Shown here piece by piece: positions 1 through 50,291 of a stretch of 50,291 nucleotides of DNA; positions within the stretch are counted from its first letter, which is position 1; every line of letters begins with the position of its first letter. A program made the position numbers and the translations under genes. This DNA comes from Candidatus Methanomethylophilaceae archaeon (GTDB lineage Archaea > Thermoplasmatota > Thermoplasmata > Methanomassiliicoccales > Methanomethylophilaceae). Under the pieces are notes generated by a model. It worked only from the letters and a program-made list of their open reading frames with translations. It did not search any database and was not told where the DNA came from. The stretch spans positions 1 to 50,291 of the forward strand of contig CALUHQ010000041.1 in NCBI GenBank assembly GCA_944320485.1. The letters are read 5' to 3'.

Positions 1-498
1 GCCGAGCTCGTACCTCACGTCGCGGTCGACGGCCAGCAGCCTTCCGAGCTTGCCGCCGTCATCCACGGGGGCCGGTCCGCGTGCGAAAACCGGGCGCTCG
101 TCCCCCATCGGGGAGGACACGTGCAGGCTCTCCCCCACGGTGCGGTACGTCACCGGGACCCCCTCCGCACGACGGGAGGGCTCCACATCCAGCGTGTAGC
201 GGTACATGTCGTCGCGGACGGTGAAGCGCACCTCAAACGACGTGACCTCATCATCGGAGTCCCAGCCGTGCACCGCGGATTCCGTGTGGAAGAGGGGGTC
301 GGTGCAGAGCCCCCTGAGCATAGACACCGCGTCCGCGAGCCGGGTCTTCCCGGCCGCGTTCGCGCCGTAGACCACCGCATGTCTCAGCAATCCGTCGTAA
401 ACATGGTCGCCCTTCAGGCGCCCGCCGCCGGGGACCATCATCAGTGTGGCCCCGTCGGCGTAGGGGCCGAAGTTCCGAACGGAGAACGACACGAGCAT
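1..498 (-). CDS. AAA-family ATPase, N-terminal part (runs off window)
   Basis: The reading frame starts at the CAT at 496-498 and stays open to base 1, giving the first 166 codons of a longer protein. The start MLVSFSVRNFGPYADGATL is typical of AAA15/RecF-like ATPases, which begin with a short beta strand ahead of the P-loop. The Walker A motif is GANAAGKTRL near residue 60. It lies 4 nt after the stop of the next ATPase (503-1651), so the two are probably co-transcribed from the promoter near 1690. The two proteins share the same N-terminal architecture, so they may be diverged duplicates acting together, as in OLD-like or Abi-like ATPase pairs. The catalytic or effector C-terminus lies outside the window, so its specific role cannot be told. 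Confidence 0.75.
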   Translation of the reverse strand, partial: MLVSFSVRNFGPYADGATLMMVPGGGRLKGDHVYDGLLRHAVVYGANAAGKTRLADAVSMLRGLCTDPLFHTESAVHGWDSDDEVTSFEVRFTVRDDMYRYTLDVEPSRRAEGVPVTYRTVGESLHVSSPMGDERPVFARGPAPVDDGGKLGRLLAVDRDVRYELG

Positions 499-502
499 CG
501 GA

Positions 503-1651
503 TCACTCCAGGACAGGGTCGGAGAAGATCGGCAGCGAGCCGTAACGGCCGTCGGCATAGTCGTCGAAGACGTTCTCCGCCGCGTCCCCGTAGTCGCAGA
601 CCATGCGGATCTGCGAGCCTCTGCGGCCCCTGCCGCCGAGCATGTCGATCACGGCCATGCCGTCGTGTCCCACCAGGCCGCATCTGACCAGGTCCGTCTC
701 CGACACGGTGCACAGCAACTGCAGGCCCTCGGCTCTCTTCGCGGCGGACAGGACCTCCCTGGCCGCCAGCATGTGGAGGCTCATGTCCAGGTCGTCCACC
801 ACCGCGGTCCTCCCGCCGGACGGCACCGACATCAGGGACAGCAGCATGACGAGCCTGGCGGTCCCGTGGGACTCGCCGTGCAACCTGGAGACGTGCCCGT
901 GCTCGTGCACGAACCCCAGTTCCGACGCGCTACCATCTGGATGTATGATTGTGGCCGTGCCGGAGCGGATGTCGGTGACCATGACGTCGTGACGCTGATC
1001 CGGGCCGGAAGGGGCGACGGTCATGTCGTGGACGGCCTCCACGCGACCGATCCCGGTGTCCAGGCGCTCCAGGTCGCGTCCCAGAGACTCGATGAAGCCG
1101 TCCCTGACCGGGACGGACACCTTCGGGTCCCTCCCCGACACGACCACCAGGGAGTCAGACAGCCACCCCATGACCTCAGACGCCTCTGTGCAGCCGTCGG
1201 CGGCCATGTCGGCCAGGGCGGTGCGGCGGCCGGATGTTGCAGGGTGGTCGGAGCCGATCTCGTAGACGGGGATGTCGCCTTCGGGGGAGAGTCTGTACAG
1301 CCACTCCTCGGCGACGGCACCGGTCCCGAGGTCGGCCTCGATGCCGTACGCAAGAGTGTCTTCGCCTGTGCGTACGACGAATTCCAGGTGGCTGTTCCCA
1401 TCGCGTGCCATGCCGCGGTACTCCCCGTAGCGGAGGCCCCTCGTATTCACTCTCCTGTTCATGGCCAGGTCCCTGGCGATCCCGACGGTCCGGACCAGGT
1501 TGCTCTTTCCAGATGAATTGGGTCCGAGGACCGTTATGGTCTTCGAGCATCTTCCGTATGATGTGCCTTTGCAGATGCTGGGCGTTGCGGTCCTGATCGA
1601 CTGCTGCTCATCGAACGAGAGGATGTTCCCTGCCCTGAATTCCACAAGCAT
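503..1651 (-). CDS. AAA-family ATPase (AAA15/RecF-like)
   Basis: A 382-residue protein starting MLVEFRAGNILSF. Walker A is GPNSSGKSNL at about residues 43-52. A Walker B-like segment, TAVVDDLDMSLHMLA, lies near residue 284, followed by a helix-strand pattern like ABC/SMC-type ATPases. This is the AAA15/RloA-like class of soluble ATPases, many of which occur in defence or abortive-infection loci (family knowledge). No nuclease or TOPRIM domain is obvious. The start is supported by an AT-rich promoter directly upstream that carries an inverted repeat at 1661-1693. It is the first gene of a minus-strand pair with the partial ATPase at 1-498. A defence role is an inference from the family and from the neighbouring toxin-antitoxin remnant and CRISPR system. 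Confidence 0.8.
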   Translation of the reverse strand: MLVEFRAGNILSFDEQQSIRTATPSICKGTSYGRCSKTITVLGPNSSGKSNLVRTVGIARDLAMNRRVNTRGLRYGEYRGMARDGNSHLEFVVRTGEDTLAYGIEADLGTGAVAEEWLYRLSPEGDIPVYEIGSDHPATSGRRTALADMAADGCTEASEVMGWLSDSLVVVSGRDPKVSVPVRDGFIESLGRDLERLDTGIGRVEAVHDMTVAPSGPDQRHDVMVTDIRSGTATIIHPDGSASELGFVHEHGHVSRLHGESHGTARLVMLLSLMSVPSGGRTAVVDDLDMSLHMLAAREVLSAAKRAEGLQLLCTVSETDLVRCGLVGHDGMAVIDMLGGRGRRGSQIRMVCDYGDAAENVFDDYADGRYGSLPIFSDPVLE

Positions 1652-1660
1652 GTTTGATTA

Positions 1661-1701
1661 TTTTCAGTAATAATATAATAAGTTTACTGAAAATTACTGA
1701 T
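1661..1701. repeat. Inverted repeat in promoter of the AAA15-like ATPase
   Basis: TTTTCAGTAA at 1661-1670 is matched by its perfect reverse complement at 1684-1693, separated by 13 AT-rich bases. A further TTACTGA follows at 1695-1701. The site lies just upstream of the ATPase start at 1651 and could be an operator for an autoregulator. Confidence 0.55.
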
Positions 1702-1738
1702 ATTATAGAATATTTTAAATATGATTGATGGAATGTGT

Positions 1739-1891
1739 ATGTACTTTCATGGGGGGTTGCCCATCGAGGTAAATGTCGACGTTCCCAATGCGACCACGGT
1801 GGCAGCGATGGAGGAGGCGGAGAGATTGCTCATGGAAAAAGACTCCAAGGGGATGACCTACGATGAGTACATCCGCGAGATGAACTCATGA
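1739..1891 (+). CDS. RelB/DinJ-type antitoxin C-terminal-like small protein
   Basis: A 50-residue frame that starts at the ATG at 1739 and overlaps the next frame by ATGA. The segment VPNATTVAAMEEAERLL, followed by KGMTYDEYIREM, resembles the C-terminal toxin-binding half of RelB/DinJ-like antitoxins (the family pattern is roughly NATT.AA.EEA followed by a D/E-rich tail). The N-terminal DNA-binding half (a ribbon-helix-helix fold) is missing or very short, so the protein may be truncated. Its position directly before a YafQ-like toxin start, with a 4-nt overlap, is the classic layout of a type II toxin-antitoxin operon. Assignment rests on motif recognition only. Confidence 0.6.
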   Translation: MYFHGGLPIEVNVDVPNATTVAAMEEAERLLMEKDSKGMTYDEYIREMNS

Positions 1892-2073
1892 CTCTGAGCA
1901 TCTACATCACGTCTCAATACGGACGCGACTATAGTCTTCTGAAGAAACGAGGACATGACATAGGATGTCTGGGTGAGAGTCTTCACGGGTTCACGGCTTT
2001 CGATTTCGGAAGCGAAGTTGCTGTTGCATACGTCTATTTTAGAAGTCACCTAGTAAAAATACACATATGGTAA
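1888..2073 (+). pseudogene. YafQ/RelE-like toxin, truncated
   Basis: The first 28 residues (TSQYGRDYSLLKKRGHDI and neighbours) match the N-terminus of YafQ-family ribosome-dependent mRNA interferases. The remaining 30-odd residues lack the family's C-terminal core, including the conserved ECHI-like strand and the catalytic His near the end. The frame stops at 61 residues where about 90 is usual. It is therefore probably an inactivated toxin behind its antitoxin. The AT-rich DNA downstream gives no continuation in another frame that I can recognise. The pair is best read as a decayed toxin-antitoxin module at the edge of the accessory region. Confidence 0.55.
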
Positions 2074-2608
2074 AACTGACGGACCATAAATCTACATAAA
2101 TAGCAAAACTTGTTCTTCTGCAAGTAATGGGCGGGGATTCCTGGACTGACAGTCCGAAAGCCGACTTCTGTTATAGGTTCGTCAGGAGACTCTCGGACAC
2201 GGTGGAGATTGCCGGGTCCCACGGGAGGTTGGGGGGACTGTGAGTCCACCAACACGGAGCAGGCATACTATGGCGATCGGAATCAGAATCACTATCATGG
2301 AAGAGTATAGATCCTCCTTCTCTGGAGTTGCTGTCGATGCCTAGAATGGCCAGGATCACGGCACTTCTACCTCGTGAACGCGATGAATCAACGAAATAAT
2401 AGGTTTTTTTACCTAAATTTAACAGCAAACAAAATATAGGAAGCTACTATTGTCTGATAATCAGTAATACGTAATGACCTTCTAATAAATCGGAGTGGAA
2501 GGCTATGAAGTCGAAATCAATGATTACAAAAATTACCAGTACTACAAATATTACAAAATAATGATATTATAATCGTGAAAAAATATAGACTGAGGAGAGT
2601 GGAATCGT
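2074..2608. other. AT-rich gap before the cas operon, no supported gene
   Basis: No frame here has recognisable domains. A short frame at 2127-2243 ends in TGA after 38 residues and is not recognised. The last 150 bases hold several ATTACA-like words and a TATA-like AAATATAG at about 2582-2589, which with the GAGGAG at about 2595-2600 probably drives cas3. Confidence 0.5.
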
Positions 2609-5113
2609 ATGACGGCTGGTGGCGACAACATCATTCCCTTGAAGCTATGGGGCAAGAAATCTGATTGCGAGTCGTCAGTCCATCTTCTCGAATACCACAT
2701 GGTCGATTCTGCATCAATATGTGCAGAGATTCTGAAAAAGGACCAAAGACTCCTGAAAACTATTGCAAGCGCACTGGGTGTCGAATGCAATGTGGCACTC
2801 CAATCCGTGAGATTTCTTACAGCTCTTCATGATATAGGAAAAGTAAGCAATTTGTTTCAATACCAGAACCAGGAGGGCAGAAGCTACCGTCATGATCTGA
2901 TGGGTTATGTGCTCCTCACCTCTGATGGATTTGAAAACAGGATCGTACAGTATCTCATAGGTCAGGAGAGGGGCACCACACGTCGTATCCGTAGATCAAT
3001 ACGTGATCTCATCAGAGCATCGACCATGCACCATGGTTCACCCTCTGGTTGGAACCGCCATGAATCCGAATTCTTTCTGATGTTCAGAGAACAGGGTGAA
3101 ATCGCTGATGCCTCCATAGTGATTGAGCATCTCTCCAACCTCTATCCTCTGGATTCATATCTGTCATCAGAGGCTTTGGAATCCGAAGAGTACAGGTCGG
3201 TCACCTCGTTGATAGCAGGTTTGATCTCATTGTCGGACTGGATTGCCTCGGATGAATCCATATATCCATGGAAGGGGGATGCGATAAGCCTCCTCGAATA
3301 TCGCAATGATTCCGAGAATATCGCCAGGAGGATCATAGGGGACGATGTGCTTGGCATATTTCTGTCGCAGATGCCAGGCAGTATGGATTACCGTGGCATA
3401 TTCGACTTCGAGCTCAGCCCCATCCAGATGTTGATGGCCGAATCAGAATCCGGTTGTGCGATGATGGCAATAGTGGAGGATGCGACTGGAAGCGGCAAGA
3501 CGGAAGCCTCTCTGATATGGGCATCCAGGAGCATGTCCTCTCATAATTGTGATGGGATGACATATGCCCTTCCGACAAGAGCCACGTCAAACATGATGTT
3601 CACGCGGTTGGAGTCTATCAAAGGTACATTGTTCGGCAACAGATGCAGCACGTCGCTCATCCACGGATCATCGAAGTACTTTCTGGAATCGCAAGGAGTA
3701 TCGGATGTTCGCGGGTGGTATTCGGAAGGGAGCAACAAATCCATGTTTGCCAACATATCGGTATGCACCGTGGATCAGGCGATTCAGGCCATCCTGCCAG
3801 TTCGCTATGAACCTTTGAAGCTGCTCTCACTGTCCAGGCATGTCCTTGTCATCGACGAGGTGCATTCGTTCGATGCCTACACGTTCAACCTGATATGCGG
3901 ATTGGTATCGGCTTGCAGACTGTATTCGATCCCGGTGATGTTGCTCTCGGCGACACTCCCGTCCATGATGAGGAGGCGGTTGTTGTCGTCTTACAATGTT
4001 CCGGTCAGGGACCTTTCGGATAGCTACCCGCTGGTCACGATATGCGATACGGAAGGTTACAGGGAGGTGTCTTGCGAACCATCTCATCGGAGCGAACGTG
4101 TCGTGCACGTGAGATACACCTCGGACGAGGGGTCGATGTTGCAGGAGATACTGGATCTCTCGAAGGCCGGTTTCAGGATAGGTGTGATTAGGAACACGGT
4201 GGACAGCGCAATAGAAACGTATGATGCGCTTCAGGATCGTGCCGACGTCCCTGTCATCCTGATCCATTCGAGATTCACCGTGGCAGACAGGACGAGAATC
4301 GAGAACACCGTCATGGACAGTTGCGGGAAGGATGCACACATCGAAACAGGTCTGATCGTCGTAGGCACTCAGGTGATAGAGCAATCCATGGACATATCAT
4401 TCGACAGGTTGTTCTCCGACCTCTCCCCGATGGACTCGGTAATCCAACGCATGGGCCGTATGCAGAGATTCGGTGCAAGAGGACTCAGTCCAGAAGTCGT
4501 CATCTTCGGACCGCCCTTCACCGACAATCCCTCTCCAGATTGGTATTCGGACAGATTTCCAAAGGCTTCGTTCGTTTATCGCAATCACTACTCCTTATGG
4601 AAGACGGCAGAACTGTTGCTGGATCGTGATGTCCGGATACCCGGGGATTACAGGGGCCTGGTGGAAAGTGCATACTCTTCACCACGGGAGGGCAGTCCGT
4701 TCCATGAGAACTACATGAAGTTCGTAAACGAATCCATGGGGTCTGAATCAAGCTCATCCAATATCATGCTGAACCTGAAACAGAGTTATGGATTCGAGTC
4801 AGAGATGTTCGGCAAAACGGGGTGGGATGACTGCACCATCCCTGCAACACGCGAGGATGATGGTAGAACTGAGACGTATATGCTCACTGTGGAGGCAGAT
4901 GGACATCTCGTCCCGCTTTCAGGGCTTCCCGAGACGAGTGTAATACGTCTCCGCAGGGACAAGTGCGACGAATCCGTGGACAATCCGTTCGGCAGAAGAT
5001 GGACCCATGTCAAAGCCGTGGTTCTGCACGAGACGTCCTCAGAGACGTTCAAAGGTTTTAGTAATAGTAAACATATATTGTACGACAACACGAGGGGGGC
5101 AAGATATGTATAA
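2609..5113 (+). CDS. cas3: CRISPR-associated helicase/nuclease Cas3 (type I-E)
   Basis: This 834-residue protein is the effector that unwinds and degrades target DNA after Cascade binding. The N-terminal HD nuclease shows H30, the H74-D75 pair in LTALHDIGK, H95 and H141-H142 in TMHHGS. The SF2 helicase follows, with Walker A TGSGKT near residue 295, DEVH near 417, SATLPS as motif III, and QRMGRMQRFG as motif VI. Length and domain order are normal for a fused HD-helicase Cas3. A GAGGAG Shine-Dalgarno-like run precedes the ATG. It is the first gene of the cas operon, and its end overlaps cas8e by 8 nt. All key residues seem intact, so it is likely active. Confidence 0.95.
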   Translation: MTAGGDNIIPLKLWGKKSDCESSVHLLEYHMVDSASICAEILKKDQRLLKTIASALGVECNVALQSVRFLTALHDIGKVSNLFQYQNQEGRSYRHDLMGYVLLTSDGFENRIVQYLIGQERGTTRRIRRSIRDLIRASTMHHGSPSGWNRHESEFFLMFREQGEIADASIVIEHLSNLYPLDSYLSSEALESEEYRSVTSLIAGLISLSDWIASDESIYPWKGDAISLLEYRNDSENIARRIIGDDVLGIFLSQMPGSMDYRGIFDFELSPIQMLMAESESGCAMMAIVEDATGSGKTEASLIWASRSMSSHNCDGMTYALPTRATSNMMFTRLESIKGTLFGNRCSTSLIHGSSKYFLESQGVSDVRGWYSEGSNKSMFANISVCTVDQAIQAILPVRYEPLKLLSLSRHVLVIDEVHSFDAYTFNLICGLVSACRLYSIPVMLLSATLPSMMRRRLLSSYNVPVRDLSDSYPLVTICDTEGYREVSCEPSHRSERVVHVRYTSDEGSMLQEILDLSKAGFRIGVIRNTVDSAIETYDALQDRADVPVILIHSRFTVADRTRIENTVMDSCGKDAHIETGLIVVGTQVIEQSMDISFDRLFSDLSPMDSVIQRMGRMQRFGARGLSPEVVIFGPPFTDNPSPDWYSDRFPKASFVYRNHYSLWKTAELLLDRDVRIPGDYRGLVESAYSSPREGSPFHENYMKFVNESMGSESSSSNIMLNLKQSYGFESEMFGKTGWDDCTIPATREDDGRTETYMLTVEADGHLVPLSGLPETSVIRLRRDKCDESVDNPFGRRWTHVKAVVLHETSSETFKGFSNSKHILYDNTRGARYV

Positions 5114-6584
5114 TCTGATCGAGGAGCGCTGGATTCCAGCTGTAACAGACGAAGGCGGCGTCGTATACATATCGCCATGGGAAATCAGCAGGTCGGATAT
5201 CGCGTTGATCGACCTTGCGTTCGAGAGACCGGACTTCAACTCGGCGGTATATCAGTTCCTGGTGGGACTGTATCAGACGATATACACCCCGAAGGACGAT
5301 GATGAATGGTTGGATCGTCTGGAGGGGCCTCCGGATGCCGATGAGATGCATGAGCTCATGGCTCCCATTGAAGACAAGTTCGAGCTTCTGGGGGATTGGC
5401 CACGCTATATGCAGGATGCCTCGGTTTCGTCTGCACCCAACAAGGGGATAGTGGGATTGCTGATAACCAATCCGGGTGAGAACACGATGAAGTTGGGGAA
5501 GGACTTCTTCATCAAGGGACGGAGCGGCGGGGCCCTCTGTCTTTCCTGTTCATCGGCTGCCCTGACGGCAATGCAGGCGATTGCCCCTATGGGAGGTGCA
5601 GGACTCAGAGCATCGGCACGTGGATCATCCGCCATCACCGCATTAATCCGTGGGAAGACCCTGTGGCAGAACGTGTATCTGAACGTCCTGACATCGGAAC
5701 GTTTGAAACGCACCGGAGGCCAGGACCCCTCTGCCAATCCCTTTGTCTGGGCCAATGGTCACTGCGCTGGTCCTGTCCATCCGCAGGACAACAGCCCTCT
5801 TGCGATCATATGGTCGATGGTGCGCAGGATAATGTTGGACGAACCATCGCCTGGAACATGTTCTGTATGCGGTCGGGAATGTGAATGCATCTACTCATTC
5901 AAAGAGATGAACAAGGGGAACGAGTATCCGTCCTGGATACATCCTCTGTCCCCGACGTATGTTACCAAGGACGGAAGAACCCTGCATAAGCTGATGAGCC
6001 GGGATCTGAGCCATTTCCATCAATGGTCGGCCCTCGTATATCATGGACAGGATTTCGCGCGCCCGTCCCTCAACGCATCCCAGATGTCTGATAACAAGAA
6101 TGACCTGTCCGACATCCTCCATTCCGAGCCAAGGCTCTGGATCAACGGATATCAAAACAAGCAGGCACTTCCCGAGTGCTGGGTGGATGTCATGGTACCC
6201 GTCTACACCGGTTACGGTGATGAGGGCGCATTCGATCTGTACGTCCGTGATCTGATCAGGTTGTCGAAGAAGACAGAGAGAAGCATGCTCGATGCTCTGA
6301 AGAAGACGTTAGGTGACGCGGTCGACAAGAGTTCGATCTCCTCCAACTTCTGGTCGGCATGCGATTCCGCATTCATCATCGCGGTGTCTCAATATTCGCC
6401 GGAGGAGCTGGATCAGATCATCGAGAATTGGATTGTCAAGATGCGTGAGGTCGCGTTCAGAGTATTCGACGAGGTAACAGAGACAGTTCCATTGGAGGAT
6501 TACGGCAAAGCGGTGATGGAGAGGTCGAATCTTTCCAGACAGTTGTCCAAGAGATCCATGATGAAGGAGTTGAGCAAGGAATGA
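5106..6584 (+). CDS. casA: Cascade large subunit Cas8e (Cse1/CasA)
   Basis: The large subunit of type I-E Cascade, which recognises the PAM, starts R-loop formation and recruits Cas3. It starts MYNLIEERWIPAV, the hallmark N-terminus of Cse1 proteins (NLI/L..WIPV). I chose the ATG at 5106, inside the end of cas3, because this motif begins there and a GGGGGG run precedes it; an upstream in-frame ATG at 5007 would add 33 unrelated residues. The product has 492 residues, close to the usual 500. CSVCGRECECIY near residue 258 looks like part of a zinc-binding cluster. The stop overlaps the start of cse2 (ATGA). Confidence 0.93.
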   Translation: MYNLIEERWIPAVTDEGGVVYISPWEISRSDIALIDLAFERPDFNSAVYQFLVGLYQTIYTPKDDDEWLDRLEGPPDADEMHELMAPIEDKFELLGDWPRYMQDASVSSAPNKGIVGLLITNPGENTMKLGKDFFIKGRSGGALCLSCSSAALTAMQAIAPMGGAGLRASARGSSAITALIRGKTLWQNVYLNVLTSERLKRTGGQDPSANPFVWANGHCAGPVHPQDNSPLAIIWSMVRRIMLDEPSPGTCSVCGRECECIYSFKEMNKGNEYPSWIHPLSPTYVTKDGRTLHKLMSRDLSHFHQWSALVYHGQDFARPSLNASQMSDNKNDLSDILHSEPRLWINGYQNKQALPECWVDVMVPVYTGYGDEGAFDLYVRDLIRLSKKTERSMLDALKKTLGDAVDKSSISSNFWSACDSAFIIAVSQYSPEELDQIIENWIVKMREVAFRVFDEVTETVPLEDYGKAVMERSNLSRQLSKRSMMKELSKE

Positions 6585-7060
6585 ACAACGAGGCCAAATT
6601 CGAAGAAGAGGTCTACAGGTGGTGGCTATCGCTTCAGAGGGATCCCGGTGAACGTGCCAGGATGAGACGCCAGGCTGACACTCTGGGGATCATGATGAAC
6701 GAGGGGTTCTACGATCTCGTGGCCAGGGTGCCATACGTCATGCGGGATGACCTGGCCTGCATAGCCATGGCGTTGTGCCATGTGGATGCAGACCGTAAGG
6801 ATTCAGTTCCAAGGATGATGGGCCGCAAGAACAGTCAATCCGAGCACACTGTGTCGGAACTGAGGTTCCGCCGCATCATAGAGTCAGATTCGGAGGAGGC
6901 GGTGAGGCAGCTGATCAGGGTCCTTCCCATGATCGGATCGGAGGGGAACGTCCGTGACATCGCCATAACATTCCGCTTCTGGAACAGTGACAGCAAGATC
7001 TCTCAGAAGAGATGGATCGAAGAATACTACCTTTCAAACAACAAGTCTAAGGAAGAGTGA
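6581..7060 (+). CDS. casB: Cascade small subunit Cse2 (CasB/Cas11e)
   Basis: A 159-residue, mostly alpha-helical protein in the position and size of Cse2. The signature YRWWLSLQRDPGERARMRR near the N-terminus is typical (family pattern: ..WW..L..d.g..A.LRR). Two copies normally form the belly of Cascade and stabilise the R-loop. The start overlaps the cas8e stop by 4 nt (ATGA), and the stop overlaps the cas7 start by one base, so translational coupling is likely. Confidence 0.9.
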   Translation: MNNEAKFEEEVYRWWLSLQRDPGERARMRRQADTLGIMMNEGFYDLVARVPYVMRDDLACIAMALCHVDADRKDSVPRMMGRKNSQSEHTVSELRFRRIIESDSEEAVRQLIRVLPMIGSEGNVRDIAITFRFWNSDSKISQKRWIEEYYLSNNKSKEE

Positions 7061-8169
7061 TGAAGATGAAATATGTACAGATACACGAACTGATATCGTA
7101 TCCCGCCTCCAATCTCAACAGGGATGACCTGCAGAGACCGAAAACCGTCAGAATGGGGGACTCCACCAGATTGAGGATATCATCGCAGAGTCTCAAGAGA
7201 GCCTGGAGGGTCAGCGATGTGATGCACGAAGCGTTCCCGGAGATGGGGATTCGCACCAACAAGCTGTCCGAGTACATCCAGGAGGCTCTGGAGAAGGGGA
7301 TGACCCTAAAGGAACTCATCTCCGGAGGTACGGCTGTCACCAGGCAGACTGTGGACAGGAAGATCGCCAAAGAGTACGGGATATCGATAGACGACCGTTT
7401 CCGCAGTCAGAAGGCATCTGCCGACGACGATTCGGACGATTCCGACGACAAGAAGGGAAAGAAGAAGGAGAAGAAGAAACAGCTTCTCCATTACTCACCG
7501 GCAGAGCTGGACCGTGTCGACGAGCTCATGGCCCGGATCTCCCAGGGGGAGAAGCCTGAGGTACCGGATATGCTCTCAGAGAGCGATTTCCCCGTGGACA
7601 TTGCAATGTTCGGGAGGATGGTGGCCAACGATGCCAGGTTCAACTGCGAGGCGGCCGTCCAGGTGGCCCATGCCTTCACCGTCCACAAAGGCGTCGTCGA
7701 GGATGATTTCTTCACCGCGGTCGACGACCTCTCCGGCGACGACGATCAGGGAGCCGGCCATCTGTCCGAGCTGGGATTCGGTGCGGGACTGTTCTACATG
7801 TACATCTGTGTGGATTTCGAACTCCTGACGAAGAATCTCGGATCGGAGGAGCTTGCAAGGAAGGCACTCCTGAAGCTGATCGAGACCTCTGCAACCGTAA
7901 GTCCGACAGGGAAGCAGAACACCTTCGCTTCCCGCGCATACGCGTCCTACATCCTCGTCGAGAAGGGAGACAGGCAGCCGAGGTCCTTGTCCTCGGCCTT
8001 CCTCAAACCCATCAGGGGCGACGACATGCTGAAGGAGGCCATAGACAGCATCAGGAGGACAGAGTCCAACATGAACTCCGTTTTCGGGATGTGCTATGAC
8101 GACAGCTACGAGATGGACGTATCGACCGGGACCGGGTCGTTCGAGGGCCTGGCTTCATTCCTCCAATGA
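7060..8169 (+). CDS. casC: Cascade backbone subunit Cas7e (Cse4/CasC)
   Basis: This protein forms the helical backbone that holds the crRNA spacer. It starts MKMKYVQIHELISYPASNLNRDD, the classic Cas7e start (..h.L.s.p.s.lNrDd.g.pK). RISSQSLKRAWR follows at about residues 45-56. TGKQNTFAS late in the protein is also a family motif. The ATG at 7060 fits the TGATG overlap with cse2; a GTG at 7057 is the alternative. Odd feature: residues about 117-142 form a strongly charged insert of Asp/Ser followed by Lys/Glu (bases about 7409-7485), probably a flexible loop on the thumb or fingers. The product has 369 residues. Confidence 0.93.
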   Translation: MKMKYVQIHELISYPASNLNRDDLQRPKTVRMGDSTRLRISSQSLKRAWRVSDVMHEAFPEMGIRTNKLSEYIQEALEKGMTLKELISGGTAVTRQTVDRKIAKEYGISIDDRFRSQKASADDDSDDSDDKKGKKKEKKKQLLHYSPAELDRVDELMARISQGEKPEVPDMLSESDFPVDIAMFGRMVANDARFNCEAAVQVAHAFTVHKGVVEDDFFTAVDDLSGDDDQGAGHLSELGFGAGLFYMYICVDFELLTKNLGSEELARKALLKLIETSATVSPTGKQNTFASRAYASYILVEKGDRQPRSLSSAFLKPIRGDDMLKEAIDSIRRTESNMNSVFGMCYDDSYEMDVSTGTGSFEGLASFLQ

Positions 8170-8178
8170 GTTGGTCCC

Positions 8179-8913
8179 ATGAGATGTCTGGTGTTCCACG
8201 TCAGTGGGGCCATGGAGAGCTGGGGAAACGCGTTCATGGGCTCCTACAGGACCAGTGACATGCATCCCACGAAATCAGCAATCGTGGGGATCATGTCCGC
8301 CGCCCTGGGGATCGACCGCGAAGATGTGGATTCGCAGGGCCGGCTGTTCCGGGACTACGAGTACGTCGTCGCCTGTGCGGATGGTGCGACCAAGGTTGTG
8401 GACTACCATACGGTTGGGACGGCCCCCGTCCCCAACAGGACAGAGGTGATAAGGGGCGGATACAGGAGGAACGAACTCCTCCGTGAGAAGCAGAACACCA
8501 TACTGTCCGAAAGGGAGTATGTGTGCAACGGGTACTACACGATCTTCGTGATCCCGATCCACGAGAACGATGAGAATCTGGAAACGTTCAAAACGGCTCT
8601 GGAGAGACCACGTTTCACAGTGTACCTGGGAAGGAAGTCATGCCCTCTGTCGTTCCCCATGTGTCCCGAGGTACTGCACTTCGACCGTCTGTACGACCTG
8701 GTGGTGGAGAAGGCACTGAATCCATTCCTCAGACCGGAGTTCGAGGATGCCTCGTATCTCGGAAAGCACAACGGCATGAGGATCTACTCGACTTTCGATG
8801 TCGACGGTTTCGATCCCGTGTCCGTCAGCAGACGTTACGACGATGACGCCGATCATGTGAAATGGCAGTTCGACGGGAGGCTCGAGTACGAGTATGTGGC
8901 GGTGAGGCAGTGA
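8179..8913 (+). CDS. casD: Cascade subunit Cas5e (CasD)
   Basis: This subunit caps the 5' handle of the crRNA in Cascade. The 244-residue RAMP protein begins MRCLVFHVSGAMESWG, matching the Cas5e start (..L.f.L.gp..SWG). RTSDMHPTKSAIVGIMSAALGI, the next conserved block, follows at about residues 28-49. DYHTVG near residue 75 and LSEREYVCN near 113 are also typical. It starts 9 nt after cas7 and its stop overlaps the GTG start of cas6e. Confidence 0.92.
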   Translation: MRCLVFHVSGAMESWGNAFMGSYRTSDMHPTKSAIVGIMSAALGIDREDVDSQGRLFRDYEYVVACADGATKVVDYHTVGTAPVPNRTEVIRGGYRRNELLREKQNTILSEREYVCNGYYTIFVIPIHENDENLETFKTALERPRFTVYLGRKSCPLSFPMCPEVLHFDRLYDLVVEKALNPFLRPEFEDASYLGKHNGMRIYSTFDVDGFDPVSVSRRYDDDADHVKWQFDGRLEYEYVAVRQ

Positions 8914-9572
8914 CGCACTACTTCAGCAGGATGACGATCACCCGCAAGGGCATCGAGGACATAGGCGCGAGGATGGCCAAGGGAGCATACCCCGTTCACA
9001 AGGAGGTATGGTCCATGTTCCCAGACAATCCCGAAGGTTCCAGGGATTACGTGTACTGCATGATGGACGGCTGCAGGACGATCTACTGTGTGTCGGCACG
9101 TGAACCGAGGTGCGATACGGGGAACTGGATGGTAGAGGTGAAGAGGTACGAGCCCATCATCCACGACGGTGACATCTACAGGTTCTACACATGCGTGAAT
9201 CCCACGGTGGCCAATGACAACACTGGCAAGCATCAGCGTCACGATGTCGTCATGGACCTCAAACGGAAGATGCGCGAGTCCGGGGAACCTGTCGACATGA
9301 GGGCGATCATCCAGGGATCCGTGACGGAGTGGTTCGTCAGAAAGGGGGCTCTGAATGGTTTCGAGCCGGTGGAGGGTCCCGAGCTGGAGATCTCAGCCTA
9401 CAGGCGCAACGAGTCCTACAAGGCCGGTGTCCAGAAGATAACGTTCTCCACGGTCGTCGTGGAGGGGTATCTCAGAGTCACGGATCCTGAGGCATTCGAG
9501 AGAGCCCTGTACAACGGCATCGGATCGGCCAAGGGATTCGGCTGTGGCATGCTGATGATAAAGCGTCCATGA
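8910..9572 (+). CDS. casE: crRNA endoribonuclease Cas6e (Cse3/CasE)
   Basis: This enzyme cuts pre-crRNA at the base of each repeat hairpin and stays bound to the 3' handle. I chose the GTG at 8910 (GTGA overlap with cas5e) because the family starts with a short strand like VTHYFSRM; an upstream in-frame ATG at 8862 would add residues that are only a shadow of cas5e. The likely catalytic His is H30 in YPVHKEVWSMFPDN, matching the conserved aH..lW.lFpd motif. The C-terminal glycine-rich loop GIGSAKGFGCGMLMIKR is present. The product has 220 residues. The stop overlaps the cas1 start (ATGA). Confidence 0.93.
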   Translation: MTHYFSRMTITRKGIEDIGARMAKGAYPVHKEVWSMFPDNPEGSRDYVYCMMDGCRTIYCVSAREPRCDTGNWMVEVKRYEPIIHDGDIYRFYTCVNPTVANDNTGKHQRHDVVMDLKRKMRESGEPVDMRAIIQGSVTEWFVRKGALNGFEPVEGPELEISAYRRNESYKAGVQKITFSTVVVEGYLRVTDPEAFERALYNGIGSAKGFGCGMLMIKRP

Positions 9573-10573
9573 TCCCGATACGCACATGTGTGGTTCCGTT
9601 GAAGGACAGGAGCACGTACATTTCGGTCGAGTACGGGATCCTGGATGTCCAGGACGGTGCATTCGTCCTCAGGGATGTCAACGGTGTCAGGACCACCATA
9701 CCAGTGGCAGGTCTGGCATGCATAATGCTCGGTCCCGGCACCACCATCACTCATGCGGCGGTGTCCCTGGCTGCCGATGTGCGCTGTCTCCTCATCTGGA
9801 CAGGCGAGGGTGGCATCCGCCTGTATTCTGCAGGGATGCCGGGCGGAAGCAGATGCGACAGGCTTCTGAACCAGGCGCGGGCAGCCCTCATACCGGAATG
9901 CCGTCTGGAGGTGATACGTCGGATGTACCAGTACAGGTTCGAGGAGAGCCTGGACCCGGGGTTGAGCGTGGAGCAGATGCGCGGGAAGGAGGCCGCGAGG
10001 GTGAAGCGGATCTATGCCGAGCTTTCACGCGAATACGGAGTCGAATGGAACGGCAGGAGGTACGATGCTGCGAATTGGAGAAGCGCCGATCCAATCAACA
10101 GATGCATCAGCTCCGCAACATCCTGTCTGTATGGTCTCTCGGAAGCAGCGATCCTCATCGCAGGTTACTCTCCGGCCATCGGATTCGTGCATACCGGCAG
10201 ACCCAGGTCGTTCGTTTACGACGTTGCGGACCTGATCAAATACGAGACTGCTGTCCCTGTGGCATTCAAGGTGGCATCGGAGCAGAGGGAGGATTTCGAG
10301 ACGCATGTCCGTCATGAATGCAGGGACATGTTCGCACGCAGACATACGCTGGAATCCCTGGTCCCGTTGATCAATTCGATATTCTCCGGATTGGAGGCCG
10401 ATGATGTCGATGGGGTTGTCCCGAGTCCAGATTTCTCATCCGACGAGGGCAGATGCTATGATGGTTCTGATTATCGAGAACGCTCCGAACCGTCTCAGGG
10501 GGAGGTTGTCGCTATGGATGTTCGAATTGAAACCCGGGGTGTACCTGGTGGATTGCAACTCCAGGCTTCGTGA
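9569..10573 (+). CDS. cas1: CRISPR integrase Cas1 (type I-E)
   Basis: With Cas2 this protein inserts new spacers at the array. The conserved Cas1e blocks are present: RGKEAARVKRIY with the metal-binding Glu, WNGRRYD, the SPAIGFVHTG block with the catalytic His, and FVYDVADLIKYE with the Asp residues. The frame is 334 residues long, about 30 longer than usual. The last 38 codons (from 10458) overlap cas2 in another frame and read as low-similarity, charged sequence, so the natural end probably lay near 10460 and its stop has been lost or shifted. The overlap of 116 nt is much longer than at the other cas junctions. Confidence 0.92.
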   Translation: MIPIRTCVVPLKDRSTYISVEYGILDVQDGAFVLRDVNGVRTTIPVAGLACIMLGPGTTITHAAVSLAADVRCLLIWTGEGGIRLYSAGMPGGSRCDRLLNQARAALIPECRLEVIRRMYQYRFEESLDPGLSVEQMRGKEAARVKRIYAELSREYGVEWNGRRYDAANWRSADPINRCISSATSCLYGLSEAAILIAGYSPAIGFVHTGRPRSFVYDVADLIKYETAVPVAFKVASEQREDFETHVRHECRDMFARRHTLESLVPLINSIFSGLEADDVDGVVPSPDFSSDEGRCYDGSDYRERSEPSQGEVVAMDVRIETRGVPGGLQLQAS

Positions 10574-10736
10574 ATGGATATGGGAAACAGTATGTCAGAA
10601 CATCGGCAAAGGTTCAGCGATGATGGCATGGTCGACCAGCAGGAAGGAGTTCGGATTCGACATCAGAGCGATAGGGGATACGAAGAGGATCGTTTCGAAC
10701 ATCGATGGAATCAAAATGCTGTCGAAAATAGATTAA
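10458..10736 (+). CDS. cas2: CRISPR adaptation protein Cas2 (type I-E)
   Basis: A 92-residue Cas2e. The start MMVLIIENAPNRLRGRLSLW and the following ELKPGVYLVDCNSR are diagnostic of the I-E Cas2 family. I placed the start at the ATG-ATG pair at 10458/10461; an upstream in-frame ATG at 10401 would add residues that shadow cas1. The protein forms the dimer bridging two Cas1 dimers during spacer capture. Its stop codon lies inside a small inverted repeat only 26 bases before the first CRISPR repeat. Confidence 0.92.
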   Translation: MMVLIIENAPNRLRGRLSLWMFELKPGVYLVDCNSRLREWIWETVCQNIGKGSAMMAWSTSRKEFGFDIRAIGDTKRIVSNIDGIKMLSKID

Positions 10737-10762
10737 GTTTAATCTTCTATATAACTAAGATA
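10731..10762 (+). promoter_or_regulatory. Very short CRISPR leader between cas2 and the array
   Basis: Only 26 bases separate the cas2 stop from the first repeat. They include an inverted repeat, GATTAA (10731-10736) with TTAATC (10739-10744), and a TATA-like CTATATAAC at about 10746-10754. The conserved repeats begin here and the degenerate ones lie at the far end, so this is the leader side. No long AT-rich leader is present. Confidence 0.6.
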
Positions 10763-13110
10763 GAGTTCCCCACGCATGTGGGGATGAACCGTCCAAGAGC
10801 TTCACCTATACAACCTCTCAACAGAGTTCCCCACGCATGTGGGGATGAACCGGTCATAGGTTTCAGAGACCTTAACAGTAACCAGAGTTCCCCACGCATG
10901 TGGGGATGAACCGATGGGTATCGTTGGTATTCATACCCCCATTGGGAGTTCCCCACGCATGTGGGGATGAACCGAACCCCGCAGGAGCCAAGCGCATCAA
11001 GCGGGCGAGTTCCCCACGCATGTGGGGATGAACCGAGTAGCACGATTAAGACCGCTCATAAGGAAACGAGTTCCCCACGCATGTGGGGATGAACCGAAGA
11101 TCGGGGTCGGATGGATCAACGTCAACATGAGTTCCCCACGCATGTGGGGATGAACCGAACGTGGTCCGTGTCGTCGTCGGTCCTGTATGGAGTTCCCCAC
11201 GCATGTGGGGATGAACCGGTTTCAGTCACCCACGACGGAGACCTGTGCGTGAGTTCCCCACGCATGTGGGGATGAACCGGAACCGTCCCATTTCCACTCT
11301 ATGCTCGTGGAGAGTTCCCCACGCATGTGGGGATGAACCGGACTGTCCGAAAATCGAGGAACTGAAAGGGTCGAGTTCCCCACGCATGTGGGGATGAACC
11401 GAGAACGCATGAGGAAACGGAGACACTGCCGGAGAGTTCCCCACGCATGTGGGGATGAACCGAGTCCCGGTCCTCTATGGAAAAGGTAAGTATAGAGTTC
11501 CCCACGCATGTGGGGATGAACCGGACATCATCGCAGGAGACGCAGAGAGGGTGTTGAGTTCCCCACGCATGTGGGGATGAACCGATTTCTGTGAGGATCG
11601 TCAAGGAGACGACCGAGAGTTCCCCACGCATGTGGGGATGAACCGGACATTCACGGAGTCGCGCGAGATGAGGCGTGGAGTTCCCCACGCATGTGGGGAT
11701 GAACCGATGAGGATAGGGAAAGGTGAATGAGATGAGGTGAGTTCCCCACGCATGTGGGGATGAACCGTACGGAGGACTCAGCCAGCTCAAGGACCCGCAG
11801 AGTTCCCCACGCATGTGGGGATGAACCGTGGATTGATGCAACTGTGTGGATACCCGAATGGAGTTCCCCACGCATGTGGGGATGAACCGATTCAACGATG
11901 GACACTGCGCTTTCGATTCTCGAGTTCCCCACGCATGTGGGGATGAACTGACAGCGAGGACACCGATGACGATGGCCATGATGAGTTCCCCACGCATGTG
12001 GGGATGAACCGGAATCCCACAGACCCAGAACGAAGCTCTTCACGAGTTCCCCACGCATGTGGGGATGAACCGGCTATTCTTCATAACCAACGCTGCCGGA
12101 TCCAGAGTTCCCCACGCATGTGGGGATGAACCGTGAATTAAGCACCACAAACCATTTCCCCTCCATGAGTTCCCCACGCATGTGGGGATGAACCGGAGCC
12201 TCTGTCCACCATCTGACGGAACCCATCGAGTTCACAACGCATGTGGGGATGAACAGTACATATTCCATGATTGGAAAGCCGAAGACTAGAGTTCCCCACG
12301 CATGTGGGGATGAACCGAAGGGATATCGAATTCGATAAGTTCACGTCGAGAGTTCCCCACGCATGTGGGGATGAACCGGAAGCACTGCGAACAGCTCATC
12401 TATATGTTCGGAGTTCCCCACGCATGTGGGGATGAACCGACCGCACCTGTGGCCAATCTGACCTACCCCTCGAGTTCCCCACGCATGTGGGGATGAACCG
12501 TTGCTCATGTTCCCGGCGTTGTCCACCTTGGAGAGTTCCCCACGCATGTGGGGATGAACCGGTCATCGCCACATACTCCAGCGACGCCGTGACGAGTTCC
12601 CCACGCATGTGGGGATGAACCGCCAGTGACAATGTGAGCCTTGTCGGTGCTGGTAGAGTTCCCCACGCATGTGGGGATGAACCGAAGCTGACCGACGCCG
12701 TTGCCGACATCCAGAGGAGTTCCCCACGCATGTGGGGATGAACCGACCTTATGAAAATGCGGTCCGTGTGAACCTCAGAGTTCCCCACGCATGTGGGGAT
12801 GAACCGGTCGAGCCGTTCACGTTCCAGGCAAGCACGGCGAGTTCCCCACGCATGTGGGGATGAACCGTCATCCTTCCCGTCCGTGACGACGATGGATATG
12901 AGTTCCCCACGCATGTGGGGATGAACCGTACCGCGTCAAGGCAGCCAGCGAGTCCGACGCGAGTTCCCCACGCATGTGGGGATGAACCGATCGTCGACCG
13001 GAACGGAACGGCTGTGATCGAGAGTTCCCCACGCATGTGGGGATGAACCGCCCCTCGGCGACAGATCGGCGTGAGGTTCTCGAGTTCTCCACGCATGTGG
13101 GGATGAACCG
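10763..13110 (+). CRISPR. Type I-E CRISPR array, 39 repeats and 38 spacers
   Basis: A 29-bp repeat that begins GAGTTCCCC and ends GGGGATGAACCG recurs every 61 bases from 10763. The palindromic CCCCACGCATGTGGGG core forms the Cas6e hairpin, and the sequence is close to the bacterial I-E repeat class. I located 39 copies by position. Spacers are 32 bp, except 33 bp before the repeats at 12167 and 12656 and 31 bp before 13082. Most copies are identical; the copy at 11922 has one change (ACTG end), the one at 12228 has several, and the last, at 13082, has one. The array is transcribed away from cas2 on the plus strand. No two spacers looked alike by eye. Confidence 0.98.
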
Positions 13111-13142
13111 AAGGCACATGAGCACGCGGTCGCTGCCATGAG

Positions 13143-13411
13143 GAGTTCCCTACATACATGGGGATGAAACGTCCACTTCGTACCTCACGTCTCTCCAATA
13201 CCTGAGTTCCCCACACACGTGGGGGTCGAACAGATTATAAGAGAGCCTCATGGTTAGTGGAAGCGTTGAGGCCATAGTCGTGTTGAGATAATCATAACAG
13301 AACCAGTCGATTCATGATTGCAAGTTCCCCACATACGTGGGGATGAACCGCTACTGTTCTCGGAGAGCAATATGCCGAGGACAAGTTCCCCATTATTATG
13401 GGGTGTGTTGA
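13143..13411 (+). repeat. Decaying trailer end of the CRISPR array
   Basis: Repeat-like units continue past the last good copy at 13143, 13204, 13322 and 13383, with increasing mismatches; a further eroded one may sit near 13266. Spacing stays near 61 bp or a multiple of it. Such decay is expected at the leader-distal, oldest end. It confirms that the cas2 side is where new spacers enter. Confidence 0.8.
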
Positions 13412-13590
13412 TTCTCATCGATCGTCAATTGACTGAAACTTCGTCTTGGACATAGATGTGAAATTTAGAGCCTATCTAAGATCTGAATCATGGATTTCTG
13501 GTTCGAATCAACCATCTGTCAGAACGACATGATTATGCTAGATAATCGTCCCAGTCGTGATTACATATCAGTTCGAAGATGAAGGTGCAG

Positions 13591-15474
13591 ATGATAATCT
13601 ACAGCTCCACCAAGTCCGATTTCATCGACGACATAGTAAACGGCGTTCTGGACGAGAAGCTGGAATCGCTGATGATGAGTCGTTTCGGCCGCGGGACCCC
13701 CGAATCCGAACTGCGTGCATGGCGCAACTCTCTCACGTACATGGGCAACATCATCGGGTCGTCATCGATCCCTGCGGATGCGGGCATCGCCATCGAGTAC
13801 GGCATACCCTACACGTCAAAGCGTGTAGACCTCATAGTCACGGGTCTGAACGAGTCCGGACACAACGCCGCGGTCATAGTGGAGCTGAAGCAGTGGTCGT
13901 CCGCCGAGGCCGTTCCCGGGAAGGACGGGGTGGTCCGCACCGTCGTGGGCGGAGGAATTCACGAGGTGGCACATCCATCGTACCAGGCCTGGTCCTATGC
14001 CGAGGCGATCGAGGACTTCAACGAGGACGTCCGTGAGATGGGAGTCGTCTTGTCCCCCTGTGCCTGCCTCCACAACTACGTCCCCGAGGTGCCTGACCCA
14101 CTCTGCTCCGACATCTACTCGGAGTATCTGGGGCTGGCCCCCATGTTCACCAAGCACCAGGGATCCGACCTCCGCGGCTTCCTGGAGAGGTTCATAAGGA
14201 AGGGCGATGGCGGAGAGACGATATTCATCCTCGACCGCGGGCGTCTCAAACCCTCCAAATCTCTCCAGGACGTCCTGTCGTCCATGATGGAGGGGAACCA
14301 GGAGTTTGTCCTCCTTGACACCCAGAAAGTGGTCCACGAGGACATCCTGCATCAGGCGAGGGCCATAGCCAGGGGAGGGGACAAGAGGGTGCTCGTGGTC
14401 AGAGGCGGCCCCGGCACCGGCAAGTCCGTCCTCGCGGTCAACCTGTTGTCGGAGATCACCTCGATGGGGATGTCGGCCCTGTACGTGTCCAAGAACTCCG
14501 CCCCCAGGAACGTCTACGGGCAGAGGCTCAAGGGTGCCAAGAGGGGACGCAGCAGGGTCGACAAGCTGTTCGTCGGTTCCGGGAAGTTCGTGGATGCGGT
14601 TCCGGACGCGTTCGACGTCCTCCTCGCGGATGAGGCGCACAGGCTCAACGAGAGGAGCGGGCTGTACCAGAACCTGGGCGAGAACCAGGTGATGGAGATC
14701 ATACGCGCAGCGAAGCTGTCGGTCTTCTTCATCGACGAGGACCAGAGGGTCACCCTCAAGGACATAGGTACCGTGGACGAGATCAGAAGGTACGCGAAGA
14801 TGTTCGGCGCACCGGTGACCGAGATGGAGCTGGACTCCCAGTTCCGCTGCTCGGGGTCCGACGGATACATGTCATGGCTGGACAACATCCTCCAGATCCA
14901 CGAGACGGCGAATCTCGACTTCGACGATGGGGTCGGGGGGTTCGATTTCAGGGTGTACGACGATCCGAACGAGCTGCGGGCGGCCATCGAGGAGAGGAAC
15001 GAGGGCAACAACAGGTCGAGGCTGGTCGCAGGATACTGCTGGGACTGGATATCCAAGGGGAAGGACGACACCGACGTCCACGACGTGACCATCCCCGGGA
15101 CGGGTTTCGGCATGAGCTGGAACCTGAGCAACACGGGCACCTGGGCCATAGATGAGGGGTCCATCAACGAAATCGGATGCATACACACCTGCCAGGGGCT
15201 GGAGTTCGACTACGTGGGCGTGATAATCGGTGACGATATGCGCTACTCCGACGGGGCCGTCGTGACGGATGCTTCCAAGAGGGCGAGGACGGACCAATCA
15301 CTGCGGGGTCTGAAGAGCTCCTATCCCGATCCGGATGAGGCGTACACGGTCGCGGACAGGATCATAAAGAACACTTACAAGGTTCTCATGACCCGCGGGA
15401 TGAAGGGTTGCTACGTCTACTGCACAGATCCCGGGATGGCGGAGCATCTCAGGAAAGGTATGCAGTCCAGATGA
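13591..15474 (+). CDS. DUF2075-type nuclease-helicase (PD-(D/E)XK plus SF1-like ATPase)
   Basis: About 627 residues. The N-terminal third holds a PD-(D/E)XK-like pattern, RVDLIVTG followed by AVIVELKQWSS (Asp ... Glu-x-Lys). Walker A GGPGTGKS lies near residue 271, Walker B-like VLLADEAHR near 346, and the helicase-like SQFRCSGSDGY, IHTCQGLEFDYVGVI and KVLMTRGMKGCYVYC follow, as in the DUF2075/Schlafen group 3-like helicase family. I prefer the ATG at 13591 because the family starts MIIY..TK..F; the ATG at 13579 adds four residues. It lies next to the CRISPR array in the same direction but with its own 180-bp upstream gap. A role in nucleic-acid defence or repair is an inference from the fold and location. 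Confidence 0.85.
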   Translation: MIIYSSTKSDFIDDIVNGVLDEKLESLMMSRFGRGTPESELRAWRNSLTYMGNIIGSSSIPADAGIAIEYGIPYTSKRVDLIVTGLNESGHNAAVIVELKQWSSAEAVPGKDGVVRTVVGGGIHEVAHPSYQAWSYAEAIEDFNEDVREMGVVLSPCACLHNYVPEVPDPLCSDIYSEYLGLAPMFTKHQGSDLRGFLERFIRKGDGGETIFILDRGRLKPSKSLQDVLSSMMEGNQEFVLLDTQKVVHEDILHQARAIARGGDKRVLVVRGGPGTGKSVLAVNLLSEITSMGMSALYVSKNSAPRNVYGQRLKGAKRGRSRVDKLFVGSGKFVDAVPDAFDVLLADEAHRLNERSGLYQNLGENQVMEIIRAAKLSVFFIDEDQRVTLKDIGTVDEIRRYAKMFGAPVTEMELDSQFRCSGSDGYMSWLDNILQIHETANLDFDDGVGGFDFRVYDDPNELRAAIEERNEGNNRSRLVAGYCWDWISKGKDDTDVHDVTIPGTGFGMSWNLSNTGTWAIDEGSINEIGCIHTCQGLEFDYVGVIIGDDMRYSDGAVVTDASKRARTDQSLRGLKSSYPDPDEAYTVADRIIKNTYKVLMTRGMKGCYVYCTDPGMAEHLRKGMQSR

Positions 15475-15728
15475 TCGACGTGGGATGACCTATGGACACA
15501 TCATCCGGTAATCATGGGCCGGTACACCCCCGTACAATGATGCACTCAGTGAGCTTCGGCTCCAATCGGCAGACGCATCATCGCTGTGGTTCTACTATCG
15601 TGAAGCGACCTGTTCTGATATGTACGTTCGGATGCTTATCCGGTTTTGTGTTCTCCCGTATCGGATTCAAAGAATTCCATAAGTTGCAGTGTCCAGCCGT
15701 TTATCTCAGACCCGCGTCCTGTAGTCAT

Positions 15729-17069
15729 TCAGTCTTGAACCGGTGTGGAGTTACTCTGATCTCTCCCCACCACATCCTTCATCATCCACGCCAGGCACAG
15801 CGGGAGCTTCGTCACGCGCCCGTCCTCCGGAGGCCCCATCAAGAGCACCACCGACCTCTCCGGCGAGTACCTGTCGATGTACTCCTTCAGGCTGGTCGCC
15901 CTCACCTTCCATCCGGATTTAGTCTCCACCGGGACCACATCCGTCCCCACGGCTACCAGGAAGTCCAGCTCATACCTTCCGTTCCTCCAATACCTGGGGG
16001 TCCTCTCGAACCCAGACACGATCTCGTTCAGCACGTAGTTCTCCGCCACGGCTCCCCTGAAGTCTGGATCCGTCCTGCCCCTTACGGAGTCGTAGGTGTA
16101 CATGGGCAGTTCCGCCCCCACCATCCTGGACAGGAGGCCAACGTCGCACACGTACAGCTTGAACAGTCTCCCGTCCGGGACGGAGTCCAGGGGGATCCCG
16201 GGCGAATCGGCGGCACGGACCCTGTACAGGAGGCCGGCATCGGTGAGCCATTGCACGGCGTCCTCCAGGTCCGATGCCCTCCTGCTGCCCTTCACATGGC
16301 TGTAGAAGAACCGCCCGTTCTCGGCTGCGAGCTGCTGGGGCACAGATTCCCATACCCTGCTGACCCTGGGTCCGTGGTCGTCCGGCACATGCTTCAGGAA
16401 ATCGGAGTCGTAGGATGTCAGGATGCGGTCCTGCTCCTCCTTCACGGCCTCCTCCCCCCTGCCGTCCACCCACGCCTTCACGGCACGGGGCATCCCCCCG
16501 ACGAACAGGTAGCGGAGGTACTCCTGCTCCAGCAGGTCGATCAGAGCCTGGGAGGAATCGAACGGACCGGTCTCCATCAGACGGTCGACGACCGTCCTGT
16601 GGCCGGCGGCCACGAGGAACTCATCGAAGTCCATAGGTCTCATGGTCATCATGTCGACCTTGCCGACGGGGAACGACGATTTCCTGGCCAGGGCCACCCC
16701 GAGGAGAGATCCCGCCGCGGCCACATGGTATCCGGGCGCGTCCTCGCAGAAGTACTTCAGGGATGTGATGGCGTCGGGGCATGCCTGGATCTCGTCCAGG
16801 ACGAGCAGGGTGTCGCCCTCGGAGATGTCGACGCCCTTGATGGACGCTATGTCGCGAACTATCCTCCTGGGGTCCAGGTCGCGGTCGAAGACCCGGTGCA
16901 TGCCCTTCTCCGACTCGAGGTTCACGTAGACCATGTTCCCGTACTGTTCCTCCCCGAACCTCCTGAGGATGTAGGTCTTGCCGCACTGGCGCACCCCGCG
17001 GACGATCAGGGGCATCCTGTCCTCACGGTCCTTCCACTCGAGCAGCAGATCGTAGGCCTTGCGCCACAT
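15729..17069 (-). CDS. ATP-binding protein, AAA_14 + DUF4143 type
   Basis: A 446-residue protein of the COG1373-like family, common and expanded in archaea and gut bacteria with no settled function. Walker A is GVRQCGKT near residue 27 and Walker B-like LLVLDEIQACPD near 88. The middle holds helical lid and winged-helix-like parts. The DUF4143 C-terminal domain carries RYWRNGRYELDFLV and VVPVETKSG, a nuclease-like E-x-K pattern. I chose the ATG at 17069, not the upstream in-frame start at 17138, because a TATA-like GATATATC (plus-strand 17089-17096) lies about 25 nt ahead, fitting leaderless transcription. It is divergent from the DUF1638 gene; a 15-bp palindrome lies between them. Confidence 0.85.
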   Translation of the reverse strand: MWRKAYDLLLEWKDREDRMPLIVRGVRQCGKTYILRRFGEEQYGNMVYVNLESEKGMHRVFDRDLDPRRIVRDIASIKGVDISEGDTLLVLDEIQACPDAITSLKYFCEDAPGYHVAAAGSLLGVALARKSSFPVGKVDMMTMRPMDFDEFLVAAGHRTVVDRLMETGPFDSSQALIDLLEQEYLRYLFVGGMPRAVKAWVDGRGEEAVKEEQDRILTSYDSDFLKHVPDDHGPRVSRVWESVPQQLAAENGRFFYSHVKGSRRASDLEDAVQWLTDAGLLYRVRAADSPGIPLDSVPDGRLFKLYVCDVGLLSRMVGAELPMYTYDSVRGRTDPDFRGAVAENYVLNEIVSGFERTPRYWRNGRYELDFLVAVGTDVVPVETKSGWKVRATSLKEYIDRYSPERSVVLLMGPPEDGRVTKLPLCLAWMMKDVVGRDQSNSTPVQD

Positions 17070-17126
17070 GTCATATGCATCGCCTGATGGATATATCAAA
17101 ATGTTGCATCTTTTTCCTGTAAAAAG

Positions 17127-17141
17127 TGTATGATTCATACA
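17127..17141. promoter_or_regulatory. Perfect 15-bp palindrome upstream of the DUF4143 ATPase
   Basis: TGTATGA and TCATACA flank a single central T. The site lies about 60 bp upstream of the preferred ATPase start, in the gap to the divergent DUF1638 gene, and looks like an operator for a dimeric protein. No experiment or homologue is known to me. Confidence 0.5.
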
Positions 17142-17280
17142 TAAAATTACAACAAAAACTGATGATTATGTGCATTAAATATTGAGGTGTGGATATTTTT
17201 GCTAAGTGAATCGTCGGCTGCAGGATTGTCCGCCAGGAGCGCCACGACGGGGGTGGTTACATCCGGGGTACTGGCCAGGA

Positions 17281-17287
17281 TAAATAC
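17281..17287 (+). promoter_or_regulatory. TATA-like box of the DUF1638 gene
   Basis: TAAATAC lies about 26-29 nt before the ATG at 17310. This is the spacing expected for a leaderless archaeal transcript and supports that start over the upstream in-frame ATG at 17187. Confidence 0.5.
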
Positions 17288-17309
17288 GCCGTCATGGAAT
17301 CATGTATCC

Positions 17310-18176
17310 ATGACCGAAGGTGTTCTGGGGATCATCGGATGCCCCATGCTGGTGGACAACCTCGTCTGGAGTCTGAAGGACGACACGGACGAGAAGGACA
17401 TAACCATTATCGACACGGGGAACGAGGGCCCCCTCCGCGAGCAGCTGGACGCCCGTTCGATTCCCTACAGGACCATGGGCGAGGAGGACGCCCTCTCCGG
17501 GGGGTACGTCCCGACGGAGGGGAGGTTCAACCTCCTGGTCTACCTGATGAACCTGGGCCTGCACTCGGTCCCGGAGGAGCTCAGGTCCAAGACCGAGGAC
17601 ATCGCCACCAGGATGCAGCCCTACGTGGATGCCATAGGGTTCTATCTGGGGACATGCGGGACGTACCACTGGGACATCCCGAAATGGTGCGAGAAGAACG
17701 GTCTGAAGCCCTCGGAGATGTTCCGCGACAGGGACGGGTGCCCTTGCGACGACTGCGTCGGCGTCTGCGTCGGCGGAGGCCCGAGGTATCTGGAGATGCA
17801 GAAGAAGTACACCGGGTACCTCTACATGTTCCCGGCCATGGTGGCCAACAACGACGAGTTCCTGATGGCCAACAACCGCGAGTACGAGGGCATGATGAGC
17901 CACATGACGCCGGAGATGATGGAGGTCCTCGGGATTGAGCCGGGCCGCGACGGCTACACGAGGTGGCTCCTGAGCCTCGGCAACTACCAGCACATGCTGA
18001 AGCTCGACAACGGGATCGGCGACGACGCCCATTACGACGAGGACCTGGAGAAGCTGAAGGGGAGGAACCACCTGGACATCGTCGTCGCGGAGCCGGGATG
18101 GGCGACCACCCAGCCGACGGTTGACCTCTACGCGAGATGCAAGTCGCTGCTCGACTCGGCGCACAGGTCCGGATGA
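17310..18176 (+). CDS. DUF1638 domain protein
   Basis: A 288-residue protein starting MTEGVLGIIGCPMLVDNL. It matches the DUF1638 pattern as I know it: a start with a conserved Cys, then GFYLGTCGTYHWDIPKWCEKNG, then a Cys-rich DGCPCDDCVGVCVGGG near residues 145-160. DUF1638 proteins occur in methylotrophic methanogens and some bacteria, often near corrinoid methyltransferase genes; their reaction is unknown to me. The cysteines could bind a metal or corrinoid-linked cofactor, but this is only inference. No methyltransferase gene lies within this window. The start is supported by the TATA-like box at 17281. Confidence 0.8.
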   Translation: MTEGVLGIIGCPMLVDNLVWSLKDDTDEKDITIIDTGNEGPLREQLDARSIPYRTMGEEDALSGGYVPTEGRFNLLVYLMNLGLHSVPEELRSKTEDIATRMQPYVDAIGFYLGTCGTYHWDIPKWCEKNGLKPSEMFRDRDGCPCDDCVGVCVGGGPRYLEMQKKYTGYLYMFPAMVANNDEFLMANNREYEGMMSHMTPEMMEVLGIEPGRDGYTRWLLSLGNYQHMLKLDNGIGDDAHYDEDLEKLKGRNHLDIVVAEPGWATTQPTVDLYARCKSLLDSAHRSG

Positions 18177-18210
18177 CCGTCCGGGGGCGCGGAGCGTCCG
18201 TCCGCGCCCA

Positions 18211-18217
18211 TTATATC
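18211..18217 (+). promoter_or_regulatory. TATA-like box of the PAP2 phosphatase gene
   Basis: TTATATC lies 29 nt before the ATG at 18240. This indicates a leaderless transcript starting at or next to the start codon. Confidence 0.55.
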
Positions 18218-18239
18218 CTGTCCCGCACTGGCACGTCTC

Positions 18240-18782
18240 ATGTGGGAGCTCGACATCCTCCGGTGGTTCGATTCCGTCCACGGTCCCGTGCTGGACCCTA
18301 TCATGGTCGGCATCACGTACAGCGCCACCTCCGGCCTGGTGTGGTTCGTACTGGGCTTCCTGATGACCTGCTCCCGCAGATGGAGGAGGTGCGGCGTGTC
18401 GGTGATCGTGTCGGTCATAGCCGCGTACATCATCGTCGACCTGGTCGTCAAGCCCCTGGTGTGCAGGGACCGCCCGTTCGACGTCTCGGACTTCGAACTC
18501 CTGGTCCCGGCGCCGGACTCCTGGTCCTTCCCCTCCGGGCACACGGCCTCGGCCTTCGCCGGTGCGACCGCTCTGCTGATACACAGCAGGAGGTGGGGCG
18601 CTGCAGCCATGGCATACGCCATCCTCGTCGGGGTGTCCCGCATGTATCTCTGCGTCCACTGGCCCACAGACGTGGTCGCTGGGGCGGTTGTCGGCATAGC
18701 CGTGGCCTTCCTGTCAGTGTGGTTCATGTCACGCTGGATCCCGCTCTTCAGGGAGCTGGACCGGGACGGGGCTCTGTTGTAA
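18240..18782 (+). CDS. PAP2-family membrane phosphatase
   Basis: A 180-residue integral membrane protein with about five hydrophobic helices. The three PAP2 active-site motifs are present: KPLVCRDRP (KxxxxxxRP type), PSGH at about residues 98-101, and SRMYLCVHWPTDVVAG (SR...H....D). Family members remove phosphate from lipid phosphates such as phosphatidate or polyprenyl diphosphate. In an archaeon a prenyl-diphosphate or lipid-recycling role is plausible. All catalytic residues are intact. It follows the DUF1638 gene but has its own promoter. Confidence 0.9.
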   Translation: MWELDILRWFDSVHGPVLDPIMVGITYSATSGLVWFVLGFLMTCSRRWRRCGVSVIVSVIAAYIIVDLVVKPLVCRDRPFDVSDFELLVPAPDSWSFPSGHTASAFAGATALLIHSRRWGAAAMAYAILVGVSRMYLCVHWPTDVVAGAVVGIAVAFLSVWFMSRWIPLFRELDRDGALL

Positions 18783-18800
18783 TTCCCGAGGCTGGCACAT

Positions 18801-18823
18801 TTGTGTCAACACTGTTGACACAA
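18801..18823. repeat. Perfect 23-bp palindrome
   Basis: The arms are TTGTGTCAACA (18801-18811) and its reverse complement (18813-18823), with one central C. It lies 20 bases after the PAP2 stop. Its outer bases and flanks (GGCACAT before, CACAATTCAGA after) closely match the palindrome at 19051-19073, while the inner stems differ with compensating changes. Confidence 0.75.
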
Positions 18824-18862
18824 TTCAGAGACGGAATCCCCGGAGGTCGCCTGTCGCTTCCG

Positions 18863-18923
18863 TTGGTAAAGGGAACTTCACTACGGATTTCCTTGGTAAA
18901 GGAAAAACCGTTTTTCTTTACCA
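18863..18923. repeat. Three copies of a TGGTAAAGGAA-type motif, one inverted
   Basis: TTGGTAAAGGGAA at 18863-18875 and TTGGTAAAGGAAAAA at 18893-18907 are direct copies. TTTTTCTTTACCAT at 18910-18923 is an inverted copy that can pair with the second. The gap carries no gene. Confidence 0.6.
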
Positions 18924-18966
18924 TAGAATCAACGGCGTTTCCAAGACCATTGTTCCGAGTACAGTC

Positions 18967-19014
18967 TGGCTATGTGTTAATGGTGAGACTTGGCCATGTG
19001 TTAATGGTGAGACT
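18967..19014 (+). repeat. Two tandem 24-bp repeats
   Basis: Two adjacent units, 18967-18990 and 18991-19014, read TGGCYATGTGTTAATGGTG followed by AGACT and differ at one base. A third partial unit begins at 19015 (TGGCTGATG). They lie in the gene-free stretch between PAP2 and dapB. Confidence 0.75.
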
Positions 19015-19050
19015 TGGCTGATGGCGTCCGAATAAGAACATCTGGCTCAT

Positions 19051-19073
19051 TTGTGGTTACACCGTAACCACAA
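19051..19073. repeat. Second 23-bp palindrome, paralogous to the one at 18801
   Basis: The arms are TTGTGGTTAC (19051-19060) and its reverse complement (19064-19073), with ACC between. Both palindromes are 23 bp, share TTGTG and CACAA ends and similar flanks, but have different inner stems. This suggests a duplicated site that changed while keeping its symmetry. Confidence 0.7.
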
Positions 19074-19090
19074 TTTCAGAAGAGAAGGTG

Positions 19091-19110
19091 CAGGGGGCCT
19101 ACGCCCCCTG
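19091..19110 (-). terminator. Hairpin downstream of dapB
   Basis: CAGGGGGC at 19091-19098 pairs with GCCCCCTG at 19103-19110 around a 4-base loop, 17 bases past the dapB stop. It is likely a terminator or 3'-end stabiliser. The usual U-run is weak. Confidence 0.55.
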
Positions 19111-19126
19111 AAATGATTTGGAGTGC

Positions 19127-19936
19127 TCACTCGAGCACGTCGGCCATGGAGTAGACCTTGCCCTTGGCCTGCTTCACGACCCAGCCGGCCGCCATGACGG
19201 CGCCGCCGACGAAGATCTCCCTGGAGTGGGCCTGGTGGCGGATCTCGATCCTCTCGGAGTTGCCGATGAACATGACGGTGTGGTCGCCGACGATGTCGCC
19301 TCCCCTGATGGCGTGGATTCCGATCTCCTTGCCGCGGGGGCAGTGGCCCTCCCTCCCGTACTTGAACTCCTTGCCGCCCATGGCCTCGCTGATGATCTCG
19401 GCCGCGGTCATGGCGGTCCCGCTGGGGGCGTCCTGCTTCTGGTTGTGGTGCGCCTCGATGATCTCCACGTCGTAGTCGTTCCCGAGGAGCAGCGCGGCCT
19501 GCCTGATCAGCTTGTTGAACACGCCGACCCCGATGGAGTAGTTGGTGGAGATCACGGCCGCCACGTTGTTCCTGACGACGGCGTCGGTGATGCTCTGCTT
19601 GACCTCGTCGGAGAGCCCGGTGGTCCCGATGATCAGGTTGACCCCGGCATCGGCGGCGATGGGCGCGTTGACCGCTGTGGCCTTGGCGATGGTGAAGTCC
19701 AGGAGGACGTCCGTCTTGGAGTCCTTCAGCACCTGGGCCAGGTCCTTGGAGTCGGAGACCGGGACGCCGAGGGCGCCTACGCCGACGACCTCGCCGATGT
19801 CCTTCCCGATGTTGATCAGGTCGAACGCGGAGGACACGGTCATGCCCTCGGTGGCGAGGATGCGCTTCACGAGCATCTGGCCCATCCTTCCGCAGGCCCC
19901 TACGAGGCCCACCCTGGTGACGTTGCTGTCTGTCAT
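19127..19936 (-). CDS. dapB: 4-hydroxy-tetrahydrodipicolinate reductase
   Basis: This enzyme reduces the product of dihydrodipicolinate synthase with NAD(P)H in lysine synthesis. The 269-residue product has the usual DapB length. The nucleotide-binding loop is VGLVGACGRMGQ at residues about 8-19. The active-site motif is EIIEAHHNQKQDAPSGTA, with the paired His and the K-x-D-x-P-S-G-T block. I chose the ATG at 19936, where the Rossmann fold begins; longer in-frame starts would read through the repeat array in front of the divergent ATPase. A TATA-like TAAATAC lies about 38 nt upstream on the minus strand. Confidence 0.95.
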   Translation of the reverse strand: MTDSNVTRVGLVGACGRMGQMLVKRILATEGMTVSSAFDLINIGKDIGEVVGVGALGVPVSDSKDLAQVLKDSKTDVLLDFTIAKATAVNAPIAADAGVNLIIGTTGLSDEVKQSITDAVVRNNVAAVISTNYSIGVGVFNKLIRQAALLLGNDYDVEIIEAHHNQKQDAPSGTAMTAAEIISEAMGGKEFKYGREGHCPRGKEIGIHAIRGGDIVGDHTVMFIGNSERIEIRHQAHSREIFVGGAVMAAGWVVKQAKGKVYSMADVLE

Positions 19937-19992
19937 GGTTATCTGACGGTCATGATGCAGGGGTCCCGTATTTAGGTATCGGGGTGCATGGA

Positions 19993-20108
19993 AATTCACG
20001 GTTGCGAAAAGTTCGAAACGAAATCCACGGTTGCGAAAAATACAAAGTAAAATCCACGATTGCGAAAATTCAAATAAAGAATCCACGATTGCGAAATATT
20101 CACATAAG
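19993..20108 (+). repeat. Four tandem 29-bp repeats ahead of an ATPase gene
   Basis: Units start at 19993, 20022, 20051 and 20080, exactly 29 bp apart. Each begins with a conserved core AATYCACGRTTGCGAAA and ends with a variable A-rich part of about 12 bp. The array fills the gap between dapB and the divergent ATPase and ends 30 bp before the ATPase ATG at 20139. Its layout recalls iterons or multi-site operators. Confidence 0.9.
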
Positions 20109-20138
20109 CACACGTTTTCGAGGAATGAGGTCGGCACC

Positions 20139-21545
20139 ATGGTCAGGATCATAGGCAGGGAGAGGGAGATGGGCGAACTGGAGTCGTTCATCGCGGACCC
20201 CACGGTCCGCGGATGTGCGGTCTACGGTATCCGCCAGGTGGGGAAGACCACGATGCTCCGCGCGATAGACTCCGTCCACAGGTCTGTCTACATCCAGGCC
20301 GTGAAGGGTTCGGAGGAGACGATCGTGGAGCGTGCGATGTCCTATGTCCGCGAGTCGTTCCCCGTGGAGGGCGAACCCAGGACGCTCTCGGGGCTCCTGG
20401 ACATCATAGGGGGCATATGCAGGGAGGCCCCCACGGTCGTCATCATCGACGAGTATCCGTACATGGCATCATCCCTGAAGCATGCGGACACCATGATGCA
20501 GGGGTTCATCGATGGGACTGTAGCCGACACGGGCTCCAAGATAATCCTGTGCGGATCGCAGATGTCGTCGATACTGGACATGGTGGAGGACGCTTCCAAC
20601 CCGATGTACAACCGCCTGAGGTGGACCATGAGGGTGAACGAGCTGTCGTTCCAGGACACCTGCCTGTTCCATCCGGAGATGGACGACCTCGACAGGATCA
20701 GGATGTACATGGTGTTCGGAGGGATGCCGCTGGACCATATCGACTTCTCCGGGCCCTCTTTCAAGGAAGTGGTCAAGAGGAGGTTCCTGTCGCCCGGCCT
20801 GCCCCTGAGCAACGTCGCCCGTTCGCGCATCGGATCCGAACTGGCCGAGACGGATGCTTGCGAGGCGATCGTCAGGGCCGTGGCGGACGGGGAGCTCACC
20901 CTCAAGGACATCTCCCGGTACACCGGGATCCCGTCCAGCACATGTCAGAAGCGGATCTCCAACCTGGAACTCCTCGGGGTCCTTGCGAGATGCAACCCGA
21001 TGGCCGGGGCCCCGAAGAGGCCCAGGTACAGGATCGAGGACGGCCTTGTGGGTCTGTGGTACTCCGTGTTCGACAGACTCGACGAGTTCTCGCTTCCGGA
21101 TGACCCTGATGCGAGGTTCAGCCTCGTGGAGGACGGCATCAACACGTACATGGGCCATCTCTTCGAGAGGTTCTGCGCGGAGTACCTGATGCACCACTAC
21201 GCCTGCGACGAGATAGGTTCGTGGTGGGGTGTGGAGACCGATGACGAGGGCGAGAGGGTCGGCGTGGACATAGACCTGGTGGCCACGGTCCGGGAGTCCG
21301 GTCTGAGGGCCACGGTGTACGCCGAATGCAAGTTCCGCAGCAGGATGATGAAGATGTCCGACCTGGACCGCCTGGAGAGGCGCGCCAGAGGCCTGGATGA
21401 GAGGGCCGTCCTGGTCCTGTTCTCGGCAGGGGGTTTCGAGAGGCAGCTGCAGGCGGTCGCTCCGGTGAGGGGGGCGGTCCTCATAGGTCTCGACGAGCTC
21501 ATGGAGAGGGCCCCGGCCCCGCGCCTCCTGGGCAGGGTGCAGTGA
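20139..21545 (+). CDS. Archaeal ATPase with C-terminal nuclease-like DUF234 domain
   Basis: A 468-residue protein of the archaeal ATPase type (COG1672-like). Walker A is YGIRQVGKTTML near residues 27-38. VVIIDEYPYMAS near residue 102 is the Walker B motif, and ILCGSQMSSI is sensor-like. A winged helix (LTLKDISRYTGIPSSTCQKRISNLELLGVL) lies near residues 254-283. The C-terminal DUF234-like domain carries VDIDLVATV and VYAECKFRS, a PD-(D/E)XK-type Asp ... Glu-Cys-Lys pattern. The ATG at 20139 is preceded by GAGGT at a good distance; the longer frame from 20031 is encoded by the 29-bp repeats and is rejected. Function of the family is unsettled; the repeats suggest DNA binding. Confidence 0.85.
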   Translation: MVRIIGREREMGELESFIADPTVRGCAVYGIRQVGKTTMLRAIDSVHRSVYIQAVKGSEETIVERAMSYVRESFPVEGEPRTLSGLLDIIGGICREAPTVVIIDEYPYMASSLKHADTMMQGFIDGTVADTGSKIILCGSQMSSILDMVEDASNPMYNRLRWTMRVNELSFQDTCLFHPEMDDLDRIRMYMVFGGMPLDHIDFSGPSFKEVVKRRFLSPGLPLSNVARSRIGSELAETDACEAIVRAVADGELTLKDISRYTGIPSSTCQKRISNLELLGVLARCNPMAGAPKRPRYRIEDGLVGLWYSVFDRLDEFSLPDDPDARFSLVEDGINTYMGHLFERFCAEYLMHHYACDEIGSWWGVETDDEGERVGVDIDLVATVRESGLRATVYAECKFRSRMMKMSDLDRLERRARGLDERAVLVLFSAGGFERQLQAVAPVRGAVLIGLDELMERAPAPRLLGRVQ

Positions 21546-21557
21546 CCTTCCCGGGAT

Positions 21558-21770
21558 TCATTCATCCTGCTCGGCGATGAGGCCGTTCTTCAGATCCCTC
21601 ACCACCTGGGTGTAGAAACAGTATTTTCCCGGATCCGTACCTGGGACATAATCGGTGACACCGGGAAGGCAGTTCGAGGGCATGACCTCCGTCTGGTACA
21701 TGAACCCGGTGTGGGCTCCCGCGCTTTCTATGAGAGCACGGCGCTCCTCTGTGAAGAACGTCTCCTCCAT
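21558..21770 (-). CDS. Small protein of unknown function (70 residues)
   Basis: The frame starts MEETFFTEERRALIESAG and ends in an acidic tail. It has two cysteines (PSNCLPGVT and GKYCFYTQ), no membrane segment and no domain that I recognise. A TATA-like ATTAAAGG lies about 34 nt ahead on the minus strand, which favours a real gene. It is convergent with the ATPase gene, only 12 bases between their stops. I cannot assign a role, and a chance frame remains possible. Confidence 0.5.
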   Translation of the reverse strand: MEETFFTEERRALIESAGAHTGFMYQTEVMPSNCLPGVTDYVPGTDPGKYCFYTQVVRDLKNGLIAEQDE

Positions 21771-21964
21771 GGTATCGTTTGCGATGAGGTCATACGGCCT
21801 TTAATGATTTCCCAAAGATACGGAAGTCAGTATATCGCTGTGATCTCGACAGCTTGTACGCGCCGTCTGGCCGAACTCTTCGAATGTTATGTGTTCATTC
21901 TGTCGATGGGCCATTACAGAACAAGGTGGGAGACAGGCCCCCGGAGGGGGACCCGTTCCGGGAC

Positions 21965-22351
21965 TCAGTCGTCCCACTCGGCGAAGAGCTTGGAGATGCC
22001 CTTCTTCGCTATGGACCAGCAGGGGACCCCGCCGATCAGCACCGCGACCTTGATGGCCTCGAGGATCTCCTCCTTGGTGGCGCCGTAGTTCTTGGCCACC
22101 CTGGCCTGGGCGTAGACGCAGTCCTCGCACATCCTGACGGCCACGCACGACAGCGCCATGAGCCTCTTGGTCTTCCTATCCAGGGCGCCGTCCTCGACCA
22201 TCACCCTGTCCATGGTGTGGAGCGTGTCTATGAACGAGGGGTCCAGCTCGTTGATCGCCCTCAGCGTGTCGGGGGCGTAGCCGCCCATCCCGCTGCACAT
22301 CTGTCCGAACTTGTCGTTGCCGCACCTTCCTGAGCCTGTTTCCTGGGACAT
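21965..22351 (-). CDS. Carboxymuconolactone decarboxylase (CMD/AhpD-like) family protein
   Basis: A 128-residue protein with the CMD fold signature: a helical core, then MCEDCVYAQARVAKNYGATKEEILEAI. The CxxC plus following residues resemble the AhpD-type redox centre E..CxxC...H, although His is replaced by Gln or Ala here. Family members include peroxidase-reducing and lactone-decarboxylating enzymes, so a thiol-redox role is likely but unproven. A TATA-like CTATTATT lies about 30 nt ahead, inside the open frame of the upstream IMPase-family gene, giving it its own promoter. A GC-rich imperfect hairpin (about 21940-21957) follows the stop. Confidence 0.85.
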   Translation of the reverse strand: MSQETGSGRCGNDKFGQMCSGMGGYAPDTLRAINELDPSFIDTLHTMDRVMVEDGALDRKTKRLMALSCVAVRMCEDCVYAQARVAKNYGATKEEILEAIKVAVLIGGVPCWSIAKKGISKLFAEWDD

Positions 22352-23192
22352 GGGGTGCGGATCGCCTTGGCCGCCAATAATAGTTTCCGGACGGTCGTCG
22401 CGGCCACTCGTACGGCGTCCTCCCGCCGAACGCCTCCGACACGGCGTCCAGGAGGGCGTCCATGTTCCCCTCGGTGTTCGCCGCCAGCACCGGCGACGGC
22501 CGGTCGAACCTGACGTCCCCGTCGATCCCCCTGTAGACCCCTCCGGCCGCCCCCACGCACGTCAGCGCGGCGGCGTGGTCCCATGGGGACAGCCTTATCT
22601 CGAAGTACAGGTCCACAGCGCCCTCGGCCAGCATGGACAGCTCCACCGCCGCGGTGCCTATCCTCCTGATGTCGTTGATCCTGGGGTAGAGGGACTCGCT
22701 GACCCTGAACACCCCAGGGGCCAGCTCCTTGCGGTAGCAGCACCAGGCGGTGCTGAGGATGCAGTCGTCCAGGGGCCTGTCCGACACGTGCACGGGGACG
22801 CCGTCCCTCCACGCCCCCCTGCCGACCTCCGAGGTCCACATCCTGCCGGTGAACGGGTTGTGGACCACGCCGATGTACGGCTCGCCGTCCCTGAACAGCG
22901 CCACCGATATCCCCACCTCCGGGATGCCCCTGGAGAAGTTCATCGTCCCGTCTATGGGGTCGACGATCCAGGTGTACCCCTCCTCCAGGATGGGGGACTC
23001 GTCGCCCTCCTCCCCGACGAAGGACGATCCCGGGACGAGCGACGTGAGCCCCGACCTCAGGAACGCCTCGTTCTCCACGTCCGCGGAGGTGACTATGTTC
23101 TCCCTCGTGCCCTTCTCCTCCACGGAGAACGAGCGGGCGGCGGCCACCCTGCGGCCGGACTCCGCCACTATGTCAGTTATGCGACCCAGCAT
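22176..23192 (-). CDS. Inositol-monophosphatase-family phosphatase, with overlapping 3' extension
   Basis: Residues 1 to about 265 form a complete IMPase-family protein. The metal-binding motifs are GEEGDE near residue 60, WIVDPIDGTMNFSRG near 74 and SPWDHAAALTC near 204. In archaea such enzymes hydrolyse inositol-1-phosphate or fructose-1,6-bisphosphate. The frame then continues another 70 codons of Arg/Pro/His-rich sequence and overlaps the CMD-family gene by 176 nt in a different frame. This extension has no family match I can see, so the natural stop near 22390 was probably lost, or a base is missing in the sequence. The gene is divergent from ppk2 across a 55-bp promoter gap. Confidence 0.88.
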   Translation of the reverse strand: MLGRITDIVAESGRRVAAARSFSVEEKGTRENIVTSADVENEAFLRSGLTSLVPGSSFVGEEGDESPILEEGYTWIVDPIDGTMNFSRGIPEVGISVALFRDGEPYIGVVHNPFTGRMWTSEVGRGAWRDGVPVHVSDRPLDDCILSTAWCCYRKELAPGVFRVSESLYPRINDIRRIGTAAVELSMLAEGAVDLYFEIRLSPWDHAAALTCVGAAGGVYRGIDGDVRFDRPSPVLAANTEGNMDALLDAVSEAFGGRTPYEWPRRPSGNYYWRPRRSAPHVPGNRLRKVRQRQVRTDVQRDGRLRPRHAEGDQRAGPLVHRHAPHHGQGDGRGRRPG

Positions 23193-23247
23193 CGCATCCC
23201 CCTAGCCCCGAAAGCGATTACTACTTTTCGGGTGCATACCCCCGAAC

Positions 23248-24639
23248 ATGGCTTCCACCATCCCCGACGAGCTGGCAGAGGACCTCACGCTCCTCCAGAG
23301 ACGCATCGTAGACGAGAAGAGGCAGGTCCTCGTGATTTTCGAGGGCCGCAGCGGCCGCGTCATGGGGAGGGTGATCAACGAGTTCATGAACCTCCTGGAG
23401 CCCAGGGGGATCACCTACACCCACTTCGTCCCGGAGAAGGTGGCGGGCCCCAGGGACATGCTCAGGTACCTGTCCAGGGAGCCGGCCAAGGGGCAGATCG
23501 CGATCTACGACCGCTCCTGGTACTCCAGGGTCATCGCCGAGTCCGCCGAGGGCGGGTCCACGGAGGCGCTGCTGAGGCTGTGCAGGAACTTCGAGAGGTA
23601 CCTGGTGGCCAACGGGGTGGTCGTGGTGAAGTTCTTCCTGAACATCCCTGACGAGACCATCGACGCCGTGGCGGGGAAGATGGGGTCCAAGAGGAAGGAC
23701 AGGGGGACGTTCCTCACAGACGACCACATCGACCCCAAGAAGTGGAGGGACAAGACCGTCATGCCCATGATCGCGGAGACCAACAGGCCACACGCCCCCT
23801 GGGACATCATCGACGTCAGCGACCTCTACCTGACCATGAACATGGTGGTCCGCACGTTCATGGACAGGGTGGACCACCGCATCGAGCATCCGGTGGAGGT
23901 GGACTTCAAGCCCATGGCGACGCCGTTCCCCAACCCCAGGCTGGACGCGGACCTGACGAGGGAGGCCAAGAGCTACAAGTCCGAGCTGGAGTCCCTGTCC
24001 CGGGAGATCGGGGACCTGCAGCAGAGACTGGCCGAGTCCGGGAGGTCCATGGTCCTGGTGTTCGAGGGATGGGACGCCGCCGGCAAGGGCGGGAGCATCA
24101 AGCGCCTGGTCAGGGCGCTGAACCCCAGGGGGTACTACGTGGTGCCGGTGGCCGCACCCAAGGGCGAGGAGAGCGCCCACTCCTACCTGTGGAGGTTCGC
24201 CATCAACATGCCGAAGGCCGGGCACATAGTGGTCTTCGACCGCTCCTGGTACGGCAGGATGATGGTGGAGCCCATCGAGGGCTTCTGCACCCCGCAGGAG
24301 TACGACCGCTCCGCCATCGAGATCCGCGCCCTGGAGAGGATGATCACCAACTCCGGGGGAATAGTGGTGAAGTTCTGGATGGAGATCTCGCCGGAGGAGC
24401 AGCTGGCCCGCTTCAACGCTCGCGCGTCCAATCCCGCCAAGTCATGGAAGATCACCGACGAGGACTGGCGCAACAGGGAGAAGTGGGACGTGTACGAGGA
24501 GTACGTGGACAGGATGATAACCGCCACCAACACCCCCGAGGAGCCATGGGTCGTCGTGGAGTCGGAGGACAAGAAGTACGGCAGGCTCAAGGTCCTGCGC
24601 ACGGTCAGGGACATCCTGAAGGAGAGGCTGGACGACTGA
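23248..24639 (+). CDS. ppk2: Two-domain polyphosphate kinase 2 (class II-like, polyphosphate:AMP phosphotransferase type)
   Basis: A 463-residue protein made of two fused PPK2 domains. The C-terminal domain keeps Walker A GWDAAGKGGS near residue 274 and the FDRSWYGRMMVEP Walker B and lid region. The N-terminal domain keeps YDRSWYSRVIAES, but its P-loop is degenerate (EGRSGRVMGRV, no Lys-Gly core). This is the pattern of class II PPK2, in which only the C-terminal half is catalytic and AMP is phosphorylated to ADP using polyphosphate. A TATA-like ATTACTA lies about 29 nt before the ATG, so the message is probably leaderless. It may help restore adenylate charge. Confidence 0.92.
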   Translation: MASTIPDELAEDLTLLQRRIVDEKRQVLVIFEGRSGRVMGRVINEFMNLLEPRGITYTHFVPEKVAGPRDMLRYLSREPAKGQIAIYDRSWYSRVIAESAEGGSTEALLRLCRNFERYLVANGVVVVKFFLNIPDETIDAVAGKMGSKRKDRGTFLTDDHIDPKKWRDKTVMPMIAETNRPHAPWDIIDVSDLYLTMNMVVRTFMDRVDHRIEHPVEVDFKPMATPFPNPRLDADLTREAKSYKSELESLSREIGDLQQRLAESGRSMVLVFEGWDAAGKGGSIKRLVRALNPRGYYVVPVAAPKGEESAHSYLWRFAINMPKAGHIVVFDRSWYGRMMVEPIEGFCTPQEYDRSAIEIRALERMITNSGGIVVKFWMEISPEEQLARFNARASNPAKSWKITDEDWRNREKWDVYEEYVDRMITATNTPEEPWVVVESEDKKYGRLKVLRTVRDILKERLDD

Positions 24640-24672
24640 TTCCGTCGATTGCCGGTGACGCCATTCGACACA

Positions 24673-24680
24673 CTTATATA
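24673..24680 (+). promoter_or_regulatory. TATA-like box of the mevalonate gene cluster
   Basis: CTTATATA lies 31 nt before the ATG at 24704. No other promoter is evident until 28026, so it probably drives the regulator, HMG-CoA synthase, thiolase and DUF35 genes as one operon. Confidence 0.6.
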
Positions 24681-24703
24681 CGCCGGCCAGGTACCCACTG
24701 CCA

Positions 24704-25395
24704 ATGGTCGACGAGTTCAAGCAGAAGATCGCGGGGGAGATCGCCATCTCCCCGGATCCGGGCAGGACCATCAGGAAATGGAGGGAGGAGTTCGGGCTCT
24801 CCCAGCACCAGCTGGCCGACGCCATGGGCGTCTCCCACTCCGTGGTCAGCGACTACGAGTCCGGGAGGCGCAGGTCCCCCGGGGTCAACGTCGTCAAGAA
24901 GATGGTCGACGCCTTCATCGAGCTCGACATTCAGAACGGCTCGCCCGTGATATCCAGGTACAATCCGGACTTCAAGCTGGACTGCATCATAGCCATGGAC
25001 GAGTTCCCGGGAGGGGTGGACGTGGAGGCGTTCATCTCGGCCATATCCGGGAGGAACCTGAACCCCGACAGGGCCGTGTCCAAGTCGATCTTCGGATACA
25101 CGATCGTGGACTCGGTCAAGGCGATCCTGTCCCTGGGTTCGGAGGACTATCTTAAGATATACGGGTGGAACACCGAGAGGGCGCTCATCTTCACGAACGT
25201 CCACTACGGCCGTTCCCCCATGGTAGCCGTCAGGGCGCACCCGCTCACGCCCGGGATGGTGGTCTACGTCAGGCCGGAGAAGACCGACCCGCTGGCAGTC
25301 AAGCTGGCGAGGCTGGAGGGAATCCCGCTGGTGACCACCGACCTGGACGTCGAGGGGGTGAAGGCCAGGATGGACACCCTCAAGGAGGGCATCTG

Positions 25396-25396
<1 letters not shown>
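24704..25396 (+). CDS. HTH transcriptional regulator (COG1709-like) of the mevalonate cluster
   Basis: A 230-residue protein with an XRE-type helix-turn-helix at about residues 21-62 ([20 protein letters not shown], then [13 protein letters not shown]). A C-terminal alpha/beta domain of about 150 residues follows and could sense a ligand. Archaeal COG1709-type regulators often sit in front of HMG-CoA synthase, as here, where the stop overlaps the next start (TGATG). It is therefore the likely regulator of isoprenoid precursor synthesis. The effector is unknown. The start is supported by the TATA-like box at 24673. Confidence 0.85.
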
Positions 25397-27621
<2,225 letters not shown>

Positions 27622-27622
<1 letters not shown>

Positions 27623-28026
27623 TGTCATCTGTAGCAAGGGAGTGGAGGGAGGTCCCCGGCAGGTACAACCTCAAGGGGACGAAGTGCACCAACTGCGGTA
27701 CCATATACTTCCCCAGGCGCGACTTCTGCCCGAAGTGCCGCCGCGCGGGGATCGGCAAGATCGAGGAGTACGACATCTGCAGGACCGGGGAGGTCTACAC
27801 CTTCTCGATCGTGCACGACGCCCCGGCGATGTGCGACATGATCAAGCCCTATGCCGTCGTGATGGTGAAGACCGACGACGGCGTCATGATCGCCGGACAG
27901 CTGGTGGACGTCGAGCTGGACAAGGTCGCCATAGGCATGAGGGTCAGGGCCGTCATGCGCAAGCTGTCCACCGACGGCGACGCCGGCGTCATCCGCTACG
28001 GGTACAAGTTCGTCCCCGCGGAGTGA
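27622..28026 (+). CDS. DUF35/OB-fold zinc-ribbon protein of the thiolase-HMGS complex
   Basis: A 134-residue protein with an N-terminal rubredoxin-like zinc ribbon (KCTNCGTIYFPRRDFCPKC, cysteines near residues 22, 25, 36, 39). A C-terminal OB-fold with TFSIVHDAP and KPYAVVMVKTDDGVMIAGQL follows. In archaea this protein bridges thiolase and HMG-CoA synthase and provides a shared CoA-binding site (known from structural work on the complex). The start overlaps the thiolase stop by one base. A strong hairpin at 28036-28061 follows. Confidence 0.92.
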
Positions 28027-28035
28027 TCCCGGGGC

Positions 28036-28061
28036 GATGCCGTCCCTCGGGGGACGGCATC
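28036..28061. terminator. Perfect 11-bp-stem hairpin between convergent genes
   Basis: GATGCCGTCCC (28036-28046) pairs with GGGACGGCATC (28051-28061) around TCGG. A pyrimidine-rich stretch (CCTCTTTCCTT) follows on the plus strand. It can end the mevalonate transcript and overlaps the last codon of the minus-strand gene at 28060. Confidence 0.7.
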
Positions 28062-28455
28062 AAACCTCTTTCCTTCCGTTCACCGGCGCTTCGTTTATCG
28101 AGGAAATCCGCTTCAGCTTCCCGTCGTCGTCCCACAATTTCAGGATGTCGTCGTGTATTATGTCGTTGTTCAGGATGAAGCTTCCCTTCACGCATTCCTC
28201 CTGCAGCAGTTCCGTTATGGCCACGCACTTGCCCATGTCGGTGAGCGAGTAGCGCAGCGTCTTCCTGCCCTTGTTGGGAATGCGCACCTGGAGGATCCCG
28301 GAATCGACCATCATCCCGAGATTCTCGTCTATGATCCTCCAGTTGGTGGTGAGCCACGAGAAGTCCATGGAGCCAACCTCGCCCACTTTCAGGATGTGCA
28401 CCAGCATGCGGTTCACATGCTTGCGGTCAAGAACTGAGCTGGGTTCCCTATCCAT
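28060..28455 (-). CDS. Winged-helix transcriptional regulator
   Basis: A 131-residue protein. The segment from about residue 37 to 80 (NWRIIDENLGMMVDSGILQVRIPNKGRKTLRYSLTDMGKC) has the pattern of a winged helix: helix, recognition helix, then a two-strand wing ending in YSLTDMG, seen in archaeal PadR/MarR-like and HxlR-like regulators. The C-terminal helix could form a dimer. A TATA-like TTAATACT lies about 25 nt ahead on the minus strand. It is divergent from a second winged-helix gene at 28598 across an AT-rich gap with palindromes. Confidence 0.75.
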   Translation of the reverse strand: MDREPSSVLDRKHVNRMLVHILKVGEVGSMDFSWLTTNWRIIDENLGMMVDSGILQVRIPNKGRKTLRYSLTDMGKCVAITELLQEECVKGSFILNNDIIHDDILKLWDDDGKLKRISSINEAPVNGRKEV

Positions 28456-28519
28456 GCCAGGCAGATGTAACGAGTATTAAGGACAATTCTCAGATTTATT
28501 TTCAAATATTTATCAATAT

Positions 28520-28547
28520 ATGAAATAATTATTTGTTTTTATTTCAT
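28520..28547. promoter_or_regulatory. Palindromes in the divergent regulator promoter gap
   Basis: ATGAAATAA (28520-28528) pairs with TTATTTCAT (28539-28547), and inside it AAATAATTATTT (28523-28534) is itself a perfect palindrome. The site sits between the two divergent winged-helix genes and is a good operator candidate for either product. Confidence 0.5.
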
Positions 28548-28597
28548 TTGATAAAAACACAAGTATTATAAGTTCAATCTATCTAACTCCTGGAAGA

Positions 28598-28939
28598 ATG
28601 ACCAGAAAGACCACATCGGCCCCTGTGGAGGCAGGCACCGGTCATGGGTCCTCTTCCGTCGCCACGATCCTGGAGGAGAGGCACATGGTGTCGATCCTGC
28701 TGTTCCTGATGGAAAACGACGGTTGCACCAAGTCCGATCTGTACGGCGCGACCTCATACAGCGTCCGCATGCCAGACAAGCTGGGCAGGCTCGAGGCGGC
28801 AGGACTGGTGGTCCAGGACCGCGTCCCGGGCGCCAGGGCGGTTGCGTTGCACCTGACAGGCAGCGGCAGAGCCGTCGTCCGCGAGCTCCGTAGGATAGAG
28901 GGGATGCTGGTAGAGGCAGCAGGGGGTACGGGCGAATGA
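28598..28939 (+). CDS. Small winged-helix regulator, first gene of the secreted-protein operon
   Basis: A 113-residue protein. HMVSILLFLMENDGCTKSDLYG is the first part of a winged helix, and ATSYSVRMPDKLGRLEAAGLVVQDRVPGARAVALHLTGSG gives the recognition helix and the wing. It matches the general archaeal one-domain regulators that switch surface genes. Its stop overlaps the start of the giant secreted-protein gene (ATGA), so the two are translationally coupled. This makes it a strong candidate regulator of that protein. A TATA-like TATTATAAG lies about 30 nt before the ATG. Confidence 0.75.
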   Translation: MTRKTTSAPVEAGTGHGSSSVATILEERHMVSILLFLMENDGCTKSDLYGATSYSVRMPDKLGRLEAAGLVVQDRVPGARAVALHLTGSGRAVVRELRRIEGMLVEAAGGTGE

Positions 28940-31900
28940 TTGCAGCCGACAGCCGCCATCGGACGAGGCTCACAAGAGCTCTGGCGGTCTTCATGGTCGT
29001 TTTGATGGTGTCCGTGCCGCTGGTCTCAATGATCCCGTCCGGGTCGGATGCGACGGACGGCTCCAGGACGTTCGATGTGGTGTACCAAAGCGGGTCGCCC
29101 TCGGTCGATGGCGATTACAATGAGCAAACCGAGGCCAACTCCCAGGTGACGATCAGATACTATGGGGTCCCAGTGGCGGAGTACAACCCCCAGTTCTGGG
29201 CGGGGAACATCACGGGGGAGATCATAAGTGGGACAGTCAGTGATTGGTTTCCGATAAAAAGCTATGGGGACTATGACAATGCCGGTGCGATAACGGTATT
29301 CACGGGATGGCAGATTTCAGAAACCGAGATTCAAAATCCACTCGATCCAGGGGAGGATTTGACCGATCACTACTCGGACGGGAACACGACGATTCATCTG
29401 ATCGCCACTTGGAGCAGGGCCACGGGGATAGAGGAGGTCGATGGTTCAGGATTTTTAGGGAGTGATGATTATGACATCAAGGACGTCGTCTTTCGGAACG
29501 GAAGCAAATACACAAACCTGGCGATTCTGACAGAGAATGTATCGATACAATCCCCTGGTACGTCCTACATAGGTGGACAATATTGGGATGATTGGGACTG
29601 GCACAACACTGTTGGTTTCACCATACGTTCCGAGATCGGCGAAGTACATTGGCTCGACGTCTCTAGGCTAAACCCCGAGTCCCAAACCGTGTTGCGGTCG
29701 GACACCATCATCGACAACGTCAAGCTCTGGACCGACTCCGATGGAGAGTCTCATTCTAGTAGGGGCCTGTACGCGGACGGCAAGAAATTAATCATCGGCA
29801 CAAACGTAACGACTAGCACAGACTCCCAATATGTCGGCACGGGCGATTATGGGCAGGTGATGGTGTATGGCGGTTCGCCGGACGGTTCTCCATCAATCAC
29901 TGATGTAAGAATCTTCAGCGGTACCTATGCGAGTGTATATGGCGGGTCGAACAACGGCAGTCCCGGCAGTACCAACGTCACCATCCTCGGACATAACACC
30001 GTTGTCGACGATGCAGTGGCAGATTCGACCACGATCATCACCAACACAGTCTACGGTGGCAGCTACAGCGGCTCTGTCGAAACGACTAACATCTTGATGG
30101 TCGGCGGGATGATGAACAACTCCGGGGACCACGAAGATGGATACCCCATAGGCGACAGCCATTCCGACATTATAGGCGGATCCAGGGCGAGCGGTACCGT
30201 TGTAGATTCCTATGTCACAGTCAGCAACCTTGCGCACGCCTTCGCCGTCCAGGGTGGGGGCCGTCAGGCAGAAACGAGGACGAACAACACGCACGTCACC
30301 ATCTCTGGTCTCGCAGAGGTGGAGTTCATGGTCTGCGGCAGCGTCACGGATGGGAACACCTCCACCACCAACGTCCCTGTCGGGACGTCCAATGTGATCA
30401 TCCGTGACAACCCCGTTATTGGCACAGAATCCGGTGTCGAACAGTTCTCGGATTATGGATGCGGCAGCGTCTTCGGAGGAGGGTGGGACACCTATCATAA
30501 TGCCACCAGTCGCAGCACCGAGCATACCAGTGTGACCATCGATGGCGGAACTATATGGGGCTCCGTCTACGGTGGGGGATTCAGAGGCTCAGTTGGGTTC
30601 CACGACAGCGGCAATGCGTCAACGGACGGATACGAGGCGGTCTCGATAGAAATCCTCAGCGGGACGATCAAAGGGTCGGTGTACGGCGGCGGTAAGGGTG
30701 GCACAGATCCCATGTCACAGGATTGGTCGGGTACGACTGGCTCGACTGGAGGGTCCAACACCACGGGCCGGGCATACGTGTATGGGAACATAGATATCGT
30801 CATGTCTGGAGGGGCCGTGGGAGCCGTCTACGGCGGTGGCCAGGGAGTATCGATGTCAGATGGGGACACAGACGGCGTCGATGATTCGGCAAAGGTCGTC
30901 GGAGATGTCATCATAACCATCGACGGGGGGTCAGTCACTGGTAGTGTCTACGGCGGCGGTCTCGGGGATTCACACGGAAAGGACATAGCCTCCGTGACAG
31001 GAGCAGTCTCGATCGGTGTTGGAGGCGGAACGATAGGGTCGGTCTACGGGGGAGGAAATCTCGGCTCATTGGTCGGGAGCTCGTCCGTGGAGGTCTACGG
31101 GGGATCAGTAGGCGGTAACGTCTACGGCGGAGGCGCCGGGTCGGAAGGGAATCCCGACCTCGGTAAAATCGACGGCACGACCAGGGTGGAGGTTTCCGGA
31201 GGATCCGTCACCGGAAACGTCTACGGTGGCGGGCTCAACGGCAACGTCTCAGGCACGGCATCCGTCATGGTCGGGAACGGAGGAACCGTCACAGGAAACG
31301 TCTACGGCGGTGGACGCGGGAACGCGGCCAACGTCGATCAGGGTTCGGTCGGGCCCGTATCAGTCACCGTTAACGGCAAAGTCAACGGTTCCGTCTTCGG
31401 AGGCGGAGACCTGGGCTCGGTGGCAGGTGACGTCTCCATGTCCATGGACCGCGGAGAGGTCGTAGGCAGCGTGTATGGCGGCGGGAGCGGCCAGGGCGCC
31501 TCATCGGTGAATGCCGCCGCGGTTGACGGGAACGTGAGCGTCACGCTGCTTACATCCTCCGTCGGGGGCGACCTCTACGGTGGCGGACTGGGCGTATCGA
31601 GATCTATCGACAACAGTGACACGATCTCCGTGGTCCGCGGCTCGGTGGAGGTCTCTCTCCTGGACGGCAGTGTGGTGTCCGGCGACCTCTACGGTGGCGG
31701 ATGCTACGGGGCCCTTTACAATCAAGATCCAGGGGAGCTCCAGATAACAATCGAGGACTCCGAGGTGCGGGGGAACGTATACTCCGGCGGGATGGGAGAG
31801 ACAGACCGCATGGCGACCTATCTATCCAACAGGGTCGTCGTCATAGTCAACGGGACGGTCGCAGGGTCCGTATACGGAGGCAGCAGGGACGGGAACGACA

Positions 31901-34900
31901 ACTGCGGAACCACCCACGACGCGGACGGCACCGTCTCTGTGACGGAGATGCAGCGCGGCAGGTCCGGCATCTACATCGTCAGCGGCGACATTGCTGGAGG
32001 GACCTCCGGCAACGTCTACGGGGGAGGTTTCATGGGCTACTCCAACACCGATGCGACCATCCTGATCGGCACCCCGGCGGCGGACACCGTCCCGGGGGCA
32101 TCCCCTGGAGGGAGCGTTAGCATCAGGTCGGTCTACGGCGGTTCCAGTGTGGGTGCCTCGGAGGAGGGGATGCTCAACACGAAACTCCTCCTCGGAGACG
32201 CGGACATACGCATAGGGTCCGCAGGCTACGATTCGTTCTCCATTTCCGGCGACGTCTTCGGCGCCGGGGACTTCTGCGACATCGGCGGCTCGTCCACCGT
32301 AACGTTCGAGGACTTCTCCCAGGATGGGAGCATGCTTTCGATCCAGAAGGTCGACGAGCTGAACGTGGTCGGGTCCAGGCTTGTCCTCGAGGGGAACATG
32401 GACGGGTCGCTCACCACTGGCTCCCCAATGTTCTCGCTGAACCTCATTGGTCAGATCGTCCTCACAGGCGACGGAACCGAGGGAGGCAGGTCCGAGGTCG
32501 TCATCAGGTCGGCCGCCTCCGCCATCTCGGGGTTCAGCAGCCTCTACTCCGCTGCGCCCACGGATTACGTGGGATACAACGTCCTCCAGATAGACAGCGG
32601 GATGGTCTTCGCGATCATGGGCGAGGACAACCGCGGTAGTGCGGACGGGACGATCACCGGCCAAACCGTCCTCAGGTCCGACGACAACGACTACTACGGC
32701 GCCTTGGTCATGGGGGACACGGATGCCCTCAGGGACGACCCGTCGTTCTGGGTGCAGACAGGGAGCACATACGTCCCGACGAGGACCGCGGATTACGAGA
32801 GCAGCGGTTACCGCGTCTGGTACCTGGAGGGGGCATACAAGTTAGACCAGACCGTGGTGTTCGAGGACTCCTCCAGGGACGGGACTCAAATGGAGAGCGA
32901 TCTGGGCCTCACCCTGCCGAAGATCCAGCCCTCGTCCACCATAACGTACGCGGGTCACTATGTAAATCCGTACGCACCGCACTCGATGAATCTCCAACAG
33001 AGTGAGCAGATCTCCGAGGAAGGCAGCGACGTCGGCATAGTCTTCGGAAGCGGAACCGGGATCGGCACGTTCTTCGGAGACCAGCGGACTGGGTCCGATG
33101 GATCCATCCATTACTCTGGACTCGATTTGGCCGACCAGACCGGGACCGTCCCGGCCACCGCCAACAATGGACCGGGTCTGAACATCACGGTGAGCGTGCT
33201 CAGCGGGTACGATTCCACTGGATACATCGGATCCGTCACCATTCACTTCGTGGAGGAGGTCGGCGGAATCGTCGTGAGCATCTTCGACGTGGAGGTCAGG
33301 ATCTTCCTGAGGATCGTGGACACGTCGGAAAAAGTCCAGCTGAACCAGGACATGGTCATGCGCGGCAGCGGTCCGTGGAACGGTGCTACCGACGTCTACC
33401 TCCCGTTCCTGGCGGACAATATGATAGGCGAGTACAGGATCGTGTCGGTCTCTGCCAGCGGCATCCTCTCGATACAGACGGTACCGACCAACCTCAACAG
33501 GGACGGATGGAACCAGTCACTTTACCGCACAAACCCGCTGGTGATTTCACAAGATATGGACACAGGGGATGAGCCGCTGGTTCTCGGTACCGGAGGTGTG
33601 TTCTCCCCCGTTCTTAGGATAGGTTACGAGGCCGAGGATTACGATCCGTTGCCGGACGGCTCCTTCGACTTCGGGAACGTGACGATCGTCGTCGAGCTCC
33701 TGAATGGGGGGAGGGTGGCCAAGACAATCACGATAAGCATCGATCCGGACATGGTCACCACGGTCAACGTCACGTTCATGGACAAGGTCCTGGACCTGAC
33801 CCAGCAGTCATCCTGGACCCAGGACCAGGAGCTGTTCACCCTCGGCATCGACTTCGGGTCCTCCGTGTCCCAGTACTACGTGGTCGTCAACACGTCCATG
33901 TGGAATAGAACAGATGCGGCCTCGTTCATATCGAGCATAGATGGGTCCTTTGTGAAGGACAGCTTCGGGAACGTCCTCACCTCAACCGACAGAACTGTGC
34001 TGGCCCCGTACGCCACGAACGGCTACGAGGTCTTGTCGGTGGCGGACCTGCTGGAGACGGACCTGCCGGATGATCCCCCGTCTACCAGCCTCCTGGGCTC
34101 CAAGCCGGACACCGCATACGAGGAGAACGGGATCTCCAGGTCATTCGATTACAGCGACAACTACCCACAGTGGTACGACAGCCAGGACGGGTACGGCAGG
34201 TTCAATTTTGGTTCGGAGGTCACAGAGGATCTGACCGTATACGCGGGATACAGCGTGGCCATCACCGTCCATCTGTATCCGGGATCCCCTGGCTCGGTCA
34301 ACGACACCGTCCTGTTCCCAGGTGCCCCCGGATCCGCGGTGGATCTCACTGGGAGGGTGGACGTGTCCGCCGGGTACGAGATATCGGAATGGTACATCGA
34401 AATCGATGGAGATTATGTCGAGATCAGTGACTCGGGATTCGGGACCCCGACCAACTTCACCACCTACTCCAACGTGGACGTCTATGTGGAGCTGGTGCCG
34501 GAGGAGTACAGTCTCACCGTGGTTGTGGACGATGGCCTCGGAGTGACGATCACCATCGATGGAATTGTGCGGGAACCGGCCGGTGGTACGTACACATACA
34601 CCGTCGGGCAGAACGTGGCCATAGCGGTTAACGTGACCGGTAATCAACACGTCAGCGGCGCCACCGCCAACGAGGGCACGTGGAACAGGTTCAAGATAGA
34701 CAGCAATGAAGTGACGTTCACGTCGCCCGCGATGGATCTAGACGTCTCCATCACCATATCCGTCGGCTACACAGTGACCATAACGATGCCTTCCGGCGGG
34801 ATCCACGACGACAACGAACTCTTCGGGTTCGACAACGGTCGCATCATTGAGGGAGGTGCCGGATCAGAATACGAGTTCGAGATACGTCCCGGAACCTCGC

Positions 34901-36126
34901 TTCAGCTGATGGCCCCCAGCTTCGGGACCCTCACGACGGTCATATCCCTGTACGGTTCGGACGGTTCCGAGTTCCAATATGCGAATACATTCTCCCTGTC
35001 ATACGGTGATCTGAGCCAGGATGTCGAGTACGAGCTGTACGTCAACATCCCGTGGGATGTGAGTCACGGGAAAAACTACAGCTACGGCATAGAGAGGACC
35101 GATCACAGGGGCAATACCGCCAATTTATCCGGATGGGACGGGAACCAGGCATACACTGGGGACATCATCGTACTGACCGCAGACAGCGGCTATCAGTTCG
35201 GCACAGGATTCACAGCCGTCGGGGCATCGCTGGTCGTCGACGGGACCACCCAGAGGGAGTACTCGGTGAACTCCGGGCTCACCGGTTCCAAGACTGACGT
35301 GTCGTTCGGCGACGCTGAGCAGACCGAGTTCACGGTCACCGTCGTGGTGTCCTTCCTAAAGAACGGCTCACCTTTCATTGATGAACCAAGCGGAAAGCTA
35401 TTCGTGACGACCCGTGACCATGTGCCCGTCCAGGTATCCGCAGGTGTCTGGGACTCTGCAGCGGGCATGATGACTTTCACGTTCCCCGCAACATCGCAGA
35501 CGTACCTGGTGTCCGGGCAGTTCGCAGGCTTCGCGGACGTAGTCGAGGCCGAGCACACGGTCGAGGTCGATGGGAGCATCACCGTCGACATCAGCTTCGT
35601 CGCGGTCGCCCAGACCATCGTATTCAGCGATGGAGACACGGTGCTGCACACATACACAGGATGGTACATCGGTGACACCACACCCCTGTCCAAAATGTAC
35701 GATGGCGCCGGTGCATACCGTGCATGGGCCTACGGAGGCGGGCTCATCGACAATGTGGATGAACCGACGTCCCTCGACATCGAGCTGTTCGAGGACGGAC
35801 CTCTCACGATGATCTGTCTGCCGAACGTAGCGGACATCCCGATAGTCAGCTCGGAGCAGTCCATCATCATACACAGTTCGCAGTTGGAGGGGAACGGATT
35901 CTCCATCCGTCTGCAGGATTCAACCGGATACACCATCTCGTTCTCTGGTGACCTGAGGGTAGAAGCCCGGTGGAACGGGAACTATCTCACGCTCAGAAGT
36001 GGGGATCCCGGGACGGGGTCCTTCCACATCACCCTTGAGGGACCTGCGACCGTGCACGTGCTGCACGTGGTCGTGGTCGGATCGGTCGAGGATATCGGCC
36101 GTGCGGGTGTCTTCATGATATATTGA
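28936..36126 (+). CDS. Giant secreted adhesin-like protein with VYGGG repeats (2396 residues)
   Basis: The N-terminus (RLTRALAVFMVVLMVSVPLV) is a signal peptide or membrane anchor. From about residue 300 to 1100 there are about 20 short repeats with the core GSVYGGG or NVYGGG, usually preceded by a VxGGSVTG-type strand. This is typical of right-handed beta-helix adhesins. The rest is beta-rich, with InlB-like stretches (FNFGSEVTEDLTVYAGYS near residue 1760) and Listeria-Bacteroides-type repeat regions. Many N-x-S/T sequons suggest N-glycosylation. There is no C-terminal membrane segment. Large adhesin-like proteins are known from gut and rumen methanogens. A cell-surface or matrix role is an inference. 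It is co-transcribed with the regulator at 28598. Confidence 0.85.
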   Translation: MIAADSRHRTRLTRALAVFMVVLMVSVPLVSMIPSGSDATDGSRTFDVVYQSGSPSVDGDYNEQTEANSQVTIRYYGVPVAEYNPQFWAGNITGEIISGTVSDWFPIKSYGDYDNAGAITVFTGWQISETEIQNPLDPGEDLTDHYSDGNTTIHLIATWSRATGIEEVDGSGFLGSDDYDIKDVVFRNGSKYTNLAILTENVSIQSPGTSYIGGQYWDDWDWHNTVGFTIRSEIGEVHWLDVSRLNPESQTVLRSDTIIDNVKLWTDSDGESHSSRGLYADGKKLIIGTNVTTSTDSQYVGTGDYGQVMVYGGSPDGSPSITDVRIFSGTYASVYGGSNNGSPGSTNVTILGHNTVVDDAVADSTTIITNTVYGGSYSGSVETTNILMVGGMMNNSGDHEDGYPIGDSHSDIIGGSRASGTVVDSYVTVSNLAHAFAVQGGGRQAETRTNNTHVTISGLAEVEFMVCGSVTDGNTSTTNVPVGTSNVIIRDNPVIGTESGVEQFSDYGCGSVFGGGWDTYHNATSRSTEHTSVTIDGGTIWGSVYGGGFRGSVGFHDSGNASTDGYEAVSIEILSGTIKGSVYGGGKGGTDPMSQDWSGTTGSTGGSNTTGRAYVYGNIDIVMSGGAVGAVYGGGQGVSMSDGDTDGVDDSAKVVGDVIITIDGGSVTGSVYGGGLGDSHGKDIASVTGAVSIGVGGGTIGSVYGGGNLGSLVGSSSVEVYGGSVGGNVYGGGAGSEGNPDLGKIDGTTRVEVSGGSVTGNVYGGGLNGNVSGTASVMVGNGGTVTGNVYGGGRGNAANVDQGSVGPVSVTVNGKVNGSVFGGGDLGSVAGDVSMSMDRGEVVGSVYGGGSGQGASSVNAAAVDGNVSVTLLTSSVGGDLYGGGLGVSRSIDNSDTISVVRGSVEVSLLDGSVVSGDLYGGGCYGALYNQDPGELQITIEDSEVRGNVYSGGMGETDRMATYLSNRVVVIVNGTVAGSVYGGSRDGNDNCGTTHDADGTVSVTEMQRGRSGIYIVSGDIAGGTSGNVYGGGFMGYSNTDATILIGTPAADTVPGASPGGSVSIRSVYGGSSVGASEEGMLNTKLLLGDADIRIGSAGYDSFSISGDVFGAGDFCDIGGSSTVTFEDFSQDGSMLSIQKVDELNVVGSRLVLEGNMDGSLTTGSPMFSLNLIGQIVLTGDGTEGGRSEVVIRSAASAISGFSSLYSAAPTDYVGYNVLQIDSGMVFAIMGEDNRGSADGTITGQTVLRSDDNDYYGALVMGDTDALRDDPSFWVQTGSTYVPTRTADYESSGYRVWYLEGAYKLDQTVVFEDSSRDGTQMESDLGLTLPKIQPSSTITYAGHYVNPYAPHSMNLQQSEQISEEGSDVGIVFGSGTGIGTFFGDQRTGSDGSIHYSGLDLADQTGTVPATANNGPGLNITVSVLSGYDSTGYIGSVTIHFVEEVGGIVVSIFDVEVRIFLRIVDTSEKVQLNQDMVMRGSGPWNGATDVYLPFLADNMIGEYRIVSVSASGILSIQTVPTNLNRDGWNQSLYRTNPLVISQDMDTGDEPLVLGTGGVFSPVLRIGYEAEDYDPLPDGSFDFGNVTIVVELLNGGRVAKTITISIDPDMVTTVNVTFMDKVLDLTQQSSWTQDQELFTLGIDFGSSVSQYYVVVNTSMWNRTDAASFISSIDGSFVKDSFGNVLTSTDRTVLAPYATNGYEVLSVADLLETDLPDDPPSTSLLGSKPDTAYEENGISRSFDYSDNYPQWYDSQDGYGRFNFGSEVTEDLTVYAGYSVAITVHLYPGSPGSVNDTVLFPGAPGSAVDLTGRVDVSAGYEISEWYIEIDGDYVEISDSGFGTPTNFTTYSNVDVYVELVPEEYSLTVVVDDGLGVTITIDGIVREPAGGTYTYTVGQNVAIAVNVTGNQHVSGATANEGTWNRFKIDSNEVTFTSPAMDLDVSITISVGYTVTITMPSGGIHDDNELFGFDNGRIIEGGAGSEYEFEIRPGTSLQLMAPSFGTLTTVISLYGSDGSEFQYANTFSLSYGDLSQDVEYELYVNIPWDVSHGKNYSYGIERTDHRGNTANLSGWDGNQAYTGDIIVLTADSGYQFGTGFTAVGASLVVDGTTQREYSVNSGLTGSKTDVSFGDAEQTEFTVTVVVSFLKNGSPFIDEPSGKLFVTTRDHVPVQVSAGVWDSAAGMMTFTFPATSQTYLVSGQFAGFADVVEAEHTVEVDGSITVDISFVAVAQTIVFSDGDTVLHTYTGWYIGDTTPLSKMYDGAGAYRAWAYGGGLIDNVDEPTSLDIELFEDGPLTMICLPNVADIPIVSSEQSIIIHSSQLEGNGFSIRLQDSTGYTISFSGDLRVEARWNGNYLTLRSGDPGTGSFHITLEGPATVHVLHVVVVGSVEDIGRAGVFMIY

Positions 36127-36141
36127 AAGGAGGAACAAGGA

Positions 36142-37227
36142 ATGAACACAAAGACGATAGCGATTCTGATGTCGCTAACTATGGTGCTCGCGGCAACTGC
36201 CGTAGTGCTGGTAGACGACTCGGACGCTGCTGACAAAGGTTCGGTGTATGTGAAGGTCAATCACACGACCACCGTGAACTTCGTTATTACGGAGCCCGAT
36301 GACGATTACTATAAGAACACCGTCGATTGGAAAATCGGTCAAACATCAATCTATGATTCGAATGCAAGCAAAGATCCTGCGAATATCGACAGCTCAGGAG
36401 CAGTTGCAGGTTCAGGTGGCACAGCCGTGGCCACAATCGAGATCACGGGTTCCGGTGGTACCTACTCTGCGACCATCACAGGTGTTACAAAGACCAGCTC
36501 CGAAGTGCCGGTCACTGTTGTCTACACAATCGGAACTACAGAGAAGAACACAGACGGCGCTACAGGAACCGTCACCCAGAGCATCTCATACAACATCGCT
36601 CTGAACGTTATCGGCACGCCTTTCGATGATCAAACGAACGACCTGCCTAATGCACAGTATGGTCTCTACATGGATCCTAAGTCTATCAAGACCAATCTAG
36701 ACACCACCAATTTCGTCTACTATGCTATCGGTCTCCCGGAAGGGATGCAGTTGACCCCTGACGGTAAGATTTCCGGGACTCCACTTGCAGATGATATGAA
36801 CACAGAAGTGAAGGATAAACAAATAACTGTTATCGCCACCCACAAGGCGAGCAACCAGACATTCCTGAAGACATACTACATGGATATCGCCGTCGAAGAC
36901 AGTGACGAATTCGGATACACCGTTAGCGGTGCACAAGAGATCGTCGGCGACTCCGATAGGTACATCGTTGTTCAGAACGGATCTGTTACTGTAGAGATAA
37001 CCAAGGATATCGAAGACGCGTGGATCATCGACAGTAACGGCGAGAGGCAGGATCTGCTAACCCGCCCCGCTAAGTCGTTCACCATCACGCCTGGCGGATC
37101 CGGATCGTTCACGGTTGTCATGGTCAACGGTAACTACGATGCGTCATTCGAACTGGTCGTCGTGGCAATTACACAGGATGTCACGACAGGTATAGGGTTC
37201 GCTCCCAACACGCCCGCTTCTCCGTGA
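36142..37227 (+). CDS. Secreted Ig-like-domain protein
   Basis: A 361-residue protein with a clear signal peptide (MNTKTIAILMSLTMVLAATAVVLV, then DDSDAADKG). The central part holds YYAIGLPEGMQLTPDGKISGTP, the signature of a He_PIG/putative Ig cadherin-like domain found in surface proteins. It is rich in Thr, Ser and Gly and has several N-x-T/S sites. There is no C-terminal membrane anchor. A strong Shine-Dalgarno (AAAGGAGG, 36126-36133) lies 8 nt before the ATG. It directly follows the giant protein and is probably in the same operon. Its base use looks less GC-rich than that of the flanking genes. Confidence 0.75.
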   Translation: MNTKTIAILMSLTMVLAATAVVLVDDSDAADKGSVYVKVNHTTTVNFVITEPDDDYYKNTVDWKIGQTSIYDSNASKDPANIDSSGAVAGSGGTAVATIEITGSGGTYSATITGVTKTSSEVPVTVVYTIGTTEKNTDGATGTVTQSISYNIALNVIGTPFDDQTNDLPNAQYGLYMDPKSIKTNLDTTNFVYYAIGLPEGMQLTPDGKISGTPLADDMNTEVKDKQITVIATHKASNQTFLKTYYMDIAVEDSDEFGYTVSGAQEIVGDSDRYIVVQNGSVTVEITKDIEDAWIIDSNGERQDLLTRPAKSFTITPGGSGSFTVVMVNGNYDASFELVVVAITQDVTTGIGFAPNTPASP

Positions 37228-37253
37228 GCGGTTCCGATGCGCGGTGATGTGTC

Positions 37254-38273
37254 ATGAGGTTGGATGCGGTTCTGGCGGTGGCGGTCCTGTTGGTCTCGTC
37301 GGTGGCACTGGTTCATCTGGTGCCGGAGACAGACGCCGATGCGGAGGGGGTGGACACCTATTACTGCTACAGCTACGACCACGCCTACTACTATGACGGC
37401 GGGACCACCGACCTGGACGATGTGGAGTGGAGCGTCGTGGGTTACGTCGACGGCGTCGGGAGGGACCTTACGGTCATCGAGGATGACGACAGCGGTGTAT
37501 GGGCGATTTACCTGGTACATGAGGAGGTCGCCGAATGCGACTACATCATGGTCACCCAGACCGCCGTCAGGGGCGAGGTGAGGGTCTCCGAGACCGACTG
37601 CTACATCCCGGTGATGCATCTGGACGACGGTGAGAACCTCTTCGTCACCTTCCTCGACGGCCACTCGGATGCCGTGGTGGGGGCCGCATCCATAGGCCCG
37701 ACCACCGTGGTCCCTCTAGGCGGGGACTTCGTGCAGGTCCCTGATGCCCCGACCAGGCAGGGGTATGAGTTCACGGGATGGTTCACCGAGGACGGCGACC
37801 AGTTCGATCCAACAGACCCTGTGACATCCGACTTGTTGGTGTACGCCGGCTGGAAGTACACTGGTGGTGGCGGAAGCGGAGGGGATATCACAGTGGGGAC
37901 TCACACCGTGACCTTCCAGGTGACACCAGGGCTCCAGTATTCTGTTGACTCCAACAGCGGTGGCAGGGTAGTCTTCACGGTCTCCGTTGCTGAGGGATTT
38001 GTCCTTGAGGGAAGCCTCAGGGTGACTTCCAACGCAGGGACGTTGACGCATGTCGAGGGCATCTATACCCTGTCTGGGATAGCTACGGATATTGTCGTGA
38101 CCATCTACGGAGATGTGGATCCAGTTTCCGGTCCGGAGGATCCCACAGACCCTGAGGTCCCGGCGGATGACCCATCAAGCGGCGATTCGTTCCCGTGGTG
38201 GATCCTGATTGTGGTCATAGCCGTCGCAGTGGTGGCGATTCTGGCATACAGATACAATCTGGGACGTCTCTGA
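37254..38273 (+). CDS. Membrane-anchored surface protein with InlB B-repeat
   Basis: A 339-residue protein with an N-terminal signal peptide (LAVAVLLVSSVALVHLV). A Listeria-Bacteroides (InlB B) repeat lies near residues 160-200: QVPDAPTRQGYEFTGWF, then DLLVYAGWK. A Gly linker and another beta domain follow. The C-terminus is a Pro/Asp-rich spacer, a membrane helix (FPWWILIVVIAVAVVAILAY) and RYNLGRL facing the cytoplasm. It is therefore the only anchored member of the three secreted proteins and may hold the others at the cell surface. It starts 26 bases after the previous gene. Confidence 0.8.
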   Translation: MRLDAVLAVAVLLVSSVALVHLVPETDADAEGVDTYYCYSYDHAYYYDGGTTDLDDVEWSVVGYVDGVGRDLTVIEDDDSGVWAIYLVHEEVAECDYIMVTQTAVRGEVRVSETDCYIPVMHLDDGENLFVTFLDGHSDAVVGAASIGPTTVVPLGGDFVQVPDAPTRQGYEFTGWFTEDGDQFDPTDPVTSDLLVYAGWKYTGGGGSGGDITVGTHTVTFQVTPGLQYSVDSNSGGRVVFTVSVAEGFVLEGSLRVTSNAGTLTHVEGIYTLSGIATDIVVTIYGDVDPVSGPEDPTDPEVPADDPSSGDSFPWWILIVVIAVAVVAILAYRYNLGRL

Positions 38274-38289
38274 CGTCTGAAAACACTTA

Positions 38290-38344
38290 CGTCCCCGGAG
38301 GGGGACGGAAACACCATCTGTCCCGCCGCGGTTGTGGCGGGACA
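38290..38344 (+). terminator. Two tandem hairpins after the secreted-protein operon
   Basis: CGTCCCC (38290-38296) pairs with GGGGACG (38301-38307). TGTCCCGCC (38319-38327) pairs with GGCGGGACA (38336-38344). They begin 17 bases after the stop of the anchored protein and probably end its transcript. Confidence 0.6.
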
Positions 38345-38583
38345 TGGAACATGTCACCCTCATATGTGGCCTTCGTTACTTTCTGACGACATCCGGAAAC
38401 GCATGATTCGGTGTCTCCGGGGTTAGGGCTTCGATGTTTACAGAAGGGGGTGCTTTATATGGAGGTGTGGTCGCACTCGACAGGAGCGGATACCCGCTCC
38501 CGGATGCAGCTCAACCTCTTCTGACGGATAATAATGGGGCACCGTGCGGTCATGCTGACCGTTGGATGGCAGTGGATGCCGTG
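38345..38583. other. Gap between convergent genes, one further hairpin
   Basis: No gene is supported. GGAGCGG (38483-38489) pairs with CCGCTCC (38494-38500) and may serve as a 3' element for the minus-strand Cgi121-like gene. A TATA-like TTTATATG at about 38453-38460 has no obvious gene after it. Confidence 0.45.
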
Positions 38584-39042
38584 TCAGACCTTCAGCAGTT
38601 CCACCATCGCGACGTTCTCGACGGCCTGCTCTTCGGGAGACAGGAAGCAGTTCCTCAGCCCCAGCCTCTCGGCCTTCCAGGGTGTGGCATCCGCAATGGA
38701 GTCGTCCCGGGACATCCCGATGTCCTCCAGGCGCGGGTCGTCGATGTCCATGAGGACCGCCACATACTCGTCCCTGCCCTCCTTCGGCCTCATCTTGGCC
38801 ATGGCCTTGCCGATCTGCCTCTCCCAAGCACAATAGAGGATGATCTCGGTCGGTAGGGTCTTGGACCTGTTGGTGCCCTCGGCGAACGCCCTCTCGGCGT
38901 GCATGGCTGCCGACAGCGCGTGCCTTCCGCCGCAGACCATGTCCGGGTCCAGCAGGACGACGTCCCCTCCCATGGAGGTGAAGTGGTCAACAATCTCCTG
39001 GAATCCTGCCGCTCCCCTCATGCCGATGACTTGGAACCTCAT
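38584..39042 (-). CDS. KEOPS complex subunit Cgi121-like
   Basis: A 152-residue protein. The central helices (HALSAAMHAERAFAEGTNRS, then TLPTEIILYCAWERQIGKAMAKM) match the Cgi121/TPRKB pattern: A..A...g.n.a..l..E.LLY..g.rQI..A. Cgi121 is the accessory subunit of KEOPS, which makes the N6-threonylcarbamoyl modification of tRNA. I chose the ATG at 39042, since a TATA-like AAATACG lies about 27 nt ahead on the minus strand, rather than the upstream in-frame ATG at 39090. Other KEOPS genes are not in the window. It is divergent from thrB. Confidence 0.7.
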   Translation of the reverse strand: MRFQVIGMRGAAGFQEIVDHFTSMGGDVVLLDPDMVCGGRHALSAAMHAERAFAEGTNRSKTLPTEIILYCAWERQIGKAMAKMRPKEGRDEYVAVLMDIDDPRLEDIGMSRDDSIADATPWKAERLGLRNCFLSPEEQAVENVAMVELLKV

Positions 39043-39104
39043 GCCTCCGTCATCCCAATGAACGTATTTGATTCTTGACGGGTCGCGCACGCACGCGCCA
39101 AACC

Positions 39105-39112
39105 CTTATAAC
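39105..39112 (+). promoter_or_regulatory. TATA-like box of thrB-thrC
   Basis: CTTATAAC lies about 40 nt before the preferred thrB start, leaving a short leader with a GCAGGAAC stretch that may act as a ribosome site. Confidence 0.5.
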
Positions 39113-39151
39113 AAGTGTAGCGGTACCGCCCCGCAGGAACGCGTGAGCAAA

Positions 39152-40084
39152 ATGGCCGACGAATGGATCAGGATTGCAGCACCCGCGACGACCTCCAACA
39201 TCGGAGCGGGATTCGACGTATTCGGACTGGCGCTGAAGGAGCCCTTCGACATCATCGAGGGCAGGAAGATCGACTCGGGGATAGTCATCTCCGAGATCAC
39301 CGGACCCGGGTCCGAGAGCATCCCCACGGATCCCGAGCAGAACTCCGTGAGCATCGCGGCCGCGGAGGTCCTCAGGAGGTGCGAGGCCGACTTCGGTATC
39401 GAGATCAGGATCAAGAAGGGGATCCGTCCCTGCAGCGGCATCGGTTCGTCCGGCGCGTCCGCGGCCGGAGGCGCATTCCTGGCGCACATCCTCTGCGGCG
39501 AGAAGCTCACACCCACCGAGGTCGTGCTCTGCGCGGCCCACGCCGAGGACGTCACGTCCGGCGGCTTCCACGCCGACAACGTCGCGCCCTGCGTGCTCGG
39601 AGGATTCACCGTTATCCGCTCATACGAGCCCTTCGAGGTCATCTCGATCAGGCCCCCGGAGAACCTCGGCATCGTCGTGGCCATGCCGGATGTGATGGTA
39701 GCCACCAGGGACGCCAGGGCGGTCATCCCCATGGAGATACCCCTCAAGGACATGGTGTTCCACCTGGGCAACGCGGCGTGCATGGTTCACGGAATGCAGA
39801 CCGGCGACCTGGGCCTCATCGGCAGGTCCGTCAAGGACGCCGTCTTCGAGCCGGCCAGGGCCTCGCTGGTCCCCTACCTGAAGAAGGCCGAGGCCGCCGC
39901 GATGTCCCACGGCGCCATTGCGTCGTTCCTCGGAGGCTCCGGCCCCTGTATAATCTCATTCTACGACAAGAGCTCCCACGAGGGCGAGGCGATCGCGGAG
40001 AGCATCCGCGCGCTCTACGCCGAGAACGAGATGGGATGCGAGACCTGGATCACGGAGCCCGGCTCCGGTTGCAGGAGGATCTGA
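39152..40084 (+). CDS. thrB: Homoserine kinase
   Basis: This enzyme phosphorylates homoserine for threonine synthesis. The GHMP-kinase motifs are present: IAAPATTSNIGAGFDVFG at the N-terminus, the ATP loop RPCSGIGSSGASAAGGA near residue 95, and FLGGSGPCIISF near the C-terminus. The product has 310 residues, the usual length. I chose the ATG at 39152; a GTG at 39143 after GCAGGAA would add three residues and cannot be excluded. thrC begins 2 bases after the stop, so the pair is one operon. Confidence 0.94.
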   Translation: MADEWIRIAAPATTSNIGAGFDVFGLALKEPFDIIEGRKIDSGIVISEITGPGSESIPTDPEQNSVSIAAAEVLRRCEADFGIEIRIKKGIRPCSGIGSSGASAAGGAFLAHILCGEKLTPTEVVLCAAHAEDVTSGGFHADNVAPCVLGGFTVIRSYEPFEVISIRPPENLGIVVAMPDVMVATRDARAVIPMEIPLKDMVFHLGNAACMVHGMQTGDLGLIGRSVKDAVFEPARASLVPYLKKAEAAAMSHGAIASFLGGSGPCIISFYDKSSHEGEAIAESIRALYAENEMGCETWITEPGSGCRRI

Positions 40085-40086
40085 AC

Positions 40087-41307
40087 ATGGCAGCACACAA
40101 GGTAGTCTGCTGGGACTGCGGCGCGGAGGTGGACGACCCCTTCGTCAACACCTGTCCCAGATGCGGAGGTCTTCTGACAGTCAAGATGGACCTGGAGCCG
40201 GTGAAGGAGATGAAGCCCACCGACCTCCACTCCGAGCCCATTGGGGTCTGGAGGTACGCGCCCTTCATGCCGGTCGACCCGGCCCACAAGGTGTCCATCC
40301 AGGAGGGCGGGACCCCCCTGTACCCGACCAGGGCGCTGGGCGCCGAGATTGGCGTCGAGAACACCTTCGTGAAGTTCGAGGGACTCAACCCCACCGGCTC
40401 CTTCAAGGACAGGGGCATGACCATCGGCGTCTCCCACGCCAGCGAGCTGGGCGCCAAGGTGGTCGGATGCGCCTCCACCGGGAACACCTCCGCCGCCCTC
40501 GCAGCGTACGCTGCGAAGGCCGGCATGAAGTGCGCCGTGTTCCTGCCCTCAGGGAAGGTGGCCATGGGCAAGCTGGCCCAGGCCCTGTTCTTCGGCGCGA
40601 AGGTCCTGTCCATCGACGGGAACTTCGACGACGCCCTGGCCCTGGCCAGGAAGATGGCCGACGAGAGGAAGCTGTACCTCCTCAACTCCATCAACCCCTA
40701 CAGGCCCGAGGGTCAGAAGTCCGTGCTCTTCGAGATCATGGACCAGCTCAAATACGACGTCCCCGACAGGATCATTCTGCCCGTGGGCAACGCCGCCAAC
40801 ATCTGGGCCGTGTACAAGGCCATCACCGAGCTCCAGGAGGTGGGATGGATAGACAAGGTCCCGATGCTCACCGGCATCCAGGCGGAGGGCGCCTCGCCCG
40901 TAGCCAGCGCGTTCAGGCAGCACAAGGACGACTTCGTCCCGGAGGAGAACCCCGAGACCGTCGCGACCGCCATCAGGATCGGCAACCCGGTCAGCGGCAG
41001 GAAGGCCCTGAAGGCCATCTACTCCACCGGCGGCTATTCCACCACGGTCACCGACGAGGAGATCATCAGCGCCCAGCAGCTGCTGGGCAGGAGGGAGGGC
41101 GTCTGCGTGGAGCCCGCCTCCGCCGCGTCCGTGGCAGGGCTCAGGAAGCTCCGCCAGGAGGGCATCGTGGACAGGGACGAGAGGGTCGTGTGCATCTGCA
41201 CCGGGAACGGCCTGAAGGACCCCGACACCATCATCAACAACTGCGCCCCTCCGATAAAGTGCGGCAACTCCGTCGCCGACGTCGAGAGGATCCTCTCGCA
41301 GGATTGA
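40087..41307 (+). CDS. thrC: Threonine synthase
   Basis: This PLP enzyme turns O-phosphohomoserine into threonine. The PLP Lys lies in PTGSFKDRGM near residue 104; GCASTGNTSAA and CICTGNGLKDPD are the phosphate- and substrate-binding segments. The N-terminus carries a zinc-ribbon-like set, C8, C11, C23 and C26 (CWDCGAEVDD, then TCPRCGG), seen in many archaeal threonine synthases. The product has 406 residues. It follows thrB directly. A perfect terminator-like hairpin lies downstream. Confidence 0.95.
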   Translation: MAAHKVVCWDCGAEVDDPFVNTCPRCGGLLTVKMDLEPVKEMKPTDLHSEPIGVWRYAPFMPVDPAHKVSIQEGGTPLYPTRALGAEIGVENTFVKFEGLNPTGSFKDRGMTIGVSHASELGAKVVGCASTGNTSAALAAYAAKAGMKCAVFLPSGKVAMGKLAQALFFGAKVLSIDGNFDDALALARKMADERKLYLLNSINPYRPEGQKSVLFEIMDQLKYDVPDRIILPVGNAANIWAVYKAITELQEVGWIDKVPMLTGIQAEGASPVASAFRQHKDDFVPEENPETVATAIRIGNPVSGRKALKAIYSTGGYSTTVTDEEIISAQQLLGRREGVCVEPASAASVAGLRKLRQEGIVDRDERVVCICTGNGLKDPDTIINNCAPPIKCGNSVADVERILSQD

Positions 41308-41316
41308 AACCCGAAC

Positions 41317-41339
41317 GCGGGAGGGTGACTCCCTCCCGC
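41317..41339. terminator. Hairpin between thrC and hel308
   Basis: GCGGGAGGG (41317-41325) pairs with CCCTCCCGC (41331-41339) around a 5-base loop. It lies between two convergent genes and can serve both strands. Confidence 0.65.
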
Positions 41340-41365
41340 ATCGCATCTAATTTCTCACAACAATC

Positions 41366-43645
41366 TCAGAAGTCGAAGAGGCTGGACTGGCGAGGGCCGG
41401 ATGGTCTGTGCTCCCCCTCATTCACGGTTCCGGACGTCGTCTCCGACGGCGGCTCCCCGTAGGCTGCTGCCATCTCCTCCAACATGGCCTCCTCCTCGGA
41501 GGGGGACATGGAGGCGTAGGGGTCCTCGGCGGTCCTGGAGCCCACCTGCCCCTTCATCGACCTCGCCAGTGCCGGACCTATCTTCGGCATCGCGGCCAGC
41601 ACGGATTCGTCCGTGGCCGCTATGTCGTCCCTTGTGCGGTACCCTGCGTCGAACAGAGCCCTCGCCCTGGTCCTGCCCACGCCCCTGAGGGAGACAAGCT
41701 CTGACAGTTCCTCCTTGACACCGTACCTTATCCTGGTGGCCAGAGGGCGTATCCTGCGGATGGCGTCCGGGTTGAATATGTAGGCTATCTCGGACATGGC
41801 GTAGATTATCCAGTCCATGCGGTCCACCTTGGCCCTTATGTCCCCAGGGCCGATGCCCATGGACTGGGTTATCGTCTCCTCCGACACCTCCTCCATCCAG
41901 TCGCTGACGAGGGCGGCCGTCTTCAGGTCGCTCATGTAGTACTCTGGGTCGTAGTCCCTGGTGTCGTAGGGGTCCAGGAGCAGCTTCTCCGACCAGAGCT
42001 CGTCCTCGGCCTTCAGCCTGGCGTCGTCGCATTTCTTGGGGTACATCCCGACCACGTCTGGGGTCATTGCCGCGGCGATCAGGATGGGCATGGGCTCGGT
42101 GGAGTCATCGATCTCCAGAACGGCGTCCCTGAGCATGAACGCGGTCACTGGGTCTATGTAGAGGTCGGAGACCCTCTTGCCAAAGGGGAGGATGTCGATC
42201 AGGTCCCCCCTCCTGCGGACCATCTTCTCGGCGGCGAGGAAGTCCACCACGTCGCCGACGACGGTCTCTATCCCGAACATGCTGGAGGTGCACCCGAAGA
42301 AGGTGTCCCTCATGAAGTCGACCACGCCCTCGTCCGAGTCCGCGTCGCCGGTGGCTATGATGCCGAGGATGTGGCTCCTGAGGACCCTCTCCTGGAACAG
42401 CTTGGACGTGAGCCTCTCGGTGTCGTGGTCCACGTAGTCCTCCATCAGGTGGTCGGCGTCGCGGTCGTTCTTGGCAACCAGGATTGCCTCGCCGTAGGGG
42501 TCGTATCCGGGTCTGCCGGCGCGCCCGCACATCTGCTTGACCTCCATGACCGAGATCGGCGAGTTCGCGCCGTTCTCGTAGCGGTAGGTGTCCCTGACGA
42601 CCACCCTCCTGGCGGGCAGGTTGATGCCGGCCGCCAGCGTGGGGGTCGCCACTATCACCTTGATCTGCCCCGCCCTGAACGCGTCCTCCACGTACTTCCT
42701 CTGCCTGTAGGTGAGGCCGGCGTTGTGGAACGCCGCCCCCGACCTCACGCAGGACGCCAGCTTGCGTCCGGTGGCCGTGGTTTCGGAGTCGCCCTCCAGG
42801 ACCGAGACCTCGGAGTCGCCCAGGTCCCTGGAGGCCACGGGCTTCAGCAACCCTGATAGACGGACGGCCTCCGCCTCGGTGGACCTGCGGGAGTTGACGA
42901 ACACGAGGCACTGCCCTCCGTCGCCGACCGCCTGCATTACCAGGGACGACACGGCGTCGCCGTGGGGCGGGACCTCCTTGACGGTGCGGTCGCCGAAGGT
43001 TATGGACCCCCCGTCGTAGACGCCCTCCATCAGCGGGACGGGCCTCCAGTCGCTCCTGACCAGTGCTGCATGCAGCCATTCGGCCAGGTCGTCGGCGTTG
43101 GACACGGTGGCGGACAGGGCTATGACCTGCAGGTCGGACCTCCTGCGCATCATCTTGGTCAGGGCCACCTCCAATGTGGGCCCCCTGCCCGGGTCGTGGA
43201 TCATGTGGATCTCGTCGGCGATCACCAGCTTCACGCCGTCCATCCACCTGCTGCCGTGCCTGATCATGGAATCGGCCTTCTCGGACGTGGCCACCACTAT
43301 GTCGGCGTCCTCCAGGCCCCTGTCGTCGGAGTCCAGGTCGCCGGTGCTCATGTGAACCTTGATGCCCAGGTGCGAGAACTGCAGGAAGTCGTCCCTCTTC
43401 TCGGATGCCAGGGCCTTCAGGGGGACGATGTAGAGCACGCTGCCCTGCTTCAGGGCCAGCGTCTTGAGGGCTGCCGCGTATCCGATCAGCGACTTCCCGC
43501 TGGCCGTGGGGATGGCGGCGACGAGGTTCCTCCCCTCCAAAGCTATGGGTATGGCATCGGCCTGCGGCGGGTGGAGCTCCACGAACCCGGCCGAGGTCAG
43601 CGCATCCGCGACGCTGTCCGGCACGTCCAACTCGTCGACCCTCAT
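41366..43645 (-). CDS. Hel308-type DNA helicase
   Basis: A Ski2-like SF2 helicase that acts on stalled replication forks in archaea. Walker A AAIPTASGKSLIGY lies near residue 45 and DEIHMIHDPGRGP (DEIH) near 142. SATVSN is motif III and QMCGRAGRPGYD motif VI. The C-terminus has the ratchet domain and a helix-hairpin-helix region (LRGVGRTRARALFDAG). The last residues, QSSLFDF, fit a PCNA-interacting (PIP) box, which would tie it to the replication clamp. I chose the ATG at 43645; the longer frame to 43672 begins with TTG. The product has 759 residues. Confidence 0.93.
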   Translation of the reverse strand: MRVDELDVPDSVADALTSAGFVELHPPQADAIPIALEGRNLVAAIPTASGKSLIGYAAALKTLALKQGSVLYIVPLKALASEKRDDFLQFSHLGIKVHMSTGDLDSDDRGLEDADIVVATSEKADSMIRHGSRWMDGVKLVIADEIHMIHDPGRGPTLEVALTKMMRRRSDLQVIALSATVSNADDLAEWLHAALVRSDWRPVPLMEGVYDGGSITFGDRTVKEVPPHGDAVSSLVMQAVGDGGQCLVFVNSRRSTEAEAVRLSGLLKPVASRDLGDSEVSVLEGDSETTATGRKLASCVRSGAAFHNAGLTYRQRKYVEDAFRAGQIKVIVATPTLAAGINLPARRVVVRDTYRYENGANSPISVMEVKQMCGRAGRPGYDPYGEAILVAKNDRDADHLMEDYVDHDTERLTSKLFQERVLRSHILGIIATGDADSDEGVVDFMRDTFFGCTSSMFGIETVVGDVVDFLAAEKMVRRRGDLIDILPFGKRVSDLYIDPVTAFMLRDAVLEIDDSTEPMPILIAAAMTPDVVGMYPKKCDDARLKAEDELWSEKLLLDPYDTRDYDPEYYMSDLKTAALVSDWMEEVSEETITQSMGIGPGDIRAKVDRMDWIIYAMSEIAYIFNPDAIRRIRPLATRIRYGVKEELSELVSLRGVGRTRARALFDAGYRTRDDIAATDESVLAAMPKIGPALARSMKGQVGSRTAEDPYASMSPSEEEAMLEEMAAAYGEPPSETTSGTVNEGEHRPSGPRQSSLFDF

Positions 43646-43710
43646 GGACGGTCCAACAGTGCCAAGATTCAAAACGTCTTCCCATGGGAACCGATGATTC
43701 GATAGCCACC

Positions 43711-43720
43711 TTTAAAAAAG
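43711..43720 (+). promoter_or_regulatory. TATA-like box of the secreted transglutaminase-like gene
   Basis: TTTAAAAAAG lies about 30 nt before the ATG at 43742, in the gap to divergent hel308, and fits a leaderless start. Confidence 0.5.
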
Positions 43721-43741
43721 GGTGCGCGTAATCCCGTCACG

Positions 43742-44842
43742 ATGAGAGCAAAGGGCATGGCGGCGCTGGCCGCTTTCTGTTTCATAGCCCTGGTGGCGTT
43801 CCCGATGTCCGGGGCCGATGCCGGTTCCTCGGACGGGTACAGCTCGCAGCTGGACGCCGACGGGCAGCTGGTCTACTCGCAGGTCGCGGGGGCGCTCGAA
43901 GCCGTCCAGGCCGACCCGGTGAACACCGTCGGGGTGTCCGTCGACCTGAGGGATGCCCTGGTGCTGTTCGAGTCCACCGAGGATGCGGAGGCGTACGCCA
44001 GGGAGACTGTAAGGACCGCCCTCGCGGCTATGTACTACGAGGACCCGATGGCGGTCTGGCTCTGGGACCTCCCCGTGAAGGACGTGGAGGTCGAGGTCTC
44101 CACCGGCCCGGTCACCACCAAGCTGACCGACTCCGGATACGAGAAGGTCTACTTCGCGGCCACGGGCGTGAGCTTCACGCTGTCCGTCCCCGAGGACATG
44201 GCGGACGACCCGGCGACGGAGCAGAACGAGCTCGCCGACCGCATGGACAGTGTCAGGAAGGCCGCGGCGGCCATCTCTGTGGGAGGGAGCGTGAGCGAGA
44301 AGGTCAAGGCGATCGCCGACCGCCTCCACGGGATAAGGGACTCCGCGGACGAGGAGGGCCAGGTCAGCAACGCATACGACGCGCTGGTCGTCTCGCAGTC
44401 CTCCTCCGCCGGAATCGCGGCGGCGTTCAACTACGTGTGCCAGCTGAACGGCGTCGAGGTCATGACCGTCAGGGGCACCGTGTGCGACTACAAGGACGGC
44501 TCCACAGGGTCCACAGGATACTGGAACGTCGTCAGGGACGGGGACTCCTGGTACGGGGTCGACGTGAGCTGGTACGACGGCGACGACAGGTCCCCGCTCA
44601 TGGCGGGATACGGCACCGAGACGCCGGAATCCAACGGAGAGAGGTTCGGTGCCACCCACGTGGCCGACCTGGACATGACCTCCGGGAACTCCCTCGTGCC
44701 GGTGGCGATCTCCGCCGAGGGGTACTCGTGGCCGGACGACAGGACGTTCATGGAGAAGTGGGGCACCCACGTGTTCGCGGTGATCATCGTCGCGGTGATC
44801 GTGGGCGTGTTCGTCTACGCCATCAGGAAGGGCAACATCTGA
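43742..44842 (+). CDS. Secreted transglutaminase-like protein, active site lost, C-terminal anchor
   Basis: A 366-residue protein with a signal peptide (MAALAAFCFIALVAFPMSG) and a C-terminal membrane helix (VFAVIIVAVIVGVFVYAI) ending in RKGNI. The middle matches a transglutaminase/protease-like fold: AYDALVVSQSSSAGIAAAF, then GYWNVVRDGDSWYGVDVSWYD. In active members the first block has Cys (G-V-C-x-G-Y-A) and the second has HAWN. Here the Cys position is Ser (about S222) and the His position is Gly, while the Asp in VDVSW remains. It is thus probably non-catalytic and may bind peptides or sugars outside the cell. Membership rests on motif reading. Confidence 0.75.
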   Translation: MRAKGMAALAAFCFIALVAFPMSGADAGSSDGYSSQLDADGQLVYSQVAGALEAVQADPVNTVGVSVDLRDALVLFESTEDAEAYARETVRTALAAMYYEDPMAVWLWDLPVKDVEVEVSTGPVTTKLTDSGYEKVYFAATGVSFTLSVPEDMADDPATEQNELADRMDSVRKAAAAISVGGSVSEKVKAIADRLHGIRDSADEEGQVSNAYDALVVSQSSSAGIAAAFNYVCQLNGVEVMTVRGTVCDYKDGSTGSTGYWNVVRDGDSWYGVDVSWYDGDDRSPLMAGYGTETPESNGERFGATHVADLDMTSGNSLVPVAISAEGYSWPDDRTFMEKWGTHVFAVIIVAVIVGVFVYAIRKGNI

Positions 44843-44867
44843 CACTCCTGAAACGTGCACAATCAAT

Positions 44868-44876
44868 CTATAAATA
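44868..44876 (+). promoter_or_regulatory. TATA-like box of lonB
   Basis: CTATAAATA lies about 45 nt ahead of the ATG at 44916, so the message should have a leader of roughly 20 nt, with GGGGGA (44907-44912) as the ribosome-binding site. Confidence 0.6.
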
Positions 44877-44915
44877 CAGAATCAAACTAAGCGAAACAAT
44901 CACAACGGGGGAATT

Positions 44916-47018
44916 ATGACAGACAGACAGGATGTGAAGAGGTCGGAGCTCTCCGTGGAGGAATGGGCAGACAGGCAGACCTTCACCACCACAGAGGAGA
45001 TACCCATACCCGACCTGATGGCCGACAGGGTCATCGGTCAGGAGGAGGCGGTGGCGGTCATGCGCAAGGCGGCCTCGCAGAAGAGGCACGTGATGCTCAT
45101 CGGCGAGCCCGGTACGGGTAAGTCCATGCTGGCCAACTCCATGGTGGAGTACCTGCCGAAGGAGGAGCTCCAGGACATCGTGGCTTACCACAACCCTGAG
45201 GACTTCAACGAGCCCAGGATCAGGGTGTTCCCCGCAGGCAAGGGGAAGGCGGTCGTGGCCGAGCAGAAGGCCATCGCCGCGCAGCAGAAGAACCAGAAGA
45301 ACTCGATGTACATCTACGTCTGTCTCGGTCTGGTCATCCTCGGACTCCTCGCCGCCCTCATGCTCAACAACTTCACCATCGCCTGGATCGCGATCCTCGG
45401 CGCCCTGCTGGTGGTCATGCTCTTCAGGACCCCCGGGCAGGTCAGGACCGAGACGGCCATCGTGCCGAAGCTGCTGGTGGGGCACGACGCCGGCGAGATG
45501 CCGCCGTTCGTGGACGCCACCGGGACCCACGCCGGAGCCCTCCTGGGAGACGTCAGGCACGACCCGTTCCAGTCCGGAGGTCTCGAGACCCCGTCCCACG
45601 ACAGGCTCGAGGCGGGGGACATCCACAAGGCGAACAAGGGTGTTCTCTACATCGACGAGATCAACATGCTGAGGATGGAGTCGCAGCAGGCCCTCCTTAC
45701 CGCCATGCAGGAGAAGAAGATGGCCATCACCGGCCAGTCCGAGCGCTCCTCCGGTGCGCTGGTCAAGTCCGAGCCCGTGCCCTGCGACTTCATCCTGGTC
45801 TGCGCGGGCAACATGGACGCCATCCAGGGCATGCACCCCGCGCTCAGGTCGAGGATCAGAGGTTACGGTTACGAGGTGTACATGCGCAGCACCATGCCCG
45901 ACACCGACGAGAACCGCGACAACATCACCCGCTTCGTGGCCCAGGAGGTCAGGAAGGACGGCAAGATCCCCCACTTCGACAAGTACGCCGTCGCCGAGAT
46001 CCTCAGGGAGGCCCAGCGCCGTGGCGGAAGGAAGGGGGAGCTCACTCTCAGGATGAGGGAGCTCGGAGGACTCGTCAGGGTCTCCGGCGACATGGCCGTC
46101 CAGAGGAAGGCCAGGGTCGTCACCGCCGACGACGTCGTCCAGGCCAGGGCCATCGCCCGCAGCTTGGAGCAGCAGGTCGCCGACAGGTACATCGAGGCCA
46201 ACAAGGCATACGAGCTGTTCAACACCTCTGGGGAGGCCGTCGGCATGATCAACGGGCTGGCCGCGCTGAACGCCAGCTCCAACATGGCCGAGTACTCCGG
46301 CATCGTCCTGCCCATCGTGGCCGAGGTGTCCCCCGCACAGACCAAGAGGACCGGGCACATCGTCGCCACCGGACAGCTGGGGACGATCGCCAAGGAGGCG
46401 GTGGAGAACATCTCCGCGGTCATCAAGAAGTACACCATGACCAACCTCTCCGACTGTGACATACACCTGCAGTACATCGGGACGTATGACGGGGTCGAGG
46501 GGGATTCCGCATCCATCACCATGGCGACCGTCATAATCTCCGCACTGGAGAACATCCCCATCCGTCAGGACCTGGCCATGACAGGGTCCCTGAACGTCAG
46601 GGGAAAGGTCCTGCCCGTGGGCGGCGTCACAGCCAAGCTGGAGGCCGCGGCCGCGTCCGGCATCAAGATCGCCCTGATCCCCGTGGACAACGAGAAGGAC
46701 GTCATGATCGAGAACAGGTACTACCACGACATGGAGATCTACACCGTGGAGAACCTCCGCGACGTCTTCGAGTACGCCTTCGTGGACTGCCCGATGAAGC
46801 AGCAGTACCTGGACAAGCTCCTGCCCCTGACCAGGGATGGGAAGTCCAGCGCCAGGAAGATCGAGCCCCCTGTGGAGCACCACTACGGCGAGAGCCAGCC
46901 GGCCGCCGTCCAGGAGCCCCCCGCGGAGCCTCCGGCCGAGCCGGTGGAGCCCGTGGCGGTACCCGACGCCGGGCCCGAGAAGTCCGAGCACATCACGCCC
47001 GTGCCCTCGCCCCAGTGA
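44916..47018 (+). CDS. lonB: Archaeal ATP-dependent membrane protease LonB
   Basis: This protease degrades membrane and misfolded proteins. Walker A is GEPGTGKS at residues 63-70. Two membrane helices lie at about residues 130-172, inserted in the AAA module as is typical of archaeal LonB. GVLYIDEINMLR is the Walker B motif. The protease domain carries the catalytic pair S531 (EGDSAS) and K574 (GGVTAKLEAA). The C-terminal tail is Pro/Glu-rich, PPAEPPAEPVEPVAV, longer than I expect, and probably flexible. The 700-residue length is in the family range. It is monocistronic, with its own promoter and a following terminator. Confidence 0.96.
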   Translation: MTDRQDVKRSELSVEEWADRQTFTTTEEIPIPDLMADRVIGQEEAVAVMRKAASQKRHVMLIGEPGTGKSMLANSMVEYLPKEELQDIVAYHNPEDFNEPRIRVFPAGKGKAVVAEQKAIAAQQKNQKNSMYIYVCLGLVILGLLAALMLNNFTIAWIAILGALLVVMLFRTPGQVRTETAIVPKLLVGHDAGEMPPFVDATGTHAGALLGDVRHDPFQSGGLETPSHDRLEAGDIHKANKGVLYIDEINMLRMESQQALLTAMQEKKMAITGQSERSSGALVKSEPVPCDFILVCAGNMDAIQGMHPALRSRIRGYGYEVYMRSTMPDTDENRDNITRFVAQEVRKDGKIPHFDKYAVAEILREAQRRGGRKGELTLRMRELGGLVRVSGDMAVQRKARVVTADDVVQARAIARSLEQQVADRYIEANKAYELFNTSGEAVGMINGLAALNASSNMAEYSGIVLPIVAEVSPAQTKRTGHIVATGQLGTIAKEAVENISAVIKKYTMTNLSDCDIHLQYIGTYDGVEGDSASITMATVIISALENIPIRQDLAMTGSLNVRGKVLPVGGVTAKLEAAAASGIKIALIPVDNEKDVMIENRYYHDMEIYTVENLRDVFEYAFVDCPMKQQYLDKLLPLTRDGKSSARKIEPPVEHHYGESQPAAVQEPPAEPPAEPVEPVAVPDAGPEKSEHITPVPSPQ

Positions 47019-47026
47019 GAATAAAC

Positions 47027-47060
47027 GCGGCCAACGCCGCAACTTCCCTTCCTTTCTTGA
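47027..47060 (+). terminator. Terminator after lonB
   Basis: GCGGC (47027-47031) pairs with GCCGC (47036-47040) around CAAC, followed by a pyrimidine-rich stretch with TTTCTT. It begins 9 bases after the lonB stop. Confidence 0.6.
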
Positions 47061-47206
47061 TTTATACAACCATTATGGGCATCCTTCCCGGATCATCCCG
47101 ATGCACGGGTCAGGTCAGCCAGAGGTCCGATCCGATTGTCCGGCTCCTTGTCACGCCATCATTTCAGGATGATGTTAAGTACAAGTAAAATCCTCCGAAC
47201 GTAGAG

Positions 47207-47241
47207 GGCCATCCGCGGCGACACCGCGATATCGGATGGCC
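47207..47241 (+). promoter_or_regulatory. Long hairpin in the leader of the hydantoinase-family gene
   Basis: GGCCATCCG (47207-47215) pairs with CGGATGGCC (47233-47241), and a smaller CGG/CCG stem lies inside. It ends 16 bases before the ATG at 47258 and just ahead of the GGAGG at 47245-47249, so it could affect translation. Confidence 0.5.
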
Positions 47242-47257
47242 GATGGAGGATCAAGAG

Positions 47258-49237
47258 ATGAAGATCGGTCTCGGCATGGACACTGGCGGCACTTACACGG
47301 ATTCGGTCCTGATGGACCTGGACTTCGGGACCGTGTTGGGCAAGGCCAAGTCGATGACCACCAGGGAGGACCTGTCCATCGGCATAAGGGGTTCCCTGGA
47401 CCTCCTGGACCGCGACATCCTGAAGGAGGTAAGCGTGGTCGTGCTGTCCTCCACCCTGGCGACGAACTCGGTCGTCGAGGGGAAGGGATGCAGGGTCGGT
47501 CTGATCTGCATCGGCGGCGAGTACAACAACGACGTCCCGGTGGAGCACATGGCCAGGGTCGCCGGCGGCCACGACATCTTCGGGGACGAGGAGGAGCCGC
47601 TGGACGTCGAAGCCGTGAGGTCGTTCCTCGGGTCCCTTCGCGGAAAGGTGGACGGCCTCGCCGTGTCCGGTTACATGTCCGTCCGCAACCCCACCCACGA
47701 GACCAGGGTCAGGACCCTGGCCCGCGAGATCCTGGGTGTGCCCGTGGTCTGCGGACACGAGCTCTCCACCTCCCTGGGGTTCAGCGAGCGCACCACCACC
47801 TGCATCATGAACAGCAGGCTCATCCCAATCATCGACGAGCTCATCCGCTCGGTCGAGAAGGTCCTCTCTGATCTGGGCATCCGCGCCCCTTTGATGATAT
47901 TCCGCGGCAACGGCTCCATCATGAGCTGCGACGTCGCCAGGGAGAGGCCGGTGGAGACCATCCTGTCGGGACCTGCGGCCAGCCTGATGGGCGCCAAGCA
48001 CATGACCGGTGTCGGGGACGCCGTCGTGATGGACATCGGCGGTACCACGACGGACATAGGCATCCTCAGGGGAGGGAGCCCCAGCCTGGAGCCCGAGGGA
48101 GCCACCATCGGCGGCAAGAAGACCAGGGTCATGGCGGCCAAGGTCGTGACCTCCGGCCTGGGCGGGGACAGCCGCATAGCGGTTGACTGCGGAAGGATCG
48201 TACTGATGCCCCAGAGGGTGGTCCCGCTCTGCGTGGCCGCCGTCAAGTGGCCGGAGATAGCGTCCCATGTGGAGCTCATCACCAGGGTCCCGACCCGTCC
48301 CAGCATGAAGCCGGTCAATCCGATCTACAGGTCGTTCGACATAGAGTTTCTGCGCACCCTGAGGCTGCCGTCCCCCGAGGACGGAGTCCCCGAGGCGGAC
48401 CGCCAGCTCCTGGAGCACCTGAGCAAGGGCCCTAGCACTCTGAAGTGGGCAGCGATGGCGCTCAACCGCAGGGAAGCGGACTTCGACGTACCCAAACTCA
48501 TCTCGTACGGGTATCTCCAGAGGATCGGTCTCACACCGACGGACATCCTTCACGTGGACGGCATCTACACGGAGTTCGACGTCGAGACCTCCAGGCGCGC
48601 GGTCGCCCATATGGCCGGTCTCGCGGGAATGGACCCGGAGACGTTCGTGGACCGTACCAAGAGGATCATCCGCAACCGTCTGTCATCCGAGGTCATGAAC
48701 ATGATCCTGGAGGAGGACGCGGGGACCAGCGAGCTCGGCCCCGCGGGAACGGACCTCGTCATGAGGGCGATCACCATGACTCCCGGGAAGGACTTCCACT
48801 GTACCGTGGGGCTGAACAAGCCCATCATCGGTATCGGGGCCTCATCGGGTGTCTACATCAGATGGCTCTCGGAGGTGTTCGGCACCGATGTGCTCATAGC
48901 GGAGGATTCCGACGTGGGCAACGCCGTCGGAGCGATCACCGCCTCCGTCTCCGAGACGGTCGAGGTCCTGGTCAGGCCCCTGGTGAAGATGGGCCGCACC
49001 GGGTACGAGGCGTTCTCCAAGTCCGGGAGGGTGAGGTACGAGACCATAGAGGAGGCCATCGAGGAAGCGATGCTCAGGGCCCGCAAGACGGCTACCGAGC
49101 AGGCCGCGAGGAGCGGTGCCGATGAGGTCTTCCTCACGGAGGAGTGCGACAGGCACGAGTACATAAGGCTCGGCGGGAAGGTCCTCGACGAGGCGGTCAT
49201 CAGGGTGACCGCGACGGGGAAACCCAGGAGCTTCTGA
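47258..49237 (+). CDS. Hydantoinase/oxoprolinase-family protein
   Basis: A 659-residue protein of the hydantoinase A/5-oxoprolinase family, part of the ASKHA ATPase superfamily. The phosphate-binding loops are IGLGMDTGGTYTDSVLMD at the N-terminus and VMDIGGTTTDIGIL near residue 260. Family members cleave cyclic amides (hydantoins, 5-oxoproline) with ATP, usually with a B subunit; none is present here, and some methanogen paralogues have unknown substrates. I chose the ATG at 47258 because GGAGG lies 8 nt upstream; the ATG at 47243 lacks such a site. The tail with three or more Lys/Arg clusters shows nothing unusual. Confidence 0.88.
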   Translation: MKIGLGMDTGGTYTDSVLMDLDFGTVLGKAKSMTTREDLSIGIRGSLDLLDRDILKEVSVVVLSSTLATNSVVEGKGCRVGLICIGGEYNNDVPVEHMARVAGGHDIFGDEEEPLDVEAVRSFLGSLRGKVDGLAVSGYMSVRNPTHETRVRTLAREILGVPVVCGHELSTSLGFSERTTTCIMNSRLIPIIDELIRSVEKVLSDLGIRAPLMIFRGNGSIMSCDVARERPVETILSGPAASLMGAKHMTGVGDAVVMDIGGTTTDIGILRGGSPSLEPEGATIGGKKTRVMAAKVVTSGLGGDSRIAVDCGRIVLMPQRVVPLCVAAVKWPEIASHVELITRVPTRPSMKPVNPIYRSFDIEFLRTLRLPSPEDGVPEADRQLLEHLSKGPSTLKWAAMALNRREADFDVPKLISYGYLQRIGLTPTDILHVDGIYTEFDVETSRRAVAHMAGLAGMDPETFVDRTKRIIRNRLSSEVMNMILEEDAGTSELGPAGTDLVMRAITMTPGKDFHCTVGLNKPIIGIGASSGVYIRWLSEVFGTDVLIAEDSDVGNAVGAITASVSETVEVLVRPLVKMGRTGYEAFSKSGRVRYETIEEAIEEAMLRARKTATEQAARSGADEVFLTEECDRHEYIRLGGKVLDEAVIRVTATGKPRSF

Positions 49238-49255
49238 GGGCCGAGTCTTGTCCCG

Positions 49256-49263
49256 CTTAAATA
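49256..49263 (+). promoter_or_regulatory. TATA-like box of nadM
   Basis: CTTAAATA lies 30 nt before the ATG at 49286, which fits a leaderless transcript and supports that start over the in-frame ATG at 49265. Confidence 0.55.
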
Positions 49264-49285
49264 CTTGTTAGAGCATCGGCCATCC

Positions 49286-50221
49286 ATGCCCCGGGAAGAC
49301 TACTCCGGATACTCCCTCGTGATAGGGAGGTTCCAGCCACTTCACAACGGCCACATGGACGTCCTGCGCAGATGCTCCGAGGAGTCGGATCATCTGATAG
49401 TCGGCATCGGCAGCGCGCAGTACTCCCATGATCCGGACAATCCCTTCACCGCAGGGGAGAGGTACATGATGCTCGCGAACTCCCTCAGGGACGAGGGAAT
49501 CGGGAGCTTCAGCATCGTCCCCATAGAGGACCTCAACAGGTACTCCGTGTGGGTGGCCCATGTGGTCTCCATGGTGCCCCCGTTCAAGAGGGTCTACACC
49601 AACAACCCCATGACCCGCCGCCTATTCGAGGAGTCCGGGTTCGAAGTCAGGAGGTCCCCGATGTACAACAGGGAGGTCTACTCCGGTACCGAGATCCGCC
49701 GTCGCATGGCGCAGGGACGGGAGTGGAGGTCGCTGGTCCCGAGGGCCGTCGCGGAGGTCATCGATTCCATAGACGGTGTGGGCAGGATGGTCGACATAAC
49801 CGGAGGTGCAGCCGGTGCACCCCTCCGAGGCCGACCGTCTGGCATCGGTGCTGACGGAGAGGGGCGTCACGATGTGCTGCGCCGAATCCTGCACCGGCGG
49901 GATGATAGGCGCCACGATGACCGAGGCACCGGGGTCCTCCGCGTACTTCCTGGGCAGTGCGGTCACATACAGCAACGAGGCCAAGATGCGCATCCTCGGC
50001 GTGAGCGAGGGGACGCTGGTGGCCCACGGGGCGGTCAGCGACGAGACGGCGAGGGAGATGGCGATCGGGGCGGTCAGGGCGTTCGGTGCCGATTGCTCCG
50101 TGGCCGTCACGGGCATCGCCGGGCCAGGAGGGGCGACGGACACCAAGCCGGTGGGCCTCGTGTACATAGCCGTCTCCGACGGCTCCCGCACGGTCGCGTC
50201 CAGGAACCTCTTCCAGGGTGA
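49286..50221 (+). CDS. nadM: Nicotinamide-nucleotide adenylyltransferase, with overlapping 3' extension
   Basis: This enzyme joins NMN and ATP to NAD+. Residues 1 to about 172 form a complete archaeal NadM: GRFQPLHNGHMDVL with the HxGH nucleotide-binding motif, EDLNRYSVWVAHV, YTNNP, and YSGTEIRRRM (the ISGTxIR-type motif). The fold ends at IDSIDGVGRMVDI, near base 49800. The frame then stays open for a further 140 codons of Arg/Gly/His-rich sequence that is the shadow of pncC in another frame. A TAA lies at 49797-49799 one frame over, so a single-base shift would end the protein at the natural length. The extension is probably not functional. Confidence 0.9.
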   Translation: MPREDYSGYSLVIGRFQPLHNGHMDVLRRCSEESDHLIVGIGSAQYSHDPDNPFTAGERYMMLANSLRDEGIGSFSIVPIEDLNRYSVWVAHVVSMVPPFKRVYTNNPMTRRLFEESGFEVRRSPMYNREVYSGTEIRRRMAQGREWRSLVPRAVAEVIDSIDGVGRMVDITGGAAGAPLRGRPSGIGADGEGRHDVLRRILHRRDDRRHDDRGTGVLRVLPGQCGHIQQRGQDAHPRRERGDAGGPRGGQRRDGEGDGDRGGQGVRCRLLRGRHGHRRARRGDGHQAGGPRVHSRLRRLPHGRVQEPLPG

Positions 50222-50291
50222 CCGCGGACAGGTGCGCGGCAGTACCGTCAGGGAGGCCTGCGGGATGTTGGCGGATTTCGTGGAGGGAAGG
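49815..50291 (+). CDS. pncC: PncC/CinA-type nicotinamide-nucleotide amidohydrolase (runs off window)
   Basis: This enzyme deamidates NMN to nicotinate mononucleotide, returning pyridine nucleotides to NAD synthesis. The motifs are CCAESCTGGMIGATMTEAPG near residue 20, the YFLGSAVTYSNEAK segment, and VAVTGIAGPGGATDTKPVGLVYIAV. I chose the GTG at 49815, preceded by GGAGG (49802-49806); a GTG at 49806 is the alternative, and a TAA at 49797 bounds the frame. Only the first 159 codons are in the window and the frame is open at base 50291. It lies right behind nadM, which makes the two a small NAD-salvage operon. Confidence 0.88.
   Translation, partial: MHPSEADRLASVLTERGVTMCCAESCTGGMIGATMTEAPGSSAYFLGSAVTYSNEAKMRILGVSEGTLVAHGAVSDETAREMAIGAVRAFGADCSVAVTGIAGPGGATDTKPVGLVYIAVSDGSRTVASRNLFQGDRGQVRGSTVREACGMLADFVEGR

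Follow-up and report, generated by a model that had tools for sequence, protein, structure and literature searches.

In the 50,291-nucleotide stretch of a Candidatus Methanomethylophilaceae genome analysed here (the window), the type I-E CRISPR array starts 26 bases after the cas2 stop codon, and these 26 bases may constitute a complete, very compact leader: a core of 19 bp beside the repeat, in which a CTTCTATA box occupies -19 to -12 and the junction reads A-pyrimidine-A, would direct Cas1-Cas2 to the first repeat without IHF, an explanation that we hold with about even confidence. Cas1-Cas2 would either read the core directly or find the repeat through a host factor bound to the box, new spacers would be inserted at the cas2 end, and pre-crRNA would be supplied by read-through from the cas operon, by a weak BRE/TATA promoter over the cas2 stop, or by both. 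This compact, IHF-independent leader ranks above the explanation of the box as a promoter element, which ranks above any other cause of its conservation. A role of the core in guiding integration is suggested by its position, by the polarity of the array, and by the low promoter score of the box; counting against it is that the box holds a TATA-like string, as promoters do.

The cas operon and the array occupy the + strand of the window and form a complete type I-E locus, an assignment made in a preliminary description of this DNA and borne out by a family model search, in which all eight cas products match I-E or Cas families. The features of the locus are:

2609..9572, + strand: cas3, cse1, cse2, cas7, cas5 and cas6e (Cas family matches), of which cas3 occupies 2609-5113
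9569..10573, + strand: cas1e (TIGR03638; open reading frame and family match), its open frame sharing 116 bases with cas2e
10458..10736, + strand: cas2e (Cas_Cas2CT1978, TIGR01873; family match)
10724..10739, + strand: candidate BRE/TATA promoter GAAAATAGATTAAGTT, overlapping the cas2 stop (7.1 bits with the tRNA matrix; weak)
10731..10744, no strand: inverted repeat GATTAAGTTTAATC spanning the cas2 stop (of a kind common in the window; relatives lack it)
10737..10762, + strand: putative compact leader, the entire gap of 26 bases between the cas2e stop and repeat 1 (from the sequence)
10744..10751, + strand: CTTCTATA box, -19 to -12 from the repeat (found there in four of four A1 loci, defined by their GAGTTCCCC repeats)
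10748..10754, + strand: TATA-like string TATATAA, belonging to the conserved box (scores poorly as a promoter)
10760..10762, + strand: leader-repeat junction, ATA here and ACA in three relatives (both As, at -3 and -1, invariant)
10763..13350, + strand: type I-E array with 42 repeats of 29 bp still recognisable, those at the far end degenerate (repeat search)

The cas2e stop is a TAA at 10734-10736 and the first repeat begins at 10763, which leaves 26 bases, the distance given in the preliminary description. The genome (1.7 Mb, 88% complete) contains two partial matches to methyl-coenzyme M reductase alpha, on two contigs and each below the cut-off, and a TBP gene, which is present in all four A1 genomes; together these mark the organism as a methanogenic archaeon, and they suggest the family Methanomethylophilaceae of the order Methanomassiliicoccales. 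The open frames of cas1 and cas2 overlap by 116 bases in the window (10458-10573), by 17 in L011 and by 221 in L013, and the cas1 tail beyond a shared motif resembles out-of-frame cas2, so that loss of a stop, or a sequence error, is possible.

The leader end of the array is the cas2 side, as indicated by the distribution of degenerate repeats. Repeat 1 is 29 bp long (GAGTTCCCCACGCATGTGGGGATGAACCG), and the repeats follow mostly at a 61-bp period; the first 19 are perfect, numbers 20 and 39 have one mismatch each, number 25 has three, and the last three (at 13143, 13204 and 13322) have six, seven and four. An arrangement with the leader beyond the last repeat and a trailer on the cas2 side would place the three most degenerate repeats at the leader end and the 19 perfect ones at the trailer; it is extremely unlikely and was rejected on these grounds. 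Past the last counted repeat, at 13382-13410, is another repeat-like hairpin (CCCCATTATTATGGGG), more decayed still. With a repeat-spacer-repeat query, all 39 matches in the 1.7-Mb, 88% complete genome fall in the array of the window, so that no second array with the same repeat was found there. The array may be active, but no protospacers were found for it. Parts of 22-23 bases from spacers 1-3 have no exact match in viral contigs, and a comparison of the whole array with phage records returned two, a Salmonella record and a Saccharomonospora phage (68% and 73% identity). The leader pattern does not occur in the viral contigs (0 matches), and no Cas1 relative was confirmed in them.

The length of the gap was compared among archaeal and bacterial I-E loci. 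Matches to Cas2e were found in 16 of 147 genomes of the order (15 above the cut-off), and a draw of 389 genomes from the phylum gave nine, two of them new, for a total of 18 loci, of which 16 were measurable; L016, whose contig stops within cas2, and L024, which has no array in the 957 bases available, were dropped, a separate contig scan with Cas2 gave one locus (L027, a 12-residue match) that was not used, and the L014 gap of 51 was measured although the first repeat is partly masked. Four A1 loci in all were present in the genomes searched, with gaps of 26 bases in the window, 23 in genome G079 (L011), 32 in G097 (L013) and 20 in G037 (L045). The A2 group (TRTTCCCC repeats) has gaps of 51, 51, 31 and 20, G159 and G362 have gaps of 27 and 28, and the B group (TCCCC repeats ending in ATCC) has gaps of 55, 66, 63, 78, 66 and 215, the last at a locus with an extended Cas2. 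The bacterial sample consisted of 19 plasmid records, taken from the 60 Cas1 matches listed of 182, and E. coli K-12; 18 of the 20 were measurable, after removal of L039 (without an annotated cas2) and L042 (no array within 1003 bases). Its gaps are 105 in E. coli K-12, 77 in Photobacterium, 78 in Haematobacter, 71 in Ideonella, 106 in Azospirillum, 74 in Acetobacter, 95 in Frigidibacter, 49 in both Roseomonas and Acidiphilium, 60 in Sphingomonas, 58 in Proteus, 60 and 70 in two Thermus records, 44, 67 and 79 in Streptomyces, 488 in S. angustmyceticus, and 33 in Variovorax (L043), which is close to 32 and belongs to a locus with cas1 in two pieces. Gaps of 32 bases or fewer thus occur in 8 of the 16 measured archaeal I-E loci of the phylum versus 0 of the 18 measured bacterial loci, and the gap of the window is short, yet not unique. 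A rank test of the A1 loci and G159 against nine proteobacterial loci (leaving out Proteus, Sphingomonas and Variovorax) gives p = 0.0017, with the reservation that related loci are not independent draws.

Conservation in the A1 loci is phased to the repeat. CTTCTATA stands at exactly -19 to -12 in all four, with gaps of 20-32 bases in the relatives, while its distance from the cas2 stop ranges from 1 to 13 bases; the phase is therefore kept to the repeat. Among the four loci, 10 of the 19 columns nearest the repeat are invariant versus 4 of 41 between -60 and -20; at the third codon positions of cas2, pairwise identity is 27-52%, with 4 of 49 invariant across all four. By our own arithmetic, for which this yardstick is small, a run of eight invariant columns at a single phase would arise by chance with a probability of the order of 1e-8; in the window, CTTCTATA occurs once, with 0.27 occurrences expected in shuffles. 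Selection on a core of about 19 bp is strongly indicated by these alignments, and the earlier impression that the array has almost no leader gives way to a block that adjoins the repeat in every A1 locus. It had also been proposed that the leader signals might lie within cas2: the few invariant columns from -60 to -20 reveal no conserved signal there, and that proposal may hold for transcription only, through the candidate promoter over the stop. A short conserved sequence at the leader-repeat junction, as in type II-A systems, is present; the A at -1 of repeat 1 is also found before the next two repeats. The A2 loci have an AT-rich TTTAWAAAT-like box beside the repeat, centred near -6 in four of four, compared with 8 of 91 third positions invariant.

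The box could have been kept for some other reason, as a regulator site or an RNA element of the 3' end of cas2, with the repeat alone giving integration its specificity. According to the part of the source available, Cas1-Cas2/DEDDh of Megasphaera integrates at all repeats in vitro without leader specificity (PMC10284694), which implies that a site in the leader need not be read by Cas1-Cas2 itself; the phasing of the box to the repeat rather than to the cas2 stop better suits an element that acts on the repeat, and we regard this explanation as quite improbable. The inverted repeat that the preliminary description placed over the cas2 stop is real (10731-10744), but an alignment read by eye shows it to be absent from the three relatives, and perfect inverted repeats with 6-bp arms and loops of 0-4 number 175 in the window (about 3.5 per kb); as a regulatory site it was rejected, being common and not conserved.

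Whether the box is instead the TATA element of an array promoter was judged by a matrix built from 30 of the 35 tRNA gene matches of one genome, from which the promoters of protein genes could differ. Upstream of these 30 tRNA genes, the TATA columns lie about -33 to -26 from the mature RNA and an A-rich BRE near -38 to -36, and the leave-one-out scores have a median of 10.6 bits, a lower quartile of 8.7 and a minimum of 0.2. The gap does contain a TATA-like box, as first noticed, and the same spacing of 33-26 bases would place its RNA start near position 14-20 of the repeat, as had been anticipated from the TATA spacing. If the box were a promoter element, RNA would start within repeat 1, repeat 1 would be processed unusually, and the short leader would be mainly a promoter. 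In keeping with this, the box contains TATA and is conserved in four of four A1 loci; in the excerpt available, the I-E array of Streptomyces avermitilis has a predicted -10 box overlapping its repeat 1 (PMC4762764), so that an RNA start in or close to the first repeat has a proposed precedent; and a strong site, of 13.1 bits, adjoins the repeat in the A2 locus L017. However, the best scores around the A1 box are 3.5 bits in the window, 4.5 in L011, 0.5 in L013 and 6.2 in G037, below the tRNA lower quartile, and the BRE position is occupied by a conserved CTTC instead of A-rich bases. Measured against the genome's own tRNA promoters, the conserved box is predicted to be a poor promoter, and a promoter function as its main role appears unlikely.

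Pre-crRNA may begin elsewhere. The candidate promoter at 10724-10739, which scores better than the box though still weakly, has a predicted RNA start near the leader-repeat junction, and transcription from this position would keep repeat 1 whole or nearly so. Of the 16 leaders, 7 have a site of at least 6.5 bits that begins between -46 and -36, a window and a cut-off picked after the scores were known; 0 of 300 dinucleotide shuffles reach that number (mean 1.8), and 39 shifted windows average 0.49 such sites, with a largest count of 3. A second window, -67 to -57, is somewhat enriched too (5 of 16 leaders, a count reached by 7 of 300 dinucleotide shuffles). Among the A1 loci, only the window and L011 have a site of at least 6.5 bits at -46 to -36 (two of four). 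No terminator-like site was found on the + strand between 9500 and the array, so that, for leaders with no visible promoter, read-through from the cas operon would be the simplest source of pre-crRNA. As a separate matter, the TTTAWAAAT-like box of the A2 loci (L014, L015, L017 and L018) would, at tRNA-like spacing, start RNA around repeat positions 21-24. The Cas6e cut is expected close to these positions by comparison with E. coli, and the first A2 crRNA could carry its handle from the start. As a promoter, L017 alone scores well, the other A2 boxes reaching 7.6 (L014), 0.1 (L015) and -0.8 bits (L018).

The preliminary description attributed a lack of IHF to archaea, and the genomes agree: HU/IHF (PF00216) was not detected in the 88% complete genome of the window by a search that finds it in 9 of 14 control genomes, nor in 15 of the 16 other I-E-carrying genomes, a set of 17 outside which G037 lies. 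The one exception, G159, has an HU-family protein and nevertheless a gap of 27 bases, whereas the B group has no HU detected, yet longer gaps of 55-78; the short gap is not strictly tied to the absence of HU/IHF. Replacement of IHF by a known archaeal DNA bender was rejected on the counts of MC1 (0 of 18 genomes), histone (0 of 18) and Alba (3 of 18, none of them A1), in a set in which several I-E genomes are incomplete (the A1 genomes being 88, 87, 68 and 99% complete). These absences agree with published work, the accessible portions of which state that Methanomethylophilaceae encode no known nucleoid-associated proteins, with candidate new ones published for Methanomassiliicoccales (PMC7613761), and that Methanomassiliicoccales are without eukaryotic-like histones and HTa (PMC4153887).

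The integrase itself belongs with the E. coli-like, IHF-type enzymes, for which gaps of 49-106 bases were measured. Among solved structures, Cas1 is best matched by entries for the E. coli protein, and the E. coli stretch that was compared is 54% identical. A 31-row Cas1 tree places A1 in a 12-row clade with proteobacteria and G159 (support 100/99), separate both from A2 and from the B group, the latter grouping with actinobacterial rows. The E. coli layout, as given in an excerpt, comprises a Cas1-Cas2 site at -1 to -4, IHF at -9 to -35, and an upstream site at -50 to -55 that the IHF bend brings onto Cas1-Cas2 (PMC10011333). A leader with sites out to -55 cannot fit into 26 bases, and the departure from a standard leader that was noted at the outset is thus upheld as far as the excerpted layout extends. 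The bases at -50 to -55 lie inside cas2 and are not conserved, with one of six columns invariant among the four A1 loci; a scan for the IHF consensus does not discriminate, the leader of E. coli itself having 2 mismatches and the A1 leaders 2-3. One bolder possibility is that TBP replaces IHF: it would bind and bend the TATA-containing box, which keeps its phase at 12-19 bp upstream of the repeat, as well as the TTTAWAAAT-like box near -6 in A2, and so direct Cas1-Cas2 to repeat 1 in an archaeal family without a known DNA-bending chromatin protein. We consider it very unlikely; if true, it would tie spacer acquisition to the transcription machinery.

Known systems share parts of this arrangement. 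The type I-E system of E. coli K-12 is of the same subtype, with a closely related Cas1, a GAGTTCCCC... repeat and spacer entry expected on the cas2 side in both, but its 105-base gap holds IHF and upstream sites by the excerpted account (PMC10011333), whereas for the window the gap is 26 bases, IHF was not detected and the conserved box is another one. In the available text on type II-A streptococci, a leader-anchoring sequence of about 10 bp beside the repeat suffices without IHF (PMC6895254); the window likewise has a short conserved sequence adjoining the repeat, with no IHF detected, but the system type is unrelated and conservation among the A1 loci extends to -19. The type I-A system of Sulfolobus is archaeal, without IHF and with host factors suspected, like that of the window, but the excerpt describes a requirement for at least 400 bp of leader and for host factors (PMC5815122), versus about 20 bp here. 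In S. avermitilis the predicted element overlapping repeat 1 is a bacterial -10 box (PMC4762764, in the part seen), and other Streptomyces Cas1 rows lie in another branch of the tree than A1. Archaeal leaders are said in the same excerpted account of Sulfolobus to be longer than bacterial ones, which lack of an IHF-like bender could partly explain (PMC5815122); the A1 loci run against that view.

According to the portion of a published account available, no factor other than IHF is known to be needed in I-E and I-F (PMC9456107), and the locus bears on how Cas1-Cas2 could locate repeat 1 without it. Here a Cas1 that shares about 54% identity with E. coli Cas1 stands beside a leader of about 20 bp, in a genome with no detected IHF, histone, Alba or MC1; the best-studied integrase would thereby be available in a minimal form that is free of IHF and can be tested. 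Among the open-licence papers listed, as judged by titles and the beginnings of abstracts, no description of such short archaeal I-E leaders was found. Leader motifs were reportedly surveyed in 2021 by Santiago-Frangos and colleagues.

Several loci differ in other respects. The leaders of G159, G362 and the B group (L028, L029, L019, L021, L023 and others) end in TTTAGT or similar, resembling the TTTAGA at the end of the E. coli leader, unlike the A1 leaders. The Cas2e proteins of L022 and L024 have C-terminal extensions of about 130-180 residues with no Pfam domain besides Cas2 above the cut-off, possibly diverged nuclease fusions. Just past the array of the window, a 631-residue protein (13579-15474) has a Schlafen group 3 helicase domain (PF09848) and is a possible further defence gene. 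In G037 (L045), cas1 and cas2 look fused by a deletion, the Cas1 match covering residues 9-109 only and being followed by the C-terminal half of Cas2; the array and the phased box persist despite this apparent deletion, given which the leader of G037 may be idle.
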